From Beijerinckiaceae bacterium (GTDB lineage Bacteria > Pseudomonadota > Alphaproteobacteria > Rhizobiales > Beijerinckiaceae): a DNA stretch of 64,000 nt. The position numbers and the translations under genes are program-made. Below are positions 1-64,000 of the stretch, piece after piece. How positions within the stretch are numbered: the first letter of the stretch is position 1; the number at the start of each line of letters is the position of its first letter. The notes beneath the pieces are model-generated. The model did no database searches. It was not told the DNA's origin and was given only the letters and a program-made list of their open reading frames with translations. The stretch is from the NCBI GenBank assembly GCA_027532775.1, contig JAPZTO010000001.1, positions 1-64,000 on the forward strand, written 5' to 3'.

Positions 1-1943
1 GCGCGGGTGCCCTGTGGCGGTGTGCACTCGGGCGTTGGCACGCCCGGCGCTGTCGTTCGCCGCGGGACAGGCGGCGGCGCTGTGGGCCGTCGCGTCGGAG
101 GGCGGGTCCCCGGCGGCGGGGTGCCCACAGGCGGTGTCACACCCGGCGCGGTCGTTCCCGGCGGGACTGCCGGCGGCGGGGTCGGGCCTCCGGTCGGCGG
201 GCGGGTGCCCGGCGGCGGGGTGCCCACGGGCGGTGTCACACCCGGCGCGGTCGTTCCCGGCGGGACTGCCGGCGGCGGGGTCGGGCCCCCGGTCGGCGGG
301 CGGGTGCCCGGCGGCGGGGTGCCCACGGGCGGTGTGCCCACGGGCGGTGTGCCCACGGGCGGCGTCACGCCTGGCGGCGGGGTAACAGGTCCCTGTCCGA
401 CCGGGCGCGGCGGGTTGCCAACGGGCAGGCCGACGGGCGGCGGAACGCCGATCGGGCGGGTGCCGGGCCGCAGCGGCGGCGGCAGCACGGTGCCCGGCGG
501 CAGCACGGAGGGGCGTGGCGGGCGCGGCGGCGGGGCGACAACCGGGCGGACTTCGCGCGGGCGGCGCCATTCACGGTTGGCCCAGATCGCGGCGCCGACC
601 ACGCCGGCACCGACAATCGCAGCGCCGATCCCCACCGAAGGCAAGGTGCGCGCCTGCGGGTTGAGCGGCGGCGGCGGCAACTCGATGATCTCGACCGGCG
701 GCGGCGGCAGGAGATGCACTGCATAGCCGGAGGGCGGCGGCAGCACTTCCCAGCGCTCCTCGATTACCACGGTTTCGTAGACCTCGATCTCCTCGATATC
801 CGGCGGCGGCAGATCGTCATAGATGATCTCGTCGAATTGCGGCGGCGGCACGATCGGCGCCGAGAGGCGCGTCAGACGGGCCTGCGCCTCGACCGCGTGG
901 CCACCGCGCGGATAGCGGCGGAGATAGGACCAATAGGCCCGGTCGGTGTTGGTGCGGCGGGCGCGCTGCCAGTAGAAGGCCTCGCGCCGCGTGGCGACCA
1001 TGGCCCGGACGCGCCGCGCCTGCGCATGGCGCGGATGGGCGGCGAGGAATTCCTCGTAGGCGGCGATGGTGTCGATCTCGACGACGCGGGCATAGGCCTC
1101 GTCGCCGGGCAAGTCCCGGATCGGCCGGGCCCGCCTGGCCTCGAGCGCTGCCGAAGCAGCAGGCGCAGCCGCGCCCGGGAACAGCACGACGGGCTGGGTG
1201 AGTCCGTTGATATCCCACGGCGTTTCCGCGCCTTGGCTGAGGTCGTGCGTGCGGAGCCGGATCCGCTCGAACATCGCGCCGAGATCGATGCCTGGCTCGC
1301 GCAGGACTTCCGCCAGGGCCATCGCATAATGCCCGTAATTGGTGGCGGGCAGCGGCGAGACGCGGTCCGGCGCCTGATTATAGGCGACAAGCATGCCCTC
1401 GCGCCGCTCCCCGGCGGCGAAGCCCCGCGCGCCCTCGCCGGTCAGCTGGCCATAGGGATGGGTATAGGCGGCATCGAGAATGACGAGCCGGCCGAAAGCG
1501 GGGATGGCACCGATGGTGCGGATCAGATCGTTGATCCGGATCCCCTCGAGCGCAAGGTCGGCGCGCTGGCGGAGGCGGGCATCGACGGGAATGAGCAGGT
1601 TCTCGCCATCATCCTGGAATCCGATGCCGGAGACATAGACCGCGATCAGCGCATCCGGGCCGGCGGCCTGCGCCTTTTCGGTGAAGTCCCGGAATGTCGC
1701 GCGGAACTCTGTCTGGTTGAGGTTGGCGGATTCGGTCAGCTCGAAGCCGGCCTGCCGGAGGCTCTGCGCCACCAGCCCGGCATCCTGCAGGGCGGTCGGA
1801 TGCTTGACCTCGCCGTAATCGGCAAGGCCGATGACGAGGCCGAGCCGCTTGCCCTGCGCCATCGCGCCGGCGGGAAACACGAAGAGGGCAACCGTCAGGA
1901 TGACCCTGATCCAGCCGCGGTCCCGGGGGGAACGAACATTCAT
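1..1943 (-). CDS. Secreted caspase-fold (C14-like) protein lacking catalytic His and Cys, 3' end off the window
   Basis: The gene starts at an ATG preceded by AAAGGAGA and stays open to the window edge (at least 647 codons), so its C-terminus is missing. A signal peptide ending near AMAQG is followed by a caspase-like domain: a first strand RLGLVIGLADY, the segment YVSGIGFQDD, and VILDAAYTHP. In active family members the equivalent positions read SGHG and DAC; here His is Ile and Cys is Ala, so peptidase activity is not expected. Two TPR-like stretches (EEFLAAHPRHA, YLRRYPRGGHA) come next, then a short hydrophobic segment (IGAAIVGAGVVGAAIW) and a long Pro/Gly/Thr tail built from 33-residue repeats. 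The role is unknown; a structural, binding or regulatory envelope protein is an inference. Assignment to the fold is fairly secure. Confidence 0.8.
   Translation of the reverse strand, partial: MNVRSPRDRGWIRVILTVALFVFPAGAMAQGKRLGLVIGLADYGEVKHPTALQDAGLVAQSLRQAGFELTESANLNQTEFRATFRDFTEKAQAAGPDALIAVYVSGIGFQDDGENLLIPVDARLRQRADLALEGIRINDLIRTIGAIPAFGRLVILDAAYTHPYGQLTGEGARGFAAGERREGMLVAYNQAPDRVSPLPATNYGHYAMALAEVLREPGIDLGAMFERIRLRTHDLSQGAETPWDINGLTQPVVLFPGAAAPAASAALEARRARPIRDLPGDEAYARVVEIDTIAAYEEFLAAHPRHAQARRVRAMVATRREAFYWQRARRTNTDRAYWSYLRRYPRGGHAVEAQARLTRLSAPIVPPPQFDEIIYDDLPPPDIEEIEVYETVVIEERWEVLPPPSGYAVHLLPPPPVEIIELPPPPLNPQARTLPSVGIGAAIVGAGVVGAAIWANREWRRPREVRPVVAPPPRPPRPSVLPPGTVLPPPLRPGTRPIGVPPPVGLPVGNPPRPVGQGPVTPPPGVTPPVGTPPVGTPPVGTPPPGTRPPTGGPTPPPAVPPGTTAPGVTPPVGTPPPGTRPPTGGPTPPPAVPPGTTAPGVTPPVGTPPPGTRPPTRRPTAPPPVPRRTTAPGVPTPECTPPQGTR
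111..345. repeat. 99-bp in-frame tandem repeats plus 15-bp subrepeats in the caspase-like gene tail
   Basis: Two full 99-bp units (111-209 and 210-308) differ at only two positions, and a third begins at 309. It then runs into three copies of a 15-bp unit (GTGCCCACGGGCGGT) around 319-363. A more diverged copy precedes position 111. Because 99 is a multiple of three, each unit adds 33 residues rich in Pro, Gly and Thr without shifting the frame. Such near-identical units usually change copy number by slippage or recombination. Confidence 0.85.
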
Positions 1944-2033
1944 CGCGATCTCCTTTTGCGGCGTCAGAGTCCCAGATGGCGCCTAAACCTGCGCTGAATG
2001 CACAATGGCTAAAGAAAGGCAGGTCCCGCAGTC

Positions 2034-2498
2034 TCAGCGGCCGATGCGCGCGAGCGCCCGCAGCCTTTCCATCGGGCGGGTGGCCAGCAGGTCATCGCAG
2101 GACCAGCGCCGCCCGCCATCGCCATGCTCCTTCGGATTGCCCTTCTCGATTGTCGCGAGGGCATTGAGCCGGCCGGTATCGGCCACTTTCAGGGCGAGAT
2201 TGTCGCCGTTCCGCTCGACCGTGAAGCAATAGGTCCGGCGGTCCTTGGCCGGTCCGTAATGATAGCAGACCTTGTCCCCGTCGGTGTTCCAGCAGGCATC
2301 GACATTCAGCGTCAGTCCGTTATCGCCCAGAGCCCGGCCATCGGGCGCGTGATATTCACTGAACGGGCCGCCGGTCACATAATGCCCGGCCACGGTGTTG
2401 CCGGTGAAGAGGTCGCGGATCTGGGCGCCGGTCAGCATCTCGGCCCGGGCCGGAAGGGCCAGCACCAGCGCCAGCGCCAGAGCAAGGATGGGCCGCAT
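2034..2498 (-). CDS. Small secreted protein of unknown function
   Basis: This 154-residue protein has a clear signal peptide (hydrophobic residues 4-15, cleavage after PARA). The mature part opens with LTGAQIRDLFTGNTVAGHY and later has the cysteine-bearing stretches DACWNTDGDKVCYHY and RTYCF, plus a further Cys near the end, so two disulfides are possible. The pattern of a GNTV-G motif, an aromatic/Gly core and a KVC strand resembles small periplasmic proteins of unknown function common in alphaproteobacteria. Its ATG lies two bases after the stop of the GST gene, so the two are probably co-transcribed and translationally coupled. No function can be assigned. Confidence 0.65.
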   Translation of the reverse strand: MRPILALALALVLALPARAEMLTGAQIRDLFTGNTVAGHYVTGGPFSEYHAPDGRALGDNGLTLNVDACWNTDGDKVCYHYGPAKDRRTYCFTVERNGDNLALKVADTGRLNALATIEKGNPKEHGDGGRRWSCDDLLATRPMERLRALARIGR

Positions 2499-2500
2499 CG

Positions 2501-3112
2501 TCAGGCCTGCGCGGAGGGGCGCGCCGAACATTCGGCATGCCAGCGGGCGAGATGGGCCAGATCGGCCGGAACGGCAATCCGCGCCGGCTTCAGGAAGTCG
2601 ATCGTCACAAGCGCGGTGATATCGGCGATGGAGTATTGATCGCCCGCAAAATAGCGATGGCTCGCCAGATGGCTGTCGAGCAGCCGCAGCGTTTCGAGCG
2701 CCCGGCTCCGGTTCACCTCTGCCCATTGCGGGATCTGCGGAACCTCCGCACTGGCCATGCCCGGATGGCCGTGCCGGAAGGCGGCCTGGCCCTGGCTGTA
2801 GAGTTCAAGCTCGATCCGGCGGTTCCACATCTCGACGCGGGCGCGCCCCAGCGCACCGGTGCCGAAAAGCGGCGGGTCGGGCTGGATTTCCTCGAAATAG
2901 CGGCAGATCGCGACCGATTCGGTCAGGATCGTGCCATCGTCGAGTTCGAGGACCGGCACGCGCTGGAACGGATTGCGCTGGGTGAAATCGGCGGATTTGT
3001 GCTCCCCGCGGGCAAGATCGACCGGAACGAGCGGCACGGAAATGCCCTTCTCGGCCAGAAACACCCGCACGCGCCGCGCATTCGGCACGCGCCCGCCATC
3101 GAACAAGCGCAT
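2501..3112 (-). CDS. Glutathione S-transferase family protein
   Basis: The 203-residue product has the usual two-domain GST length. The N-terminal thioredoxin-like domain carries the cis-proline region QRVPVLELDDG and the following glutathione-contacting LTESVAICRY. The all-helical C-terminal domain ends with a recognisable FAGDQYSIADITA N-capping box. The start is the ATG at 3112 because it is preceded by GGGAGGAA; a longer in-frame extension upstream lacks family similarity. It probably conjugates or reduces small electrophiles in the cytoplasm, but the substrate cannot be read from sequence. It overlaps nothing and leads directly into the small secreted protein gene. Confidence 0.88.
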   Translation of the reverse strand: MRLFDGGRVPNARRVRVFLAEKGISVPLVPVDLARGEHKSADFTQRNPFQRVPVLELDDGTILTESVAICRYFEEIQPDPPLFGTGALGRARVEMWNRRIELELYSQGQAAFRHGHPGMASAEVPQIPQWAEVNRSRALETLRLLDSHLASHRYFAGDQYSIADITALVTIDFLKPARIAVPADLAHLARWHAECSARPSAQA

Positions 3113-3170
3113 CGATTCCTCCCTCCCGGGCCACGAACGGCAGGCACCGGACACGAGGATCGCGGCAGGG

Positions 3171-3674
3171 TCAAGGCCGGGGCGGCATTTCGGCGCGATG
3201 CCGGCGCCGCCAATCCTCGGGACGCTCGAACTCGCCGGCCCAGACGCCGCGGCCATCACCCCGGGCAAAGGCCTCCTCGCGCGGATAGGCGCCGGCATCG
3301 ACGGCATGGCCGTTGCGGACAAGATCGGCCCCGATATCCTGCCCGGCCACGCGGCAGGCGACGAGGAGCCGGCCATAGCGGTCCGTCTCGTGGCCGATAC
3401 AGGTAACCGGCCCGCGCTGGAGCCACCGGCGCAGGGCGAAGCTGGCTTCCCGGCCACAGGGCATGTCCTTGCCGGCGACGCGGCAGGTCTGCCGCGATTC
3501 GGGCGCGTCGAGGCCCTTCAGGCGCATCTCGCGCCCGTTCACCACCAGCGAATCCCCGTCGATGACATGGGCCGTGCCGGTGATGCTCTCCTCGCGTACA
3601 CGGCCGACCAGAGCCAGCACGACGAGGGCCAGGGCGAGAAACGCGACAGCGGGAACGATGCGGCGGGAGGACAT
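3171..3674 (-). CDS. Membrane-anchored thermonuclease-family (SNase-like) protein
   Basis: A 167-residue protein with one N-terminal hydrophobic segment (about residues 6-24) followed by a staphylococcal nuclease-like OB-fold domain. The expected acidic and basic active-site positions are visible: VIDGDS (39-42), RLKGLDAPE (Arg51, Asp56, Glu59) and DRYGRLL (Arg102). Two cysteine pairs (around 64/73 and 92/107) suggest oxidised disulfides outside the cytoplasm, as in many alphaproteobacterial members. It would cleave nucleic acid in the periplasm, or may be an inactive binder; the calcium ligands appear present. The start at 3674 follows an AGAGGGG ribosome site. It is transcribed away from the kinase gene at 3821, sharing a 146-bp intergenic region. 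Confidence 0.85.
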   Translation of the reverse strand: MSSRRIVPAVAFLALALVVLALVGRVREESITGTAHVIDGDSLVVNGREMRLKGLDAPESRQTCRVAGKDMPCGREASFALRRWLQRGPVTCIGHETDRYGRLLVACRVAGQDIGADLVRNGHAVDAGAYPREEAFARGDGRGVWAGEFERPEDWRRRHRAEMPPRP

Positions 3675-3820
3675 GCCCCTCTCTAGCTGATTCCCGCTCA
3701 GCGAGGCGGTCCGGAATGCCGCAAGCGATCGGGCAGACCCGGCAAGTTCGAGTGTCGTTGTCAGCCTTCGCTTAACCAATTGTCAGGCATATTCGGCCGC
3801 TGGAAACCAGATCCGGACCC

Positions 3821-5374
3821 ATGACCGCGCATATCCCCACCGCTGTCGAGATCGAGCGGAAACAGGCGAATGCCGAACGCGCATCCCGCAACAAGCAGGG
3901 CATGCAGCGGGCGGTCAAGGACGTGCGCGAGAAGATCACCTCCGCTTCCGGCCTCAGCCGCGCCTTCGAGCTCGAACTGGCCCGGGAATTCGCGCAGAAC
4001 CATGTCAGCGCCAGCCTTGCGCTCATGCCCTATGCGCTGGTGATTGCCGGGACCACGCTCTCGTGGTCATCGCCGGCAAAGGCCGTGCTCTGGCTCGCGC
4101 TGGTCCTCGGCGTCCTGCTCTACCAGACGATGCTGTGCCGGCGGTTCCTCGCCGCCAGCACCCCGGCCATCGACATCAAGCCCTGGATCAAGCGCCTGAT
4201 CGTCGGCGAGATCGCGTTCGTCACCAGCTGGGCCTTGCTGCCCACCGTGGTCGGCATTCCCGAAACCGACGTTCTCCGGGTCTTCCTGCTCGTGGCGGTG
4301 CTGATGATCGGCGCGGTCAGCACCGTGCTGTCGCATACGCTGCCGACAGCTGTCTATGGCGCGGCGCTGCCGCTTGCCTCGGTCATCGTGCAGCTGGTCG
4401 TTGACAGCCAGCCGACCGAGCGGTGGATGATTGCCGGCCTGTGCCTTACGGCGTTGCTGCTCTTCGTGGGGCTTGCCAACCGCCTCTATGCCTCGACGCT
4501 GGACAATCTCCATGCCCGCGCGGAGAAAGACGAACTTTTCACCGAGGTCGAGCAGGCGAACCTGCGCCTGCGCGAGGCGACACGGCAGGCGGAGGAAGCC
4601 AGTGCGGCCAAGTCGCGCTTTCTCGCCACGATGAGCCATGAACTGCGCACGCCGCTCAACGCGATTCTCGGTTTCTCCGAGGTGATGAAGGACGAGCTGT
4701 TCGGCCCGCTGGGGAACGAGCAGTACAAGAGCTACGTCAAGGATATCCACCAGTCCGGCGAACATCTCCTGCAACTGATCAACGAGGTGCTGGACCTCTC
4801 GCGCATCGAGGCCGGCAAGCACGAACTGGTCGAGGAGGCGATCGACCTTGTCGGCGTCGTGCAGGCCTGCTGCCGCATGCTGGAATTGCGGGCGACCGGG
4901 CGCGGCCTGATCCTGAAGACGGCCTTCACCGAGGGGATGCCGCGCCTCTGGGCCGACGAGCGCGCCCTCCGCCAGATCACGCTCAACCTGCTTTCGAATG
5001 CGATCAAGTTCACGCCGCAGGGCGCCGAGATCCTCGTCAAGGTGGGCTGGACCGCCAGCGGCGGGCAATATCTCTCGGTGCGCGACAATGGCACCGGGAT
5101 CCCCGAGGAGGAGATCGAGATCGTCCTCTCCACGTTCGGGCGGGGCTCGCAGGCGATCAAGAATGCCGATCAGGGATCGGGCCTCGGCCTGCCGATCGTC
5201 AAGAGCCTTGTCGAATTGCATGGCGGGGCCTTCCGGCTCCGCTCCAAACTGCGCGAAGGCACCGAGGCAACCGCGCTTTTCCCGCCCGACCGGGTGATGG
5301 CGGCCATGCCGGCCGTGCACGAACGGCCGGGGCTGATCATCTCGCGCGTCGTGCGGGACGAACGGGCGGCCTGA
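3821..5374 (+). CDS. Membrane sensor histidine kinase, PleC/DivJ/PdhS-like core
   Basis: The 517-residue protein has a charged N-terminus, about five to six hydrophobic helices between residues 67 and 220, and a coiled coil. The HisKA domain has phospho-acceptor His273 in MSHELRTPLN. The HATPase domain follows, with an N box (LNLLSNAIKFT), G1 (VRDNGTGIP) and G2 (GSGLGLPIV). The HisKA dimerisation sequence (GFSEVMKDELFGPLG, then SGEHLLQLINEVLDLSRIEAG) is characteristic of the alphaproteobacterial cell-cycle kinase group. There is no receiver gene beside it, so it is an orphan kinase; the partner is unknown. A TTAACC half-site (3771-3776) upstream is compatible with CtrA but not convincing. Confidence 0.88.
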   Translation: MTAHIPTAVEIERKQANAERASRNKQGMQRAVKDVREKITSASGLSRAFELELAREFAQNHVSASLALMPYALVIAGTTLSWSSPAKAVLWLALVLGVLLYQTMLCRRFLAASTPAIDIKPWIKRLIVGEIAFVTSWALLPTVVGIPETDVLRVFLLVAVLMIGAVSTVLSHTLPTAVYGAALPLASVIVQLVVDSQPTERWMIAGLCLTALLLFVGLANRLYASTLDNLHARAEKDELFTEVEQANLRLREATRQAEEASAAKSRFLATMSHELRTPLNAILGFSEVMKDELFGPLGNEQYKSYVKDIHQSGEHLLQLINEVLDLSRIEAGKHELVEEAIDLVGVVQACCRMLELRATGRGLILKTAFTEGMPRLWADERALRQITLNLLSNAIKFTPQGAEILVKVGWTASGGQYLSVRDNGTGIPEEEIEIVLSTFGRGSQAIKNADQGSGLGLPIVKSLVELHGGAFRLRSKLREGTEATALFPPDRVMAAMPAVHERPGLIISRVVRDERAA

Positions 5375-5379
5375 GCCGA

Positions 5380-6399
5380 TCAGGCCCGATCAGGAACGGC
5401 CGCTTCGGCGAAAGTCGCCATGCCGGCATGGCAGGCCAAAGCCACCTTGACGATCCCCGCCGCCAAAGCCGCGCCGGAGCCTTCGCCCAGCCGGAGGCCG
5501 AGATCGAGAATCGGCTCCAGCCCCAGCCGGCCAAGCACGGCGCGATGCGCGCCTTCCGCCGAGACATGGCCGGCGAGGCAATGGTCGATCGCATCGGGCC
5601 GCAACGCGTGCAGGATGGCGGCCGCCGCCGTCGCGACATAACCGTCGAGGATCACCGGCACTTTCTCGACGCGGGCGGCGAGGATCGCGCCGGCCATCGC
5701 CGCAATCTCGCGGCCGCCGAGGCGGCGCAGGATCTCGAGCGGGTCGTCGAGATGACCGGCATGGGTGGCGAGCGCGGCCTCGACTGCCGCGACCTTGCGG
5801 GCATGTCCGGCCTCGTCCACCCCCGTGCCCCGGCCGACCCAGCCCGCGACCGGCCCGCCATAGAGCGCGGCATAGATGGCGGCGGAGGGGGTGGTGTTGC
5901 CGATGCCCATCTCGCCGAGGCAGAGCAGGTCCGTTCCGTTGGCGATCGCCTCCATGCCGAAACCGATCGTCGCGGCGCAGGCGGCCTCCTCCATCGCGGC
6001 GGTTTCGGTGATGTCTCCAGTCGGCAGGTCAATCGCGAGGTCGAACACTTTCAGCCCGAGATCCTGCGCCTTGCAGATCTGGTTGATGGCGGCGATCCCG
6101 GCGGAGAAGCTGGCCAGCATCGCGCGGTTGACCTCCGGCGGATAGGCCGAAACACCGCGCGCCGCGACACCATGCGATCCGGCGAAGATGGCAACGACCG
6201 GGCGATTGACGGCAGGCCGCGCGCGGCCCTGCCAGGCCGCGACATGGGCGGTGATCGCCTCCAGCCGGCCGAGCGCACCGCGCGGCTTGATCAGCTCGTT
6301 CTCGCGGGCCAGAACGGCGGCGCGGGCGCCTTCGTCCGGTCCCGGCAGGGTTGCTACAAGCGTGCGGATGTCATCGAAGGGCAGGCCGGAAGCAGACAT
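5380..6399 (-). CDS. cobT: Nicotinate-nucleotide--dimethylbenzimidazole phosphoribosyltransferase
   Basis: CobT transfers the phosphoribosyl group of nicotinate mononucleotide to the lower base (dimethylbenzimidazole), giving alpha-ribazole phosphate for cobalamin assembly. The 339-residue length is typical. Family signatures are present: KPRGALGRLE near the N-terminus, FAGSHGVAARGVSAYP, the substrate loop EMGIGNTTPSAAI, and the C-terminal LGEGSGAA containing the catalytic base Glu306. It is divergent from cobS, whose product uses the CobT product; the 117 bp between them presumably holds both promoters. I looked for a cobalamin riboswitch there and saw none. Confidence 0.96.
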   Translation of the reverse strand: MSASGLPFDDIRTLVATLPGPDEGARAAVLARENELIKPRGALGRLEAITAHVAAWQGRARPAVNRPVVAIFAGSHGVAARGVSAYPPEVNRAMLASFSAGIAAINQICKAQDLGLKVFDLAIDLPTGDITETAAMEEAACAATIGFGMEAIANGTDLLCLGEMGIGNTTPSAAIYAALYGGPVAGWVGRGTGVDEAGHARKVAAVEAALATHAGHLDDPLEILRRLGGREIAAMAGAILAARVEKVPVILDGYVATAAAAILHALRPDAIDHCLAGHVSAEGAHRAVLGRLGLEPILDLGLRLGEGSGAALAAGIVKVALACHAGMATFAEAAVPDRA

Positions 6400-6516
6400 G
6401 GCGGGCTCGCTGGCTGGACAGGGTGATGCGGAAAACCGGCCGAGTCAGGGCTGGCCGGACATGGATGCCGGGGCTATCATGGCGGGGCTTCGTCTCGCAA
6501 CCGCGAAAGACTGACC

Positions 6517-7326
6517 ATGCCCGGCCTGAACGTCCTCGCGGGCGACCTGCTCAACGTGATGCGCTTCTATACCCGCCTGCCGCTGCCGGTCTTCCGGTTC
6601 GAGCGGGAAGCGCATGCCCTGCCGGATTTCCGGCGTGCGGCCTGGGCGATCCCCGTCACCGGTGCGGTCGTCGGCGCCTGCGGTGCGCTGGCGGGCGGGT
6701 TGGCATATCTCGCCGGCCTCTCGCCCCTGATCGCGGCGGCGATCGCTCTGGCGTTTCAGGTGGCGATCACCGGCGCCTTCCACGAGGACGGCCTCGCCGA
6801 TTCCTGCGACGGGCTGTTCGGCGGGGCAACGCGGGAGCGACGGCTCGAGATCATGAAGGACAGCCGGATCGGCACGTTCGGCGGCGCCGGCCTGTTCTTC
6901 ACGCTCCTGCTGCGCGTGCTCGCCCTCGCCGAATTGTTCCGCCTGATGGGCCCCGCCGCCCTCGCCTTGCTGCCCGGCATCGCCGCGCTTTCTCGTTCGG
7001 TGGCGCTGATGCCCGTTCTGCTGCTGCCCCCGGCCGGCAGCCAGGGCCTTGCCGCCAGCGTGCCCCTGCCCGACCTGCCCGCCTGGCTGGTGGCAACCGG
7101 CATCGGCGCGCTCTTCCATGCGGCTGCCGCCCTGTGGCTCGACCTGCCTTCGGGCGGGGTGGTTTCCGGCGGGCTGGCGCTGATGCTGATGCCGGCGCTC
7201 GCCGCGCTCGCGCGCCGCAAGGTCGGCGGGCATAACGGCGATATCCTCGGTGCCTGCCAGCAAGTGGCCGAGATCGCGCTGCTGCTGGCCCTGTCCTCTG
7301 CTGCCAACTGGCGCGGGCCGCTCTGA
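6517..7326 (+). CDS. cobS: Adenosylcobinamide-GDP ribazoletransferase (cobalamin synthase)
   Basis: CobS is an inner-membrane enzyme that joins adenosylcobinamide-GDP to alpha-ribazole (phosphate), the last step of cobalamin assembly. The 269-residue protein shows the diagnostic acidic motif HEDGLADSCDGLFGG (residues 89-103), which binds magnesium. The rest is strongly hydrophobic with about six to seven membrane helices. The start ATG at 6517 gives an N-terminus (LLNVMRFYTRLPLP) matching the family. It faces away from cobT. A TATCAT hexamer at 6475-6480 could be its -10, with no clear -35. Only these two cobalamin genes are in the window. Confidence 0.95.
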   Translation: MPGLNVLAGDLLNVMRFYTRLPLPVFRFEREAHALPDFRRAAWAIPVTGAVVGACGALAGGLAYLAGLSPLIAAAIALAFQVAITGAFHEDGLADSCDGLFGGATRERRLEIMKDSRIGTFGGAGLFFTLLLRVLALAELFRLMGPAALALLPGIAALSRSVALMPVLLLPPAGSQGLAASVPLPDLPAWLVATGIGALFHAAAALWLDLPSGGVVSGGLALMLMPALAALARRKVGGHNGDILGACQQVAEIALLLALSSAANWRGPL

Positions 7327-7392
7327 CCGGGGTCTTGAAAAGCAGGCTCCGGCGGGCCACCCTTCTGTCGACACCACCGGAAGGAGCCCCGC

Positions 7393-7656
7393 ATGAATTC
7401 GCCCCGCATTGCCATCGCCCTGCTGGTCGGGCTCGCCATCGTGCTGGTCTTCGCCCTGCTCGGCGTGCCGAAACTCGGCGGCAGCGAGATTGCCGGGCTG
7501 GCGGCGGGGGGCCTGCTGCTGACGATGTGGGCCTCGTGGTTCATGGCCGAGATGCGCGGCAATATGGGCGAGACGATCCGCAATCTGCTGATCTGGGGCG
7601 GCATCGTGACGGTGGTGGCGATCGCCTACAGCTACAAGACGCAATTCGGGTTCTGA
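7393..7656 (+). CDS. Small membrane protein resembling the membrane-anchor part of TIGR02281-type aspartyl proteases
   Basis: This 87-residue ORF follows a good ribosome site (GGAAGGAG at 7379-7386). It has three hydrophobic segments: about residues 6-24, 34-50 and 66-82, the last ending IVTVVAIAYSYK. The middle-to-last spacing and the stretch GETIRNLLIWGGIV resemble the N-terminal anchor of alphaproteobacterial retropepsin-like aspartyl proteases, where a protease domain would follow. Here the gene stops immediately, and the next gene is on the other strand 18 bp away. It could be a stand-alone anchor domain or a truncated relic. The similarity is from memory, not a search. Confidence 0.6.
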   Translation: MNSPRIAIALLVGLAIVLVFALLGVPKLGGSEIAGLAAGGLLLTMWASWFMAEMRGNMGETIRNLLIWGGIVTVVAIAYSYKTQFGF

Positions 7657-7673
7657 GGCCGGCAACGAGGCGA

Positions 7674-8114
7674 TCAGGATTTCAGCCCGGTCTCGCCGTC
7701 GATCACCATCATCGTGGCGAGCATCACCGCCACCTGCTTGCGGCTTTCGCCCTGGATGGCCCAGGCCTCGCCCTGCACGACATGGACGCGCCGACCGGCA
7801 CGAAGCACGGTGCCGATCGCCTCGAAATGCGTGCCGAGGGCCGGGGCGAGCAGGTTGATCTTGAATTCGCTCGTCAGCACCGCCTTGTCCTCGGGCATCA
7901 GCGTCAGCGCGGCATAGCCGCAGGCGCTGTCGACGATGGTGGCGATCGAGCCGGCATGGGCGAAACCATGCTGCTGCGAGATGGCCGGCGAGAACGGCAT
8001 GCGGATCGTCACGCTGCCGGGCGCGACGCGACCCAGAGTGGCGCCGAGCGTTGCCATCAACCCCTGCTTGCCGAAGCTCGCTGCGATGCGCTGGAATAGC
8101 AGGTCTTCGCTCAT
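7674..8114 (-). CDS. PaaI-type hotdog-fold thioesterase
   Basis: A 146-residue single hotdog domain. The hallmark HGFAHAGSIATIVDSACGYAA (about residues 49-69) matches the PaaI family pattern of a small residue-rich helix after an HGG-like loop. It also has the later strands EFKINLLAPA and VVQGEAW. Members hydrolyse acyl-CoA or phenylacetyl-CoA-type thioesters; the substrate is not predictable here. The start at 8114 follows GTGAGGG and lies seven bases after the dusA stop, so dusA and this gene form an operon. No phenylacetate genes are nearby, so a general housekeeping role is more likely than a pathway-specific one. Confidence 0.88.
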   Translation of the reverse strand: MSEDLLFQRIAASFGKQGLMATLGATLGRVAPGSVTIRMPFSPAISQQHGFAHAGSIATIVDSACGYAALTLMPEDKAVLTSEFKINLLAPALGTHFEAIGTVLRAGRRVHVVQGEAWAIQGESRKQVAVMLATMMVIDGETGLKS

Positions 8115-8121
8115 GCTGCCC

Positions 8122-9135
8122 TCACGCCGCTTCGCGCTGGGGCCGCTTGAGCAGGGCCAGCGCCTCGTTGAGGATTCCGGCCCCGGCGCCAGGCTTGACC
8201 GCCTCGGTCGAAAGGTGGCGCCGGAAGGCACGCGCGCCGGGCTGGCTCTGGAACAGGCCGAGCACGTGCCGCGTCACCGCATGCGGCGAGGTTCCGGCGG
8301 CGACCACCGATTCGAGATAAGGGATCAGCGCCTCGAGTGCCTCGGCCGGCGCGGAAACAGGCGCCGCCTCGCCGAAAAGCAGCGGGTCAACGCCGAGCAG
8401 GAGCGACGGGTTCTGGTAGGCCGCCCGGCCAAGCATCACGCCGTCGAGGCCGGGGCCCTCCTCCGAGGGAGCGAGCAGGGCCTGCGCGAGGTCTAGGCTG
8501 GCAATGCCGCCATTGATCGCGATCGGCACCGCGGGGAATTCCGCCTTGAGCCGGCGCACGATGGCATAATCGAGCGGGGGAATGTCGCGGTTCTCGCGCG
8601 GGGAAAGCCCCTTCAGCCAGGCCTTGCGGGCATGGACGATCAGCGCATCCGCACCGGCTGCAACGACCTGCCGGGCCAGCGTGAAGAGTGCAACCTCCGG
8701 GTCCTGGTCATCCACGCCGATCCGGCATTTCACCGTGACCGGAACCGAGACCGCCGCCTTCATCGCCGCGACGCCTTCCGCCACGAGCGTGGGCTCGCGC
8801 ATCAGGCAGGCACCGAAGCGGCCATTCTGCACCCTGTCGGACGGGCAGCCGCAATTGAGGTTGATCTCGTCATAGCCGAATTCGGCGCCGATCCGGGCCG
8901 AGGCGGCGAGATCGGCGGGGTCCGAGCCGCCGAGCTGGAGCGCGACCGGATGTTCCACCGCCGAGAAGCCGAGCAGGCGCTGGCGGTCGCCATGCAGCAC
9001 GGCGCCGGTCGTCACCATTTCCGTATAGAGCAGGGCCCGGCGCGAGAGCAGGCGATGGAAGACGCGGCAATGCCGGTCGGTCCAGTCCATCATCGGGGCG
9101 ACGGAGAAGCGCCAGGGGGAATGAAGTTCGGTCAT
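8122..9135 (-). CDS. dusA: tRNA-dihydrouridine(20/20a) synthase DusA
   Basis: DusA is an FMN- and NADPH-dependent reductase that forms dihydrouridine in the tRNA D-loop. The protein starts its TIM barrel with VAPMMDWTDRHCR, a DusA-type signature. It carries the catalytic-cysteine loop LNCGCPSDRVQ (Cys97) and later the FMN-phosphate region (INGGI, VMLGRAAYQNP). The ATG at 9135 is preferred over a TTG three codons upstream. The 337 residues match the family. It is the first gene of a two-gene operon with the PaaI-type thioesterase. Confidence 0.95.
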   Translation of the reverse strand: MTELHSPWRFSVAPMMDWTDRHCRVFHRLLSRRALLYTEMVTTGAVLHGDRQRLLGFSAVEHPVALQLGGSDPADLAASARIGAEFGYDEINLNCGCPSDRVQNGRFGACLMREPTLVAEGVAAMKAAVSVPVTVKCRIGVDDQDPEVALFTLARQVVAAGADALIVHARKAWLKGLSPRENRDIPPLDYAIVRRLKAEFPAVPIAINGGIASLDLAQALLAPSEEGPGLDGVMLGRAAYQNPSLLLGVDPLLFGEAAPVSAPAEALEALIPYLESVVAAGTSPHAVTRHVLGLFQSQPGARAFRRHLSTEAVKPGAGAGILNEALALLKRPQREAA

Positions 9136-9199
9136 GCGCGGCAAACAGGTTGAGCGAGCCCTTCCCTAGCAGGTTTGCCGGAAAAGGCGACCCTCCGGT

Positions 9200-10423
9200 T
9201 CAGATGACCAGATCCGGCACGGGCTTCACGAGGGCGGAGCCGGGGAAGATCGTCTCGCCCAGCACCGCCGGTGACAGACCGAGATGCCCGGCCAGCACGC
9301 CTTTGATCACCGCACGGAGATCCGTCGTCGCCCGCAGGTCACGGCCTTCATGGAGCTGCGGCATCTTGAGCCCCGGCCAATCCGCGAGGATGCGTCCGCC
9401 GCGCACCGCCCCGCCGACGAGGAAAGCCACGGTTGCGGTGCCATGGTCGGAGCCTTCGGTGCCGTTGATCCGGGCAGTACGGCCGAATTCCGTGATGACG
9501 AGAATGGCCGTTTCCTTCCAGGCTTCGCCGAATTCCCGCTCGAACGCGGCAAAGGCGCCGTCGAGCCCGCCGAGCAGGTCAGCCAGCCGGCCGCGCACGC
9601 CGCCCTGGTTGGCATGGGTATCCCAGCCATCGAAGGAAAGAACGGCGACGCGTGGCCCCTCCTCCTTCATCATCAGCCGGGCGGCGCCGGTCGCGGCGCG
9701 CGCCATCATGCCGGGATCCCCGCCGCCGGAGGCCATGGCGGCGCCGCCACGGGCGAGATCATCGGCGGTCAGCCCGGCCTTGAGGGCGCGGGCCAGAGCC
9801 GGATCGCGGTGGGTGTAGAGGTCGAGCACGCGGCGGGCGAGGTCATCATTCGTCTCGGCGAGGCGCTGAGGCGCCCAGCCCATGACGGGCGCGCTCCCGC
9901 GCAGGACCAGCGGCGTCGAGATGCCCACGCCGAGCGCGCCGAGTTGCGGCAGTCGCTCGCCCTTGGGCAGGGCCAGCAGGGCGCGGTTGAGCCAGCCGGT
10001 CTCGACCTTGCCAACACCGGGCAGACCGGTTTCCAGCACATCCTGACCATCGAAATGCGAGCGCTCGCGATAGGGCGTCGCAGCGGCATGGATGACAAGG
10101 CCCTTCTTTTCGGCATAGAGCCGCGCGAAAGTCTTCATCGACGGATGCAGCACGAAGAATCCGTCGAGCGGCAGGCCGGCGCTCTCGCCCTCGCGGGTGA
10201 GGGCCATGCCCTCGCGCAGGGCGGCGTAATCCGGGTCGGCGACCGGCGCGACGGCGGAGAGACCATCCATCGCGCCGCGCAGGATGATGGTGAGGAAGCG
10301 CGGATCCCGCGCACTCGCCGCCGAGGCGACTTTCGGCATATGCGCCCAGGCGAAGAAGGAAAGGCCGGCTCCGAGCAGGCCCCGGCGGGAAAGCGGCATG
10401 GCTTCGCAATATCGGGCATCCAT
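9200..10423 (-). CDS. DUF1501 family Tat-exported protein
   Basis: The 407-residue product begins with a twin-arginine signal (PLSRRGLLGAG, then a hydrophobic stretch to about residue 36). The body shows the sulfatase/phosphatase-like DUF1501 hallmarks FLTIILRGAMDGL, FDGWDTHANQGG and VITEFGRTARING, followed by a DHGTA segment. DUF1501 genes are nearly always paired with a DUF1800 gene, as here: that gene lies 14 bp upstream and the pair is certainly co-transcribed. The biochemical role of the pair is not established. The ATG follows AGGAGG, an unusually strong ribosome site. Confidence 0.92.
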   Translation of the reverse strand: MDARYCEAMPLSRRGLLGAGLSFFAWAHMPKVASAASARDPRFLTIILRGAMDGLSAVAPVADPDYAALREGMALTREGESAGLPLDGFFVLHPSMKTFARLYAEKKGLVIHAAATPYRERSHFDGQDVLETGLPGVGKVETGWLNRALLALPKGERLPQLGALGVGISTPLVLRGSAPVMGWAPQRLAETNDDLARRVLDLYTHRDPALARALKAGLTADDLARGGAAMASGGGDPGMMARAATGAARLMMKEEGPRVAVLSFDGWDTHANQGGVRGRLADLLGGLDGAFAAFEREFGEAWKETAILVITEFGRTARINGTEGSDHGTATVAFLVGGAVRGGRILADWPGLKMPQLHEGRDLRATTDLRAVIKGVLAGHLGLSPAVLGETIFPGSALVKPVPDLVI

Positions 10424-10437
10424 CGGGGACCTCCTCG

Positions 10438-11895
10438 TCAGCGACGCTGGAATTCGGGTGCCATCAGCAGCAGGGCGAGCCCCTGCGGCCGGGTTTCGGC
10501 CCGGGCAATGGCCTGCCGCGTTTCCGTGGACAGCGCCTCGCCGAGGAGGACCTCCGCCAATTCGCGCGGGTCGATCCGCCCGCCAAGCGGCCGGGCGACT
10601 TGCAGGGCGAATTCGAGCCGGGTCTTGATCGCCTTCGGCGCGACGAGCGAAGCCTCGTCATCGGGGAAGCCGTTCGGGCCGGGCGGGTTCCAGAGCGGCT
10701 GGCCCATCAGGTTCAGCGCATTGGCGAGGGCCGGAATGCGATCGGCCGGGGCTCCGGTGGCGCGCAGGCTGGCGAGGAGGAACTCATAGGGTGTGCGGAT
10801 CTTGGCCGGCGGCGCCACGAGGCTCTCGGGATGGGTGACGAGTGCCCGCGCAAGCGCCGCGAGATCGCCATCACTCTTGCGGAACTCGGCCTCAAGTGCC
10901 GCCACGAGAGCCGGCGGCGGGCTGTCCGCCACGAAATGGCGCGCGATCTTCGTCGCGAGAAACCGGGCCGTCGACGGATGGCGCGCCAGATCGCGCAGGA
11001 TGGCGAGACCCTTCTCCTTGCCGTCCTGCCCGTAAGCGCGGCCCAGCACCTGCTGCGGGCCGGGCTCGTGCCGGTTCGGCGCGAAGACGAAAGCGCCGTA
11101 TCCGTCGATATTCTCCTCGAACCCGGTGATCGACCAGCCGGTCAGGGCGCGGGCGAAGGCGGTGACATCGGCCTGATTGTAGCCGCCGCCGACGCCCAGG
11201 GTATGCAATTCGAGGATTTCCCGGGCGAGATTCTCGTTGAGGCCGCGCCGACGACGCTGCCCGGCCGGCGAATTCGGCCCGATCGACTGGCGCTGGTCGA
11301 GATAATGCAGCATGGCCGGATGGGTCTCGACCGCGACGAGCAGATCGGCGAACCGGCCGAAGACATGCGGCCGGATGGCCTCACGCTCGTAGGGCCCGGC
11401 CACGCCCTGCATGAGCTGGCCCCGGCGCAGGGCGATGCAGAAATGGTTCGACCAGAACAGCACCCAGCGCTCGGCGAAGCCCGCGGGCGCAGCGAGGCCA
11501 TGGTCGATCCGGGCCTTGACGTCGACATGGAGGACATCCCGCAGGCGGACGGCTTCCGGATCGGGCGGCGGGTTCGCCGGCGGGTTGGACTGCATGCCTG
11601 CCGCAGCCATCGCGCCCGGTGCATCCTCCCCGATGGCAGGCGTGGCAGGTGCCTGTTGCGCCACCTGACGGCGGGCCTCGCGCTCCATCCGGCGCTTGTC
11701 CTCGATCTGGGTGACGATCTGGATGCCGCGCGCCGTGGTCGGAAGGCCCTCGCCCTGGATCCGCGCGCTTTCGGGGCGGATCTCGTCCAGAAGCGCGGCG
11801 CGGATATCCGGGCCCAGCCTTTCACGACTCGCGGGCCCGGCGCCGAGGCCAAAGCGCTGGATGCCGATCTGGAACGGACTTTCCGGACGCGCCAT
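10438..11895 (-). CDS. DUF1800 domain-containing protein
   Basis: A 485-residue, mainly helical protein carrying the DUF1800 signatures RWVLFWSNHFCI and GLNENLAREILELHTLGV, with a later TGW region and a C-terminal ALLLMAPEFQRR. Residues about 75-115 form a low-complexity Gln/Ala/Pro linker that looks disordered. There is no obvious signal peptide, whereas its partner downstream has a Tat signal. The pair is conserved across bacteria with no agreed function. It is the first gene of the two-gene operon. Confidence 0.9.
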   Translation of the reverse strand: MARPESPFQIGIQRFGLGAGPASRERLGPDIRAALLDEIRPESARIQGEGLPTTARGIQIVTQIEDKRRMEREARRQVAQQAPATPAIGEDAPGAMAAAGMQSNPPANPPPDPEAVRLRDVLHVDVKARIDHGLAAPAGFAERWVLFWSNHFCIALRRGQLMQGVAGPYEREAIRPHVFGRFADLLVAVETHPAMLHYLDQRQSIGPNSPAGQRRRRGLNENLAREILELHTLGVGGGYNQADVTAFARALTGWSITGFEENIDGYGAFVFAPNRHEPGPQQVLGRAYGQDGKEKGLAILRDLARHPSTARFLATKIARHFVADSPPPALVAALEAEFRKSDGDLAALARALVTHPESLVAPPAKIRTPYEFLLASLRATGAPADRIPALANALNLMGQPLWNPPGPNGFPDDEASLVAPKAIKTRLEFALQVARPLGGRIDPRELAEVLLGEALSTETRQAIARAETRPQGLALLLMAPEFQRR

Positions 11896-12039
11896 CGCGT
11901 TGTCCTTCCACGAGAGACCGCAAATGCGGCGTCACTACATTAGCAGGCTCTCATGAGATCTGTTGCGGAAGCATGACCAAAACATGACCGATGATTCATC
12001 GAGGGAGCGGATTCCGCTGCCGGCAGGCTCTCAAACCGG

Positions 12040-12068
12040 TTGACCGCCTGATCGTCCTGTCTTACATC
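12040..12068 (+). promoter_or_regulatory. Candidate sigma-70 promoter of the thi operon
   Basis: TTGACC (12040-12045), a 17-nt spacer and TACATC (12063-12068) fit the housekeeping promoter pattern and end immediately before the TPP riboswitch. Placement is ideal, but the -10 is imperfect. Confidence 0.5.
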
Positions 12069-12069
12069 T

Positions 12070-12167
12070 GTCCTATCCGGGGAGTGCCCGCCGCAGCGGG
12101 CCGAGATCGGGCTCTGTCGCCCGGAATCCTTAGAACCTGATCCGGATCATGCCGGCGGAGGAACAGG
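12070..12167 (+). promoter_or_regulatory. TPP (THI-box) riboswitch
   Basis: The conserved thiamine pyrophosphate aptamer is visible: a 5' P1 strand (CTGTCCT), CCGGGGAG, the pyrimidine-sensor GCCGAGATCGGGC (consensus CUGAGA), and the pyrophosphate-sensor arm TAGAACCTGATCCGGATCATG, closing with CCGGCGGAGGAACAG. It precedes thiSGE, as expected for an element that lowers thiamine synthesis when TPP is abundant. The 3' P1 strand contains GGAGGAA (12157-12163), a Shine-Dalgarno placed six bases before an ATG, so ligand binding could block ribosome access directly. Confidence 0.95.
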
Positions 12168-12230
12168 ATGAAAAATGACCTGACTGATCCCGATTGCCTG
12201 AACCTGTTCCCTGTTTTCATTCCTGTTTTT
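12160..12230 (+). promoter_or_regulatory. Mutually exclusive hairpins after the TPP aptamer (possible expression platform)
   Basis: GGAACAGG (12160-12167) can pair perfectly with CCTGTTCC (12203-12210). Alternatively GAACAGGATGAAAA (12161-12174) can pair, with one bulge, with TTTTCATTCCTGTT (12214-12227), followed by T residues to 12230 as in an intrinsic terminator. Both use the same bases as the 3' strand of aptamer stem P1, so the three pairings compete. Which state is favoured with ligand cannot be decided by eye. Confidence 0.5.
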
Positions 12231-12308
12231 CAATCTGAACCCGGCGGCAGCAAGCCCGCCGCCAGCCCAGGGCCTCCGGATTTTCCGCCCCCGGGCCCCG
12301 TGCCTTGA
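12168..12308 (+). CDS. 46-codon leader ORF directly behind the TPP riboswitch
   Basis: ATG at 12168 lies six bases after GGAGG, and the reading frame runs to TGA at 12306-12308. The predicted peptide starts MKNDLTDPDCLNLFPVF and becomes Pro/Gly/Ser rich (PGPPDFPPPGPVP). It resembles no thiamine enzyme that I recognise. Its start codon and ribosome site are placed exactly where a riboswitch-controlled gene should begin, while thiS starts 161 bp after its stop. It may be a translated leader, a coupling ORF or a relic of a lost first gene. Codon composition is GC-poor at its start and GC-rich later. Confidence 0.4.
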   Translation: MKNDLTDPDCLNLFPVFIPVFQSEPGGSKPAASPGPPDFPPPGPVP

Positions 12309-12322
12309 ACCACCCGCTTCCC

Positions 12323-12350
12323 GTCAGCGCCGGAATCAAGCGGCGCTGAC
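12323..12350. repeat. Perfect 10-bp hairpin in the thi leader
   Basis: GTCAGCGCCG (12323-12332) and CGGCGCTGAC (12341-12350) are exact inverted copies around an 8-nt loop. No T run follows, so it is not a standard terminator. A weaker hairpin (GGCGGC 12243-12248 with GCCGCC 12258-12263) lies upstream. Together they make the 160-nt leader ahead of thiS strongly structured. Confidence 0.6.
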
Positions 12351-12469
12351 CCGTATCGGTGCCTGTCCGAATCTTTACCCGCCTGAATCCGAACGTCTCT
12401 GTGGGCCCTGTTTTGCGCGCCTCCCCCAGCCCCAAGCCCGACCACCGGGTGCAGCCCAAGGGAAAGTCC

Positions 12470-12691
12470 ATGCAGATCTACATCAATGGCCGCCCCTGCC
12501 GGCCAGCCGGAGAAACCCTCGCCGAGATTGTCGAGCATTTCCTCATCGACAGGGGCGATCTTGACCCACGCTCCCGGCTGACCATCGGTACCGCCCATAA
12601 CGGGGTCTTCGTGCCGCGCGGCCAGCGGCGCCTGTGCCGGGTCGCCCCCGGCGACCGGATCGAGATTCTCGCGCTGATGCAGGGGGGCTGA
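12470..12691 (+). CDS. thiS: Sulfur carrier protein ThiS
   Basis: ThiS carries a C-terminal thiocarboxylate that donates sulfur to ThiG during thiazole synthesis. The 73-residue beta-grasp protein begins MQIYINGRPC, has the middle strand HNGVFVPR, and ends with the required Gly-Gly (LALMQGG). The ATG at 12470 is chosen because the in-frame sequence upstream is not family-like; a GGGAAAG ribosome site precedes it. Its stop is separated by one base from thiG, so the two are translationally coupled. Confidence 0.94.
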   Translation: MQIYINGRPCRPAGETLAEIVEHFLIDRGDLDPRSRLTIGTAHNGVFVPRGQRRLCRVAPGDRIEILALMQGG

Positions 12692-12692
12692 C

Positions 12693-13466
12693 ATGCTGAC
12701 CCTGCTGGGCGAACCCCTCGCTTCGCGGCTCTTCCTCGGAACGGCCCGCTTTCCCTCGATCGACCTGCTCTCGAAAACCTTGATTACCGCGCGGCCGGGG
12801 ATGATCACAGTCGCCGTCCGGCGGCCGACCCCCGGCCCCATCCCGGCGCGTGGTTTCACGGACATGCTCGACGTGCTGGCCATCCCGCTGCTGCCCAACA
12901 CGGCCGGCTGCCATACGGTGCAGGAGGCGGTCACGACCGCCCGGCTGGCGCGCGAGATGTTCGGCACCTCCCGGATCAAGCTGGAGGTGATCGGCTCGCG
13001 TCGCTGGCTGGAGCCGGATGGTATCGGGCTGGTCGAGGCGGCGGAGATTCTCGTCCAGGAAGGGTTCGAGGTGTTTCCCTACATGACCGAGGATCTGGCG
13101 ATCGCCGAGAGGCTGCTCCGGGCGGGTTGCCGGGTTCTGATGCCCTGGGCCGCGCCGATCGGCAGCGGGCGCGGGCTCGAGAACCGGACGGGGCTGGTGC
13201 GATTGCGCGAGGCCTTCCCCGCGGTTCCGATGATCCTCGATGCCGGGATCGGCCGGCCCTCTCATGCCGCGGAGGCCATGGAACTCGGCTTCGATGCGGT
13301 TCTGCTCAACACGGCCGTAGCGGAATCCGGCGATCCTTTGCGCATGGCGCTCGCCTTCGCCTCGGCGGTCGAGGCCGGGCGGCTTGCTTTCGAGGCCGGT
13401 CTCGTGGCACCCCGGCATGCCGCCAGGGCCTCGACGCCCGAAGAAGGAAAGGCTGCTCTCGGATGA
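12693..13466 (+). CDS. thiG: Thiazole synthase ThiG
   Basis: ThiG condenses deoxyxylulose phosphate, dehydroglycine and ThiS-bound sulfur to form the thiazole phosphate moiety of thiamine. The 257-residue TIM barrel has the Schiff-base Lys96 in RIKLEVIG. It also has the motifs PNTAGCHT, the phosphate-binding PIGSGRGL and DAGIGRPSHAAEAMELG, and the late VLLNTA. It sits between thiS and thiE and overlaps thiE by four bases. No thiO or thiH (the dehydroglycine source) and no thiC are present here, so the rest of the pathway must be elsewhere. Confidence 0.95.
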   Translation: MLTLLGEPLASRLFLGTARFPSIDLLSKTLITARPGMITVAVRRPTPGPIPARGFTDMLDVLAIPLLPNTAGCHTVQEAVTTARLAREMFGTSRIKLEVIGSRRWLEPDGIGLVEAAEILVQEGFEVFPYMTEDLAIAERLLRAGCRVLMPWAAPIGSGRGLENRTGLVRLREAFPAVPMILDAGIGRPSHAAEAMELGFDAVLLNTAVAESGDPLRMALAFASAVEAGRLAFEAGLVAPRHAARASTPEEGKAALG

Positions 13467-14107
13467 TGATCGACCCGCTCTACCCCATCATCGACCATCC
13501 GGACTGGATCGGCCGGCTTGGCCGCGCCGGTGCCCGGTTGATCCAGCTCCGCATGAAGGACCAGCCCGAGGCCGAACTGCGCGTGGCGATCCGGGCGGCT
13601 CTGGCCATGGCAAAGCAGGCGGGGGTGACGCTGGTGATCAACGATCACTGGCAGCTGGCGCTCGACGAGGGCGCGCGCTGGGTGCATCTCGGCCAGGAGG
13701 ACCTCGATGGTGCGGATCTCGCTGCTCTTCGGGCGCGGGGCATCCGGCTTGGCGTCTCGACCCATGACGGGCAGGAACTGGCCCGGGCGCTCTCCGTCCG
13801 GCCGGATTACATCGCCCTCGGGCCGATCTTTCCGACCACGGTGAAGGCTTTGCGCTTCGCCCCGCAAGGCGTGGCCCGGATCGGCGAGTGGAAGGCGGCG
13901 ATCGCGGCCGCCCTGCCGGACGGCCAGTGCCCGCCGCCCCTGGTGGCGATCGGCGGCATCACGCTCGAAACGGCCCGGGCCTGCCTGGATGCCGGGGCCG
14001 ACAGCATCGCCGTCATCTCGGATATCGTGAAGGCGCGCGACCCGGAGGCACGGTGCCGGGCGCTGGTCGCCGTCACGCGGCGGAGGGCGCCGGCGGCAAC
14101 CGCCTGA
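13463..14107 (+). CDS. thiE: Thiamine phosphate synthase (ThiE)
   Basis: ThiE joins the pyrimidine pyrophosphate and thiazole phosphate to give thiamine monophosphate. The 214-residue TIM barrel carries the family motifs LIQLRMKD, VINDHWQLA, WVHLGQEDL, ALGPIFPTTVK and VAIGGIT, ending ADSIAVISDI. The start codon at 13463 overlaps the thiG stop; a second ATG follows immediately at 13466 and cannot be excluded. It is the last gene of the operon. Family members that act as TenI-type aminases lack several of these motifs, so synthase is the better call. Confidence 0.92.
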   Translation: MMIDPLYPIIDHPDWIGRLGRAGARLIQLRMKDQPEAELRVAIRAALAMAKQAGVTLVINDHWQLALDEGARWVHLGQEDLDGADLAALRARGIRLGVSTHDGQELARALSVRPDYIALGPIFPTTVKALRFAPQGVARIGEWKAAIAAALPDGQCPPPLVAIGGITLETARACLDAGADSIAVISDIVKARDPEARCRALVAVTRRRAPAATA

Positions 14108-14143
14108 GCGTCCCCGCCGGATGCCGGCCCTGCCTTCCCCGCC

Positions 14144-15322
14144 TTACATGCCCTTGCGGGTCGCGAAGGGGTTCTCGGCAATGATCGTATCGTTCATGTC
14201 ATGCCGGATGTTGCGGATATCGCGATGGCCGCACAGGGCCATGGTGATGTCGAGCTCCTTGCGGATGACCTCGAGCGCCCGGGTCACCCCGGCCTCGCCG
14301 CCAGCGCCGAGCCCGTAGAGGAAGGCGCGGCCGATATAGGTGCCCTTTGCGCCGAGCGCGATCGATTTCAGCACGTCCTGGCCGGAGCGGATGCCGCCAT
14401 CGATATGGACCTCCACCTGGTCGCCCACGGCATCGACGATCCGCGGCAGCATGGCGATCGAGGAGAGCGCGCCGTCGAGCTGCCGGCCGCCATGGTTCGA
14501 GACGATGATCGCATCCGCGCCGGTCTTCGCGGCCATCTTGGCATCCTCGGCATCGAGAATGCCCTTGAGGATCAGCTTGCCGCCCCAGCGCTCCTTGATC
14601 CAGGCCACATCATCCCAGCTCAGGGCCGGGTCGAACTGCTCGTTCGTCCAGGAGGCGAGCTGGCTCATGTCGGACACGCCCTTGGCATGGCCGACAATGT
14701 TGCCGAAGGTGCGGCGCTTCGTGCCCAGCATGCCGAAGCACCAGCCGGGCTTGGTGGCCATGTTGATGATGTTCGGCAGCGTGAGGCGCGGCGGCGCCGA
14801 TAGGCCGTTGCGCACATCCTTGTGGCGCTGGCCGAGAATCTGCAGGTCCAGCGTCAGGACCAGCGCCGAGCAGCCTGCCGCCTTGGCGCGGTCGATCAGG
14901 CGGCCGGCGAAATCACGGTCGCGCATGACATAGAGCTGGAACCAGAACGGCGCCGGCGAGTTGGCGGCCACATCCTCGATCGAGCAGATGCTCATCGTCG
15001 ACAGGGTGAAAGGCACGCCGAATTTCGCGGCAGCGCGGGCGGCAAGAATCTCGCCATCGGCGTGCTGCATCCCGGTGAGGCCGGTCGGGGCCAAAGCCAC
15101 CGGCATCGAGACCTTCTGGCCGACCATCTCGGATTCGAGCGTCCGGTTCCGCATGTCCACCGCGACGCGCTGGCGCAGCTTGATCCGGTGGAAATCGCTC
15201 TCGTTGGCGCGGTAGGTGCCCTCGGTCCAGGCGCCGGAATCCGCATAATCATAGAACATGCGGGGCACGCGGCGCTTCGCGAGGCGCTTCAGGTCATCGA
15301 TGCAGGTGATCGTGTCTCTCAT
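14144..15322 (-). CDS. lldD: FMN-dependent alpha-hydroxy-acid dehydrogenase (L-lactate dehydrogenase type)
   Basis: A 392-residue TIM-barrel flavoprotein that oxidises an L-2-hydroxy acid, most likely lactate, passing electrons to the respiratory chain. Seen in the sequence: the N-terminal RVPRMFYDYADSGA signature, ALAPTGLTGM, substrate strand FWFQLYVMRD, and the catalytic-His segment IVSNHGGRQLDG with FMN phosphate-binding IDGGIRSGQD and YIGRAFLYGL. Length and motifs fit LldD better than glycolate oxidase, but substrates vary within the family. It is monocistronic; the thiE operon converges on its 3' end. Confidence 0.88.
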   Translation of the reverse strand: MRDTITCIDDLKRLAKRRVPRMFYDYADSGAWTEGTYRANESDFHRIKLRQRVAVDMRNRTLESEMVGQKVSMPVALAPTGLTGMQHADGEILAARAAAKFGVPFTLSTMSICSIEDVAANSPAPFWFQLYVMRDRDFAGRLIDRAKAAGCSALVLTLDLQILGQRHKDVRNGLSAPPRLTLPNIINMATKPGWCFGMLGTKRRTFGNIVGHAKGVSDMSQLASWTNEQFDPALSWDDVAWIKERWGGKLILKGILDAEDAKMAAKTGADAIIVSNHGGRQLDGALSSIAMLPRIVDAVGDQVEVHIDGGIRSGQDVLKSIALGAKGTYIGRAFLYGLGAGGEAGVTRALEVIRKELDITMALCGHRDIRNIRHDMNDTIIAENPFATRKGM

Positions 15323-15500
15323 GAGTCTTTCCCCGGCCGTTCAGGCCTTGTCCTTGTGCCGGGTCGGTTCCGGCCATCCCGTTCCCGCGGCAAGCTAAGG
15401 ACTGACCTTTGTCTAATCAAATGGATTCGCGCGCGAAATCCCCCGGAGCCTGCATTCGGCGTAAGGGGGGCATGCGCGGAACGGCCATGCTTCTTTCGTC

Positions 15501-15574
15501 GGGGTCAGCCCTGCGGGCTTTTGGCTGGGGGTCAGCCCTGCGGGTCTTTGGCAGGGGTCAGCCTTGCGGGGCGA
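15501..15574. repeat. Three tandem copies of a 26-27-bp unit reaching into the irr 3' end
   Basis: Units begin GGGGTCAGCCCTGCGGG at 15501, 15528 and (as GGGGTCAGCCTTGCGGG) 15554. The third copy contains the irr stop codon (15558-15560) and its last codons, so the duplications appear to have started from the end of the gene. The first two copies each continue with a TTTGGC-type segment. Confidence 0.75.
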
Positions 15575-16070
15575 TCTTTTCCAGCCTGACCACGACATCG
15601 ACGCCGACCACCCGGTAGCCTTCAGGGGCCTGCGGGCGGACGGCCAGCGACACCGCATCATCCGGCAGGTCCATAATCGTGCCGTCGCTCTCGACGAGAT
15701 AATGGTGATGATCGCCGGTATTGGTGTCGTAGACGGCGCGCGTGCCGCCGGTTGGCACCTGCCGGATCAGCCCGGAATCCCGGAACTGGTTGAGCGTATT
15801 GTAGACCGTCGCCAGCGACAGATGGCCGCGCACCCGGTTGACCTCGCCGAACAGCGTCTCGGCCGTGATATGGCGGTCACCGCCGGCGAAGAGCAACCAG
15901 CCGAGGATCATCCGCTGGCGCGTGGGGCGGAGGCCCGCCGCCTTCAGCCGCTCCCGGATTGCCGCGACAGGGCAACCTTTCTGCCCGGCAAGCGCCTGCA
16001 TCGGCTGCGGCATTTGCGTCGCCTCGATCTCGCGGGAAAGCGACTTCGGAACGGAAAAGGGCGTAACCAT
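15558..16070 (-). CDS. irr: Fur-family iron response regulator Irr
   Basis: Irr is the rhizobial heme-responsive iron regulator: under low iron it binds iron control elements to repress iron-using genes and activate uptake. The 170-residue protein has the winged-helix signature LRPTRQRMILGWLLFAGGDRHITAETLF (split by eye around residue 47), recognition segment LSLATVYNTL, and the Irr-specific GDHHHYLVESDG (His121-123). A Gly-Cys-Pro (32-34) matches the N-terminal heme-binding position of Bradyrhizobium Irr. ATG at 16070, after GTGAGG, is preferred to a GTG nine bases upstream. It is divergent from sitABCD. General Fur or Zur is less likely because of the RMxLGWLLF and HHH pattern. Confidence 0.92.
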   Translation of the reverse strand: MVTPFSVPKSLSREIEATQMPQPMQALAGQKGCPVAAIRERLKAAGLRPTRQRMILGWLLFAGGDRHITAETLFGEVNRVRGHLSLATVYNTLNQFRDSGLIRQVPTGGTRAVYDTNTGDHHHYLVESDGTIMDLPDDAVSLAVRPQAPEGYRVVGVDVVVRLEKIAPQG

Positions 16071-16084
16071 GGGCCTCACGCTTC

Positions 16085-16100
16085 TTTAGAACGTTTCAAA
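16085..16100. promoter_or_regulatory. Candidate iron control element (ICE-like) in the irr leader
   Basis: TTTAGAA (16085-16091), CG, TTTCAAA (16094-16100) approximates the TTTAGAA-N-TTCTAAA style of Irr-bound ICE motifs, with two mismatched positions between the arms. It lies 15 bp before the irr start codon, a place suited to autoregulation. Seen by eye only. Confidence 0.4.
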
Positions 16101-16192
16101 ACTGTATTTCTTTCATAGGCTTAGGATAACCTGACCAAAGAAGTCAAATTAATTCCTGCCCGACGACCGCGCTCGGACACCTCGCTGCTTAT

Positions 16193-16207
16193 TGCAAATA
16201 ATTCGCA
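16193..16207. promoter_or_regulatory. Candidate manganese-responsive (Mur-type) operator 1
   Basis: TGCAAATAATTCGCA is palindromic at all but the centre and one symmetric pair, and resembles the TGCAA-rich MRS boxes bound by Fur/Mur ahead of rhizobial sit operons. It is centred 83 bp before sitA. Confidence 0.5.
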
Positions 16208-16214
16208 GAAGCGA

Positions 16215-16243
16215 TTGACAGATGCACTTCATTCGCAATAGCG
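16215..16243 (+). promoter_or_regulatory. Candidate sitABCD promoter with a second TGC-N9-GCA box in its spacer
   Basis: TTGACA (16215-16220), 17 nt, then ATAGCG (16238-16243) gives a perfect -35 and poor -10. TGCACTTCATTCGCA (16223-16237) fills the spacer. It shares the TGCA/CGCA ends and the 15-bp length of operator 1 and is centred exactly 30 bp from it, so a regulator bound there would block RNA polymerase. Confidence 0.45.
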
Positions 16244-16282
16244 TTCATCCAGAAGATCTGAAACACGACAGAGGTTTACCCG

Positions 16283-17209
16283 ATGCCTGATTTCGCTTCC
16301 CTTCCCTCCCGCCGCCTGATGCTGGCAGCCGGAATCGGCCTGGCCCTGCCCGTCCCTGCCCTCCGGGCGCAGGCCGCCCGGCCGGCCGGCAAGCCGCTCC
16401 GCGTGGTCACGACCTTCACCATCATCCAGGACATGGCGCAGAATGTCGCGGGCACGGCCGCGATCGTCGAATCCGTGACGCGCCCGGGCGCCGAGATCCA
16501 TGATTACCAGCCCACCCCGCTCGATGTGGTGAAGGCGCAATCGGCCGATCTCGTGCTGTGGAACGGGATGAATCTCGAACGCTGGTTCGAGAAATTCTTC
16601 GTCAATGTGAAGGAGGTGCCCAGCGCCGTGGTGACAGAGGGCATCACGCCGCTGCCAATCCGCGAGGGCCCCTATTCCGACAAGCCCAATCCGCATGCCT
16701 GGATGTCGCCGGCCTCCGGGCTCGCCTATGTCGAGAACATCCGCAAAGCCCTTGCCAAGGCTGATCCGGCCAATGCCGAGACCTATGCCCGCAATGCGGA
16801 GGCCTATTCGGCGCAGATCCGTGCGGTCGAGGCGCCGTTGCGGGCCCGCCTCGCCAAGGTGCCGGAAGCGCAGCGCTGGCTGGTGACGAGCGAGGGCGCC
16901 TTCAGCTATCTCACCCGGGATTTCGGCTTCCGCGAGGCCTATCTCTGGCCGATCAACGCCGACGAGCAGGGCACGCCGCAGCAGGTGCGGCGGCTGATCG
17001 ACCTTGTCCGCAAGAACAAGGTGCCGGTGGTCTTTTCGGAGAGCACGGTTTCCGACAAGCCGGCCCGCCAGGTCGCGCGGGAGACGGGTGCCCGTTACGG
17101 CGGCGTGCTCTATGTGGATTCCCTGAGCGATGCCCGCGGCCCGGTGCCGACCTATCTGAAGCTGCTCGAGACCACGGTGGAAACCATCGCGAAGGGATTT
17201 GGCACATGA
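16283..17209 (+). CDS. sitA: Manganese/iron ABC transporter substrate-binding protein SitA
   Basis: A 308-residue periplasmic cluster A-I (PsaA/MntC/SitA) binding protein. An Arg-Arg signal peptide ends at about LRAQA (residue 31). Metal ligands are identifiable: His73 (EIHDYQPT), His138 (NPHAWMSP), Glu204 (TSEGAFSYL) and Asp279 (YVDSLSD). The absence of a His-rich loop argues for manganese or ferrous iron rather than zinc. It is the first gene of sitABCD, downstream of Mur-like operators and divergent from irr. The start follows an AGAGG ribosome site. Confidence 0.93.
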
Positions 17210-17240
17210 GAAGCCGCGCTGCCTTGCGCCCGAACCGCGC

Positions 17241-18131
17241 ATGAACCCGACCCGCCTTCCCGGCGACAGGCCGGCCATCACGGTGGATGGCATCTCGGTG
17301 CGCTATGCCAACGGCGTCACCGCGATCGACGATGCCAGTTTCCGGCTGGCGCCGGCCTCGATCTGTGCGCTGGTGGGCGTCAATGGCTCGGGAAAGTCGA
17401 CGCTGTTCAAGACGCTGATGGGCTTTCTCGCGCCGGCCAAGGGCGCAGTCTCGATTGCCGGGCAGAAGGTGGCGGATGCGCTCAAGCAAGGCATCGTCGC
17501 CTATGTTCCGCAGAGCGAGGATGTTGACTGGAACTTTCCCGTTCTGGTCGAGGATGTGGTGATGATGGGGCGCTATGGCCATATGGGCCTGCTGCGCCTC
17601 GCCTCGAAGGACGACCGGGCGGCGGTGGATGCCGCGCTCGAGCGGGTCGGCATGTCCGCCTTGCGGAAACGCCAGATCGGGGAACTCTCCGGCGGGCAGA
17701 AGAAGCGCGTCTTCCTTGCCCGGGCGCTGGCGCAAGGCGGGCAGATCATCCTGCTCGACGAGCCGTTCACCGGCGTCGATGCCCGCACCGAGACGGCGAT
17801 CATCGACCTGCTGCGCGCCATGCGCGACGAGGGCAGGCTCATCCTCGTCTCGACGCATAATCTCGGCTCGATCCCCGATTTCTGCGACCATGTCATCCTG
17901 TTCAACCGGACGGTGATCGCTGCCGGCCCCATCGAGACGACCTTCACTGAAGCCAACCTCATCCGCGCCTTCGGCGGCGTGCTGCGGCATGTGCGGATCG
18001 ATGGCTCGGACCTGCATGACGATGCCGATGCGCGCCGCGTCACGGTGCTGACCGATGACGAGCGGCCGCTGGTTCTCTATGGCGAGCGAGACCGCGAGAA
18101 GGTGGTTGCGCCGGATCGGCCCAAGGCATGA
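17241..18131 (+). CDS. sitB: Manganese/iron ABC transporter ATPase SitB
   Basis: The cytoplasmic ATPase subunit (296 residues) that powers SitCD. Walker A is GVNGSGKST (46-54), the signature is LSGGQKKR, Walker B is [12 protein letters not shown] and the switch His is in VSTHN. The segment [14 protein letters not shown] is typical of the metal-importing subfamily. ATG at 17241 is used rather than an upstream TTG that overlaps sitA. The C-terminal extension of about 40 residues (containing [10 protein letters not shown]) is acidic. It overlaps sitC by four bases. Confidence 0.94.
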
Positions 18132-18985
18132 TCGACTGGCTGCTCGAGCCCTTCGGCTACCAGTACATGGTGCGCGCGATCTGGGTCAGCGCACTGGTCG
18201 GGGCCGTCTGCGCCTTCCTGTCCTGCTACCTTATCCTGAAGGGCTGGGCGCTGATGGGCGATGCGCTGGCCCATGCCGTCGTGCCCGGCGTGGCCGTGGC
18301 CTATCTCGCCGGCCTGCCCTATGCTGCCGGGGCCTTCACCTCCGGCCTGCTCGCGGCTCTCGCCATCGCGCTGGTGAAGAAGATCACCTTCCTGCGCGAG
18401 GATACGGTGATCGGGCTGATCTTCACCAGTTTCTTCGCCGCCGGGCTGCTGATCGTCTCGATCAACCCGACAGCGGTGAATGTGCAGTCGATCATCCTCG
18501 GCAATATCCTTGCCATTGCCGACGAGGATGTCTGGCAGGTGGTGGCGATTGCGGGCGTCTCGCTGGCCGTGCTCGCGGCGCGGTGGAAGGACCTGCTGCT
18601 GGCCTTTTTCGACGAGAGCCATGCCCGGTCGATCGGGCTCAATCCGGAGCGGCTGAAACTGCTCTTCTTCGTGCTGCTCAGCGCCTGCACGGTCGCCGCC
18701 CTGCAGACAGTGGGCGCAATCCTCGTCATCGCCATGGTGGTGACACCCGGCGCGACGGCCTATCTCCTGACCGACCGGTTCGGCCGGATGATCGGCATCG
18801 CCATGGCGCTGGGAGCCGGCACCGGCGCGGGCGGCGCCTATCTCAGCTATTTCCTCGACGGCGCCACCGGCGGGCTGATCGTGCTGCTGCAGACCCTGCT
18901 TTTCCTGCTGGCGTTCGTTTTCGCGCCCAAGCATGGCCGGCTTGCCGCGCGCCGGGCTGCAAAGCTCCGGGAGGCCGCCCCGTGA
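18128..18985 (+). CDS. sitC: Manganese/iron ABC transporter permease SitC
   Basis: A 285-residue ABC-3 family membrane subunit with about eight hydrophobic helices. It has the family opening [27 protein letters not shown] and a cytoplasmic loop [10 protein letters not shown] that contacts the ATPase. Its ATG overlaps the sitB stop (ATGA), and its own stop overlaps the GTG start of sitD, showing tight translational coupling. It is paralogous to sitD, with which it should form the heterodimeric channel. Confidence 0.94.
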
Positions 18986-19818
18986 ATGCGCTGCTGGGTT
19001 TCGTCACGCAGCCGCTGGCGCATGATTTCATGCAGCGTGGCCTCATCGTGGCTTTGCTGGTCGGCACGATCTGCGCGATGCTCTCCTGCTATCTCGTGCT
19101 GAAAGGCTGGTCGCTCATGGGCGACGCCGTGTCCCATGCCGTGCTGCCGGGCATCGTGCTCGCCTTCATCACCGGCCTGCCGCTGGCGCTCGGCGCCTTC
19201 GCGGCCGGGCTCGGCTGTGCGCTGGCGACCGGCTACCTGCAGGCGCATAGCCGGGTCCGGGAGGATGCCGTGATGGGCATCGTCTTTTCCGGCCTGTTCG
19301 CGCTGGGGCTGGTGATGTTCGTCAAGGTGGAGACGGACCAGCATCTCAACCATATCCTGTTCGGCAACATGCTCGGCGTGCAACTCCGCGACGTGGCCGA
19401 GACGGCGCTGATCGCGCTGCCCGCCATGGCCTTCCTGCTGGTCCGCCGGCGCGACCTGATGCTCTATTGCTTCGACCCCGCCCATGCCCGGGCGATCGGC
19501 CTCCGGGTCGGCTTCCTGCATTACGGGCTGCTGGTGCTGCTGGCGCTGACGATCGTCGCCTCGCTCAAGGCCGTGGGCATCATCCTCGTCATCGCGATGT
19601 TGATTGCCCCGGGGGCAATCGGGCTCATCGTCACGCGGCGCTTCGGCCCGATGATGGTGGTGGCGGTGCTGGCGGCGACCGGCTCCTCCTTCATCGGCAC
19701 GCTGCTCTCGTTCCATCTCGATGCCGCGACCGGGCCGATGATCGTCGTCGTGCAATCGCTGCTCTTCGCACTGCTGGTGGTAATCCGGCAGGTCCGGCTC
19801 GCCCTCGCCCCGCAATGA
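18982..19818 (+). CDS. sitD: Manganese/iron ABC transporter permease SitD
   Basis: The second ABC-3 permease (278 residues). It parallels SitC closely: SCYLVLKGWSLMGDAVSHAVLPG near the N-terminus and DPAHARAIGL in the coupling loop. The GTG at 18982 overlaps the sitC TGA in a GTGA arrangement and is the only start that fits. The long in-frame extension upstream lies inside sitC and is rejected. It ends the sit operon; no strong terminator hairpin is visible before the next gene. Confidence 0.93.
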   Translation: MNALLGFVTQPLAHDFMQRGLIVALLVGTICAMLSCYLVLKGWSLMGDAVSHAVLPGIVLAFITGLPLALGAFAAGLGCALATGYLQAHSRVREDAVMGIVFSGLFALGLVMFVKVETDQHLNHILFGNMLGVQLRDVAETALIALPAMAFLLVRRRDLMLYCFDPAHARAIGLRVGFLHYGLLVLLALTIVASLKAVGIILVIAMLIAPGAIGLIVTRRFGPMMVVAVLAATGSSFIGTLLSFHLDAATGPMIVVVQSLLFALLVVIRQVRLALAPQ

Positions 19819-19864
19819 GGCGGGTGGCGGGGGACTGCCCGTTTTCTGCCTTGCGTATCTGTTA

Positions 19865-19879
19865 TGTTATACTGTAACA
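19865..19879. promoter_or_regulatory. Candidate Zur operator overlapping a -10 element
   Basis: TGTTATACTGTAACA has perfect 5-bp arms (TGTTA/TAACA), with a centre close to the TGTTATAnTATAACA core of alphaproteobacterial Zur boxes. TATACT (19868-19873) inside it is a good -10, so binding would repress. It lies 31 bp before the ZigA-like gene. Confidence 0.55.
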
Positions 19880-19910
19880 AATTCTCCCGAAACCAAGGAG
19901 GATCGACAGG

Positions 19911-21131
19911 ATGGACATGACCGATCACCGCCTGCCCGTCACCGTGCTGTCCGGCTTTCTCGGCGCCGGCAAGACGACGCTGCTCAACCACGTCCTGAAC
20001 AACCGAGAGGGCAAGCGCGTTGCCGTGATCGTCAACGACATGAGCGAAGTGAATATCGATGCCGATCTCGTCCGCGAGGGCGGTGGCCTCTCCCGCACCG
20101 AGGAAAAACTGGTCGAGATGTCGAATGGCTGCATCTGCTGCACCCTCCGCGACGATCTCCTGGCGGAAGTGCGCCGCCTCGCGAGCGAGGGCCGGTTCGA
20201 CTATCTCCTGATCGAGGGGACCGGCATCGCCGAACCGCTGCCCATCGCCGCCACCTTCGATTTCCGCGACGAGCAGGGTGAATCGCTCTCCGATGTCGCG
20301 CGGCTGGACACGATGGTCACCGTGGTCGACGCGATCAACCTGACGCGCGATTACGGCAGCCGCGACTTCCTGCGTGACCGGGGCGAGGTCGCGGGATCGC
20401 AGGACGAGCGGACGCTGGTCGACCTGCTGGTCGAGCAGATCGAATTCGCCGATGTCGTCGTCATCAACAAGGTTTCCGACGCAACCCCCGACCAGCGCGC
20501 GCAGGCAGAGGCGATCGTCCGGGCACTGAACCCGGACGCACAGGTCGTCTTCGCCGATTTCGGGCGCGTCCCGCTGGAGGCCGTGCTGGAAACCGGGCTG
20601 TTCGACTCCGAAAAGGCGCAGGGACACCCGCTCTGGGCCAAGGAGCTCTACGGCTTTGCCAGCCACGTGCCGGAGACCGAGGAGTACAATATCTCCTCCT
20701 TCGTCTATCGCGCGCGGCGACCGTTCCACCCCGAGAAGTTCGCCGAGTTCCTCGCGGCGACCTGGCCGGGCCTGATCCGGGCCAAGGGCCATTTCTGGAT
20801 CGCCACACGGCCGGAATGGGTGGGCGAGATGAGCATTGCCGGAGCGATCTGCCGGACGGAGGCGCTCGGCTTCTGGTGGGCGCATGTGCCGAAGGAGCGC
20901 TGGCCGAAAAGCACGGAATGGCGGCAGATCCTCAATCGCCACTGGCATTCCGTCTGGGGCGACCGCCGGCAGGAACTGGTCTTTATCGGCCAGAATCTCG
21001 ACGAGGCGGCGATGCGAACCGCGCTCGATCTCTGCCTGCTCGGCGAAAGCATGCCGCTGAAATTCAACGCGGAGAAGTATCGCCACCTGCCGGATCCGTT
21101 TCCGGTCTGGCGTCGGGCAGAAGCGGCATAG
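19911..21131 (+). CDS. CobW/COG0523 GTPase, ZigA/YeiR-like zinc metallochaperone
   Basis: A 406-residue G3E-family GTPase. The P-loop is [10 protein letters not shown] (14-23), the metal-binding CxCC motif is NGCICC (72-77), Walker B/E is [11 protein letters not shown] and the guanine-specificity motif is VINKVSD. The C-terminal CobW domain (about 265-370) includes [11 protein letters not shown]. Family members deliver zinc to enzymes during zinc shortage. The Zur-like box upstream supports that role over cobalt insertion, and it is away from cobT/cobS. The AAGGAGG ribosome site is excellent. The 3' end overlaps the convergent ABC ATPase gene by 68 bp. Confidence 0.9.
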
Positions 21132-21903
21132 CCGCCATCAGCGCGCGGGTATAGTCCGCCTGGGGGGCGGCAAAGAGCTGGCCGGTTGCGGCCTGCTCCA
21201 CGACGCGGCCGCCCTCCATCACGATGACCTCGTCGCAGAGATAGCGGATGACGGCGAGATCATGGCTGATCACCACCATGGACAGGCCGAATTCCAGCTT
21301 GAGATCGAAGAGCAGGTTCAGGATCTGCGCCTGCACCGAGACATCGAGTGCGGAAACCGGCTCGTCCGCCACCAGCAAGGCCGGCCTTGTGATGAGCGCG
21401 CGCGCAATGGCGATGCGCTGGCGCTGCCCGCCGGAGAACTGGTGCGGATAGCGCGCCACCATGTCGGGCTGCAGGCCGACCCTTTTGAGCATGGCGGCCA
21501 CCCGCTCGCGGGTTTCCCCCGCATCCAGCCAGGGTTCGGCGACGCCCAGAGGTTCGGCGATGCTCTCGCCGACCCGCATGCGCGGATCGAGCGAGCCGAA
21601 CGGATCCTGGAAGATCATCTGGATCAGCGGCCGGACCGGACGGATGCTCCTTTCGGGCAGGCCGGAGATCCGCTCGCCGCGGAAAAGCACCTCGCCGGAT
21701 CGCGGCTTTTCCAGCGCCACGAGCAGCCGCGCGAGGGTGGATTTGCCGGAGCCGGATTCCCCGACAATGCCAAGCGTCTGCCCCTCCTCAAGCCGGAACG
21801 AGACATCGCGCACAGCATGGATCCGCTTCCGGCGTTCGAACAGGGCCTGCCTCGGCAGCGGGTAGGCCTGATGCAGATGGACAGCCTCGAGGATCGGGAT
21901 CAT
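21064..21903 (-). CDS. Peptide-type ABC transporter ATPase (DppF/OppF-like)
   Basis: A 279-residue ATPase: Walker [10 protein letters not shown], signature FSGGQRQR, Walker [14 protein letters not shown] and a switch His in VISHDLAV. The C-terminal peptide-importer extension is shorter than in DppF ([18 protein letters not shown]) and lacks a cysteine cluster. The start ATG overlaps the TGA of the DppD-like gene. It is the last gene of the six-gene operon, and its 3' end overlaps the convergent CobW gene. Substrate class (di/oligopeptide, glutathione or other) is not readable from this subunit. Confidence 0.93.
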
Positions 21904-22844
21904 GCGGGGGCAGGCTCCGCGTGGTGGCAATGGAGCGCGGTCAGCCCGGTGCGCAAAGGCGGCGGCGTCTCGGCACAGTGCGCATCGCCGAGGGCGCATC
22001 GCCCGGCAAAGGGGCAGCCCGGGGGCAGGCGGGAAAGATCCGGCACTTGCCCGGGGATCGGCCGGAGGCGCTCCGTATGGGCATTCCCGCGCGGGATCGC
22101 GGCCATCAGGCCCCGCGTATAGGGATGGGCAGGCTGGCCGATGACATGGCGGGTCGGGCCGGTTTCCATGGCGAGCCCGCCATAGAGCACGAGGGCCCGG
22201 TCCGCCATGGCATGGATCACCGAGAGATCATGGCTGATGAAGATCATCGCCATGCCGGTCTCGTCCCGGATCTCGCGCAGCAGAGCGAGAATCTCGACCT
22301 GGAGCGAGACATCGAGCGCCGAGGTCGGCTCATCGGCGATCAGGAGCGCGGGGCGGCAGGCGATCGCCATGGCGATCATCGCCCGCTGGCGCTGTCCGCC
22401 CGAAAGCTCATGCGGGTAGGAGCGCGCCCTTCGCGCCGGATCCGGCAGACCGACGCGTTCCATGAGCCGGATGGCCTCCTCGCGCGCGGCGCGCGGCGCC
22501 ATCAGGCCATGCAGGACGAGGCCCTCGGCGATCTGCGCCCCGACGGTCAGGACCGGGTTCAGCGCGGTCATCGGCTCCTGGAAGATCATCGCCATTTCCC
22601 GGCCGCGCAGGCGGCAGAGATCGGCATCGGCAAGGCCGAGCAATTCGGTATCGCCAAGGCGGATGCTGCCCGAGGCGACAAAGCCCGGCGGAAGCAGGCC
22701 CATCAGGGCAAGTGCGGTCATCGATTTCCCGGAGCCGGATTCGCCGACAAGCCCGAGCGTCTCGCCCGGGGCGAGATCAAGCGAGAGGTTCCGGAGGACG
22801 GGCCGGCCGCGGAAGCTGACGGAGAGTTCGCGCAGGGCCAGCAT
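21900..22844 (-). CDS. Peptide-type ABC transporter ATPase (DppD/OppD-like)
   Basis: A 314-residue ATPase with Walker [10 protein letters not shown] (Thr replaced by Met after Ser), signature LSGGQRQR, Walker B LLIADEPTSALDV and FISHDLSV. The C-terminal oligopeptide domain carries Pro/Cys features (LSRLPPGCPFAGRCALGDAHC) expected for the iron-sulfur-binding tail of DppD/OppD. It is coupled to the DppF-like gene by a 4-base overlap and follows the DppC-like permease by one base. It pairs with DppF as a heterodimer. Confidence 0.93.
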   Translation of the reverse strand: MLALRELSVSFRGRPVLRNLSLDLAPGETLGLVGESGSGKSMTALALMGLLPPGFVASGSIRLGDTELLGLADADLCRLRGREMAMIFQEPMTALNPVLTVGAQIAEGLVLHGLMAPRAAREEAIRLMERVGLPDPARRARSYPHELSGGQRQRAMIAMAIACRPALLIADEPTSALDVSLQVEILALLREIRDETGMAMIFISHDLSVIHAMADRALVLYGGLAMETGPTRHVIGQPAHPYTRGLMAAIPRGNAHTERLRPIPGQVPDLSRLPPGCPFAGRCALGDAHCAETPPPLRTGLTALHCHHAEPAPA

Positions 22845-22845
22845 C

Positions 22846-23670
22846 TCAGCGCTCCTTCATGCGCGGATCGAGAAGATCACGCAGCCCGTCGCCGAGCAGG
22901 TTGAAGGCGAGGACGGTGATGGCGATGGCAAACCCGGGAACCAGCGCCAGATGCGGGGCGGCGGCGAGATAGGTCTGCGCATCATTGAGCATCCGGCCCC
23001 AGGACGGGTTGGGCGGCTGCGTGCCGATGCCGAGATAGGAGAGCGAGGCCTCGGCGAGAATGGCGAAGGCGAATTGCGTCGAGCCCTGAACGATCATCAG
23101 GCCGGTGATATTCGGCAGGATGTGCCGGCGCATCACAGCCGCGCGACTGAGCCCGGCCAGCCGTGCGGCGCGGATATAATCCTGCGCGAGCACCTGCAAA
23201 GTGGCGGCCCGTGCCTGCCGGGCGAAAACGGGAATGTTGAAGATGCCGATGGCCACCACGGCATTGACGAGGCCGGGCCCGAACCAGGTCAGGATGAGGA
23301 TTGCCGTCAGCACCGCCGGAAAGGCGAAGACGAAGTCGAGGCTGCGCATCACCGCCTCGTCGAGCAGCCGGCCGCGATAGAGCGCGGCGAGCATGCCGAG
23401 CGCGACGCCGAAGACGAGGCCGATCCCCACAGCGACAAGCCCGACCAGCAGGGCATTGCGGGCACCGACCAGCACCATCGAGGCGATGTCGCGGCCAAAC
23501 TGGTCCGTGCCCAGCCAATGTTCGGCGGAAGGCGGTCGCAACCGTGCCATGATGCGCATCGCCGTCGGGTCGTGCGGGGTCCAGACCAGCGAGAGCAGGG
23601 CCGCGCCGAGAACGAGCGCCATCAGCAGGGCGCCGACACCGAAGGAGGGATGCCGCCAGGCCGGGTTCAT
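22846..23670 (-). CDS. Peptide-type ABC transporter permease (DppC-like)
   Basis: A 274-residue permease with about six hydrophobic helices. It shows the DppC hallmarks HWLGTDQFGRDI near the N-terminus and the EAA loop EASLSYLGIGTQPPNPSWG. The start ATG overlaps the stop of the DppB-like gene (ATGA). Length and topology are normal. It forms the transmembrane channel with the preceding permease. Confidence 0.93.
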   Translation of the reverse strand: MNPAWRHPSFGVGALLMALVLGAALLSLVWTPHDPTAMRIMARLRPPSAEHWLGTDQFGRDIASMVLVGARNALLVGLVAVGIGLVFGVALGMLAALYRGRLLDEAVMRSLDFVFAFPAVLTAILILTWFGPGLVNAVVAIGIFNIPVFARQARAATLQVLAQDYIRAARLAGLSRAAVMRRHILPNITGLMIVQGSTQFAFAILAEASLSYLGIGTQPPNPSWGRMLNDAQTYLAAAPHLALVPGFAIAITVLAFNLLGDGLRDLLDPRMKER

Positions 23671-24617
23671 GCGCGGCCCACCCGCAACCGCGGATCCGCG
23701 AAGCCATAGGCGAGATCGACCACGGCATTCACGAGAATGGCGGTGGCGACATAGAACAGGACGAGGCTCTTGATGAGGATCAGGTCATGCCCGCCGATCG
23801 CCTGGATCAGCAGGCGGCCGAGGCCCGGCAGGGCGAAAACGTTTTCCAGCACGATGGTTCCGGCGAGCAGGAAGGAGAATTGCAGGCCGAGGATCGTCAG
23901 CACCGGAATGAGCGCGTTGCGCAGGGCATGGCGGCGGATCGTCTGGCTGCGCGACAGGCCCTTGGCGCGGGCGGTGCGGATGTAATCCTCCGACAGCGTT
24001 TCCAGCATGGTCGAGCGGGTGATCCGCGCAAGGCTCGCCGCCTGCGGCAGGGCCAGTGCGATGGCCGGCAGGAGCAGCGCACGGAAGGCGAGCATCGGGT
24101 CGGCCGCCCAGCCCGGGAATCCGCCGGCCGGGAACCAGCCCAATCCCACGGCGAAAACAAGGACCAGCAGGATGCCGAACCAGAAATTCGGAATGGCGAG
24201 GCCCAGCTGCGTCATTCCCATGATGATCAGATCCGCCCGGCGATGGGCCTGCGCCGCGGCGAGCGTGCCCAGCGTGACACCGAAGGCCACGGCGAGGCCG
24301 AGCGCCAGAAGTGAAAGCGGCACGGTGACGGCGAGCCGTTCGGCGATCAGGCCGGCCACCGGAACGCGATAGGTGTAGGACAGGCCGAGACGTCCGGTGA
24401 AGAAGCCGCCCAGCCATTCGAGGAAGCGCACGGCGGCCGGCCGGTCGAGACCGAGTTCCGCCCGGAGCGCGGCGACGGATTCGGGCGTGGCGCTGACGCC
24501 CATCATCATGGCGGCCGGATCTCCCGGCAGGATTTCCAGAACGAGGAAGATCACCAGAGCGGCAAAAAGCAGCGTCAGGACCAGCCCGAGGAGCCGCTTG
24601 ATCAGGAACAAAGCCAT
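23667..24617 (-). CDS. Peptide-type ABC transporter permease (DppB-like)
   Basis: A 316-residue permease. The N-terminus (FLIKRLLGLVLTLLF) and the sequence EILPGDPAAMMMG are characteristic of DppB/GsiC/NikB. The later RITRSTMLETLSEDYIRTARAKGLS is the EAA-type coupling loop, and the protein ends in LAYGFADPRLR. It starts 22 bp downstream of the binding-protein stop. The order binding protein-B-C-D-F is the standard peptide-importer arrangement. Confidence 0.94.
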   Translation of the reverse strand: MALFLIKRLLGLVLTLLFAALVIFLVLEILPGDPAAMMMGVSATPESVAALRAELGLDRPAAVRFLEWLGGFFTGRLGLSYTYRVPVAGLIAERLAVTVPLSLLALGLAVAFGVTLGTLAAAQAHRRADLIIMGMTQLGLAIPNFWFGILLVLVFAVGLGWFPAGGFPGWAADPMLAFRALLLPAIALALPQAASLARITRSTMLETLSEDYIRTARAKGLSRSQTIRRHALRNALIPVLTILGLQFSFLLAGTIVLENVFALPGLGRLLIQAIGGHDLILIKSLVLFYVATAILVNAVVDLAYGFADPRLRVGRA

Positions 24618-24639
24618 GCCGCCAGGCCCTGTCGCAGAA

Positions 24640-26130
24640 TCATTCCCAGCGCAATTCGGCCAGCGGATTGGCGGGAACCGGCCAGTTCGGCCAGAGGCCG
24701 GCGAGGCCCTTCCGCGCCACGGTGATCTTCGGCAGCATGAAGAGGAAAAGGTTCACCTGGTCCTCGGTGATCTGCCGCTGGATCGTACGGAAGGCCTCGC
24801 GCCGTTCCGCCTCGCTGCGCGCGGTCTTGGTGCGGGCATAGGCCTCCTTCACCAGCGGCGACTGGTAGCCGAAATAATAGCTGTCCCGCGTGTAGATGTT
24901 CACATCCAGCGGCTCGACATGCGCGACGATGGTCATGTCGAAATCCTTGTTGCGGAAGACACGCTCGAGCCATTGCGGCCATTCCAGCGGCTCGATCGTG
25001 GCGCGGATGCCGATCTGCCCCAGCATCGCCGCGACGATCTCGCCGCTCCGCCGGGCATAGGCCGGCGGCGGCAGGCGGAGCGTGGTGGCGAAGCCGTTGG
25101 GATAACCGGCCGCGGCGAGCAGTGCCCTCGCCCTGGCGAGATCGACCAGGCGCTCGGCCGTGAGATCGAGATAGGCCGGATGGTTCGGCGAGAAATGGCT
25201 GCCGATCGGCGTGCCGAGCCCGGACACCGCGCCCTCGTTGACGAGGCGGCGATCCACCGCCATCGCCATGGCCTGCCGGACGCGGAGATCCGAGAAGGGC
25301 GCCTTGGCATTGTTGATCGCAACGATGGTCTCGCCTTCGGTCCGGCCGATGGTGACCGCGAGGCGTGGATCCGCGCGGAGCTGGGCGACAGCCTCGTGCG
25401 CGCCGAGATTGGTATGGGCATCGCAATCGCCGGCAAGCAGGGCCGATACCTGCGCCTGCGGGTCGGAGATGAAGCGGAAAGTCACGGATTTCAGCGCCGG
25501 TTTCGGCCCCCACCAGCTGTCATTGCGCTCCAGCAACAGCCGGTCGCCGCGCTGCCAGCGCATGAAACGATAGGGGCCGGTTCCGACCGGTTCGGTGGCG
25601 GCCTTGCCAACGGAGGCGGCCGAGAAGATCGTGGCGTCGCCCATGGCGAGACCTTCGAGGAAATCGGCCGTGAAGCTCTTCAGCGTGATCTCGACGAGAT
25701 CGGGCGCTGGCGTCGCGATGCTGGCAATGGGTTCGAAAATCCATTTCTGGGCATTCTTCGAATCGGGCGCGACGGCACGTTCGAAGGAGAATTTCACATC
25801 GGCTGCGGTCACGGCGCTGCCATCATGGAACTGCGCCGGGCGGAGCCGGAACTGCCAGACGAGGCCATCGGCGCTGGTGGACCATTCCCGCGCCAGAGCC
25901 GGCACCACCTTGCCGTCCCGGTCATAGGCGACGAGCCCCTCGAAAATATTGCCGTAAGTCACCTCGCGGATTGCGGCGGCAGCACCGCCGGAGGGGTCGA
26001 GGATGGGCGGTTCCAGCGTCTGGCACAGGGTCAGCGCGTCGCGCGCCTGGGCTGCGGCCGGAAGCGTGGCGAGGGCAAGCCCGAGGGCGAGGCATGCGGG
26101 TCCGGCCAGCTGGCGGATGGGCTTCATCAT
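24640..26130 (-). CDS. ABC transporter substrate-binding protein, family 5 (DppA/OppA-like)
   Basis: A 496-residue periplasmic protein with a signal peptide cleaved near AAAQA. Family SBP_bac_5 features include the N-terminal LEPPILDPSG, the signature RDGSAVTAADVKFSFERAV-type stretch (HDGSAVTAADVKFSFE), EPVGTGPYRFMRW, and NEGAVSGLGTPIGSHF. The predicted ligand is a peptide or another bulky oligomer. With the adjacent M20 hydrolase, an acylated or amide-linked compound cleaved after import is plausible, but that is inference. ATG at 26130 follows GGGGAGTGA; a second ATG is the next codon. Confidence 0.92.
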   Translation of the reverse strand: MMKPIRQLAGPACLALGLALATLPAAAQARDALTLCQTLEPPILDPSGGAAAAIREVTYGNIFEGLVAYDRDGKVVPALAREWSTSADGLVWQFRLRPAQFHDGSAVTAADVKFSFERAVAPDSKNAQKWIFEPIASIATPAPDLVEITLKSFTADFLEGLAMGDATIFSAASVGKAATEPVGTGPYRFMRWQRGDRLLLERNDSWWGPKPALKSVTFRFISDPQAQVSALLAGDCDAHTNLGAHEAVAQLRADPRLAVTIGRTEGETIVAINNAKAPFSDLRVRQAMAMAVDRRLVNEGAVSGLGTPIGSHFSPNHPAYLDLTAERLVDLARARALLAAAGYPNGFATTLRLPPPAYARRSGEIVAAMLGQIGIRATIEPLEWPQWLERVFRNKDFDMTIVAHVEPLDVNIYTRDSYYFGYQSPLVKEAYARTKTARSEAERREAFRTIQRQITEDQVNLFLFMLPKITVARKGLAGLWPNWPVPANPLAELRWE

Positions 26131-26168
26131 CGTCACTCCCCTGCCCTTTCGGGGCCTGCTCCGGGAAA

Positions 26169-27485
26169 CTAGGCCGGATTCCCGCTCTTGTGCAACAAAC
26201 ACAGGGTCGTCGCCGCCATCACCTTGGCGGAAATGACCATATCGTCGATTCCCACCCATTCATCCGGCTGGTGGGCGAGGTCGAGAATCCCCGGCCCATA
26301 GGCGACGCAATCGCGCACCGAGCCGAACCGCGTGATGTGTTTCTGGTCATAGGTTCCGGGCGAGGCCACATGCTCCGCCGGGCGGCCGAACAGCGACTCG
26401 ATCCAGTGGTCGAGTTCGCGCACCAGCGGCGCATCCGGCTCGGTCATCGTCGGGGCGAAGGTCATGATCTCGCGCAGCGAATAATCGAGGCCGGCCTCGC
26501 GTGATTTTGCCCGGTCGAGCAGCGCGACAATCTCGCCGCGCACCTGATCGAGATCCTCCTCGATCAGGTAGCGGCGGTCGATGACCAGCCGGCAGCGATC
26601 GGCGACAACCGGCGCCGGCAGGCCATGGAAGGGCTCCGGCTGGCCGCCATGGATGGAATTCAGATTGAGCGTCGCCTGCCGCGCGCCGTTCGGCACGCAG
26701 GGCATCCGCGTGACGCGCGTGCCAAGCGACGGCAGCAATTCCTCCTCCAGCAAGCGCAGGAAATGGCCCATGCCGCGAATGGCGGAGACACCCAGGAACG
26801 GCATCGCGCCATGGCCGATCTGGCCGCGCATCTCGATCTCGGCCCACCAGACACCGCGATGGCCAAGGCAGACGCGATCCGGGTTGAGCGGTTCGGGGAT
26901 GATGACATGATCGACGCGGCTGCGGTCGAACAGCCCGCGCCGCGCAAGGAAGCCGACGCCGCCGAACCCGCCGGATTCCTCGTCCACCGTGCCGGACAAC
27001 TCGATCGCGCCGCGGGTGAGCGCGCCCTCTGCGAGGATCGCCTCGATGGCAATCATTGCCGCGGCAATGCCGCCTTTCATGTCACAGGCGCCGCGGCCAT
27101 AGACTCGGCCATCGCGCACCAGCCCCTCGAAGGGTGGCACGGTCCAGCCGAGGCCGGGCTCGACCACATCGATATGGCCGTTGAAATGGATGCAGGGTCC
27201 CGGCTCGGATGCATCGAGACGCCCGATCACGTTGATGCGGGGATGGAGGTCGGTATCGTCGGGCTCGCCCTCGCCGCGGATATAGGAAACCGCCGCGCCC
27301 CGGGCCGAGAGCCAGGCGCCGATATCGCGCGCGCAGGCCTCGTAGGCATCGCCGGGCGGGTTGATGGTGGGGAAACGGATCAATCGCTGCGTGAGCGCGA
27401 CGAGATCATCGCGCAGGGAATCGATCCGCTGGAAAATCCGGGCGATCTGTTCCGGCGGTACAGGCCCGCGCGGGCTTTCCGGCAT
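26169..27485 (-). CDS. M20-family metallohydrolase, ArgE/DapE-type deacylase
   Basis: A 438-residue di-zinc amidohydrolase. Metal ligands and catalytic residues are visible in FNGHIDVVEPG (His), YGRGACDMKGG (bridging Asp) and GTVDEESGG (Glu-Glu), with a late YDQKHITRFG (His). Relatives remove acyl groups from amino acids or cleave small amides in the cytoplasm. It is the first gene of the peptide-importer operon, 38 bp ahead of the binding protein gene, which suggests that it processes the imported compound. No specific substrate (succinyl-diaminopimelate, acetylornithine or other) is indicated by context. Confidence 0.9.
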   Translation of the reverse strand: MPESPRGPVPPEQIARIFQRIDSLRDDLVALTQRLIRFPTINPPGDAYEACARDIGAWLSARGAAVSYIRGEGEPDDTDLHPRINVIGRLDASEPGPCIHFNGHIDVVEPGLGWTVPPFEGLVRDGRVYGRGACDMKGGIAAAMIAIEAILAEGALTRGAIELSGTVDEESGGFGGVGFLARRGLFDRSRVDHVIIPEPLNPDRVCLGHRGVWWAEIEMRGQIGHGAMPFLGVSAIRGMGHFLRLLEEELLPSLGTRVTRMPCVPNGARQATLNLNSIHGGQPEPFHGLPAPVVADRCRLVIDRRYLIEEDLDQVRGEIVALLDRAKSREAGLDYSLREIMTFAPTMTEPDAPLVRELDHWIESLFGRPAEHVASPGTYDQKHITRFGSVRDCVAYGPGILDLAHQPDEWVGIDDMVISAKVMAATTLCLLHKSGNPA

Positions 27486-27560
27486 GCGACAACGCTCCCT
27501 CGCTGCGTGCAGGATACTGCCCGCCGGGCGAAGCTCAACCCCCTATCGGCGGGCGCCGTG

Positions 27561-28391
27561 TCAGGCGACGAGGCCATAGAGGAAGCGCAGGCTTACCAGC
27601 AGGAGGAAAACGCCGAACGCGATTTCCAGCCGGCGCTTCGGCATGGAATGGGCAAGCCGCGCGCCATAGGGCGCCACGAAGGTGGAGGTCGGCGCGATCA
27701 GGGCGAAACCGAGGATCGAGACGAAGCCGAGCGAGAGCGGCGGCAATTCGGCGATATGCGGCCAGCCTGCCCAGATATAGGCCAGCGCGCCGGGAATGGA
27801 GATCAGCACGCCAAGGCCCGACGAGGTGGCCACGGCATTGTGGATGGCCTTGCCATGCAAAGCGAGGATCATGTTGGAAATGGCACCGCCGCCGATGCCC
27901 ATGAGCGAGGAAGCAAGGCCGATCAGCACGCCATAGGCCCGCATGCCGAGAGGACCGGGCAGATCCGGCGCGATGCGCCAGTCATCGCGGCCCGACAGCA
28001 GCTTGATCGCGTTCGAGCCGGCCACCGCCACGAAGACCAGCTTCAGCACCAGGGCCGGCGCATAGGCCGCGATGACGCCGCCGGCGATGACCGAAAGGAC
28101 AACCGGCACCGCCCATAGGCGCAGCACATCCATCAACACCTTGCCCTTGCCGTAATGCGTGCGGAAGGACTGGATCGAGGTGGGGATGATGATGGCCAAT
28201 GAGGTGCCGACGCAGAGATGCATCCGCACCGATTCCGGCACGTTGAGCAGCCCGAAGATCTGGTAGAGCACCGGCACGATGACAGCACCGCCGCCCACGC
28301 CGAACATGCCGGCGAGCAGGCCGGTCAACAGGCCAGCGGCCAGAAGGGCGACCACCAGCGGCAACAGATCCGAGACGGGAATGCCAAACAT
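27561..28391 (-). CDS. TauE/SafE-family sulfite/organosulfonate exporter-like permease
   Basis: A 276-residue membrane protein with about eight helices in two repeats, each opening with the family glycine motif: GLLAGMFGVGGGAVIVPVL and GLASSLMGIGGGAISNMIL. Family members move sulfite, sulfoacetate or other small organic anions. The start at 28391 (ATG) is chosen; an upstream in-frame GTG at 28412 would add seven residues. It is divergent from tctB. No sulfur-metabolism gene is nearby, so the substrate is open. Confidence 0.88.
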   Translation of the reverse strand: MFGIPVSDLLPLVVALLAAGLLTGLLAGMFGVGGGAVIVPVLYQIFGLLNVPESVRMHLCVGTSLAIIIPTSIQSFRTHYGKGKVLMDVLRLWAVPVVLSVIAGGVIAAYAPALVLKLVFVAVAGSNAIKLLSGRDDWRIAPDLPGPLGMRAYGVLIGLASSLMGIGGGAISNMILALHGKAIHNAVATSSGLGVLISIPGALAYIWAGWPHIAELPPLSLGFVSILGFALIAPTSTFVAPYGARLAHSMPKRRLEIAFGVFLLLVSLRFLYGLVA

Positions 28392-28829
28392 CGCCCTGCT
28401 TTCTTCGAACACGCCCCCTCGGCCTAGCGGAACCGGCCCGGCGTGGCAATTCGGATGCGGCTTTATTCATTCCGTTCAGAGCAAAGGACTTTTGCTGCGC
28501 TGCAAAATATAGGAATAGCGCGTCGAGGATTGGAAAACGGCAATTTTGTGACAAATGATGGCATTGTCATGTCACCGCATTGCTCGGGGCATTCTCTGCG
28601 AGTTCATCCCTGTCTTCGGGGTCTTGTATAAATCTCAATACGAAAACATTACATAGGATTTTGACCTCCTTTTCAGGTCTATATGGACTATTCATTGTTG
28701 AATACAAAATTATCTTGGCCATATATTAACGCTTTACATGGCCAACGAAAGTCATTAGCAGCGCATTTGCATCCGGCCCTGCTTGTTGCAAAACTCGCTC
28801 AAGAGCCGGACGAATTCGGGGGGAAATCA
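28392..28829. promoter_or_regulatory. AT-richer divergent regulatory region between the TauE-like gene and tctB
   Basis: These 438 bp carry no recognisable gene and are clearly poorer in GC than their surroundings, especially 28620-28760. An in-frame upstream extension of tctB exists but has non-coding composition. Operator-like elements are the perfect palindrome TTTGTGACAAA (28545-28555) and the paired arms GTGACA (28548-28553) and TGTCAC (28570-28575). A small hairpin (GACCT/AGGTC) lies near 28664-28680. Promoters for both flanking genes are expected here, but no convincing -35/-10 pair was found. Confidence 0.4.
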
Positions 28830-29309
28830 ATGAGTCAGGAAGCTCGCCGCCATCAGGCGGCCCGCTCGCCACAGGACATACTCGGAGGGGTCGCGATGGT
28901 CCTGATCGGGGTGTTCGCGCTGTATCTGGTCAAGGACCTGCCGGCGGCAGGGCGCGTCGGCTTTGCCTCGGGCACCGCGCCACGGATTTTCGCCTATTGC
29001 CTGATCGGCCTCGGCCTCGCCGTGACCCTCATCGGCTGGATGAATTCGGGCCCGCGCCTGGAGCGCCTGTCCATCCGGGGGCCTCTTGCCATTCTCGGCT
29101 CGGTTCTGTTCTTCGCATTCTCGATCCGCACGCTCGGCCTCGCGATGACGGGCATCCCGATGGTGCTCATCTCCACGGCTGCGGCGCGGGAGGGCTATCG
29201 CTGGAAGGAGGCCCTGATCTTCGCCATTGCGATCACCGCCTTCTGTGCCCTGCTGTTCCCGATCGCCCTCGGGCAACCGATTCCGCTCTGGCCGACTTTC
29301 CTGAGGTAA
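28830..29309 (+). CDS. tctB: Tripartite tricarboxylate transporter small membrane subunit TctB
   Basis: A 159-residue protein with four hydrophobic helices, the size and topology of TctB. TctB is the poorly conserved small membrane subunit of TTT importers driven by the ion gradient. After a charged N-terminus the first helix (GGVAMVLIGVFALYLV) and the loop GTAPRIFAYCL are typical. The start at 28830 follows GGGGGGAAA. It is followed seven bases later by tctA, so identification rests partly on context, which is strong. Confidence 0.9.
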   Translation: MSQEARRHQAARSPQDILGGVAMVLIGVFALYLVKDLPAAGRVGFASGTAPRIFAYCLIGLGLAVTLIGWMNSGPRLERLSIRGPLAILGSVLFFAFSIRTLGLAMTGIPMVLISTAAAREGYRWKEALIFAIAITAFCALLFPIALGQPIPLWPTFLR

Positions 29310-29316
29310 TGCGTCC

Positions 29317-30825
29317 ATGGATCTTCTCAGCAACCTCGCTTACGGCTTCTCGATTGCCGCGACGCCGACCAACCTGATGCTCTGCCTGATCGGCGCGCTC
29401 GTCGGCACGCTGATCGGCGTCCTGCCGGGGATCGGCCCCATCGCCACGATCGCGATGCTCCTGCCGATCACCTACAAGCTCGATCCCACCGGTGCGCTCA
29501 TCATGCTCGCCGGCATCTATTACGGCGCGCAATATGGCGGCTCGACCACGGCGATCCTCGTCAACCTGCCCGGGGAATCCTCCTCGGTCGTGACCGCGCT
29601 TGACGGCCACCAGATGGCCAAGAAGGGCCGGGCCGGCACGGCGCTTGCCATTGCGGCCATCGGCTCGTTCATTGCCGGCACGTTCGGCACCATCCTTGTT
29701 GCCGCGCTCGGCAAGCCGCTGACGCAGGTGGCACAGGCCTTCGGGCCGGCGGATTATTGCGCGCTGATGGTGCTTGGCCTCGTCTGCGCGGTCGTGCTGG
29801 CCTCGGGCTCGGTGCTCAAGGCAATCACGATGATCTTCCTCGGGCTGCTTCTCTCGACCATCGGCACCGATCTCGAAACAGGCGAGCAGCGCATGACCTT
29901 CGGCATGCTGCCGCTGGCGGATGGGATCGAGTTCGTCACTTTGGCCATGGGCGTGTTCGGCTTCGCGGAAATCCTGCGCAACCTCGAGCAGGAACAGAGC
30001 CGCGACGTCGTCGAGCAGAAGATCACCAACCTCATGCCGACCCGGGCGGACATGAAGGAAGCGGCGCCCGCCATCGCGCGCGGCACCCTGCTCGGCTCCG
30101 TTCTCGGCATCCTGCCGGGGGGTGGTGCGGTTCTGGCGGCCTTCGGCGCCTACACGCTCGAAAAGAAGATCTCGAAGAAGCCGCAGGAATTCGGCAAGGG
30201 CGCCATCTGCGGCGTTGCCGGCCCGGAAAGCGCCAACAATGCCGCGGCGCAGACCTCGTTCATCCCGCTGCTGACGCTCGGCATCCCGCCGAATGCGGTG
30301 ATGGCGATCATGGTCGGTGCGATGACGATCCACGGCATCGTGCCGGGGCCGCAGATCATGACCAAGCAGCCCGACCTGTTCTGGGGCATGATCGCCTCGA
30401 TGTGGATCGGCAACCTGATGCTGGTCATTATCAACCTGCCGATGGTCGGCCTCTGGGTCCGCCTGCTGCGGGTGCCCTACCGGATGCTGTTCCCGGCCAT
30501 CCTGATCTTCTGTGCCATTGGGGTCTACTCCATCAACAACCAGCCGTTCGATGTGGTGCTGACCGCCTTCTTCGGCCTCGTGGGCTACCTGCTGCTGAAG
30601 CTCGGCTTCGAGCCGGCGCCGATGCTTGTCGCCTTCGTGCTCGGCAAGATCATGGAAGAGAAGCTCCGCCAGGCGATGCTGCTGTCGCGCGGGGATGCGA
30701 TGACCTTCTTCGATTTTACGAAGCACCCGATTTCGGCGACCCTGATGATCGTGTCGATCATCCTGCTGGTGGTGGCCCTGTTGCCATCGATCCGCCGCAA
30801 GCGCGACGAAGTGTTCGTCGAATGA
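29317..30825 (+). CDS. tctA: Tripartite tricarboxylate transporter large membrane subunit TctA
   Basis: A 502-residue channel subunit with about twelve helices. The family motifs are visible in both halves: GVLPGIGPIATIAMLLP and IYYGAQYGGSTTAILVNLPGE in the first, and GILPGGGAVLAAFGAY with GPESANNAAAQTSFIPLL in the second. It imports a di- or tricarboxylate, such as citrate or a similar compound, together with TctB and the binding protein TctC. Order B-A-C differs from the classic tctCBA but is common in alphaproteobacteria. Confidence 0.95.
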   Translation: MDLLSNLAYGFSIAATPTNLMLCLIGALVGTLIGVLPGIGPIATIAMLLPITYKLDPTGALIMLAGIYYGAQYGGSTTAILVNLPGESSSVVTALDGHQMAKKGRAGTALAIAAIGSFIAGTFGTILVAALGKPLTQVAQAFGPADYCALMVLGLVCAVVLASGSVLKAITMIFLGLLLSTIGTDLETGEQRMTFGMLPLADGIEFVTLAMGVFGFAEILRNLEQEQSRDVVEQKITNLMPTRADMKEAAPAIARGTLLGSVLGILPGGGAVLAAFGAYTLEKKISKKPQEFGKGAICGVAGPESANNAAAQTSFIPLLTLGIPPNAVMAIMVGAMTIHGIVPGPQIMTKQPDLFWGMIASMWIGNLMLVIINLPMVGLWVRLLRVPYRMLFPAILIFCAIGVYSINNQPFDVVLTAFFGLVGYLLLKLGFEPAPMLVAFVLGKIMEEKLRQAMLLSRGDAMTFFDFTKHPISATLMIVSIILLVVALLPSIRRKRDEVFVE

Positions 30826-30879
30826 CAGAAGCCCCAGCCAATGCCGGAAACGGCTGCGGCAACGGGCATGCTGGACAAA

Positions 30880-30909
30880 CCGGCCCCCTGCTCCAGCTGG
30901 AGGGGCCGG
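30880..30909 (+). promoter_or_regulatory. GC-rich hairpin between tctA and tctC
   Basis: CCGGCCCC (30880-30887) pairs with GGGGCCGG (30902-30909), and the loop holds a further CTCCAG/CTGGAG palindrome. It sits 39 bp ahead of tctC. Such intercistronic hairpins often adjust the ratio of binding protein to membrane subunits by protecting the downstream mRNA; that role is inferred. There is no T run. Confidence 0.55.
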
Positions 30910-30948
30910 ATGTCAAGACCAAGACTGGAACCAAGGGAGAGTGACCAG

Positions 30949-31935
30949 ATGACCATCACCAAACGCCAAGGCCTGACCGCAGCAGCGGCTATCGGGGCGA
31001 TCCTCGCGCTCGGCGCCGGTTCGGCGCAGGCGCAATACCCGAACAAGCCCATCACCATGGTGGTGCCGTTCGCCGCCGGCGGCCCGACCGACGTGGTCGC
31101 GCGCATCGTCGGCGAGCACATGTCGAAGACGCTCGGCCAGCCGGTGATCATCGAGAACGTCGCCGGTGCCGGCGGCACGACGGGCATCACCCGCGTCGCC
31201 AAGTCGGCGCCGGATGGCTACACGATCGCGATGGGCCATATGGGCACGCATGGCGCGGCGCCGGGCCTCTATCCGAACATCGCCTATAATCCGCAGACGG
31301 ATTTCGCGCCGATCGGCCTCGCCGCCGGCACGCCGATCGTGATCGTCGCGCGCAAGGACCTGCCGGTGAAGAACCTGCAGGAATTCATCGCCTGGGCGCA
31401 GAAAAACGAGAAGACGATCAACAACGCGAATGCCGGCTCGGGCTCGGTCTCGCATATCACCTGCGTGCTGCTGCACGAGATGATGAAGATCGATCCGAAC
31501 CAGATCCCCTATCGCGGCACGGGTCCGGCTTTGACCGATCTCGTCTCGAGCAAGGTCGATTACATGTGCGACCAGATCGTCTCGGTCAGCAGCCAGGTGA
31601 AGGGCGATGCGATCAAGGCGCTGGCGATTGCCACGCCGGAGCGTTCGCCGTCGCTTCCGGATGTCCCGACCACCAAGGAAGCCGGGCTGCCGGCCTTCGA
31701 AGTCTCGGCCTGGAACGCCGTGTTCGCGCCGAAGGGCACGCCGGCCGATGTCGTCGCCAAGCTCAGCGATGCGCTGACCAAGGCCGTCACCGATCCGGCC
31801 ACGAAGAAGAAGCTCGAGGATCTCGGCGGCGTGGTGCCGGATGCGAAGGGCGCCTCGCCGGAAGCTCTCGCGGCATTGGTCAAGTCGGAGAATGACCGCT
31901 GGATCCCGCTGCTGAAGGCGAAGGTCAAGCAATAA
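30949..31935 (+). CDS. tctC: Tripartite tricarboxylate transporter substrate-binding protein TctC
   Basis: A 328-residue periplasmic binding protein (Bug family). The signal peptide is cleaved after SAQA. The mature start YPNKPITMVVPFAAGGPTD is the Bug signature. The inner ligand loop appears as NVAGAGGTTG, and the second domain contains PYRGTGPALTDLVSSKVDYM. Bug proteins bind carboxylates through a pair of ordered waters, so the ligand is probably an organic acid. The start at 30949 follows AAGGGAGA. A perfect terminator follows the gene. Confidence 0.95.
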   Translation: MTITKRQGLTAAAAIGAILALGAGSAQAQYPNKPITMVVPFAAGGPTDVVARIVGEHMSKTLGQPVIIENVAGAGGTTGITRVAKSAPDGYTIAMGHMGTHGAAPGLYPNIAYNPQTDFAPIGLAAGTPIVIVARKDLPVKNLQEFIAWAQKNEKTINNANAGSGSVSHITCVLLHEMMKIDPNQIPYRGTGPALTDLVSSKVDYMCDQIVSVSSQVKGDAIKALAIATPERSPSLPDVPTTKEAGLPAFEVSAWNAVFAPKGTPADVVAKLSDALTKAVTDPATKKKLEDLGGVVPDAKGASPEALAALVKSENDRWIPLLKAKVKQ

Positions 31936-31969
31936 CAAATATTGATCGATCCATCTCAGGATTTGTCTT

Positions 31970-31996
31970 GAATGCCGCCGGTTTCCGGCGGCATTC
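31970..31996 (+). terminator. Strong hairpin terminator after tctBAC
   Basis: GAATGCCGCCGG (31970-31981) and CCGGCGGCATTC (31985-31996) form a perfect 12-bp stem with a TTT loop 35 bp after the tctC stop. Only scattered T residues follow, so it may be less efficient than a classical intrinsic terminator, or may act as a 3' mRNA barrier. Confidence 0.7.
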
Positions 31997-32046
31997 TGCA
32001 TTCAACGTGACCCATCCGGCGTCACCCCTCGTTCAGGCCTGATTCC

Positions 32047-33261
32047 GTGCCCGCCCCACAGACGATGCCAATGCCGCCAGCCGTGCGGCGGGCCATCCTT
32101 GGCCTCGGGGTCAGCCAGATCATCGGCTGGGGAACGACCTATTATCTCCTTTCGCTGCTCAGTGGCGAGATCGGCGCCTCGCTCGGCCTGTCCACGGCCT
32201 GGGTTCTGGGCGGAACGTCGCTCACTCTCGGGGCGGCGGCCCTGATCGGCCCCTGGATCGGCCGCTGGCAGGACCGCTCCGGATCGCGCGTTGTCATGGC
32301 CACCGGAACCGTGATCATGGCAACCGGGCTGGTCGTCCTCGCTTTCTCGAAGGGGCTGTCGAGCTATTATCTCGGCTGGGCGATCATCGGCATCGGCTCG
32401 CCGATGTCGCTCTATTCCGCCGCGTTCACGGCCCTGACGCAGATTTCAGGGTCACAGGCCCGGCGCGCCATTTCCTACCTCACCTTCATGGGCGGACTGG
32501 CCTCGACGTCGTTCTGGCCCTTCACGGCCTGGCTGATGTCGTTCCTCGACTGGCGGACGATCATCCTGCTTTTCGCCGGGCTCAACCTCGCGATCTGCCT
32601 GCCGATCCATCTGACACTCCTGCCGGGGCGGGGCGGCGAAGCTGCCCATGTGCCGGCCGCCGACCCGGTCGAGGCCGGCATTCCCGCTTCAGCCTTTCCG
32701 CTCGCCTTCGCGCTGTTCGCCGCGATGCTGGCAATGAATGGCCTGATCTTCAATTCGTGGTCGCTGCTGGTCTTTCCGCTGCTGGAGGGACTGGGCTTTG
32801 CGGCCAAGGCGGCGGTGCTTGTCGGCAGCATGGTTGGCGTGTTCCAGGTCGCAGGCCGGATGGGCGAGGCATTGCTGGCCCAGCGCTTCAGCATCATGTG
32901 GACAGCCTTCGTCTCCGCCGCGTTCCTGCCGGTCTCGTTCCTCTTCCTGATCCAGGCTCAGGGGAGCATCCCCGTCGGCCTCGCCTTCGCCGCCTTCTAC
33001 GGCATCTCGAACGGGCTGATGACGATCGCGCGGGGTGGCCTGACGCTGGCGATCTTCGGATCACGTGGCTACGGCGAGCGCCTGAACCGGATCACCGTCT
33101 CGCAGAATGCGGCCGGAGCCCTGGCGCCCATCCTCGGAGGATTCCTGCTGGACAGGCTGGGCGCGGCAATGCTGGTCGACCTGATGCTGGGGACGGCCAC
33201 TCTGGCCCTCGTGACGATGCTCGCCCTGCGACACCATTGCAGTAGACACGGGCTCAACTAA
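32047..33261 (+). CDS. Major facilitator superfamily transporter
   Basis: A 404-residue protein with about twelve hydrophobic helices. The MFS loop 2-3 signature is recognisable as GRWQDRSGSRVVM, and the sequence starts GLGVSQIIGWGTTYYLLS, which is typical of an alphaproteobacterial MFS group next to unrelated transport genes. The annotated start is GTG at 32047; ATGs at 32065 and 32071 are equally possible because none has a good ribosome site. Substrate is unknown. It probably has its own promoter after the tct terminator. Confidence 0.85.
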   Translation: MPAPQTMPMPPAVRRAILGLGVSQIIGWGTTYYLLSLLSGEIGASLGLSTAWVLGGTSLTLGAAALIGPWIGRWQDRSGSRVVMATGTVIMATGLVVLAFSKGLSSYYLGWAIIGIGSPMSLYSAAFTALTQISGSQARRAISYLTFMGGLASTSFWPFTAWLMSFLDWRTIILLFAGLNLAICLPIHLTLLPGRGGEAAHVPAADPVEAGIPASAFPLAFALFAAMLAMNGLIFNSWSLLVFPLLEGLGFAAKAAVLVGSMVGVFQVAGRMGEALLAQRFSIMWTAFVSAAFLPVSFLFLIQAQGSIPVGLAFAAFYGISNGLMTIARGGLTLAIFGSRGYGERLNRITVSQNAAGALAPILGGFLLDRLGAAMLVDLMLGTATLALVTMLALRHHCSRHGLN

Positions 33262-33286
33262 GCCTAGCCTGCGACACTCTGTCCTG

Positions 33287-33317
33287 CCGCCCTTCCCGGG
33301 CTGGCGGGCCTATTTTT
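33287..33317 (+). terminator. Possible intrinsic terminator after the MFS gene
   Basis: CCGCC (33287-33291) can pair with GGCGG (33303-33307) around a loop containing CCCGGG, and a T run (33313-33317) follows within a few bases. The stem is short, so this is tentative. Confidence 0.4.
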
Positions 33318-33363
33318 CTTGTACACGTGTTTTTCTTGTACACGTGTTTTTCCTGCAGACGTG
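33313..33363. repeat. Three tandem 17-bp repeats immediately ahead of pepN
   Basis: TTTTTCTTGTACACGTG occurs exactly at 33313-33329 and 33330-33346, and a diverged copy (TTTTTCCTGCAGACGTG) at 33347-33363. The last copy ends 11 bp before the pepN ATG. Each exact unit contains the palindromic ACACGTGT core at its junction. Seventeen is not a multiple of three, and no protein in this stretch is family-like, so it is non-coding. Confidence 0.9.
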
Positions 33364-33374
33364 CCGGGGGTCCC

Positions 33375-35990
33375 ATGCGTACCGAAACGCCACCCATCAT
33401 CCGCCTCGCCGATTACCGCGTGCCGGATTTCCTGATCGACCATGTCGATCTCGATTTCAGGCTCCAGCCGGAGCGGACGATGGTGACCTCCCGGCTCACC
33501 ATGCGTCGTAACCCGGCCGGGCGCCCCGATGCCAGCCTCGTTCTCGACGGCGATGACCTGACGCTGACCGGCCTTGCGGTGGATGGCGCGCCGGTGCCGG
33601 CGCAAGCCTTTACCGCGACGCAGGACAGCCTGACCATCGAGGGGCTGGGCGACCGGTTCACCCTGATGGTCGAGACCGAGATCAACCCGGCCGCCAATAC
33701 CAAGCTGATGGGGCTCTACCGCTCCAACGGCGTCTATTGCACGCAATGCGAGGCGGATGGCTTCCGCCGGATCTCGTATTTCCTCGACCGGCCGGACGTG
33801 ATGTCGACCTGGCGCGTCAGGATGGAGGCCGACAAGGCCGAAGCGCCGCTTCTGCTCTCGAACGGGAATCCGGTCGAGGCCGGCGAGATTGGCGGCACGG
33901 GCCGGCACTATGCCGTGTGGGACGATCCCCACAAAAAGCCCTGCTATCTCTTTGCGCTGGTCGCGGGCGATCTCGACGCCTTCACGGGGAGCCATGTCAC
34001 CCCGTCCGGCCGCAAGGTAACGCTCAATGTCTATGTCGAGAAGGGCAAGGCGGAGCGCGCGGCCTATGCGATGGATGCGCTGATCCGCTCCATGCAATGG
34101 GACGAGCAGGCCTTCGGCCGGGAATACGACCTCGACCTGTTCAACATCGTCGCCGTGTCCGATTTCAACATGGGCGCGATGGAGAACAAGGGCCTCAACA
34201 TCTTCAACGACCGCTACATCCTGGCCTCGCCGGAAACCGCGACCGATCAGGATTATCACAATATCGAAGCGATCGTTGCGCATGAGTATTTCCATAACTG
34301 GACCGGCAACCGGATCACCTGCCGTGACTGGTTCCAGCTCTGCCTGAAGGAAGGCCTCACCGTTTTCCGGGACCAGGAATTCTCGTCGGACCAGCGCTCG
34401 CGCCCGGTGGAGCGGATTGCCAATGTCCAGACCCTCCGCGCCGCGCAGTTCGTCGAGGATGCGGGGCCGCTGGCCCACCCGGTCCGCCCGCAGACCTACA
34501 AGGAAATCAACAACTTCTACACAGCGACGGTCTATAACAAGGGCTCCGAGCTGATCCAGATGATCCGCCTGCTGATCGGGCCGGAAGCCTTCCGGGCCGG
34601 GATGGATCTCTATTTCGAGCGCCATGACGGCGAGGCGGCGGTGGTCGAGCAGTTCATCCAGTGTTTCGCGGATGTCTCCGGCCGGGATTTCGCGCCCTTC
34701 ATGCGCTGGTACGATCAGGCCGGGACGCCCGTCGTCACCGTGACCAGCAACCACAACCCGGAGACCGGCCGCTACACGCTGCATTTCCGGCAGGAGACGC
34801 GGCCGACGCCGGGCCAGCCCGACAAGCATCCGCAGGTCATTCCGATCCGGCTCGGCCTGATCGGCGAGGATGGCACCGAACTCGTGCCGGACGAACTGTT
34901 CGTGCTCGACGGCGAGACCGGGAGCCGAAGCTTTACCGGGCTCCCCCGGCGGCCGATCCCCTCGCTGTTCCGGGGCTTCTCGGCGCCGGTCAAGGTGGTG
35001 ATCGACCGCCAGGAGGGCGATCTTCTCGCCCTGGCCCGGCATGATGTCGATCCGTTCAACCGGTGGCAGGCCCTGCAGGATGCCGCGATCGATCTCCTCA
35101 CGCGGTCTGTCCGGGCCATCGCCGCAGGCAAGGCTCCGCTCGACAGCACCCGGCTGGCCGAGGCGGTGTCGAACCTGATCGCCGGCAGCCAGCAGGACCC
35201 GGCTTTCGCCGCCCTCGCCATCGGCCTGCCTACGGAAGGCGACCTTGCGCGCGAAATCGCGACCGAGATCGACCCCGAGGCGATCGGGCAGGCCATCGAC
35301 CATCTCCGCCGCGCCATGGGCCGGCTGGTGCGCGAGCCGGCCTCGCGGGCCTATGACACCCTCTCGCAGCCGGTTCCATTCAGCCCGGACGGGACGAGCG
35401 CCGGCCGGCGGGCGCTGCGGGCGCAACTCCTGCGCTATCTCGTGGCGGCCGAACCGGAAGGCGGTGCCCGGATCGCCCTCCGCCAGTATGAGCAGGCCAA
35501 CAACATGACGGACCGTGTCGCCGCGCTGACGGCCCTGCTGCCTTGCGAGGGGCCGGAGCGCGAAACGGCTCTGGCGGCGTTCGAGAAGGCCTATGGCGCG
35601 GATGCCCTGATCCTCGACATGTGGTTCGCGTTGCAGGCGCGCGTGCCGGGACCGGGTGCGGTGGCGCGCGTCCGGGCGTTGACGGGCCATCCGAAATTCA
35701 CGCTCGCCAATCCGAACCGGGCACGGTCGCTGATCGCGACCTTCGCCAACGGCAACCTGCGGGGCTTCCATGCCGCCGATGGCAGCGGCTACCAACTGGT
35801 GGCCGAAATCATCGACGCGCTGGATGCGAGGAACCCGCAGATCGCGGCGCGCATGGCGACGGCGTTCCGCACCTGGCGCAATCTCGAGAGCGGCCGGCGG
35901 GAGCAGGCCGGCACCGTGCTGCGGACCCTGGCCAGCAAGGCCAACCTTTCCCGCGATCTGGGTGATATTCTCGAGCGCACGCTCTCATGA
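33375..35990 (+). CDS. pepN: Aminopeptidase N (M1 family)
   Basis: An 871-residue zinc aminopeptidase that trims N-terminal residues from peptides in the cytoplasm. Key motifs are GAMENKG (about 266-272), the zinc site HEYFH (303-307) in VAHEYFHNWTGN, and the downstream Glu in KEGLTVFRDQEFS. The C-terminal alpha-helical domain (SANNMTDR-like QANNMTDRVAAL, then NPNRARSLI and FHAADGSGYQLVAE) is the E. coli PepN type. ATG at 33375 follows GGGGGTCC; a TTG start 48 bases earlier lies inside the tandem repeat and is rejected. Confidence 0.97.
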   Translation: MRTETPPIIRLADYRVPDFLIDHVDLDFRLQPERTMVTSRLTMRRNPAGRPDASLVLDGDDLTLTGLAVDGAPVPAQAFTATQDSLTIEGLGDRFTLMVETEINPAANTKLMGLYRSNGVYCTQCEADGFRRISYFLDRPDVMSTWRVRMEADKAEAPLLLSNGNPVEAGEIGGTGRHYAVWDDPHKKPCYLFALVAGDLDAFTGSHVTPSGRKVTLNVYVEKGKAERAAYAMDALIRSMQWDEQAFGREYDLDLFNIVAVSDFNMGAMENKGLNIFNDRYILASPETATDQDYHNIEAIVAHEYFHNWTGNRITCRDWFQLCLKEGLTVFRDQEFSSDQRSRPVERIANVQTLRAAQFVEDAGPLAHPVRPQTYKEINNFYTATVYNKGSELIQMIRLLIGPEAFRAGMDLYFERHDGEAAVVEQFIQCFADVSGRDFAPFMRWYDQAGTPVVTVTSNHNPETGRYTLHFRQETRPTPGQPDKHPQVIPIRLGLIGEDGTELVPDELFVLDGETGSRSFTGLPRRPIPSLFRGFSAPVKVVIDRQEGDLLALARHDVDPFNRWQALQDAAIDLLTRSVRAIAAGKAPLDSTRLAEAVSNLIAGSQQDPAFAALAIGLPTEGDLAREIATEIDPEAIGQAIDHLRRAMGRLVREPASRAYDTLSQPVPFSPDGTSAGRRALRAQLLRYLVAAEPEGGARIALRQYEQANNMTDRVAALTALLPCEGPERETALAAFEKAYGADALILDMWFALQARVPGPGAVARVRALTGHPKFTLANPNRARSLIATFANGNLRGFHAADGSGYQLVAEIIDALDARNPQIAARMATAFRTWRNLESGRREQAGTVLRTLASKANLSRDLGDILERTLS

Positions 35991-36083
35991 CGTGCATCCC
36001 GCGCCATCGGCACGCCGAGGGTGCGGATCCCGGTGGTCGCGCCTCTGCTTCAGTCAAGTCTGATATAAACAAATAAACAGGAA

Positions 36084-36129
36084 CAAACGCGAACATACGA
36101 AGAATAATTCAAAAACATCTTCGCGTTTG
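36084..36129. repeat. 10-bp perfect inverted repeat in the pepN-kinase intergenic region
   Basis: CAAACGCGAA (36084-36093) and TTCGCGTTTG (36120-36129) are exact inverse copies 26 bp apart. A nested CGAAGA/TCTTCG pair (36098-36103, 36118-36123) could form an alternative stem. The surrounding 35991-36290 region is AT-rich and otherwise gene-free. It could be a pepN transcript end or an operator for the kinase gene at 36291. Confidence 0.55.
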
Positions 36130-36290
36130 CTGCCCGACACACGCCCGGAACGGGCTACCGATGCCCAAATGGTAAACAAATTCTTAGAAAGGCGCTTGCC
36201 AGCGCGATTCTCCGCGATTCTACTAAGGGTGATTCGGGGCGATGCGGCACATTCCCCGGCTCATCTGGGGGATGTTTCGAGGGGGCAAGC

Positions 36291-38603
36291 ATGGTGCGAT
36301 CATTCGCGGCCAGCGCTATTCGTTTGCGCGAAAAACAGGGGCAGGCCACCGGCAAATCCGGCCTGTCTTCCGCGGTTTCAGGGCCAACACGGCTCGATCG
36401 GGCGGTGCCGATCCTCGTCCTGATCTTTCTCTCCGTCGCCGCGATCAGCATCACGCTCCAGTTTACCTCCAGCCGCAATGCCCAGCTCCGGTCGAGCGAG
36501 GATGCGCTGGCGGTGGCGGCCCATTTCCTGGCGGCGGAAATGTCCCGCCAGAGCCGCGAGACCGGCGAGACGACTTTCTCCCTGCCGGTCCTGCCCACCG
36601 AGATCCATGAGCCCGGCCGCCGTTTCGTCCTGCTCGACATGCTCGGCGTGATCCGCGGCGGGCACGCCGCCCCCGGCGAGATCGCCCTGCCGGTCGATGC
36701 GCTGTTCCAGGAGCCCGGCCTGTTCAGCGGGCGACTTCGCCATGGCGGCGCCTTCCGCGTGCCACTCCATACGGGGGATCTCGCCAGCGTCTACCTGCGC
36801 CAGCCGGCCGGGTTCGGCGGCTATGTGCTGGCCCTGCAACCGGTGGATGACGAGTTGCGCACCTGGCGCCACCATGCCGGTGTGCTGGGCGGGATCCTGC
36901 TCAGCTTCGGCGCGGTGACGATCGCCTTCACACTCGTCTTCTATGCCCAGCGCGAACATACCGACACGGCACAGGCGCGGGCACGGCAGCTCCGGCTGCA
37001 ATTCGAGAACGCGCTGGAACATGGCCATTGCGGGCTCTGGGATTGGCGGCTGGGTGAGGACACGCCGACGCTGTCGAATTCCATGTACCGGATGCTGGGT
37101 CTGACAAACCGCGACCTGCTCGACCGGACCGGAATCGAGGCGCGGCTCCATCCGGAGGACCACGACCTCTTCCAGCGGATCGAGGACAGCGCCCGGGCTG
37201 GCCACAGCGAGTTCGACTATCTCTTCCGGATGCGCCACGAAAGCCAGGGCTGGGTGGCCCTGCGGATGCGGGCAGTGATCGACCCCGCCCCGGTGGGCCA
37301 GAGCGCCCGGCTGCTCGGCATCGTCATGGACGTCACACAGGAACGGGCTGCCGAGGAGGAGAGCCATCGGGCCGATGCCCGGCTGCGCGATGCGATCGAA
37401 TCCATCTCCGAAGCCTTCGTGCTCTGGGACGAGAACAACCGCCTCGTCATGTGCAATTCGAAATACCAGTCCTTCCACGGTCTCTCGCCGGAGCTTGTGC
37501 AGCGCGGCGCCGGGTACAAGACCCTGATGGCCGCGGCCTCCGAGCCGAGGGTCCTGATCGAGATCGATCGCGGCACCGAGCCGGAAACCGGCACCCGCGC
37601 CTACGAGGCCCAGTTCCAGGACGGCCGCTGGCTGCTGATCAGCGAACGGCATACCCGGGATGGCGGCTATGTCTCGGTGGGGACCGACATCACCGCGCGC
37701 AAGCTCCAGGAGGAACGGCTGATGGAAAACGAGCGTCAGCTCCGCATCACCGTGACCGATCTCGGCAATTCACGCGAAGCCTTCCGCAAGCAGGCGGCGC
37801 AGCTGGCGGAACTGGCCGACCGCTATCTCGAGCAGAAGGCCGAGGCCATCAGCGCCAACCGGATCAAGGCCGAGTTCCTGGCCAACATGAACCACGAGAT
37901 CCGCACGCCGCTGAACCACATTATCGGCTTTGCCGAGATGATCGAGGGCGAGGTTTTCGGCCCTTGCGGTTCCGATCGCTATCTCGAATATGCCCGCGAT
38001 ATCCGCCTGAGCGGCATCACCCTGCTCTCGCTCATCTCCGATATTCTCGACATGGCCCGCATCGAGGCCGGCCGCGTGGCGCTGGACCGGTCAGCCACCC
38101 CGCTGGGTGCCCTGCTCTCCCGGGCGGCGGATGATGTCCGCGATGCCGCCGAGGCCAAGAACATCACCATCGAGATCGAACCCGAGCTCGAGGACAAGGC
38201 CGGCCAGCGCCTGATCCATGTCGATGCGACGGCCATTTCGCAGGCCCTCGCCCATCTCCTCAGGAACGGCATCCGGCTGTCGCCGCTCGGCGGCCGTGTC
38301 TCCGTCCGGGCGCGGATGGCGGGCGACCATATCAACCTGTTCGTCGCCGATTCGGGCGGCGGGCTCTCCGCCGGCGATCTCGGGACGATGGGCGACCCGT
38401 TCGGCCATATCGACGGCATGCTCCATGATGGCTGCAAGGGCTCCGGCCTCGGCGTGGCCATCGCGCGGTCGCTGGTGGAACTGCATGGCGGGACGATGCG
38501 CCTGCGCTCCGCGCCGCAGATCGGCTCGCTGGTGCTGATCCACCTGCCGATCTCGCTTGAACCGGTGCAGCTCTCGCTGCCGATGAGCGCCGCCGGCGCC
38601 TGA
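36291..38603 (+). CDS. PleC/PdhS-like PAS sensor histidine kinase
   Basis: A 770-residue kinase with two hydrophobic helices (about 39-56 and 196-220) bounding a periplasmic sensor. Two PAS domains follow: the first about 235-350, the second a PAS_7-type domain, DAIESISEAFVLWDENNRLVMCN. The HisKA box is NMNHEIRTPLNHIIGFAEM and the HATPase has G1 DSGGGLS and G2 GSGLGVAIA. Two consecutive PAS domains before this HisKA subtype are the PleC/PdhS layout that controls DivK phosphorylation and polarity in alphaproteobacteria. The N box (HLLRNGIRLSP) deviates from the common LLSNAVKFTP. No cognate regulator is adjacent. The start follows GAGGGGG. Confidence 0.85.
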   Translation: MVRSFAASAIRLREKQGQATGKSGLSSAVSGPTRLDRAVPILVLIFLSVAAISITLQFTSSRNAQLRSSEDALAVAAHFLAAEMSRQSRETGETTFSLPVLPTEIHEPGRRFVLLDMLGVIRGGHAAPGEIALPVDALFQEPGLFSGRLRHGGAFRVPLHTGDLASVYLRQPAGFGGYVLALQPVDDELRTWRHHAGVLGGILLSFGAVTIAFTLVFYAQREHTDTAQARARQLRLQFENALEHGHCGLWDWRLGEDTPTLSNSMYRMLGLTNRDLLDRTGIEARLHPEDHDLFQRIEDSARAGHSEFDYLFRMRHESQGWVALRMRAVIDPAPVGQSARLLGIVMDVTQERAAEEESHRADARLRDAIESISEAFVLWDENNRLVMCNSKYQSFHGLSPELVQRGAGYKTLMAAASEPRVLIEIDRGTEPETGTRAYEAQFQDGRWLLISERHTRDGGYVSVGTDITARKLQEERLMENERQLRITVTDLGNSREAFRKQAAQLAELADRYLEQKAEAISANRIKAEFLANMNHEIRTPLNHIIGFAEMIEGEVFGPCGSDRYLEYARDIRLSGITLLSLISDILDMARIEAGRVALDRSATPLGALLSRAADDVRDAAEAKNITIEIEPELEDKAGQRLIHVDATAISQALAHLLRNGIRLSPLGGRVSVRARMAGDHINLFVADSGGGLSAGDLGTMGDPFGHIDGMLHDGCKGSGLGVAIARSLVELHGGTMRLRSAPQIGSLVLIHLPISLEPVQLSLPMSAAGA

Positions 38604-38608
38604 GCCGT

Positions 38609-41548
38609 TCAGCCGCCCGGCTTCACCTTGCCGATCAGCCGCTCGAAGATCTGGCGGGTCTGCTTCTGGAGATCGACCAGCTCAGCGGCGAGATAGGCGA
38701 AATCCGGTTTGTCCAACAGGGCGGCGAGCCGCCGCTTGAAGACCGGGCTGGCCCCGGCCTCGTCGAAGGGGCCGGAAATGCACAGCCGGGTTGCCTGGGT
38801 GACGGCCGATTGCAGCCGCCAGGAAGCAACCAGCGTCTCGGCATCGGCAGCCGTGAGCAAACCTGCCTCCGCCGCCGATTGCAGCGCCCCGAGCGTGCCC
38901 CCCTCCAGCAAGGCGGGATGCCGCGCGGCATGGATCAGCACCATGGCCTGGGCGATGAATTCGCAATCCACCAGCCCGCCGGGCCAATCCTTGACGTCGA
39001 ACCGGTTGCGCCCGGGCTTTTCCTGCGCCATCAGCCCGCGCATGGCGGCAACCTCGGCCAGCACGAATTTCGCCTCGCGCGGGGCCGCAAGGATGGCCTG
39101 CGCCTCCTCGCGCCAGCGCCGGCCAAGCCCGGAATCCCCGGCCATCGGCCGGGCGCGGGAAAGCGCCATGCGTTCCCAGGTCTCGGCTTCGGTCAGCTGG
39201 TATTCGCGGAAGCCGTTGAGCGAGGTTGCCACGGTGCCCTTGCGCCCGGAGGGCCGGAGGCGGAGGTCGATCTCGTAGAGCGTGCCCGTCCGCATCTGGA
39301 CCGACAGGGCCGAGACAAGCCTTTGCGTCAGCCGGGCGAAATACTCCGAAGGCATCAGCGAGCGGGCCCCGTCCGATACCGCATCCGGTGGCGCCTCGTA
39401 GATGACCACGAGGTCGAGATCGGAATTGGCGGTCATCTCGCGCGAGCCGGCCTTGCCATAGGCGACGAGGATCATCTCGGCATCGGGGATCATGCCATGC
39501 GCCTTGGCGAATTCCGCCCGGACGCGCTTCAGCACCACATCCACAAAGATCTCGGCGATCGCGGTATGGGCATGACCGGCCTCGGCCAGCGGCAGCACGC
39601 GCGAGAAGACCCGCGTTCCCAGCAGGAAGCGTTCGGCGCGGGCCAGTTCGCGGGCCCGTTCGAGGAAAAGCTCCATGTCGGTCTCGCGTTCGAGGCGCGG
39701 GGCAATGCGGCTGCGGGCAGCCTCGATGGTCAGGCCGTGCAGGAATTCCGGATCGACCAGCACGTCGAGCACATGCGGCGATTGCGCGACGATCTCGGAC
39801 AGGCGCGGTGCCGAGCCGAGGATCTCGGCGAAAAGCCGGCGCAGATCGGCATTGTTCTTGAGGATCGAGAAGAGCTCGACCACGGCCGGCATGCGCTGGA
39901 GCGCGTTGTCGAAGGCGAGCAGTGCGCCATCCGGGTCGGAGGAATTGCCGAAGGCTTCAAGCAGGCCGGGAACCAGTTCCGTCACGATCTCGCGGGCCCG
40001 CGGCGTGGTGATGGCCGGGCGACGGCCGAAATGCCAGCCGCGCACCGTCTCGGCCACCATGTCCGGCCGCTGGAAGCCGAGGCGGCGCAGGGTGTTCAGC
40101 GTTTCCGGGTCATCCTCGACCCCCGTGAAGACGAGGCTGCCCGCTTCGGAGGCAAGGCCCGGCACCGCCTCGAAGAGGCGAGCGTAATGGCGCTCGACGA
40201 TGCGCATCTGGCGGATGAGCGCCTTGTCGAGTTCGCCGCGCGTGAACCCGGCGAGACGCGCGAGGCTCGCGAGTTCATCGTCGCTGCGCGGCAGTTTCTG
40301 CGTCTGCTCGTCATTGACCATCTGCACGCGGTGCTCGAGATCGCGCAGGAAGCGGTAGGCAGTGGCCAGTTCGCTGGCGGCTTCCGGCGTGACCCAGCCC
40401 TCCCGCGATAGTTCCGCCAGCATGTCGAGGGTGCGGGGCCCACGCAGGGAGGGGCGCCGGCCGCCATAGACGAGCTGCTGCGTCTGGACGAAAAACTCGA
40501 TCTCGCGGATACCGCCGCGCCCGACCTTGAGATCGTGCCCCGGCACGGTGATCTGGTCATGGCCGCGCACGGCATAGATCTGCCGCTTCATGGCGTGGAT
40601 ATCGGCGATGGCGGCATAGTCGAAATATTTCCGCCAGATGAAGGGCTCCAGCTCCTTCAGGAAGGCGCGGCCGGCGGCGATATCACCGGCAATCGGCCGG
40701 GCCTTGATATTGGCCGCGCGCTCCCAGTTCTGGCCAACGCTCTCGTAATAGCCGAGCGCGGCATGGACCGGCATGGCGACGGGGGTCAGGCCGGGATCCG
40801 GCCGGAGCCGGAGATCGACACGCTGCACATAGCCGTCGGCTGTCCGCTCGTTGAGCAGCCGGACAATGCCCTTGACCAGCTGGATCGCCAAAACCTGCGG
40901 ATCACCGGCCGAGGCGATGCCCGGCGCCTCCGGATCGTAGAAGATCGTGAGATCGATATCCGACGAATAGTTCAGTTCGCGCGCGCCATGCTTGCCGAGC
41001 GCCAGCACGAAGAGGCCGAAACCACGCTCCGGCTCATCCGGATCGACGGGCGTGAAGCGGCGCGCCGCCACGGCTTCGCGCAGGCCGAAGCGCAAGGCCG
41101 CCTGCACGCTGGCATCGGCGAAATCGGACAGGGCCTCCGTCACGCCCACCGTATCGATGACGCCGCCGAGATCGGCCATGGCGATGAGCAGGGCCGCCCG
41201 CGCCTTGGCTTGCCGCAACCGGCGCATGGACGCGGCGGCCTCGCCCTCCTCACCTGCGGCAAGGGTGTCGGCGAGAATGCCCGCCAGCGATTCCGCGAAG
41301 GGCTTTTCCAGCAGCGGCGGCACCCATTCCGGCCAGCGGCGGACCAAACGCCAGAGATAGGGCGAACCCTCGGCGAGGCCGGCGAGCAGGTTCGCGACCA
41401 GCGGATGCATCCCGGCCAGCACAGCCAGGGCGGCGGCGCCTTCCTCGGCAAACAGATCGGCCAGTTTCAGGCGGCCGGCCTTGCCGGATTTCGGGGCCTG
41501 GACGAAGGATTCAGCGAGCGAGGCGAAGGACAGTGCCGATTTTTTCAT
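38609..41548 (-). CDS. glnE: Bifunctional glutamine-synthetase adenylyltransferase/deadenylase
   Basis: GlnE adenylylates and deadenylylates glutamine synthetase in response to PII and glutamine. The 979 residues contain both nucleotidyltransferase modules. The N-terminal adenylyl-removing site is LALGKHGARELNYSSDIDL (about 182-200); the C-terminal adenylyl-transferase site is VAYGKAGSREMTANSDLDL (about 697-715). Each is followed by a helical GlnD-type domain. The first motif has His-Gly-Ala where GKMGAGELN is usual. The ATG overlaps the TGA of the upstream kinase gene, so nitrogen control is co-transcribed with a two-component pair here. Confidence 0.96.
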   Translation of the reverse strand: MKKSALSFASLAESFVQAPKSGKAGRLKLADLFAEEGAAALAVLAGMHPLVANLLAGLAEGSPYLWRLVRRWPEWVPPLLEKPFAESLAGILADTLAAGEEGEAAASMRRLRQAKARAALLIAMADLGGVIDTVGVTEALSDFADASVQAALRFGLREAVAARRFTPVDPDEPERGFGLFVLALGKHGARELNYSSDIDLTIFYDPEAPGIASAGDPQVLAIQLVKGIVRLLNERTADGYVQRVDLRLRPDPGLTPVAMPVHAALGYYESVGQNWERAANIKARPIAGDIAAGRAFLKELEPFIWRKYFDYAAIADIHAMKRQIYAVRGHDQITVPGHDLKVGRGGIREIEFFVQTQQLVYGGRRPSLRGPRTLDMLAELSREGWVTPEAASELATAYRFLRDLEHRVQMVNDEQTQKLPRSDDELASLARLAGFTRGELDKALIRQMRIVERHYARLFEAVPGLASEAGSLVFTGVEDDPETLNTLRRLGFQRPDMVAETVRGWHFGRRPAITTPRAREIVTELVPGLLEAFGNSSDPDGALLAFDNALQRMPAVVELFSILKNNADLRRLFAEILGSAPRLSEIVAQSPHVLDVLVDPEFLHGLTIEAARSRIAPRLERETDMELFLERARELARAERFLLGTRVFSRVLPLAEAGHAHTAIAEIFVDVVLKRVRAEFAKAHGMIPDAEMILVAYGKAGSREMTANSDLDLVVIYEAPPDAVSDGARSLMPSEYFARLTQRLVSALSVQMRTGTLYEIDLRLRPSGRKGTVATSLNGFREYQLTEAETWERMALSRARPMAGDSGLGRRWREEAQAILAAPREAKFVLAEVAAMRGLMAQEKPGRNRFDVKDWPGGLVDCEFIAQAMVLIHAARHPALLEGGTLGALQSAAEAGLLTAADAETLVASWRLQSAVTQATRLCISGPFDEAGASPVFKRRLAALLDKPDFAYLAAELVDLQKQTRQIFERLIGKVKPGG

Positions 41549-42999
41549 CAGGCGGGATTGTGGGCATCCGGTGCAGCCGGTGCAACCCCGGCCGGCAGCG
41601 AGATCACAGCCTTCAACCCGGGCGCGTTATCCTCCAGCCGCAACACCCCGCCATGCAGGCGGGCAATCGCGTTGACGAGCGACAGGCCAAGGCCGAACCC
41701 GGGCTTGGCGCGGCTGCGGTCGAGCCGGACGAAGCGCTCGGTCACCCGTTCGCGATCGGCTTCCGGAATGCCGGCGCCGCGATCGGCCACGATGATCTCG
41801 ATCGCCTCGCCGGCGCGGCGGGCGGTCAGGCCGATTTCCGGCGGCGGGCCGACCCCGACCTCGGCTGGCTGGCCGTATTTCAGCGCATTGTCGAGCAGGT
41901 TGGCCACGGCCCGGCCGAGCAATTCGCGATTGGCGCGCAAAGTCAGCCCCGGCTCGATCGAGACCCGGAGCGGCAGGCCCGCTTCCTCCGCCAGCGGCTC
42001 GTAGAGTTCCGCGAGCCCGGACAGGGCATCGTCGAGCCGGAGATCCTGCAAGCTCGTGGCGAGATTGCCGGTCTCGGCGCGGGCGATCATCAGCAGCGCA
42101 TCGAAGATCCGGATGAGATGATCGGATTCCTCGATCGCGCGGAGCAGGCCCTCGCGGCTTTCCTCAAGCGTTCCGGCCTTGCGGAGGGCCTCCTCGGCGC
42201 CGTTCCGCAGCCGCGTGAGCGGGGTGCGGAGATCATGCGCGACATTGTCCGAGAGTTCGCGCAGGCCGGCCATCAGCTCGCCGATCCGGTCGAGCATCTG
42301 GTTGAGATGCAGGGCCAGCCGGTCGAATTCATCGTCGACATTCGTCACCGGCAGGCGTTCGGAGAGGTTGCCGTCCATGATGCGCGCACTGGAGGCGGCG
42401 ATGGCATCGACACGCGCGAGCACCCGGCGCGTCACGAACCATGCGCCGAAACCGCCAAGCACCAGCACCAGAACCACAGTCCAGCGCCGCGCGCGGCGGA
42501 TCACCTCCTGCAGCCGCGCGCGATCCTCGAGGTCGCGGCCGACAAACAGGCGGAACCCGCTTGGCAGCAGGAAAACCCGGAGCTTGGCGAGGCGGTTGAC
42601 TTCGGCCGGCTCGTCCGGCGCACCGAAATTCACCTCGATCCAGCCGGGGCTCTGGTCGAGGGCCGGCACGCGCAGCAGGGCGTTGCCGGTCACGGAATCG
42701 CCCCGCCGGTCGACCAACAGGTAGATGAAACTGCCGGTCTGCCGGCTGCGCCGCTCGATCGCGGTGATGAGGCGCCGCTCCCCGCCCTGGCGATACTGTT
42801 CGGCGAGCGAATTGATCTCGGTTTCGATCGTCGCGGTGATCTGGTCATCCAGCAGCCGCCGGCTGGTCCAGGAGAGATAGCCGAGCACGAAGACGGCGAA
42901 GACGATGAAGATGAGCAGATAGGCCGCCGACAGCTTGAAGGCGCTGGTGCGGATGACCTGCCCCGAAGCCTGCCTGAATGCGCCGAACCTACCGGGCAT
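41548..42999 (-). CDS. OmpR-type operon sensor histidine kinase (HAMP-HisKA-HATPase)
   Basis: A 483-residue classical inner-membrane kinase: helix 1 at about residues 22-45, a periplasmic sensor, helix 2 about 168-190, a HAMP segment, then HisKA with DNVAHDLRTPLTRLRNG (His near 255) and a HATPase with ANLLDNALKYG, VADRGAGIPE and GFGLGLSLVNAI. Its start overlaps the regulator gene by 11 bp and its stop overlaps glnE. The stimulus is unknown. The periplasmic portion has no motif that I can identify. Confidence 0.9.
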   Translation of the reverse strand: MPGRFGAFRQASGQVIRTSAFKLSAAYLLIFIVFAVFVLGYLSWTSRRLLDDQITATIETEINSLAEQYRQGGERRLITAIERRSRQTGSFIYLLVDRRGDSVTGNALLRVPALDQSPGWIEVNFGAPDEPAEVNRLAKLRVFLLPSGFRLFVGRDLEDRARLQEVIRRARRWTVVLVLVLGGFGAWFVTRRVLARVDAIAASSARIMDGNLSERLPVTNVDDEFDRLALHLNQMLDRIGELMAGLRELSDNVAHDLRTPLTRLRNGAEEALRKAGTLEESREGLLRAIEESDHLIRIFDALLMIARAETGNLATSLQDLRLDDALSGLAELYEPLAEEAGLPLRVSIEPGLTLRANRELLGRAVANLLDNALKYGQPAEVGVGPPPEIGLTARRAGEAIEIIVADRGAGIPEADRERVTERFVRLDRSRAKPGFGLGLSLVNAIARLHGGVLRLEDNAPGLKAVISLPAGVAPAAPDAHNPA

Positions 43000-43669
43000 T
43001 GTCGCGGATCATGTAGCCCGCGCCCCGGACCGTGTGGAGCAGCGAGCCGCCCTGCCCGCGATCGATCTTGCCCCGGAGGCGGGAAATATGGACATCGATC
43101 ACGTTGGTCTGGGGGTCGAAATGATAATCCCAGACATTCTCGAGCAGCATGGTCCGGGTGACGACCTGCCCGGCATGGCGCATCAGGTATTCGAGCAGGC
43201 GGAACTCGCGCGGCTGAAGCAGGATCTCCTCGCCGCCGCGGGTGACGCGATGGGCGAGCCGGTCCAGTTCGAGATCGCCGACACGATAGGTGAGTTGCGC
43301 GCTTTGCGGGTTCTGCCGCCGGGCCAAAGCCTCGACGCGGGCGAGGCATTCGGTGAAGGCATAAGGCTTGGTGAGGTAATCATCGCCACCGGCGCGGAGT
43401 CCGAGCACACGGTCATCGACCTGCCCGAGCGCGGAAAGGATGAGAACGGGCGTCGTGCGCTTCTCGGCCCGAAGGGCCATGACGAGGGAAAGCCCATCCC
43501 GCTTCGGGAGCATGCGGTCGACGATCAGGACATCGTAGCTGCCGGCCATCGCCATCTCGAGGCCGGCCTCGCCATCCATCGCGAGATCGGCCACATGGCC
43601 GGATTCGCCGAGCGCTCGGGTGAGATAGCGGCCCGCTTCGGCATCGTCCTCGACCACCAGGATTTTCAT
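42989..43669 (-). CDS. OmpR/PhoB-family response regulator
   Basis: A 226-residue two-domain regulator. The receiver has acidic pocket EDD, phospho-acceptor Asp51 (VLIVDRMLPKRDG) and the conserved KPY. The winged-helix effector includes LQPREFRLLEYLM and VDVHISRLRGKID. The start at 43669 gives the standard MKILVVEDD opening; an in-frame ATG at 43822 would add 51 unrelated residues and is rejected. It pairs with the adjacent kinase and leads a three-gene operon ending in glnE. Confidence 0.92.
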   Translation of the reverse strand: MKILVVEDDAEAGRYLTRALGESGHVADLAMDGEAGLEMAMAGSYDVLIVDRMLPKRDGLSLVMALRAEKRTTPVLILSALGQVDDRVLGLRAGGDDYLTKPYAFTECLARVEALARRQNPQSAQLTYRVGDLELDRLAHRVTRGGEEILLQPREFRLLEYLMRHAGQVVTRTMLLENVWDYHFDPQTNVIDVHISRLRGKIDRGQGGSLLHTVRGAGYMIRDNAR

Positions 43670-43749
43670 CGGGAGAACTCGATCGGAAGCGGCATTGACG
43701 GAACCCACATCGCCATTTCGGGCTGGCAACGTCAAGCCTGGGGAAGGCG

Positions 43750-43814
43750 GTCTCGCGGTGGAATTCCGGAGCGGGGGGCGACGGGGGGTTGACCGAAACA
43801 CCTCACCGCGAGAC
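43750..43814. repeat. 11-bp inverted repeat in the response-regulator leader
   Basis: GTCTCGCGGTG (43750-43760) and CACCGCGAGAC (43804-43814) are perfect inverse copies separated by 43 bp rich in G. They lie 80-145 bp ahead of the regulator start, where a large hairpin in the leader RNA or a looped operator could affect expression. Confidence 0.6.
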
Positions 43815-43879
43815 ACGCTCATGGTTTAGCGCTGCCTGATTAAACCGAAGCTGTCGGGCGCATTAAATGACGGTAATGT

Positions 43880-44368
43880 TCAACCGGCTGGCCCGCCCCG
43901 GCCCTGCCGCTCGATCATGGCCCGCAACTCGGCCTGCTCGTCTGGGCTGAGCCGCTCTTCCGGATCCCCTGCCGCCTCGTCCGGGCGGCGACGGAACAGG
44001 CGCCAGGCGGTGAACCCGCCAAGGGCCAGCGCAAGACCCGGCAGGCTCCAGAGCAGGATTGTCTGGCCGGAAACCGGCGGCCTCAGCAGGACGAAAGCCC
44101 CGTAGCGCGCCACCAGGAAATCCCGGATCGTGGCATCGGTGTCACCTGCCTGGATGCGTTCGCGCACGATGCGGCGCAGATCCACCGCCAGCGGGGCATC
44201 GGAATCATCGATCGACTGGTTCTGGCAGACAAGGCAGCGCAACTCGGCCGAGAGCTTGCGCGCCCGGCTTTCCTGCGCGGCATCGGGCAATTGCTCGCCG
44301 GGGCGCACGGCCAGAGCCGGCGAGGCGAACAGGGCAACAGCAAGGAGGAGGCCGAGCGGGTGTCGCAT
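43880..44368 (-). CDS. ccmH: Cytochrome c maturation thioreductase CcmH (CycL)
   Basis: A 162-residue membrane-anchored periplasmic protein that handles the apocytochrome thiols before heme attachment. It has a signal peptide (cleavage near ALA-VRPG), the CxxC site RCLVCQNQSIDDSDA (Cys45, Cys48), a three-helix bundle, and a C-terminal helix ILLWSLPGLALALGGF. This is the CycL length, without the fused CcmI part found in E. coli CcmH. It is the last gene of the ccmIEFH operon, four bases after the ccmF stop. Confidence 0.94.
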   Translation of the reverse strand: MRHPLGLLLAVALFASPALAVRPGEQLPDAAQESRARKLSAELRCLVCQNQSIDDSDAPLAVDLRRIVRERIQAGDTDATIRDFLVARYGAFVLLRPPVSGQTILLWSLPGLALALGGFTAWRLFRRRPDEAAGDPEERLSPDEQAELRAMIERQGRGGPAG

Positions 44369-44372
44369 GGAC

Positions 44373-46346
44373 TCATTCCGCCGGTTCAGGCCGGAGGCGG
44401 GCACGCCTTGCCGGTACGCCGATCCGCAGGCGGCGATCGAGCAGCGAGAGGATGCCGCCGATCGACATCAGCAGCGGGCCGAGCCAGATCAGCAACACAT
44501 AGGGCTTGTGATAGGCGCGCAGGTCGACATGCTGGCCATCGGACGTCTCGCCGATAGCGAGGTAGATCTCGCTCAGGCCATGGCGATAGCGGCCGACTTC
44601 CGAGGTCGGCATCTGGCGGCCGATATAGACGCGCTTGGCCGGGCGAAGCCGCGCCAGTTCGGCGCCGGAAGGATCGCGCAGGGAGAATTCCGCCGCGATG
44701 GCGTTGTAGTTCGGGCCGGTCACGGGGCCGATCCCCTCGAGGCGCAGCGTGTAGCCGTCGAGCGCCATCGTCTCGCCCGGCTTCATCGCGGCGATCTTCT
44801 CCGTCTCGAAGGCGGTGGCGCTGATGCCGATGACCATCAGCCCGGCGCCGGCATGGGCCAGAGCCATCGCGGTGATGGATTGCGGAATGGCCCGAAGCCG
44901 CGCGCCGATCATGCCGATCCCGCCGCGCAGGGCCCGGTCGAGCAGGTCATCCAGCGCGCCGAGCACGAGGAAGATGCCGAGCCCGATCCCGGCCAGAGCG
45001 AGGACGGGCCCGCCGCCGGCGGCATAAGCCGAGATCGCCGCGCCAACGACGCCAAGAGCCATGCAGGTCCAGAGCCGCTGGCCGGCGCCGAGCAGGTCGC
45101 CCCGCTTCCAGGCGAGCTTCTGGCCGAAGGGAATGGCGAGGAAAAGCGGTACCATCAGCGGCACGGCGGTGAGGTTGAAGAAGGGCGGGCCGACGGAGAT
45201 CTTCGCCCCGGTCAGCGCCTCGAGCAGCAGCGGATAGAGCGTGCCGACAAAGACGGCGAGCGAGGCTACCGACAGGAAGAGGTTGTTGAAGACCAGCGCG
45301 CCCTCGCGGCTGATCGGGGCGAAGAGGCCGCCCCCCTGAAGCGCCGAGGCGCGCGCGGCAAAGAGCGCGAAGCTGCCGCCGATGAAGGCGATCAGGATCA
45401 GCAGGATGAAGAGGCCGCGCTCCGGATCGACCGCGAAGGCATGGACGGAGGTCAGCACGCCGGAGCGGACGAGGAAGGTGCCGAGCAGCGAGAGCGAGAA
45501 GGTGACGACGGCGAGCAGGATCGTCCAGGTTTTCAGGGCTTCGCGCTTTTCCAGCACGATGGCGGAATGCAGCAAGGCCGTGCCCGTCAGCCAGGGCATG
45601 AGCGAGGCATTCTCCACCGGGTCCCAGAACCAGTAGCCGCCCCAGCCGAGTTCATAATAGGCCCAGTAGGAGCCCATGGCGATGCCGAGGGTGAGCGTGA
45701 TCCAGGCCGCCAATGTCCACGGGCGGATCATCCGCGCGAAGGCTGCGTCCACCCGGCCGAGCACGAGGGCGGCTGCGGCGAAGGAAAAGACGATCGAGAA
45801 GCCGACATAGCCGAGATAGAGCAAGGGCGGGTGGATCGCGAGGCCGGGATCCTGCAGGACGGGGTTGAGGTCGCGCCCCTCGATTGGCGGGTTCGCCATA
45901 CGCAGGAACGGGTTCGAGGCGAAGATCAGGAAGGCGCAGAAGGCGCTGGCGATCAGGCCCTGCACGCCGAGCGTCGCGCCGAGCATGTCATCCGGCAGGC
46001 GCTTGGAGAACACGGCCACGCCCGCGCCGAACAGGGCGAGGATCAGCACCCAGAGCAGCATCGAGCCCTCGTGGTTGCCCCAGACACCGCTCCATTTGTA
46101 GATCAGCGGCTTCAGCGAATGCGAGTTCTGGAAGACGTTGAGGACCGAGAAATCCGAGACGAGATAGGCATGGGTCAGCGCAGCGAAGGCCAGCGCGAGC
46201 AACCCGAAATGGACGAGCGCGGCCTGCGCCCCGAGCCGGGCCAGCACGGCATCGCCGCGGATGGCACCCCAGAGCGGAACGGTCGCCTGGAACAGGGCCA
46301 CGGCGAAACCGAGGATCAGTGCGAAATGTCCGAGTTCGACGATCAC
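44373..46346 (-). CDS. ccmF: Cytochrome c heme lyase subunit CcmF (CycK)
   Basis: A 657-residue polytopic membrane protein that receives heme from CcmE and ligates it to apocytochrome c. The tryptophan-rich heme-handling motif WGGYWFWDPVENASLMPWL is present, as are ligand histidines in WSGVWGNHEGSML and ALLHSAI. The last two helices and the large periplasmic loop near residues 520-620 match the family. It starts with GTG at 46346, overlapping the ccmE stop, so expression is coupled. Confidence 0.95.
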   Translation of the reverse strand: MIVELGHFALILGFAVALFQATVPLWGAIRGDAVLARLGAQAALVHFGLLALAFAALTHAYLVSDFSVLNVFQNSHSLKPLIYKWSGVWGNHEGSMLLWVLILALFGAGVAVFSKRLPDDMLGATLGVQGLIASAFCAFLIFASNPFLRMANPPIEGRDLNPVLQDPGLAIHPPLLYLGYVGFSIVFSFAAAALVLGRVDAAFARMIRPWTLAAWITLTLGIAMGSYWAYYELGWGGYWFWDPVENASLMPWLTGTALLHSAIVLEKREALKTWTILLAVVTFSLSLLGTFLVRSGVLTSVHAFAVDPERGLFILLILIAFIGGSFALFAARASALQGGGLFAPISREGALVFNNLFLSVASLAVFVGTLYPLLLEALTGAKISVGPPFFNLTAVPLMVPLFLAIPFGQKLAWKRGDLLGAGQRLWTCMALGVVGAAISAYAAGGGPVLALAGIGLGIFLVLGALDDLLDRALRGGIGMIGARLRAIPQSITAMALAHAGAGLMVIGISATAFETEKIAAMKPGETMALDGYTLRLEGIGPVTGPNYNAIAAEFSLRDPSGAELARLRPAKRVYIGRQMPTSEVGRYRHGLSEIYLAIGETSDGQHVDLRAYHKPYVLLIWLGPLLMSIGGILSLLDRRLRIGVPARRARLRPEPAE

Positions 46347-46816
46347 GGCCTGGCTCCCTTGCTTTCGCCCTTGTTCTCGCCCTTGCCGTCCTTCCAGTGG
46401 CCCTGCTGCTTCAGGCTGTCCGCGACCTCGCGCGGCATGTAGTTCTCGTCATGGCGGGCGAGCACGGTGCTGGCATTGAACACGCCGCCCGGTTCGAGCT
46501 TGCCCTCGGTGACGACGCCCTGCCCCTCGCGGAAGAGATCCGGCAGGATGCCCTGATGCGTCACGCGGACGGTGTTTGCGCCGTCGGTCACCACGAAACG
46601 GACAATCTGGTTCGGCTCCTTGACGACGCTGCCGGTCTCGACCAGCCCGCCGAGACGGAAGGCCTCGCCCGGCTTGACCTTGCCCTGCACCACTTCGGTC
46701 GGCGAGCGGAAGAACATGATCTGGTCCTGCAGGGCCACGAGGATCAGCCCCGTGGCGACCGCGAGGACGAGGCCGATCGCCCCGATCATGGCCAGCCGTT
46801 TCTGCTTGCGCGTCAT
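46343..46816 (-). CDS. ccmE: Cytochrome c maturation heme chaperone CcmE (CycJ)
   Basis: A 157-residue periplasmic heme chaperone anchored by one N-terminal helix. The heme-attachment motif LARHDENYMP contains His122 and the downstream Tyr that coordinates iron. The OB-fold strands GKVKPGEAFRLGGLV are as expected. The C-terminal tail is Lys/Gly rich and disordered. It lies between ccmI (15 bp upstream) and ccmF. Confidence 0.96.
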   Translation of the reverse strand: MTRKQKRLAMIGAIGLVLAVATGLILVALQDQIMFFRSPTEVVQGKVKPGEAFRLGGLVETGSVVKEPNQIVRFVVTDGANTVRVTHQGILPDLFREGQGVVTEGKLEPGGVFNASTVLARHDENYMPREVADSLKQQGHWKDGKGENKGESKGARP

Positions 46817-46831
46817 GCTCCTGCCCTGCCC

Positions 46832-47947
46832 TTACGGCGCCTTGCCGGGAATTTCCCCGGCGAGTTGATCCAGAACCTTGAGCGAATCGGGCTCGCCGGC
46901 AAGGGCTGCCCGGGCGCGGCCGAGTGTCTCGCGCGCCTTGTCCGGCTCGTCCAGCACCAGGCGGGCTCGGATCAGCCGCTGCCATTCGCCGAGTGTGCCG
47001 CTCCCGGCGGCGAGACGGGCATCGAGCTGGTCGACCATCGAGCGGATGGCGGCCTGACGTTCGGCTTCCGGCAGGGCGGCGATGCTCTGGCCGGCCTCGC
47101 TGGCTGGTCCCCCTCGCTCGTTTTCCCCCGACTCGGTTCGCATCCGGGCGATCTCGGCCTCGACGCGCATCCGCCCCGGGCCGGTGCCGAGTTCGGCGGC
47201 AAGCGCGGCCAGCTTCTCGATCGCGCCGGCGCGGTTGCCATCCTGCTCGAGGAGTACCGCCAGATAGAACCGCGCCTTGGCATAACCGGGCTCAAGGGCC
47301 ACGGCCTTCTCGAAAGCCTCGCGGGCCTCGGCGGTGATGATGCCGTCCTTCTCTGCCACGAGAGCCTCGCCGAGATCGGCATGGCGGGTGGCACTGGGCC
47401 CGAGCAGGGCGATGACGCGGCGATAGGCAAAGGCGGCATCCGCGAAGCGGCCGGCCCGGAGATAGACCGGCGCCACCACCTCGTAACCGCGCCCGTCATC
47501 CGGGTTGCGGGCGAGATGCTGCTCGATCCGCTGCAGGGCGGAGGCGACATCCATGTTCTGCGGGGTGACGGGGCGGCTGGCGAGCGGCAGGTCCGGCAGG
47601 CCGGGCTGGCCGATCCGGAGATAGACGGCGAGCGTGATGCCGGGCACCAGCACCAGCATGGCAAGGGCCGCGATCTTGCGGCGCCGGGCCGCGCCTTCGC
47701 CCGCGATGCTGCCACGCCCGCGACCGAGCGAGAGCAGGTGCCGGCCCTGTTCGGCCATGGCGGCCTCGAAATCGGCATCGCCGATCTGGCCGGCGGCGTG
47801 CTGGCGCTCCAGCTCGGCCTTGCGGGCCTGGTAGAAGGCCACCGCCTGGTCCATCGGATCGACCGGCCCGCGGCCGCGCAGCAGCGGCCAGAGCGCGAGC
47901 AGGATCGCGACAAGGATCAGGACAAGAACGGGCAGCCAGAACATCAT
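46832..47947 (-). CDS. ccmI: Cytochrome c maturation protein CcmI (CycH)
   Basis: A 371-residue protein that presents apocytochrome c to the heme-ligation complex. Two membrane helices (about residues 3-20 and 90-110) flank a cytoplasmic leucine-zipper-like region (QAVAFYQARKAELERQ, the CcmI signature). A periplasmic TPR domain follows (DVASALQRIEQHLARNPDDGRGYE and later repeats). ATG at 47947 is preferred to an upstream non-ATG start. It is the first gene of ccmI-E-F-H; ccmABCDG are not in the window. Confidence 0.9.
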   Translation of the reverse strand: MMFWLPVLVLILVAILLALWPLLRGRGPVDPMDQAVAFYQARKAELERQHAAGQIGDADFEAAMAEQGRHLLSLGRGRGSIAGEGAARRRKIAALAMLVLVPGITLAVYLRIGQPGLPDLPLASRPVTPQNMDVASALQRIEQHLARNPDDGRGYEVVAPVYLRAGRFADAAFAYRRVIALLGPSATRHADLGEALVAEKDGIITAEAREAFEKAVALEPGYAKARFYLAVLLEQDGNRAGAIEKLAALAAELGTGPGRMRVEAEIARMRTESGENERGGPASEAGQSIAALPEAERQAAIRSMVDQLDARLAAGSGTLGEWQRLIRARLVLDEPDKARETLGRARAALAGEPDSLKVLDQLAGEIPGKAP

Positions 47948-48029
47948 CGCGCTCGCATAGCAGGAAGCCACACCCGATCCAACGGAATCCCGACGACACT
48001 AAGGCAGCACACCGCGACGGGCGGTCGCG

Positions 48030-49436
48030 TCAGAGGGCCGGCAGCACGAGGCGGGCGCGCAACCCACCCAGCGGCGAATCCTCCAGCAGGAAGGCCCCGC
48101 CATAGAGCACGGCGAGATCGACCACGATCGACAGGCCGAGGCCCGAGCCGGGCTTCGTCTCGTCGAGCCGGCGGCCGCGCTTGGTGGCTTCCTTGCGGGC
48201 CTCTTCCGGCAGGCCGGGGCCATCATCATCAACGACGATGCTGATCATCGGCATGGCGGCGACCGGCTCGTCGCGGATCACCGAGATCAGCACCTGCGTG
48301 CTGGCCCATTTGCCGGCATTGTCGACAAGGTTGCCAATCATCTCCTCGAGATCCTGCTTCTCGCCCCGGAAGCGGAGCGAGGTCGAGATCTCGGCGGCGA
48401 ACCGGATGTCGCGGTCGCGGTAGATCTTCTCGAAGGTACGGATGAACGAGGCGATGACCGGCTCGATCTCGGTGATGTTGCCGATCGTGGCGGCGCGGGC
48501 AGCCGCGCGGGCGCGGTCGAGATAGTATTGCACCTGGTCGCGCATGATCGCGCTCTGCTCGCGCACCTTGCCGGCCAGCGGGCCGGGATCGCTGCCCGCC
48601 TCGTTGATGAGCACGCTGAGCGGCGTCTTCAGCGCATGGGCGAGGTTGCCGACCTGCCCGCGCGCCCGGGCCACGATCTCGCGGTTCACATCGAGCACCT
48701 GGTTCAATTCCTGCGCGAGCGGCGCCACCTCGACCGGGAAGGTTCCCTCGACATGGTCGCGCGCGCCGGCACGGACCTGCCCGAGGGCCTCCGAGAGGCG
48801 ACGCAAGGGAACGAGGCCGTAATGCACCTGCACGAGGGCCGAGGCCCCGAGCGCGAGGGCGAGGATGCCGAGAACCACCGCGAGTGTGATGTCGAAACGC
48901 CTTGTCTCCTCGGCGATTTCCTTCGCATTGCCGCCAACGGAGATGATGAACCGGTTCTGCTCGCCGAGATCGATCTCCTGCTCCACCAGCCGCAGGCGCT
49001 GGTTTTCGGGCCCGGTCCGGTAGCCATCGCGGAAATCGCCGCGCGGCGAAGGCAGGCCCGGCTCGACAAGGGCCGGCAGGCGGTTCGAGAAGAGCGAACG
49101 CGAACTGCGCAGGGTGTTGCTGGCGCCGCTCTCGCGGTCGACCCGCACGATCTGCCAGTACCAGCCGGAAAGCGGGATCTGGAATTGCGGCTCACCGAGA
49201 TTGCCGGGTTCGACATTGCCGCCATCGGTCAGCGAGGCGACGTCGGCCACCAGCACCTTGAGATAGAGCTTCAGCCGCTCGTCGAAGGCGGCCTCGACCG
49301 TGCGCCGGTTGAAGGCGGAGAGGATGGCGCCCGCCGTCACGAGAACCAGCACGGAAAGCACGATGGCCGAGGCGACGAGGCGGCCGGCCAGCGAGGCCGG
49401 CTGGAGCGCGTTGAACGAAAGCCGGCGCCAGATCAT
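48030..49436 (-). CDS. feuQ: PhoQ-like sensor histidine kinase, FeuQ-type
   Basis: A 468-residue kinase with a periplasmic domain between helices at about 22-42 and 183-203. Its HisKA box, GNLAHALKTPLSVL (His268), is the PhoQ/FeuQ variant with Ala-Leu-Lys in place of Glu-Leu-Arg. The HATPase has IGNLVDNAGKWA, VDDDGPGLPEE and GSGLGLSIVVDLA. In rhizobia FeuPQ lies near the cycHJKL cluster and controls genes such as cyclic-glucan export; the same neighbourhood here supports orthology, but the regulon is not inferable from this window. The gene follows feuP by ten bases. Confidence 0.85.
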   Translation of the reverse strand: MIWRRLSFNALQPASLAGRLVASAIVLSVLVLVTAGAILSAFNRRTVEAAFDERLKLYLKVLVADVASLTDGGNVEPGNLGEPQFQIPLSGWYWQIVRVDRESGASNTLRSSRSLFSNRLPALVEPGLPSPRGDFRDGYRTGPENQRLRLVEQEIDLGEQNRFIISVGGNAKEIAEETRRFDITLAVVLGILALALGASALVQVHYGLVPLRRLSEALGQVRAGARDHVEGTFPVEVAPLAQELNQVLDVNREIVARARGQVGNLAHALKTPLSVLINEAGSDPGPLAGKVREQSAIMRDQVQYYLDRARAAARAATIGNITEIEPVIASFIRTFEKIYRDRDIRFAAEISTSLRFRGEKQDLEEMIGNLVDNAGKWASTQVLISVIRDEPVAAMPMISIVVDDDGPGLPEEARKEATKRGRRLDETKPGSGLGLSIVVDLAVLYGGAFLLEDSPLGGLRARLVLPAL

Positions 49437-49446
49437 CCGCGCTCAA

Positions 49447-50127
49447 TCACCCGCGCTTGGCGGGTGCCTCGGGCGGCGCGGCGATATAGCCGAGGCCGCG
49501 CACGGTCTGGATGATCTCGACGCCGAGCTTCTTGCGCAGGCGGCCGACAAACACTTCGATCGTGTTGGAATCGCGGTCGAAATCCTGATCGTAGAGATGC
49601 TCGACCAGCTCCGTGCGCGAGACGACGCGGCCCTGATGGTGCATCAGATAGGCGAGCAGGCGGTATTCATGCGAGGTCAGCCGGACGGCAGAGCCATCGA
49701 CCACGACGCGGCTCGAGCGCGTATCCAGCAACACCGGCCCGCAGCTGATCTCGCTGGTGGCATGGCCGGCCGCCCGGCGAAGCAGGGCGCGGAGCCGGGC
49801 CAGCACTTCTTCCATGTGGAAGGGTTTGGTGACGTAGTCATCGGCGCCGGCATCGAAGCCCTGAACCTTCTCGCTCCAGCGATCCCGCGCGGTGAGAATC
49901 AGCACCGGCATGGTGCGGCCGTCGCGGCGCCATTTCTCCAGCACGCGGATGCCATCCATGCGCGGCAGGCCCATATCGAGGATCACGCCGTCATAGGGCT
50001 CGGTATCGCCGAGAAAATGGCCTTCCTCGCCGTCAAAAGCCTTGTCGACGGCGTAGCCGGCATCTTCCAGCGCCGTGGCGAGCTGGCGGTTGAGATCGCG
50101 ATCGTCCTCGACGACGAGCAGGCGCAT
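49447..50127 (-). CDS. feuP: OmpR/PhoP-family response regulator, FeuP-type
   Basis: A 226-residue regulator: receiver Asp51 in GVILDMGLPRMDG, conserved KPF, and a winged-helix domain with LTSHEYRLLAYLMHH and TIEVFVGRLRKKLG. It ends HTVRGLGY-like (QTVRGLGYIAAPP). It is co-transcribed with the PhoQ-like kinase. An upstream 11-bp-spaced direct repeat is a good candidate autoregulatory site. Naming as FeuP rests on the kinase type and the adjacent ccm genes. Confidence 0.85.
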   Translation of the reverse strand: MRLLVVEDDRDLNRQLATALEDAGYAVDKAFDGEEGHFLGDTEPYDGVILDMGLPRMDGIRVLEKWRRDGRTMPVLILTARDRWSEKVQGFDAGADDYVTKPFHMEEVLARLRALLRRAAGHATSEISCGPVLLDTRSSRVVVDGSAVRLTSHEYRLLAYLMHHQGRVVSRTELVEHLYDQDFDRDSNTIEVFVGRLRKKLGVEIIQTVRGLGYIAAPPEAPAKRG

Positions 50128-50194
50128 GGGGCACTCCGGACAGCAAGGCGCCGGCCCCGGGGCCGACGCGGATCGTGCTTGTCATATATCAGGT

Positions 50195-50211
50195 CGACAG
50201 AATTGCGACAG
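50195..50211 (-). promoter_or_regulatory. Direct-repeat operator candidate ahead of feuP
   Basis: On the feuP strand CTGTCG, five bases, CTGTCG gives hexamers with an 11-bp period, the arrangement bound by PhoP/OmpR-type dimers. TATATG (complement of 50183-50188) just downstream could be the -10, placing the repeat over the -35 as for an activated promoter. Confidence 0.4.
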
Positions 50212-50219
50212 GGCCGAGA

Positions 50220-50492
50220 TCAGGGCATCAACCGCCGTGTCGCGACGAGCCGGAACAGGCTGGAGGCGACGAATCCGAAGCCGGCAATCCCCTGCAGCAG
50301 GCTGTCCTGCAGCACCACCGTATCGAGGCCGGGAATGGTGATGCCCCACCACGACAGGAGCAGGGCCGCGAGGCCGATCGCATTGGCCCAGAGGGTCCGG
50401 CTGGCATAAGCAGGCTTGACGGGGTCGGCCGAAGTGGCGGGATTTTCCATCTGCATGGGGCTTTCCATGTTCTTGTGGCTTTCCGTCTTCAT
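50220..50492 (-). CDS. Probable internal-start holin-like protein nested in the endolysin ORF
   Basis: An in-frame ATG at 50492 is preceded, at a spacing of six bases, by AAAGGAG (complement of 50499-50505), one of the best ribosome sites in the region. Initiation there would give a 90-residue protein beginning MKTESHKNMES with two membrane helices and a basic C-terminus, the usual holin build. It is proposed as a second product of the same frame, presumably a once separate gene whose upstream stop was lost. No experimental evidence is available. Confidence 0.5.
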   Translation of the reverse strand: MKTESHKNMESPMQMENPATSADPVKPAYASRTLWANAIGLAALLLSWWGITIPGLDTVVLQDSLLQGIAGFGFVASSLFRLVATRRLMP

Positions 50493-51047
50493 GAGCGTCT
50501 CCTTTCCGGAGGGGCTGGGGGTGGAAGGTTCCGGCACGACAAGGGCGAGGCCCGCAACCCGCGCGGCGGCGATGCGGCGGCTCCAGCCCCGGCCGAAGGT
50601 GCGGAAGGCTGGCAGGCTTTCGACAAAGGCCTGCCGCCGCGCGGTGAAGCTGGCGATCAGGCCGGCGGTTCCGGCTTCCCGGGCGGCGGCCAGCGTGACC
50701 GGGCCGATCACGCCGTCGGCCGGCACGGCGAGAAGGGCCTGAAGCCAGCGCGCCGCGCGGGCCGGGCCGGAATTCACCGCCGCGTCGAAGATGACGAGAT
50801 CGAGCCCGGCGGGTAGGGCATCGCCGGCGACCGCGTCCCAGTAGCGGGCGCGATAGATCGCCGCCGCTTCGTCGAGGGTCAGCGCGCGGAGATCCGCGAC
50901 CGTGGCAGCCCGCCCGCGCCAGGCCGAGAGCGTGGCAAGGGTGATGCCAAGATTCGTCGCCCCGCCGGGATCCGCCGGGTGGTCGGCAAAGCCGCCTTCA
51001 TGGCGCAACACGAAAGCCAGCGCGGGTTCGAATGTGGTCCGGGCCAT
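50220..51047 (-). CDS. GTA-linked endolysin (GH108 muramidase) fused to a holin-like membrane domain
   Basis: A 275-residue protein. Residues 1-90 form a GH108/DUF847 muramidase with catalytic Glu17 (LRHEGGFADHP, then DPGGATNLGIT), and residues about 95-165 a peptidoglycan-binding domain (AVPADGVIGPVTLAAA). After a Ser/Pro/Met-rich linker come two hydrophobic helices (about 213-235 and 248-265) ending LFRLVATRRLMP, as in small phage holins. It would cut the cell wall to release GTA particles. It is the last gene of the GTA cluster, 12 bp after the megatron stop. In R. capsulatus the lysis genes are separate and distant. Confidence 0.88.
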   Translation of the reverse strand: MARTTFEPALAFVLRHEGGFADHPADPGGATNLGITLATLSAWRGRAATVADLRALTLDEAAAIYRARYWDAVAGDALPAGLDLVIFDAAVNSGPARAARWLQALLAVPADGVIGPVTLAAAREAGTAGLIASFTARRQAFVESLPAFRTFGRGWSRRIAAARVAGLALVVPEPSTPSPSGKETLMKTESHKNMESPMQMENPATSADPVKPAYASRTLWANAIGLAALLLSWWGITIPGLDTVVLQDSLLQGIAGFGFVASSLFRLVATRRLMP

Positions 51048-51059
51048 AACGGTTCCTTC

Positions 51060-54000
51060 TCAGTGGATCGGGATGGTGCGGCGGCAGGGCAGGCCCGGCC
51101 CGATGGCCGCGCTGAACTGGCGGATCTCGAACGTGAGCCGGCCTTGCGGGGCACCGAAATCGGCGATCTCCCAAGCGGCGGGGTAGAGCCATTCGGTCTC
51201 GGCGAGCGTGACAACGCGGCGTTCCTCTTCCCCCGCCAGCAGCGCGAGCCGGAATTCCGCGCGATCCTCGCCCAAAGGCACCTCGAACAGGTCCCAGCTG
51301 TCACCGCCCCGCCGTGTCCGCCGGCAGAAGCGGAAGCGGATTCCCGCTGCCTCGCGCCGCGCACGGGGATGGACCGGCGGCAGCGGCCGCAAGGCGAGGC
51401 CTGATGGCGTGGTGGCCAGGTCGAGCGCGTGCGGATCGGCGAGATCGACGCCGGCTCCGATCAGCCGCCAGCGGCCCGGCTGGCCGGGCGTGGCCGCTTC
51501 GGCGCCCAGCGGCAGCACCGCATCGTCGAGCAGGACGATGTCCGCGCCAGCCGGGCAGATGCGCCGAGCCGCCGGCTCGGACATTCCGAGGCCGCGCAGC
51601 AGGCCCGAAAGGCGGAAGCGCCGGGCATCGAGCCGCGTGGCCTCCCTGAAGAGAAGAATCTCGGTCAGCCCGTCGGGCCCCGTCACGGCAAGGGCATTGC
51701 CGCCGGCGAGAACTGCTTCCTCCGGCAGGCTCGCCAGGGTGCCGCCCTCGCAATGCAGGTCGAGCACAGCCTGATGGTCCCAGCGCCAGAGCGGGCCCGG
51801 CGGCAGGGCGGAGAGCGTGCGGCCGAGCCGGGCACCGAGGCCCGCTTCCAGCACCATGCGCGCGCCGCCGCCAGCGAGATCGACGAGCCGGTAAGGGCCG
51901 CCCCAGGGTTCCGCGCGCACGGCAAGGGCGAGCAGGCCCTCGTTACGATCGAGCGGCAATTCGACCAGCCGGGCATGCGGGCGCCCCGGCACGGCCGGCG
52001 GACCCGGCGGCGGGGCGGGCAATGCCGTCGATGGGGGCGCCGCCTCGAGCAGACCCGGCTCATAGAGGCGGGCCTCGACCTCCCGGAACGGCCCATCGAC
52101 AAGGCGGGTCACGATCAGGTCGAGCGGGCCTTCCTCCAGCATCACCCGGAGGCCGTCGCCGGGCTCCAGCGCGAGATAGCGCGGCGAAAGGCGGAACGTC
52201 AGCGTTTCGCGGCCGCACCAGAGATCATGCAGGCGCTGCTCGGCGAGGCCCTGTGCCTGCGCGCGCGGCAGATGCAAAGTCGTGCCCTCTGCCGCCTCGC
52301 GCCGGGTCTGGCCGAGCGGCCTTTCCGCCACCACGGCGGCCGGCTCGAAATCCTGCTCGGATTCGATGAAGCCGAGTGACAGCCGGCGCGGGAGCTCGGA
52401 ATCCGGCTGGCGGATGCGTTCCACGAGCGCACCGCCCTGCGGCGCCGGCACGAGATCCTCGCCGGAGAGCGTGAGGACCGGGCCGACGGGCCGGCCCCGC
52501 ACCACGATCTGCCCGGCGCGGGCATGGAAGCTCAACCCGAAGAGGCGGGCCAGCGGTTCGAGCGCCGCGCGCAGGCCCATCGGCCGATCGATCACATAGC
52601 CATCGACCACACCATCCACCCCCTCGCAATGCGGCGCCGACAGGCCGAAACCGGTGAAGAGCGCGGTGACGAGCGCATCGAGTGGCAGGGCTTCCAGCCG
52701 GCCGTTCAGCCAATGGCCGCGCGCCCAGTTGGCGCCATCGCTCCAGAGGTCGGTCTGGCGCGGGAAGGCCGGAAACGGCCGCGCATCCCAGGCCCAGGGG
52801 GCGATGAAATCTCCACGAACCATGGGCTGGCCGGTGACGGGCGAGACCGGGTTTTCCGGCGTCACGCCCTCGCCGTAACCATCAAGCCAGGCGCCGATCA
52901 GCCGCAGCGGAACGAGGTCGTCCCGCCCGCCCGGCGAGAAGGGCGGCAGGCCCGCCTCGGCCGATTTCGGGTCCGGGAAGAGATGCGGCCCGTTCGCGCC
53001 GAACTGCACCGCCGGGCAGCCGATCTCCGTCAGCAGGACGGGCTTCACGCCGGGCTGCCAGGCCGTCGGGACCGGGTTTTCCACCCCGCCGCTCCGCTCG
53101 TGATGCGGGTTCAGCCACCAGCCGGCGAGATCCTTCGGGCGGTGGATCCACGGCTTGCCATAGGCGCCATCGGTGATCGGCCAACGGTCGCCGGAAGCCC
53201 GTGCGGCCTCGTCGCGATAGAACCAGGCATACGCCTCGCCATCGCTGAGGCTGGCGCGGAGATAAGCCGCATCGGCCGGCCCGCGCGCGAGGGCGGCATC
53301 GGGGTGGTCGCGCCCGGGCCGCCAGTCGGAGAGCGGCGGATAGGCGTCGATCGCCACGGCGTCGATGGCAGGATTAGCCCAGAGCGTATCGAGCGGGAAG
53401 CGGATATCGGCCCCGCCTTCCCGCACCCGGGCGCCATATTCGGTCCAGTCGGCGGCATAGGTCAGCCGCGTTGCCGGGCCGAGCATTGCCCGCACATCCG
53501 CCGCCAGCGCGGCCAGCGCCTCGACAAAGGGAAAGTGCCCGTCCGGGCCGAGCGCATGGGTGAGGCCGACCAGTTCCGAGCCGAGGAGCAATGTATCCAC
53601 CCCGCCGGCAGCCTGCGCCAGCATGGCATGGTGCAGCACCATGCGGCGATAGCCCCAGTCTTCCGGGCCGGCATAGACCACGCGCCCACCCTGCAGCATG
53701 AAATGGTCCGGCCGGGCCGCGCCCATCAGGGCGGCGACCTGCGCGGCGGCGGCAGGCTGGCCCGGCGCAAGGTCAAGCGTGATCCGCCCGCGCCAGGGAT
53801 AGGCGGGCTGGATCCCGCCCGGGCGCGCCGGATCCGGCAGGGCATTGCCGGGCGGAATATCCATCAGCACAAAGGGATGGAGCACCGGCTTCAGCCCGCG
53901 CGCGGCCAGATCGCGCAGGGCAGCGACGAGGCTGTCCTCCGAGGGCGAACCGCCATAGGCCGGCCGGTCGTCGATGCGCGAGACCGGCATGGCGGCTTCC

Positions 54001-54941
54001 CGCGTCAGACCGGCCACCTGCCAGGGCGGGCCGATCATCACCTTGTCGGCCCGTTCGGTGCGCGGCTGGAAACGGCAATGGCCGGCGCGCAGGTCATCCC
54101 CGTACCAGGCCGAAACGAGCGTGACGCGTTCGAGCCGGGGCGCGAGGGCCTGCAGTGTATCGAGAGAGGCTTCCCAGTCGTTGCCGCGGAAGGTCTGTGC
54201 CCGGTTGACGGCACGGCTCGCGCCAAAGCCGAAATCCTCGCGGCGTTCCTCCGGGGCATAGCCGAATTCGGTCGAGCCGGGGATCAGGTTGATGGCGCGG
54301 AGTCGCCCGGCGAGAGGCCCGGCGGCGCAGATCACCTCGAAGCGGAATTGCGGCAGGCGGTTGCCGTAATCGGCCAGCGGGAAGCGCTCGAAGACGAGAT
54401 AGGCGAGGCCGCGATAGGCCGGCAAAGCCGCCCCGCCCTGCTTCGCGGCGATGAGCGGATCGACCGGCTGGTCCTCGTCGCCGGGGTAGAAGCGCCAGGT
54501 CACCTGCCGGAGATCGAGTTCCCGGTCATCGGCCCAGATGCGCCGGACCATGCTGACCGGCCCCTCGCAGAGCCCGATCGCGACATGGGCGAAATAGGTG
54601 TAGCGCGTCGCGCGCGGCTGGCCGGCACTGCCGAGCCCCTTGCCCCCCGCGCCACCCGCGCGCTCGACATGGCGCTCCTCCTCGAATTCGGTGGCCCAGA
54701 TCACCTGCCCGCCGAGCCGGACGCGGCCCCGGATGCGGGGGATCGGCGCGCCTTCCTGCGCGGTGATGCCGGCGAGGGCATCAAGGCGCGGCCCCTCGGT
54801 GACGCGGCCGCCGCCGAGCAAAGCGCGGTCGAGCGGGGCGCCGGCCAGCGCACCGAGCGTGCCGCCGATCATCCCCCCGACAGGGCCGCCCAGCATGGTG
54901 CCGAGGGTGGAGCCAATCATGCGGAACGCGAGCGTGGCCAT
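51060..54941 (-). CDS. GTA gp15: baseplate megatron / tail-fibre protein
   Basis: A 1293-residue tail-tip protein. The Gly-rich N-terminus (MIGSTLGTMLGGPVGGMIGG) could insert in a membrane. A TIM-barrel-like domain (about 430-740, including WADDRELDL upstream and YAADWTEYG, AIDAYPPLSDWRPG within it) is typical of GTA gp15. The C-terminal part is beta-rich phage tail-like. In the R. capsulatus particle this protein forms the central baseplate that penetrates the recipient envelope. It overlaps the peptidase gene by one base (TGATG). The length equals known homologues, so it looks intact. Confidence 0.93.
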   Translation of the reverse strand: MATLAFRMIGSTLGTMLGGPVGGMIGGTLGALAGAPLDRALLGGGRVTEGPRLDALAGITAQEGAPIPRIRGRVRLGGQVIWATEFEEERHVERAGGAGGKGLGSAGQPRATRYTYFAHVAIGLCEGPVSMVRRIWADDRELDLRQVTWRFYPGDEDQPVDPLIAAKQGGAALPAYRGLAYLVFERFPLADYGNRLPQFRFEVICAAGPLAGRLRAINLIPGSTEFGYAPEERREDFGFGASRAVNRAQTFRGNDWEASLDTLQALAPRLERVTLVSAWYGDDLRAGHCRFQPRTERADKVMIGPPWQVAGLTREAAMPVSRIDDRPAYGGSPSEDSLVAALRDLAARGLKPVLHPFVLMDIPPGNALPDPARPGGIQPAYPWRGRITLDLAPGQPAAAAQVAALMGAARPDHFMLQGGRVVYAGPEDWGYRRMVLHHAMLAQAAGGVDTLLLGSELVGLTHALGPDGHFPFVEALAALAADVRAMLGPATRLTYAADWTEYGARVREGGADIRFPLDTLWANPAIDAVAIDAYPPLSDWRPGRDHPDAALARGPADAAYLRASLSDGEAYAWFYRDEAARASGDRWPITDGAYGKPWIHRPKDLAGWWLNPHHERSGGVENPVPTAWQPGVKPVLLTEIGCPAVQFGANGPHLFPDPKSAEAGLPPFSPGGRDDLVPLRLIGAWLDGYGEGVTPENPVSPVTGQPMVRGDFIAPWAWDARPFPAFPRQTDLWSDGANWARGHWLNGRLEALPLDALVTALFTGFGLSAPHCEGVDGVVDGYVIDRPMGLRAALEPLARLFGLSFHARAGQIVVRGRPVGPVLTLSGEDLVPAPQGGALVERIRQPDSELPRRLSLGFIESEQDFEPAAVVAERPLGQTRREAAEGTTLHLPRAQAQGLAEQRLHDLWCGRETLTFRLSPRYLALEPGDGLRVMLEEGPLDLIVTRLVDGPFREVEARLYEPGLLEAAPPSTALPAPPPGPPAVPGRPHARLVELPLDRNEGLLALAVRAEPWGGPYRLVDLAGGGARMVLEAGLGARLGRTLSALPPGPLWRWDHQAVLDLHCEGGTLASLPEEAVLAGGNALAVTGPDGLTEILLFREATRLDARRFRLSGLLRGLGMSEPAARRICPAGADIVLLDDAVLPLGAEAATPGQPGRWRLIGAGVDLADPHALDLATTPSGLALRPLPPVHPRARREAAGIRFRFCRRTRRGGDSWDLFEVPLGEDRAEFRLALLAGEEERRVVTLAETEWLYPAAWEIADFGAPQGRLTFEIRQFSAAIGPGLPCRRTIPIH

Positions 54942-55402
54942 CAGGATCTCCGGTCAGGAAAGAGGAAGCGTCCGGCGAGGCGCCGCCGCCAGGCCGGCAG
55001 CAGCGCGACTTCAGCGACAGCCGCACCGTCATGGGCATGGATGAAGCGGCCGGGCCCGGTGGCGATGCCGCAATGCTTGGCAGGCAGGCCGTCACGCCAG
55101 CGGAATAGCAGTACTTCGCCGGGGGCAAGCAGCCCCGGCCCGGCGGGCAGGAGATGGCGTCCGGCCATGGCGAGCAGCGGATCGCCGCTGCCAGTTTCGG
55201 CCCAGAACGGCGTATAGGCCGGCATCCGGGCGGGTTCCGGCCCGTTCAGGGAGCGCCAGACGCCCCGGATCAGGCCGAGGCAATCACAACCGATGCCGGC
55301 CAGCGATGCCTGATGCGCATAGGGCGTGCCGAGCCAGAGCTGCGCCTCGGCGACAACCCGGGCCGGGTCGCAGGATTGCGCCGCCGTCGTTTGCGGATTC
55401 AT
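54941..55402 (-). CDS. GTA gp14: NlpC/P60-family cell-wall peptidase
   Basis: A 153-residue cysteine peptidase in the tail tip that opens the recipient peptidoglycan. The catalytic cysteine is Cys41 in GIGCDCLGLIRGVW; His110 (LPAKHCGIATG) and His122 are candidate catalytic partners. The ATG at 55402 overlaps the hub gene stop by four bases; longer in-frame sequence upstream belongs to the hub gene. Position between hub and megatron is canonical. Confidence 0.94.
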   Translation of the reverse strand: MNPQTTAAQSCDPARVVAEAQLWLGTPYAHQASLAGIGCDCLGLIRGVWRSLNGPEPARMPAYTPFWAETGSGDPLLAMAGRHLLPAGPGLLAPGEVLLFRWRDGLPAKHCGIATGPGRFIHAHDGAAVAEVALLPAWRRRLAGRFLFPDRRS

Positions 55403-56280
55403 GGCACGAGCGGGCGGCCGAGATGGCGCCCCTCCCCCGGCCGGGCATAAGCCAGCATGGCATCCGCCGGCGGGATATGCGGGAAGCCGCGGAACCGCGC
55501 CGCATTGCCGAAGCGGGCATGGCAGGTCGTCAGGCTCTTGTCGCAGCCGGCATGGACGAGCAGCGTGTCGCCCGGCTCCGGCGCCAGCGGCAGCGCCTGC
55601 CACAGCCGGAGCCAGCCGCCACCGGGGTGATCGCGCACGGCGGCTTCTGCTCCGCCCAGAGCCCCGGTCAGCAGGCGGATCCGGCCACGGGCGAAAAGGC
55701 CGGCCGGTGCCGCCTCCAAAGCCGCGCAGCGCAGGGCAATCGCCGTCGCCTCGGTGATCGTGGCGGCCAGGCGGAAAGGCGGGCCGGAAAGGTCGACCCC
55801 GCAGCGGGTATCGCCCAGTTCGGCATCGCAGGAGCGGGTGTAGCGGCGGCCACGTTCCTCATCGAGCGCGAGAAACGGCAGCCGTGTCTCGGCGAGGAAG
55901 CGGCCATCGACCCGGCGGATCTCGCCGAGGATCGTCACATCCTCGAGGAAATCCAGCGCCGGCGCGCGCCAGTTGACGCGGTAGCGGCGCAACTCGGCGC
56001 CGTCGAACAGCCCGGCGCGGATGGCCCGTTCGGAAAGGCGGTCGCTGTCGAGCACGCCGCGGATCTCGCTGCCCCCGCTGGCGAGGCCGGCGCCCTGTTC
56101 GGAGGCGGTGGTCTCGAAGGCGGCGGCGGGCTCGAAGACATGGCCGCCCGCCTCGAAGGCGCAATCATGATCGGTAAAGGCGAGAACCTCGCCGTCGTGG
56201 CGCGTCAGGAGCCAGGCAAAGCACAGGGTGGCGGTCTCGCCGGAGAGGGCTCCGGCAAGGTCGGACGGCAGGATGCGCAT
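55399..56280 (-). CDS. GTA gp13: tail hub protein with four-cysteine cluster site
   Basis: A 293-residue DUF2163 protein. In the R. capsulatus particle the hub trimer binds an iron-sulfur cluster; the corresponding cysteines are present here as Cys151 and Cys160 (RSCDAELGDTRCGV) and Cys246 and Cys253 (AGCDKSLTTCHARFGN). The N-terminal part (LPSDLAGALSGE, FTDHDC) and the C-terminal FRGFPHIPPADAML match family sequences. All four ligands are intact, which argues that the protein is still under selection. Confidence 0.93.
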   Translation of the reverse strand: MRILPSDLAGALSGETATLCFAWLLTRHDGEVLAFTDHDCAFEAGGHVFEPAAAFETTASEQGAGLASGGSEIRGVLDSDRLSERAIRAGLFDGAELRRYRVNWRAPALDFLEDVTILGEIRRVDGRFLAETRLPFLALDEERGRRYTRSCDAELGDTRCGVDLSGPPFRLAATITEATAIALRCAALEAAPAGLFARGRIRLLTGALGGAEAAVRDHPGGGWLRLWQALPLAPEPGDTLLVHAGCDKSLTTCHARFGNAARFRGFPHIPPADAMLAYARPGEGRHLGRPLVP

Positions 56281-56283
56281 GGG

Positions 56284-56919
56284 TCAGATCCGGATTTCGA
56301 TGAGGGGAATCGAGGGGATGGCACCGGCCTCGAAGGCGGAAAGGTCGATATCGAGCCGGTCGGTATCGAAGCGCACCGGCACGTCGAAGAGGAAGCCGGC
56401 CGTCAGCACGGCGCCGGGCGGCGGCGCCTCGGCGAAGGTCACGAGGCCGCGCGTCGCATCGAGGCTGGCGATACTGGCGGGAAGCTCGGACCCGTCACGG
56501 CCGAGGCGCAGCGAACCGGCCACCGGCTTGGTGATCGGGCGGCGATAGGGCTCGAAAGCACCGCCATAGGTCTTGGCGAGGGCGAAGTCGCGCCGGGTGC
56601 CATCGCCGGTGCCAAGCGGCTGGTCGAACGGGCCCGGTGCGGCATTGCCCGGCGCAGAAGACCAGTCCAGCCGGTCGCGGAAGCGGAAGCCGTGCAGGCG
56701 GCCACGCCGTTCCTCGAAGAACGCGGCCAGTTCGCTCAGGCGGTCAAGGCCGCGCACGCCATAGCCGGCTTCGTAGCGGCGGCGGGCATGGGCCCAGCGC
56801 TGGAGGCGCAGTTCGGCACCGGAGGCGGTGGCAATGATCTCCGTGCGGCGCTCTGGCCCGCCCCGTGCGCCGAGCGCGATATCGAGCGGAAAGCGGATCT
56901 CGTGGAAGGAACCGGCCAT
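56284..56919 (-). CDS. GTA gp12: distal tail protein (DUF2460/TIGR02217)
   Basis: A 211-residue protein that caps the tail tube and joins it to the hub. The opening SFHEIRFPLDIALGARGGPER and the region FFEERRGRLHGFRFRDRLDW are family signatures. Start choice: the ATG at 56919 has AAGG six bases upstream. A GTG at 56931 overlaps the tape-measure stop (GTGA) and is the alternative. It lies three bases from the hub gene. Confidence 0.92.
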   Translation of the reverse strand: MAGSFHEIRFPLDIALGARGGPERRTEIIATASGAELRLQRWAHARRRYEAGYGVRGLDRLSELAAFFEERRGRLHGFRFRDRLDWSSAPGNAAPGPFDQPLGTGDGTRRDFALAKTYGGAFEPYRRPITKPVAGSLRLGRDGSELPASIASLDATRGLVTFAEAPPPGAVLTAGFLFDVPVRFDTDRLDIDLSAFEAGAIPSIPLIEIRI

Positions 56920-56927
56920 GGCCTTGC

Positions 56928-57377
56928 TCACAGGCTGCGCTGGCCGCGCGCCACGGCCCGGGCAAGCGCGGCGCTGACCTGATGTTCCGCGCGCAGGAAC
57001 GAGCCGGCATCCTGCGCATGGACCTGCATCTGGATGATCGGCGCGGGGCTGGCCGGTGCGGCGGAGGGGGCACTCCAGGACGGGGCTCCGCCGAAAAGCC
57101 CGCTCGCGCCCGTTTCCGGGCGAACAAGGCCGGTCAGCCCCGAAAGGCCGGTCTGCAAGGCGGCGTTGAGCCCACCCGCCAGCGCGCCCTCGGCCTGCCG
57201 GAGCGAGAGCCGGAGCAGCTGGTCGCCGAGGCCGCGCATCACCTCGCCGAGGTTGCGGCCCTCGACGATGCCCTCGGCGAGACTGCGGCTCAGGGTCTGG
57301 CCGAACCGGCGGGTCAGGCCATCGAGTTCGGCCATGGATCGCGCCAGCGGGCGGGTGGGGTCATCCGTCTCGAACAT
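56928..57377 (-). CDS. GTA gp11: short tail tape measure protein
   Basis: A 149-residue helical protein (LTRRFGQTLSRSLAEGIVEGRNLGEVMRG...) with an Ala/Gly/Pro-rich second half. GTA tape measures are unusually short because the tail is short, and this one is at the lower end, compatible with a tail of a few tube rings. It begins inside the last codons of the second tail chaperone (17-bp overlap). Function is inferred from position and composition. Confidence 0.8.
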   Translation of the reverse strand: MFETDDPTRPLARSMAELDGLTRRFGQTLSRSLAEGIVEGRNLGEVMRGLGDQLLRLSLRQAEGALAGGLNAALQTGLSGLTGLVRPETGASGLFGGAPSWSAPSAAPASPAPIIQMQVHAQDAGSFLRAEHQVSAALARAVARGQRSL

Positions 57378-57597
57378 GGTTTGTCTCCGGTGGAAAATCG
57401 GGAAATTGCCGCATCAGGGCGTCGAGGGCGGCGCGGTCCGGCGGGGAGGCGGGCGGGCCGAACAGGCCGAGGGCAGCGGCGCGGAATTCGGGCAGGCTCA
57501 TCGCCCAGAAGGCATCGGGGGCAAGCCGCAACCGGCCGAGACCGAAGGCGAGAAGTTCGCGCCAGCGGCTTCCGGCGGCTGCGGCCGGATAGGGTTT
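57361..57597 (-). CDS. GTA gp10.1: second tail-assembly chaperone, probably expressed by -1 frameshift from gp10
   Basis: In the frame -1 to gp10, an open stretch from 57666 to TGA 57361-57363 encodes the DUF2376-like core WRELLAFGLGRLRLAPDAFWAMSL-type sequence (57564 downward) and ends LMRQFPDFPPETNH. This is the expected neighbour between gp10 and the tape measure. No ATG or GTG precedes the core. The only starts are a TTG (57531) and an ATG (57501) within or after it. The ATG would give just 46 residues lacking the conserved half. Shifting at the heptamer 57597-57591 gives a gp10-gp10.1 fusion of about 185 residues, as in lambda gpG-gpT. Confidence 0.65.
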   Translation of the reverse strand, partial: KPYPAAAAGSRWRELLAFGLGRLRLAPDAFWAMSLPEFRAAALGLFGPPASPPDRAALDALMRQFPDFPPETNHVRDG

Positions 57598-57917
57598 GGC
57601 GCGGCCGGCCCTTCCGGCAGCGCGCTCGCGAAGACGGCAGCAATCGCGCTGACCAGCCGTGGCAGATCAGCGGCATCGAGCCTTTCGGCGAGGGCGGAAT
57701 CGGCGATCGGTCGTCCGCCGCCGCGGACCAGCGCGCCGGCCAGCACGATCAGATCCGCCATGGCGAGGCCCCCGCCGGCGAGGCGGCGGCCGAGCGCCTC
57801 CAGCCCCTCCGGGGCAAGCCGGGCCTCGATTTCCGCCAGCGCCTGCAGGGAGAGGCGCAGGACGAGGCGTTCGCCGCCGATCTCGATCGCGGCTTCGGAA
57901 CGATGCGGGTTTGTCAT
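57498..57917 (-). CDS. GTA gp10: tail-assembly chaperone (zero-frame product)
   Basis: A 139-residue protein of the GTA gp10/TAC_11 type: HRSEAAIEIGGERLVLRLSL, then AEIEARLAPEGLEALGRRL and MADLIVLAGALVRGGG. The family core ends near residue 102 (AIAAVFASALPEG), just before the slippery codons 107-109. The remaining 30 residues are Pro/Ser rich and overlap the coding region of gp10.1. This is the layout of tail chaperones made in short and frameshifted long forms. The stop overlaps an ATG of the -1 frame. Confidence 0.87.
   Translation of the reverse strand: MTNPHRSEAAIEIGGERLVLRLSLQALAEIEARLAPEGLEALGRRLAGGGLAMADLIVLAGALVRGGGRPIADSALAERLDAADLPRLVSAIAAVFASALPEGPAAPNPIRPQPPEAAGANFSPSVSAGCGLPPMPSGR
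57591..57597 (-). promoter_or_regulatory. Candidate -1 ribosomal frameshift heptamer A_AAC_CCT
   Basis: On the coding strand the gp10 codons CCA-AAC-CCT contain A AAC CCT, matching the X_XXY_YYZ pattern; slippage re-pairs as AAA and CCC and enters the gp10.1 frame. Two bases later CCGGC-N7-GCCGG can form a stem-loop that could stimulate slippage. Confidence 0.6.
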
Positions 57918-57938
57918 GGTGTCCGATTCCTCGTCGCG

Positions 57939-58349
57939 TCACGCCGGGGTGAAGGCCAGCGCACCGGCACTGTCGAGCTGGATCTCGAACTGCACCTCGC
58001 CGGCATGGTCGCCGCGATATTCGAGCGCGCGGATCTGGAACGGGCCGCTGACAATCCCGAAGCTCGGGATCACCACCTGCCAGTTCCGGACCTGGCCATC
58101 GAAGAAAAGCTGCCGGGCCCGCGCATCGGAGGTTGTGTCGCGGAACAGGCCCTGGCCTTGCAGGCTGGCCCGGCGGATGCCGCCGCCATCGAGCAGTTCC
58201 CGCCAGCGCCCGGCGGATTCGGCATGGGTGATATCGACGGTCTGAGCGTCGAAGACGAGGCGCCGGCTGCGCAATCCGGCGAGGGTGATGAAGCGGCCTG
58301 TGCCGTCATCGACCTTGAGCAGCAGGTCCTTTCCGCTCTGGGCGGCCAT
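57939..58349 (-). CDS. GTA gp9: major tail tube protein
   Basis: A 136-residue TP901-1-type tail tube subunit. The start MAAQSGKDLLLKVDDGTG, the segment TVDITHAESAGRWRELLDG and the late FQIRALEYRGDHAGEVQFEI are family features. It stacks in hexameric rings to form the tail. It is separated by three bases from the tail terminator gene and by 21 bp from gp10. Confidence 0.94.
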   Translation of the reverse strand: MAAQSGKDLLLKVDDGTGRFITLAGLRSRRLVFDAQTVDITHAESAGRWRELLDGGGIRRASLQGQGLFRDTTSDARARQLFFDGQVRNWQVVIPSFGIVSGPFQIRALEYRGDHAGEVQFEIQLDSAGALAFTPA

Positions 58350-58352
58350 GGT

Positions 58353-58754
58353 TCATTCCTCCGGGGTTTCAAGAAAGGCGCGCAGGCGAAGCCGGGCCTC
58401 GCTGCGTCCTTCGTGCGGGTCATGGTCTATGCGGGCCTCGGCGATCCGGACCGAAACGATGCGGTGATGCGGGCTGGCGGGCGGGCTTTCCGCGAGGGCC
58501 AATTCCAGCCCGGCAAGCAAGGCGAGAAGCCCGGCCGTGCCCTCTTCTGCCCGGACGAGCCACAGCGCGAGTTCCACCTCGCTGCCGTCGGGCTCGTCGC
58601 GGCACAGGGCCTCGCCCATCAGCAGAAAGGGCAGGCCGAGGCCGGGCGGCAGGGTTTCGACGATCCGGTCGCCGAACGCGGCAGCGAGGTCGGGCCGGGC
58701 GAGCCAATGGGCGCGGAGCGCGGCTTTCAGCGATGCGATCGGGTGCGGGATCAT
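58353..58754 (-). CDS. GTA gp8: tail terminator protein (DUF3168)
   Basis: A 133-residue protein of the DUF3168 type that ends tail tube growth and joins tail to head. It starts MIPHPIASLKAALRAHW, contains AAFGDRIVETLPPGLGLPFLLMG, and ends in EGRSEARLRLRAFLET. The ATG at 58754 overlaps the gp7 stop by four bases; longer upstream in-frame sequence belongs to gp7 in another frame. Confidence 0.9.
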   Translation of the reverse strand: MIPHPIASLKAALRAHWLARPDLAAAFGDRIVETLPPGLGLPFLLMGEALCRDEPDGSEVELALWLVRAEEGTAGLLALLAGLELALAESPPASPHHRIVSVRIAEARIDHDPHEGRSEARLRLRAFLETPEE

Positions 58755-59092
58755 CCGGTTTCCTCCCGGCACAGGCAGACGAGGTGGCGGCGTGTGCCTG
58801 CCGGGTCGAGCACGGCCCGGATCCGGAAGCGTTGTGCCCCGCGCACGAGGCGCATCCCGGCGGTCACGCCCGGTTGCCAGGCCAGGGTGATGCGGAATTC
58901 GGGCGCGGTCGGCAAAACGGGGCCGGCACGTGGCGGCTTCGGCTCGACCGGCTCGATCCGCGCCCAGACCGGGCCGACGGCCTGCCAGAGCCATTGCCGC
59001 CCGCCGAGCGGGTCAAAAGCGGCAACCGGCATTTCCAGCAGCAGGCGAAGGCGCCGTTCGGCGATGCGCGGCGGGCGATGGCTCCCCTTCAT
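58751..59092 (-). CDS. GTA gp7: head-tail stopper/adaptor
   Basis: A 113-residue beta-rich head-closure protein. Features are LLLEMPVAAFDPLGG, WARIEPVEP and the C-terminal FRIRAVLDPAGTRRHLVCLCREE, matching SPP1 gp16-like stoppers found at this position in GTAs. It overlaps both neighbours by four bases. Identification relies on motif pattern plus gene order. Confidence 0.88.
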   Translation of the reverse strand: MKGSHRPPRIAERRLRLLLEMPVAAFDPLGGRQWLWQAVGPVWARIEPVEPKPPRAGPVLPTAPEFRITLAWQPGVTAGMRLVRGAQRFRIRAVLDPAGTRRHLVCLCREETG

Positions 59093-59664
59093 GGGCGCCC
59101 TCCCAGCCGCGCCCGGCGGAAAGGCCGGAGCAGGGCGCGGATCTGCGGCGGCATGCCGGGCTGGCTCTCGCCGCCCTCGCCGCGATTCTCGTACCAGAGC
59201 GCGACCAGCCGGCGGATGGCGAGGCGGATCTGCGCCGGCACATCGGCCGCGGCCTCGCCATGGCCGAGGCGGAGATCGATCTCGATCCCCGCCGAGGGGC
59301 GGCCCGGCAAGGGCGTGAGCAGGGCCTCGATCACTGGCGGATCCGTGAAAGGCAGCAGCCGGAACGCCGCCGGCGGCAATTCGCTGACATGGCCCTCGCG
59401 ATGGAAGACGCGCCCGCCCCGCACCGCAAGCACAGGCCCGGTGCGGACGGGGATGCGGCCATCGGCGGGCCAGGCATGGCCGATCAGCCGCCAGGTCTGG
59501 CCGAGCAGCACCTGGCCGATCTCGGCCTCGACCATGAGCCGCGCCGCGACGGCGAGGCCGGCGATCAGCTCGTCCTCGGCGGGGTCCTCCACCCGCAGCC
59601 AGAGCCGGGCTTCGGCCAGCGAGACGGGTTCGAGGGCGGGGCCCTCGATCATGATGGGAATCAT
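59089..59664 (-). CDS. GTA gp6: head-tail connector/adaptor
   Basis: A 191-residue helical protein that binds the portal. The N-terminal PVSLAEARLWLRVEDPAEDELIAGL is the common phage connector opening, and the C-terminal IRLAIRRLVALWYENRGE is the family signature helix. The start at 59664 is supported by GAAGGA. It is the first gene after the interruption of the cluster, so it must have its own promoter in 59665-59762 or depend on read-through past an opposing gene. Confidence 0.92.
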   Translation of the reverse strand: MIPIMIEGPALEPVSLAEARLWLRVEDPAEDELIAGLAVAARLMVEAEIGQVLLGQTWRLIGHAWPADGRIPVRTGPVLAVRGGRVFHREGHVSELPPAAFRLLPFTDPPVIEALLTPLPGRPSAGIEIDLRLGHGEAAADVPAQIRLAIRRLVALWYENRGEGGESQPGMPPQIRALLRPFRRARLGGRP

Positions 59665-59762
59665 TCCGTATCCTTCATTCCAGTGTTTGGCCGGCCCGCA
59701 CCCCGGCACGGCCCCGGGAGGGCCGCGATCCTTCGCGCTTGCGCCGGGGCGCGGGCGATGCA

Positions 59763-60587
59763 ATGGTCCGCGGCGTGAAAAAGCCGTTCCGCTCCTCCGC
59801 GCGCGCCTCTGTCGCCTTCTGCGCTGCCCTTGTTCCAGGGTTGATCTGCCTTGCACCGGGCACTGCCCTGGCGCTGGGCGGTCAGGCCGCCAGCCCCGAT
59901 GGCGGGCTGACGACGCATCTCGTCATGGTTCTTTCGAAGCAAGGCAACAAGCACGGCGCCTGCACGGGCACGATCCTCTCATCCGACATCATCCTGACCG
60001 CCGCGCATTGCGTGGCCGGCAACCGGCAGGTTGCCGTGGCCTACAAGGAAGACGGCTCGCATGTGCTGCAGCGGGTGATGGCCCGGGCGATCAATCCCGG
60101 CTTCTCGCCGAAGGCCCGGGTCTCGATCGACCTCGCGCTGATCCGGCTGGACAGCCCCCTGCCCGCGCGGTTCCGGCCGATGGTGCTCGAATCGGATGAT
60201 TCGGGGCATCAGGTCGGCGTGCGCCGTACGATTGCCGGGTTCGGCCTCGCCGCCGACCGGGACGAGGCCAGCGCCGGGGTGCTGCGCAGCGCCACGGTGA
60301 CGGTGCTGCCGCGGCTCTATCCGCGTTTCCTTCGGCTGGGCTACAGCCTCGATGCCGATCTCGGCGATTTCGCCGTCTGCACGGGGGATTCCGGCGGTCC
60401 GGTGCTTGATGGCAGCACGGTCGTCGGCGTCGTCTATGGCCGCGAGAAATTCGGCAATGCGCAGAGTTGCGGCACGACAGCGCAGGCGGTCCGGGTAGCC
60501 CCGCATCGCGCCTGGATCGACCAGGTAGTCCGCGGCTGGGGTGGCCGCAATCTCGCGAGCGGGCGCCCGCTCTCGCTGTCGGATTGA
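59763..60587 (+). CDS. Secreted trypsin-like serine protease inserted within the GTA cluster
   Basis: A 274-residue S1-family protease on the opposite strand to the GTA genes. An N-terminal export signal (basic residues 1-14, hydrophobic to 38, cleavage near ALALG) precedes a complete catalytic triad: His82 (LTAAHCV), Asp123 (VSIDLALI) and Ser210 (CTGDSGGPVL). Cysteines flank both active-site segments. The ATG at 59763 is chosen over an upstream TTG. It separates gp5 from gp6, genes that are normally adjacent. Whether it acts on GTA particles or is an unrelated passenger is unknown. Confidence 0.9.
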   Translation: MVRGVKKPFRSSARASVAFCAALVPGLICLAPGTALALGGQAASPDGGLTTHLVMVLSKQGNKHGACTGTILSSDIILTAAHCVAGNRQVAVAYKEDGSHVLQRVMARAINPGFSPKARVSIDLALIRLDSPLPARFRPMVLESDDSGHQVGVRRTIAGFGLAADRDEASAGVLRSATVTVLPRLYPRFLRLGYSLDADLGDFAVCTGDSGGPVLDGSTVVGVVYGREKFGNAQSCGTTAQAVRVAPHRAWIDQVVRGWGGRNLASGRPLSLSD

Positions 60588-60603
60588 GCGGCGGACCCGG
60601 CGA

Positions 60604-60762
60604 GGCCCCTCACCCGGCGCTTCGCGCCACCCTCTCCCCGCAAGCGGGGCGAGGGGGCAGCGCACAACCGCCTTCGCTTTCCTGAATCAACGCCGCTCCA
60701 GCGTGCTCCCACCTCTCCCCTCGGGGGAGAGGTCGCGAGCGTCAGCGAGCGGGTGAGGGGCC
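60604..60762. repeat. REP/BIME-like composite inverted repeat
   Basis: The ends GGCCCCTCACCCG (60604-60616) and CGGGTGAGGGGCC (60750-60762) are a perfect 13-bp inverted pair. Inside are several strong hairpins: GGCGC-TTC-GCGCC, CCCCGC-AA-GCGGGG, and CCTCTCCCC-TC-GGGGGAGAGG near 60711-60732. The two halves read as related units in opposite orientation, as in bacterial REP doublets. It fills most of the 197 bp between the protease and capsid gene ends, where it may also end transcription from both sides. Confidence 0.75.
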
Positions 60763-60784
60763 GGCTCGCGCGCGGCCCCTGTTC

Positions 60785-61984
60785 TCACGCCCCGAAGCGC
60801 AGCAGCTTGATCGCCCGGAAATCCTGCATGCCGCCGCCGACGCGCTTGGTCGTGTAGAACAGCACATAGGGCTTGGCGGAATACGGGTCCCGCAGCGCGC
60901 GGATGCCCACCCGGTCGAGCACGAGATAGCCGCGCCGGAAATCCCCGAAAGCGATGGCGGTGCTGTTCGCGGCGATATCCGGCATGGCCTCCGCCTCGAT
61001 GACGGGGAAATTGAGGATCGTCGCCTTGCCGCCCAGCAGGCTCGGCGGCGCCCAGATGTAGTTCCCCGTCGTGTCCTTGAAGCGCCGGATCATGCTCTGC
61101 GTCCGGCGGTTCATGACGAAACTGGCATTCTCCCGGTAAACCGAGCGCACCGCATGGGCCAGTTCGATCAGGATGTCGGAGGGGTTGGCCGCCGGGAAGG
61201 CACCGGCCGCGCCCGTGGCGACGGTGCCGATCTGGCCCCAGCTCCACTGGGCATCCGGCACCTGCGGATAGGAGAGGAAGCCGCGCGGCCGGCTGACGCC
61301 GTCGCCCTTCACGAAAGCCTCGCTTTCGGCCGAGGCGAAGGTCAGCTCGATTTCCTCGCCGATCCAGGATTCCACATCCACCGCCGCATCGTCGAGCATG
61401 GCCTGCGTTGCCGCCGGCTGCGCGAAAAGCTCCATCGTCTGGAAACCCAGTTCGGCATAGAGGCCCGGCGTGATGGCGCTGGAGGGCGCGCCGAGGCTGG
61501 CCCAGCCCTGATGCGCGCCTTCGGGCGAGACCGCCTTTTTCAGGCTGGTGCCGGCCAGCGAGCGGACGGAGGCGATGCCGCGGATCGGCGAGAGGCCGGC
61601 CATGCGCGAGAGCACCGCCGCCTCGATGTCCGGCGGCACGAGATAGCCGGCATCCGGGCCGATGGCGCCGTTCAGCGCCTTGGCCTCGACGAGGCGCATG
61701 GGCTCGGTCTGGCCCTTGCGGAGATAGGCGTCGAAGGCGCGCTTGTGCTCGAGCCGTTCGGGCGAGATCGCGCTGCCGGCCCCGGCCAGAGGCGGGCGCT
61801 GGGCATGCAGGCTCAGCCGGTCCAGCTCGCGGCCGATCCGCTCGACCTTTTCCTCGAGCAGGATGTCGGGCGCGGATTTACGCTGGCCCTCGGCGAGGCT
61901 CTCGTCATTGGCCTGGCGGAAGGCCTCGTAGGTTTCCATGATCTTGGTCTCGGGGGCGCGGATCGGGGTTTCGGTCGGTTCCAT
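60785..61984 (-). CDS. GTA gp5: HK97-fold major capsid protein
   Basis: A 399-residue capsid precursor. Residues 1-100 form the charged, helical delta/scaffold domain removed by the prohead protease (LEEKVERIGRELDRLSLHAQ). The HK97 fold follows (AKALNGAIGPDAGYLVPPDIEAAVL; PAATQAMLDDAAVDVESWIGEEI; FVKGDGVSRPRGFLSY). The start at 61984 follows AAAGGACC. The distance to gp4 is 31 bp. It is intact and of normal length. Confidence 0.96.
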   Translation of the reverse strand: MEPTETPIRAPETKIMETYEAFRQANDESLAEGQRKSAPDILLEEKVERIGRELDRLSLHAQRPPLAGAGSAISPERLEHKRAFDAYLRKGQTEPMRLVEAKALNGAIGPDAGYLVPPDIEAAVLSRMAGLSPIRGIASVRSLAGTSLKKAVSPEGAHQGWASLGAPSSAITPGLYAELGFQTMELFAQPAATQAMLDDAAVDVESWIGEEIELTFASAESEAFVKGDGVSRPRGFLSYPQVPDAQWSWGQIGTVATGAAGAFPAANPSDILIELAHAVRSVYRENASFVMNRRTQSMIRRFKDTTGNYIWAPPSLLGGKATILNFPVIEAEAMPDIAANSTAIAFGDFRRGYLVLDRVGIRALRDPYSAKPYVLFYTTKRVGGGMQDFRAIKLLRFGA

Positions 61985-62015
61985 GGCAGGGTCCTTTGGC
62001 GGGAGGGGGCGGCCG

Positions 62016-62600
62016 TCACAGCGGACGGATCGCAGGGAAGGCGGGCAGCGGGCCGGGCAAAGCCTTGACGGCGGTGATCCGGGCCTGCGGCAGCATCGGG
62101 AAGGTGACGAGCGAGATCTCCCAGAGATCCACCTCGTCGAGCCGGCGGAGGCCGGTTTCGGGGTCGCGGCGCTCGCGCTCGGCGCGGTAGCCGATGGAGA
62201 GGCCATCGACGAGGCCGCGCCGCATCAGGCCATGGACCTCGCGGGCGAGCGCCTGGCCGAGATCGAGCCGGCCGGTGACAAGCAGGCCGCGGCCATCCTC
62301 GGCGAGGCGCGTCCACCGCCCGATCGGGCGGGCGGGGTCATGCTGCCAGAGCAGGCGGATGCCGCCCGCACCGCGCCGGGTGAGCGACTGCCGGAACGCG
62401 CCCGGCATCACCACGTCGCGGCCGAGATCCATCACGCCGAACAGGCTCGCATAGCCTTCGAACAGGCCGGAATCCGGCGGGAGGGAAGCCGGGATATCCG
62501 CCCCCTCGGGGGAGAGGGGCCGGGGGCGGATATCCCGCCCGGCCGGCGGAGGGAGGCGCCGGCCGGAAGGGGGAGAAGCGGGTTCGGCGCGGCCTTTCAT
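62016..62600 (-). CDS. GTA gp4: HK97-family prohead protease with an unusual N-terminal extension
   Basis: A 194-residue serine protease that matures the capsid. The family core starts at about residue 45 (GLFEGYASLFGVMDLGRDVVMPGAF) and includes catalytic His87 (LWQHDPARPIG) and Ser135 (GLSIGYRAE). The first 44 residues are Pro/Arg rich and encoded partly by a REP-like palindrome, so the extension looks acquired. The ATG overlaps the upstream small ORF stop. No later start would preserve the core better, because the first internal ATG is at residue 57. Confidence 0.93.
   Translation of the reverse strand: MKGRAEPASPPSGRRLPPPAGRDIRPRPLSPEGADIPASLPPDSGLFEGYASLFGVMDLGRDVVMPGAFRQSLTRRGAGGIRLLWQHDPARPIGRWTRLAEDGRGLLVTGRLDLGQALAREVHGLMRRGLVDGLSIGYRAERERRDPETGLRRLDEVDLWEISLVTFPMLPQARITAVKALPGPLPAFPAIRPL
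62491..62536. repeat. REP-like palindrome inside the prohead protease gene
   Basis: GGGATATCCGCCCCC (62491-62505) and GGGGGCGGATATCCC (62522-62536) are exact inverse copies. The loop contains CTCGGGGGAGAGG, the same motif as the core hairpin of the intergenic element at 60604-60762. It is translated in frame within the N-terminal extension (RDIRPRPLSPEGADIP). Confidence 0.8.
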
Positions 62601-62782
62601 GCGCGCGGCCTTCCGCGCGGGTCACGGCGGGCTGCCGGGTCGATCCGGGTGATGCGGCCCTTGATCTCCGGTGCCGGCGGCGCCTTGTTGCCCGTGGCCT
62701 TGCCGGGCGGCGGCTGGAACCGCGCCAGCAGGGCGAAGAAGCGGCGGAACAGGGCGGCGGCGTCAGGCGTCCGGCGGGTCAT
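62597..62782 (-). CDS. Small basic GTA-cluster protein of unknown function
   Basis: A 61-residue ORF starting MTRRTPDAA, with a helical segment (LFRRFFALLARFQ) and a very basic Pro/Arg tail. ATG at 62782 has GGAG seven bases upstream and lies within the end of the preceding membrane ORF; its stop overlaps the gp4 start (ATGA). Chained overlaps on both sides are the main reason to believe that it is expressed. I do not recognise the family. Confidence 0.55.
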   Translation of the reverse strand: MTRRTPDAAALFRRFFALLARFQPPPGKATGNKAPPAPEIKGRITRIDPAARRDPRGRPRA

Positions 62783-62966
62783 TGTCATCTCCGTAGCGGG
62801 TATTGAACCGGGCCAGTTCGCGCAGGAACGCATCGAACCGGCGATGGGCGGCGGCGATATCCGCCAGGCTGCGGGCCAGCAGCGCCGAGGCGCCGGCGGC
62901 CCAGAGGAAGAGGGCGAGATGGGCGAGATCGCCCCGCTCGAGAAAGGCGGCGAGGACTTCGCTCAT
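62763..62966 (-). CDS. Small membrane protein at the GTA gp3.5 position
   Basis: A 67-residue protein with one hydrophobic helix (LALFLWAAGASALLARSLADIAA, about 17-39) and an acidic C-terminus (YGDDNDPPDA). R. capsulatus GTA has a small essential ORF (g3.5) between portal and protease, and this ORF occupies that place. Its ATG overlaps the portal stop by four bases. Confidence 0.7.
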   Translation of the reverse strand: MSEVLAAFLERGDLAHLALFLWAAGASALLARSLADIAAAHRRFDAFLRELARFNTRYGDDNDPPDA

Positions 62967-64000
62967 GCGGGGTTGGAAGAACTTGCGGGGTTGAAAGAAC
63001 TTGCGGGGCCGGAAGAACGTGCGGGGTTGGCCGGGCGCGCCTGCCGGCCATAGCCGAGCGCCTCGCGCTTCTCGTCATCGCTGAGGAAGGGCGCGGCCGA
63101 GACGCGGCGCCAGAGCGCCTCGCGTTCTTCCGCCAGCGCCTCGATGGCATCGAGATCGGGCCGGAAGCGCAACAGCCCGCCTTCCAGCGGCTGCAACCAG
63201 TGCGCGAAGTCCGCCTGCATTCTCTGCACCATGGGCAGCACGGTCAGGCGCAACAGCGCGCGGTTCGCCTCGGCATAGTTCGCGTAGGTATTGTCGCCCG
63301 GCAGGCCGAGCAGCATCGGCGGCACGCCGAAAGCGAGCGCGATTTCCCGCGCCGCGCCGGCCTGCGCCGCATGGAAATCCATGTCGCGCGGGCTGAGCGA
63401 GAGCGGCTTCCAGTCCAGCCCGCCCTCGAGCAGGATCGGCCTTCCCGCATTGCCCGCGCCCTGGAAGGCGGATTCCAGCTCGTCGCGCAGGCGGTCGAAC
63501 TGGGTTTCCGTCATGCTGTCGGACGCGGCATAGACGAGCGCGCCCGAGGGCCGGGCGGAATTGTCGAGCAACGCCTTGTTCCAGCGATGGGCCGCCTCGT
63601 GCATGGCGAGCGCGGTTTCCGCCGCGGCCAGCGGCGCAAAGCCGAGCTGGTCATTCAGCGGGTCGAACAGACGGATATGCAGCAGGTCGCCCGTGCCATC
63701 CGGGCCCGCCGGGAAGCGGATCGCCGTCCCGCCGGCGGCATAATCCCAGGCGACCGGCCAGCCATCCGGGCCGGGCACGAGGCTCAGCCGGTCCGGCCGC
63801 AGCGCATGGAGCGCGAGTGGCCCGGCATGGCCGGGGATTCGGGCAACATAGCCATTGCCCGAGAGCAGGAGATGGCCATAAAGCGCCTCGAACAGGTCGG
63901 TGCCGCTGGCCGCCGGATTGGGCCGTTCCAGCAGCCGGGCCAGCGGATGGTCCGGCGCCTCGCGGCCATCGATCAGCAAGGTCCAGCTGATGCTCGCCGC
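62963..64000 (-). CDS. GTA gp3: portal protein, 5' end off the window
   Basis: The frame is open from the window edge, giving at least 345 residues of a HK97-type portal. Recognisable parts are DLFEALYGHLLLSGNGYVARI, LLHIRLFDPLNDQLGFAPL, ALAFGVPPMLLGLPGDNTYANYAEANRALL, and a C-terminal helix FLSDDEKREALGYG. The last 20 residues are a low-complexity tail (NPASS-type) encoded by an 18-bp tandem repeat. The portal forms the dodecameric DNA gate. The N-terminus, and the terminase genes expected before it, are outside the window. Confidence 0.94.
   Translation of the reverse strand, partial: AASISWTLLIDGREAPDHPLARLLERPNPAASGTDLFEALYGHLLLSGNGYVARIPGHAGPLALHALRPDRLSLVPGPDGWPVAWDYAAGGTAIRFPAGPDGTGDLLHIRLFDPLNDQLGFAPLAAAETALAMHEAAHRWNKALLDNSARPSGALVYAASDSMTETQFDRLRDELESAFQGAGNAGRPILLEGGLDWKPLSLSPRDMDFHAAQAGAAREIALAFGVPPMLLGLPGDNTYANYAEANRALLRLTVLPMVQRMQADFAHWLQPLEGGLLRFRPDLDAIEALAEEREALWRRVSAAPFLSDDEKREALGYGRQARPANPARSSGPASSFNPASSSNPA
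62967..63029. repeat. 18-bp tandem repeat at the 3' end of the portal gene
   Basis: Three and a half units of GCGGGGTTGGAAGAACTT and variants (starting 62967, 62985, 63003, 63021) encode six-residue steps in the portal C-terminal tail (SSNPAS, SFNPAS and so on, read on the minus strand). The repeat is in frame, so copy-number change only lengthens the tail. Confidence 0.85.

Follow-up and report, generated by a model that had tools for sequence, protein, structure and literature searches.

Programmed −1 frameshifting as the probable route to the second tail chaperone of a Beijerinckiaceae GTA cluster

Introduction

How is the second of two overlapping tail chaperone genes in a GTA cluster translated when no start codon precedes its conserved domain? 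The question is raised by g10 and g10.1, on the minus strand of a 64,000-nucleotide stretch of Beijerinckiaceae DNA (contig JAPZTO010000001.1, positions 1 to 64,000; hereafter the window, to which all window coordinates refer). Programmed −1 frameshifting of tail chaperones is an already known phage device, on which Xu, Hendrix and Duda reportedly published a study in 2004. Its use in lambda (gpG/gpGT) and in the tail assembly chaperones of other phages is covered in the accessible part of a review (PMC5009743). The original prediction for this locus was that the GTA pair is a domesticated version of the lambda G/GT system. From comparative evidence, we consider programmed −1 frameshifting to be the best explanation of g10/g10.1 in the window, with a probability that we put at about 0.88.

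Results

The GTA cluster and its overlapping chaperone genes

The minus strand from 51060 to 63979 carries a GTA head–tail cluster, recognized through Pfam matches to portal, prohead protease, capsid, connector, g9 tail tube, DUF2460 (g12), and hub (g13) domains, as well as GTA_TIM and Rcc01698_C matches in g15. With gene numbers (g3, g4, and so on) given from order and domain, the cluster shows RcGTA-like synteny: g3 portal, g4 protease, g5 capsid, g9, g10, g12, g13, and g15 are all found. The g10 and g10.1 genes are placed between the tail-tube gene g9 upstream (major tail protein, Phage_tail_2, PF06199; 57939..58349, minus strand) and g11 downstream (56928..57377, minus strand), an ORF without a Pfam match that is identified from its tape-measure position. 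The ATG of g11 overlaps the end of g10.1, and the protein at this tape-measure position is just 149 aa long.

The g10 gene (57498..57917, minus strand) is the frame 0 ORF, encoding 139 aa of tail assembly chaperone 1 (gp10), and matches Phage_TAC_11 “GTA-gp10” (PF11836, E 2.2e-13). The stop-to-stop ORF of g10.1 (57361..57666, minus strand) matches Phage_TAC_6 (E 4.4e-15) over ORF residues 34 to 90 (57397..57567, minus strand), corresponding to profile positions 2 to 57 of 58; we refer to this stretch as the core. As originally described, the two ORFs (57917-57498 and 57666-57361) overlap, and g10.1, open from 57666, is in the −1 frame relative to g10.

Structure prediction for gp10 gave a confident model (pLDDT 88.7) with a weak resemblance to the HK97 tail chaperone 2ob9. 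Searches with gp10 found no homologue in the phage collection at E 0.01 and no meaningful sequence match in the PDB, and a fold search of the PDB with a model of the gp10-gp10.1 fusion returned none; because gp10 rows were misaligned in the alignment behind that model, the fusion model and its fold searches carry little weight.

A slippery heptamer and no upstream start codon in the window

The g10 codons CCA AAC CCT contain the heptamer A_AAC_CCT (57591..57597, minus strand), which fits X_XXY_YYZ in slip phase, just as predicted. This sequence, in which Y is C, satisfies the formal pattern, and we know of no measured example of it. By arithmetic from the sequence, a slip at this site would join 109 residues of gp10 to 76 of g10.1, giving the 185 residues proposed originally, with the g10.1 share (76 codons plus TGA, −1 frame) occupying 57361..57591 on the minus strand. 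The prediction had also put the heptamer just after the end of the gp10 core; g10 itself does not end there, running on for 30 more codons in frame 0.

Within the 60 nt before the g10.1 core, including the stretch from heptamer to core, the −1 frame of the window has no ATG, GTG, TTG, CTG, or ATH codon, in agreement with the claim that the core lacks a preceding ATG or GTG. The earliest ATG, GTG, or TTG of the g10.1 frame is a TTG at 57531, which lies within the core.

Slip-phase heptamers recur among relatives

To place the window among its relatives, we assembled a sample of g10/g10.1 junctions. A genome search with Phage_TAC_6 gave matches in 86 of 149 genomes of the family, 156 of 249 of the order, and 45 of 385 of the class, a subset of which was fetched. 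Combined with a DNA search of relatives and the fetched regions, these matches yielded 227 loci and 218 g10/g10.1 pairs (the other nine loci being eight side hits of the DNA search and L106). Removal of four repeats of the same loci left 214 pairs, our anonymous-genome sample, with g10.1 in the −1 frame in 201. To these we added the best 80 named genome loci and the best 80 viral contigs, each from a longer list, and four phage records, which contributed 163 pairs from 164 loci. After identical junctions were removed from the pooled 377 pairs, 348 nonredundant junctions from genomes, viral contigs, and phage records remained; g10.1 is in the −1 frame in 326 of them and not in the other 22.

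Across the 201 −1-frame loci of the anonymous sample, X_XXY_YYZ heptamers fall overwhelmingly into the slip phase, with 154 there and only 15 and 14 in the remaining two. Of these 154, 18 are TTTCCCT, which occur because the F-P-W of the core is conserved; 136 remain without them. Three slip sites recur among the 326 loci: AAACCCT (92), CCCTTTN (42, with sites at the core counted), and GGGAAAN (16). Some CCCTTTC sites at the core may be a reflection of conserved P-F. The GGGAAAN loci comprise 13 with GGGAAAG, the heptamer of lambda, and three with GGGAAAC, and in 9 of the 16 a frame-0 stop follows immediately.

Heptamer type differs among lineages, and many lineages have none. In named loci of Phyllobacterium, Nitratireductor, Paramesorhizobium, Ochrobactrum, and Brucella species, AAACCCT is followed by an immediate stop; named loci of Devosia, Rhodopseudomonas, and Tardiphaga have an ATG or GTG ahead of the core and no heptamer. 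In the window’s genus, all 11 pairs found have C_CCT in slip phase, as A_AAC_CCT in four, G_GGC_CCT in one, G_GAC_CCT in two, and N_CGC_CCT in four; the CGC CCT of these last four does not match X_XXY_YYZ. A GTG is in reach of the core in 2 of the 11 (L003 and L009) and an ATG in none. Two congeners, L133 and L006, have the same heptamer, the same frame, and the same absence of a start as the window; in L133, the site reads AAC CCT TAG, with no ATG, GTG, TTG, or CTG.

REP-like palindromic inserts (of the type CTCCCTCTCC...GGGAGAGGGCTGGGGTGAGGG) occur in the g10/g10.1 junction of L061, L179, L201, L268, and L269, in several lineages including Kaistia.

Heptamers versus start codons

We scored a start as an in-frame ATG or GTG within 60 nt of the core (TTG codons overlapping a TGA were not scored) and counted AAACCCT, CCCTTTN, and GGGAAAN as upstream heptamers. 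Of 131 loci among the 326 with an upstream heptamer, 107 have no ATG or GTG and 24 have one; of the 176 heptamer-free loci, 117 have one and 59 do not; and the 19 further loci with CCCTTTN at the core itself have none (0/19). The opposition has a Fisher p of 1.6e-17 in the pooled sample, and of 3e-4, 2e-7, and 2e-10 in the anonymous, named, and viral samples, respectively, all uncorrected for kinship. On a FastTree tree the direction persists: 12 kinship-independent pairs on supported branches divide into 5.1 opposite, 0.4 same, and 6.6 with no difference (median p 0.07); with relaxed sites counted as signals, eight independent pairs give 4.0 opposite and 1.2 same (median p 0.375). After correction for kinship, the opposition in these sequences is thus suggestive only. 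The comparison of alphaproteobacterial GTA junctions that the original prediction called for supports it: a slip-phase heptamer recurs, and the start is missing in most upstream-heptamer loci (107/131). Its limit is that many other lineages start at ATG or GTG.

A relaxed NNC_CCT stands in slip phase in 49 of the 59 loci that lack both a heptamer and an ATG/GTG, and is absent from the other 10; within the window’s family, it is present in 32 of 36 such loci. On a rough tree, the two traits, frameshift signal and separate start codon, change 46 and 48 times.

These counts bear on the strongest rival to frameshifting, in which g10.1 is a separate product of ribosomes that reinitiate after g10 at a nonstandard or overlapping start, aided by the SD-like sequence described below, which would fit such a role. 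In many relatives, the named Devosia, Rhodopseudomonas, and Tardiphaga loci among them, an ATG or GTG does stand a short way ahead of the core, and it often overlaps the g10 stop (as ATGA or GTGA); 117 of the 326 loci have such a start and no heptamer; and even L003, the closest relative of the window, has a GTG at the core, although it keeps the heptamer. However, the start-codon loci mostly lack a heptamer (117/141), and 41 of the 107 upstream-heptamer loci without ATG or GTG, the window included, have neither an NTG nor an ATH in frame over the 60 nt that precede the core. In 33 others there is a TTG, but just as part of an overlap with a TGA. Since a TTG or CTG spanning the stop of g10 arises automatically from CCT TGA or NTGA, it is not independent evidence. 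We therefore regard reinitiation in the window as improbable.

An SD-like sequence upstream of the slip site

A candidate frameshift stimulator, the SD-like GGAAGGG (57609..57615, minus strand), lies 11 nt upstream of the window’s heptamer, with an anti-SD duplex energy of −6.2 kcal/mol (anti-SD windows ending 10–11 nt upstream). For every site type in the anonymous sample, the SD-like signal is at its strongest in windows that end 6–12 nt upstream. In the pooled sample (three loci skipped), we compared the best window ending 4–16 nt upstream with random places in the same g10. Among loci without ATG or GTG, the energies (in kcal/mol) were −9.6 versus −4.0 in the control for CCCTTTN (37/37 at −5 or below), −7.9 versus −3.8 for GGGAAAN (14/15), −6.1 versus −3.8 for AAACCCT (46/72), and −7.1 versus −4.1 for relaxed NNC_CCT (37/49). 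The SD-like signal is equally strong in AAACCCT loci that do have ATG or GTG (−7.2, n = 18). Because lineages with start codons also show an SD-like excess at the start, albeit a weaker one (−5.5 versus −4.2, n = 116), an SD-like sequence alone is no proof of frameshifting.

A conserved motif, and no supported structure, downstream

Structured RNA on the 3′ side is common at −1 frameshift sites, though not universal. The original prediction had pointed to a CCGGC/GCCGG stem directly after the heptamer; this hairpin is present (57572..57588, minus strand; arms 57588-57584 and 57576-57572), but its energy is no better than that of shuffled sequence, and we rejected it as a stimulator. Measured against shuffles, the downstream fold of the window has z scores of −0.08 (30 nt), 0.39 (40 nt), and −1.3 (50 and 60 nt), and no stable structure emerged from the downstream folds of the 92 AAACCCT loci (mean z −0.07). 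As an accessory feature, such structure can be absent without excluding a frameshift.

In many Hyphomicrobiales loci, what is conserved beyond the slip site is a linear motif, GCCGCAG, which in the window (57579..57585, minus strand) starts 5 nt downstream of the heptamer and is kept at the nucleotide level in relatives. Of the 92 AAACCCT loci, 55 have CCGCAG and 15 have CCGCGG at +7 to +12; the neighboring sequence has 12 CCGCAG in 43,382 nt. Protein coding as its only role is rejected, because 36 of the 47 loci in which a frame-0 stop precedes the motif still have CCGCAG or CCGCGG, and because 53 of 67 loci of the window’s family use GCA for the second Ala, versus 177 of 2424 in the background. 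As a general account, an ordinary SD for a later start is likewise rejected, many motif loci having no start after it.

SD-like binding is weaker in loci with the motif (−5.8, n = 70) than in those without it (−8.1, n = 22; p 0.0007, uncorrected for kinship), as if the downstream motif and the upstream SD-like sequence could replace each other. One tentative and rather doubtful reading of these patterns is that GCCGCAG may stimulate −1 frameshifting from the 3′ side in a sequence-specific way, without RNA structure, and may be able to replace a strong upstream SD; if so, the related CGC_CCT loci would slip with the Pro codon alone re-pairing. The motif might act via rRNA pairing. GCCGCAG is complementary to the first seven letters of CCUGCGGC, a helix-45 stretch near the 16S rRNA 3′ end (with the partner of the first letter in the next base), and CCUGCGG in the 16S 3′ region, to which the motif is complementary, belongs to a sequence confirmed in three genomes of the window’s family. 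The exact 16S 3′ pattern was found in three of six genomes tried, one of them of the window’s genus, and was absent when searched for in the window’s own assembly. Since the helix-45 region is structured within the ribosome, we hold this pairing as a mere possibility.

A natural fusion, and selection on the −1 frame

In Pseudochelatococcus lubricantis (L275:1156-1689), gp10 and gp10.1 form a single in-frame ORF with both Pfam domains, with the same junction as L116.

Comparison of the window with L133 gives dN 0.009 and dS 0.41 for g10, and dN 0.10 and dS 0.23 for the −1-frame part; over the 93 nt that directly follow the slip, dN and dS are 0.11 and 0.30 in the −1 frame, and 0.20 and 0.02 in the +1 frame. 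In the tail shared with L003, the values (dN/dS) are 0.22/0.26 in frame 0 and 0.20/0.30 in frame −1, which does not clearly separate the frames.

These rates matter for a second rival, namely that the window’s copy has lost g10.1 expression and that the cluster is decaying. The standard start is indeed absent, g10 carries its 30-codon tail past the heptamer, and g10.1 evolves faster than g10 (dN/dS of about 0.45 versus 0.02 against L133). However, dN stays below dS in the −1 frame, the remaining head and tail genes of the cluster have long open frames with Pfam matches, and L133 and L006 share the heptamer, the frame, and the absent start, making decay very improbable. Less probable still is a −1 product of transcriptional slippage or an internal g10.1 start at TTG 57531, both known routes in bacteria, as the slip sites have only short runs around them (the longest measuring 3 or 4 in 119 of 126 slip-site loci without ATG or GTG) and the internal start would remove the first part of the TAC_6 domain.

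Discussion

The reading frames, missing start codons, conserved signals, and natural fusion are direct observations, and programmed −1 frameshifting is the explanation that we favor for them. On this explanation, most ribosomes would read to g10’s own stop and make gp10, and a minority would slip back a base at A_AAC_CCT, where the tRNAs for Asn and Pro would re-pair with AAA and CCC, and then read the −1 frame to produce a 185-residue gp10-gp10.1 fusion. The GGAAGGG sequence behind the decoding site would aid this putative slip, and GCCGCAG ahead of it perhaps too; the rate of slippage and the part played by each stimulator are matters that we infer. By analogy with lambda gpG/gpGT, gp10 may form a coat on gp11, the short tape measure, and the g10.1 domain may recruit the tail-tube protein gp9, both being presumed partners.

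If the frameshift is real, alphaproteobacterial GTAs beyond the best-studied model retain a phage recoding device that still works. Without selection, signals of this kind should be lost over time, so their persistence would support the view that these GTAs are functional. The many changes between frameshift and start codon would also allow a test of whether a fused or a free g10.1 domain makes a difference to short tails. There is also a practical consequence, in that annotation easily mis-starts g10.1, as four phage records show: their annotated chaperone genes begin inside the TAC_6 core (match from 2501), at 2537 in L230, 2516 in L231, and 2519 in both L232 and L233, likely an artifact of the missing start codon.

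In the literature searched, mostly without subscription papers and in part through accessible sections, we found no report of a frameshift at GTA g10/g10.1 in alphaproteobacteria, and the term “frameshift” is absent from the accessible main texts on RcGTA (PMC11409702, PMC9765227). That literature seems to contain no report of frameshifting in GTAs, of AAACCCT as a slip site, or of the GCCGCAG motif; the motif text match within it covered AAACCC and CCCTTT/CCCUUU only.

Among the closest known parallels is lambda gpG/gpGT, in which tail-tube and tape-measure genes likewise flank a pair of overlapping chaperone ORFs, the second in the −1 frame without a start and the first with a heptamer near its end. 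Unlike the lambda system, the window has AAACCCT as its heptamer, its proteins belong to Pfam TAC_11 and TAC_6, and its candidate stimulators are an SD-like sequence and the linear GCCGCAG, with no supported downstream structure.

Descent from a phage system, as originally proposed, gains support from two sequenced phages with the same gene order that carry GGGAAAC at the end of their g10 counterpart. In MW202777 no start lies ahead of the core, and in OP947159 no ATG, GTG, or TTG follows the heptamer, a GTG lying 54 nt before it. Because phages with this gene order carry such a site, the device was probably inherited from phages. In phiCbK-like Caulobacter phages, the accessible text describes a programmed −1 frameshift of the pre-tape-measure chaperone gp93/gp94, with the heptamer GGGAAAC in Colossus and AAAAAAC in phiCbK (PMC3556154). 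Unlike the GTA, the hosts of gp93/gp94 are large phages with other heptamers; phages L230 and L231 of our sample share GGGAAAC with Colossus. Within GTAs themselves, RcGTA g10 is described as tail chaperone 1 and g10.5 as tail chaperone 2 in the accessible part of one account (PMC11409702). We infer that g10.5 is the same gene as g10.1, and, as far as the accessible texts go, the pair in the window resembles RcGTA g10 and g10.1/g10.5 in belonging to the same families and occupying the same place in the cluster (PMC11409702, PMC9765227).
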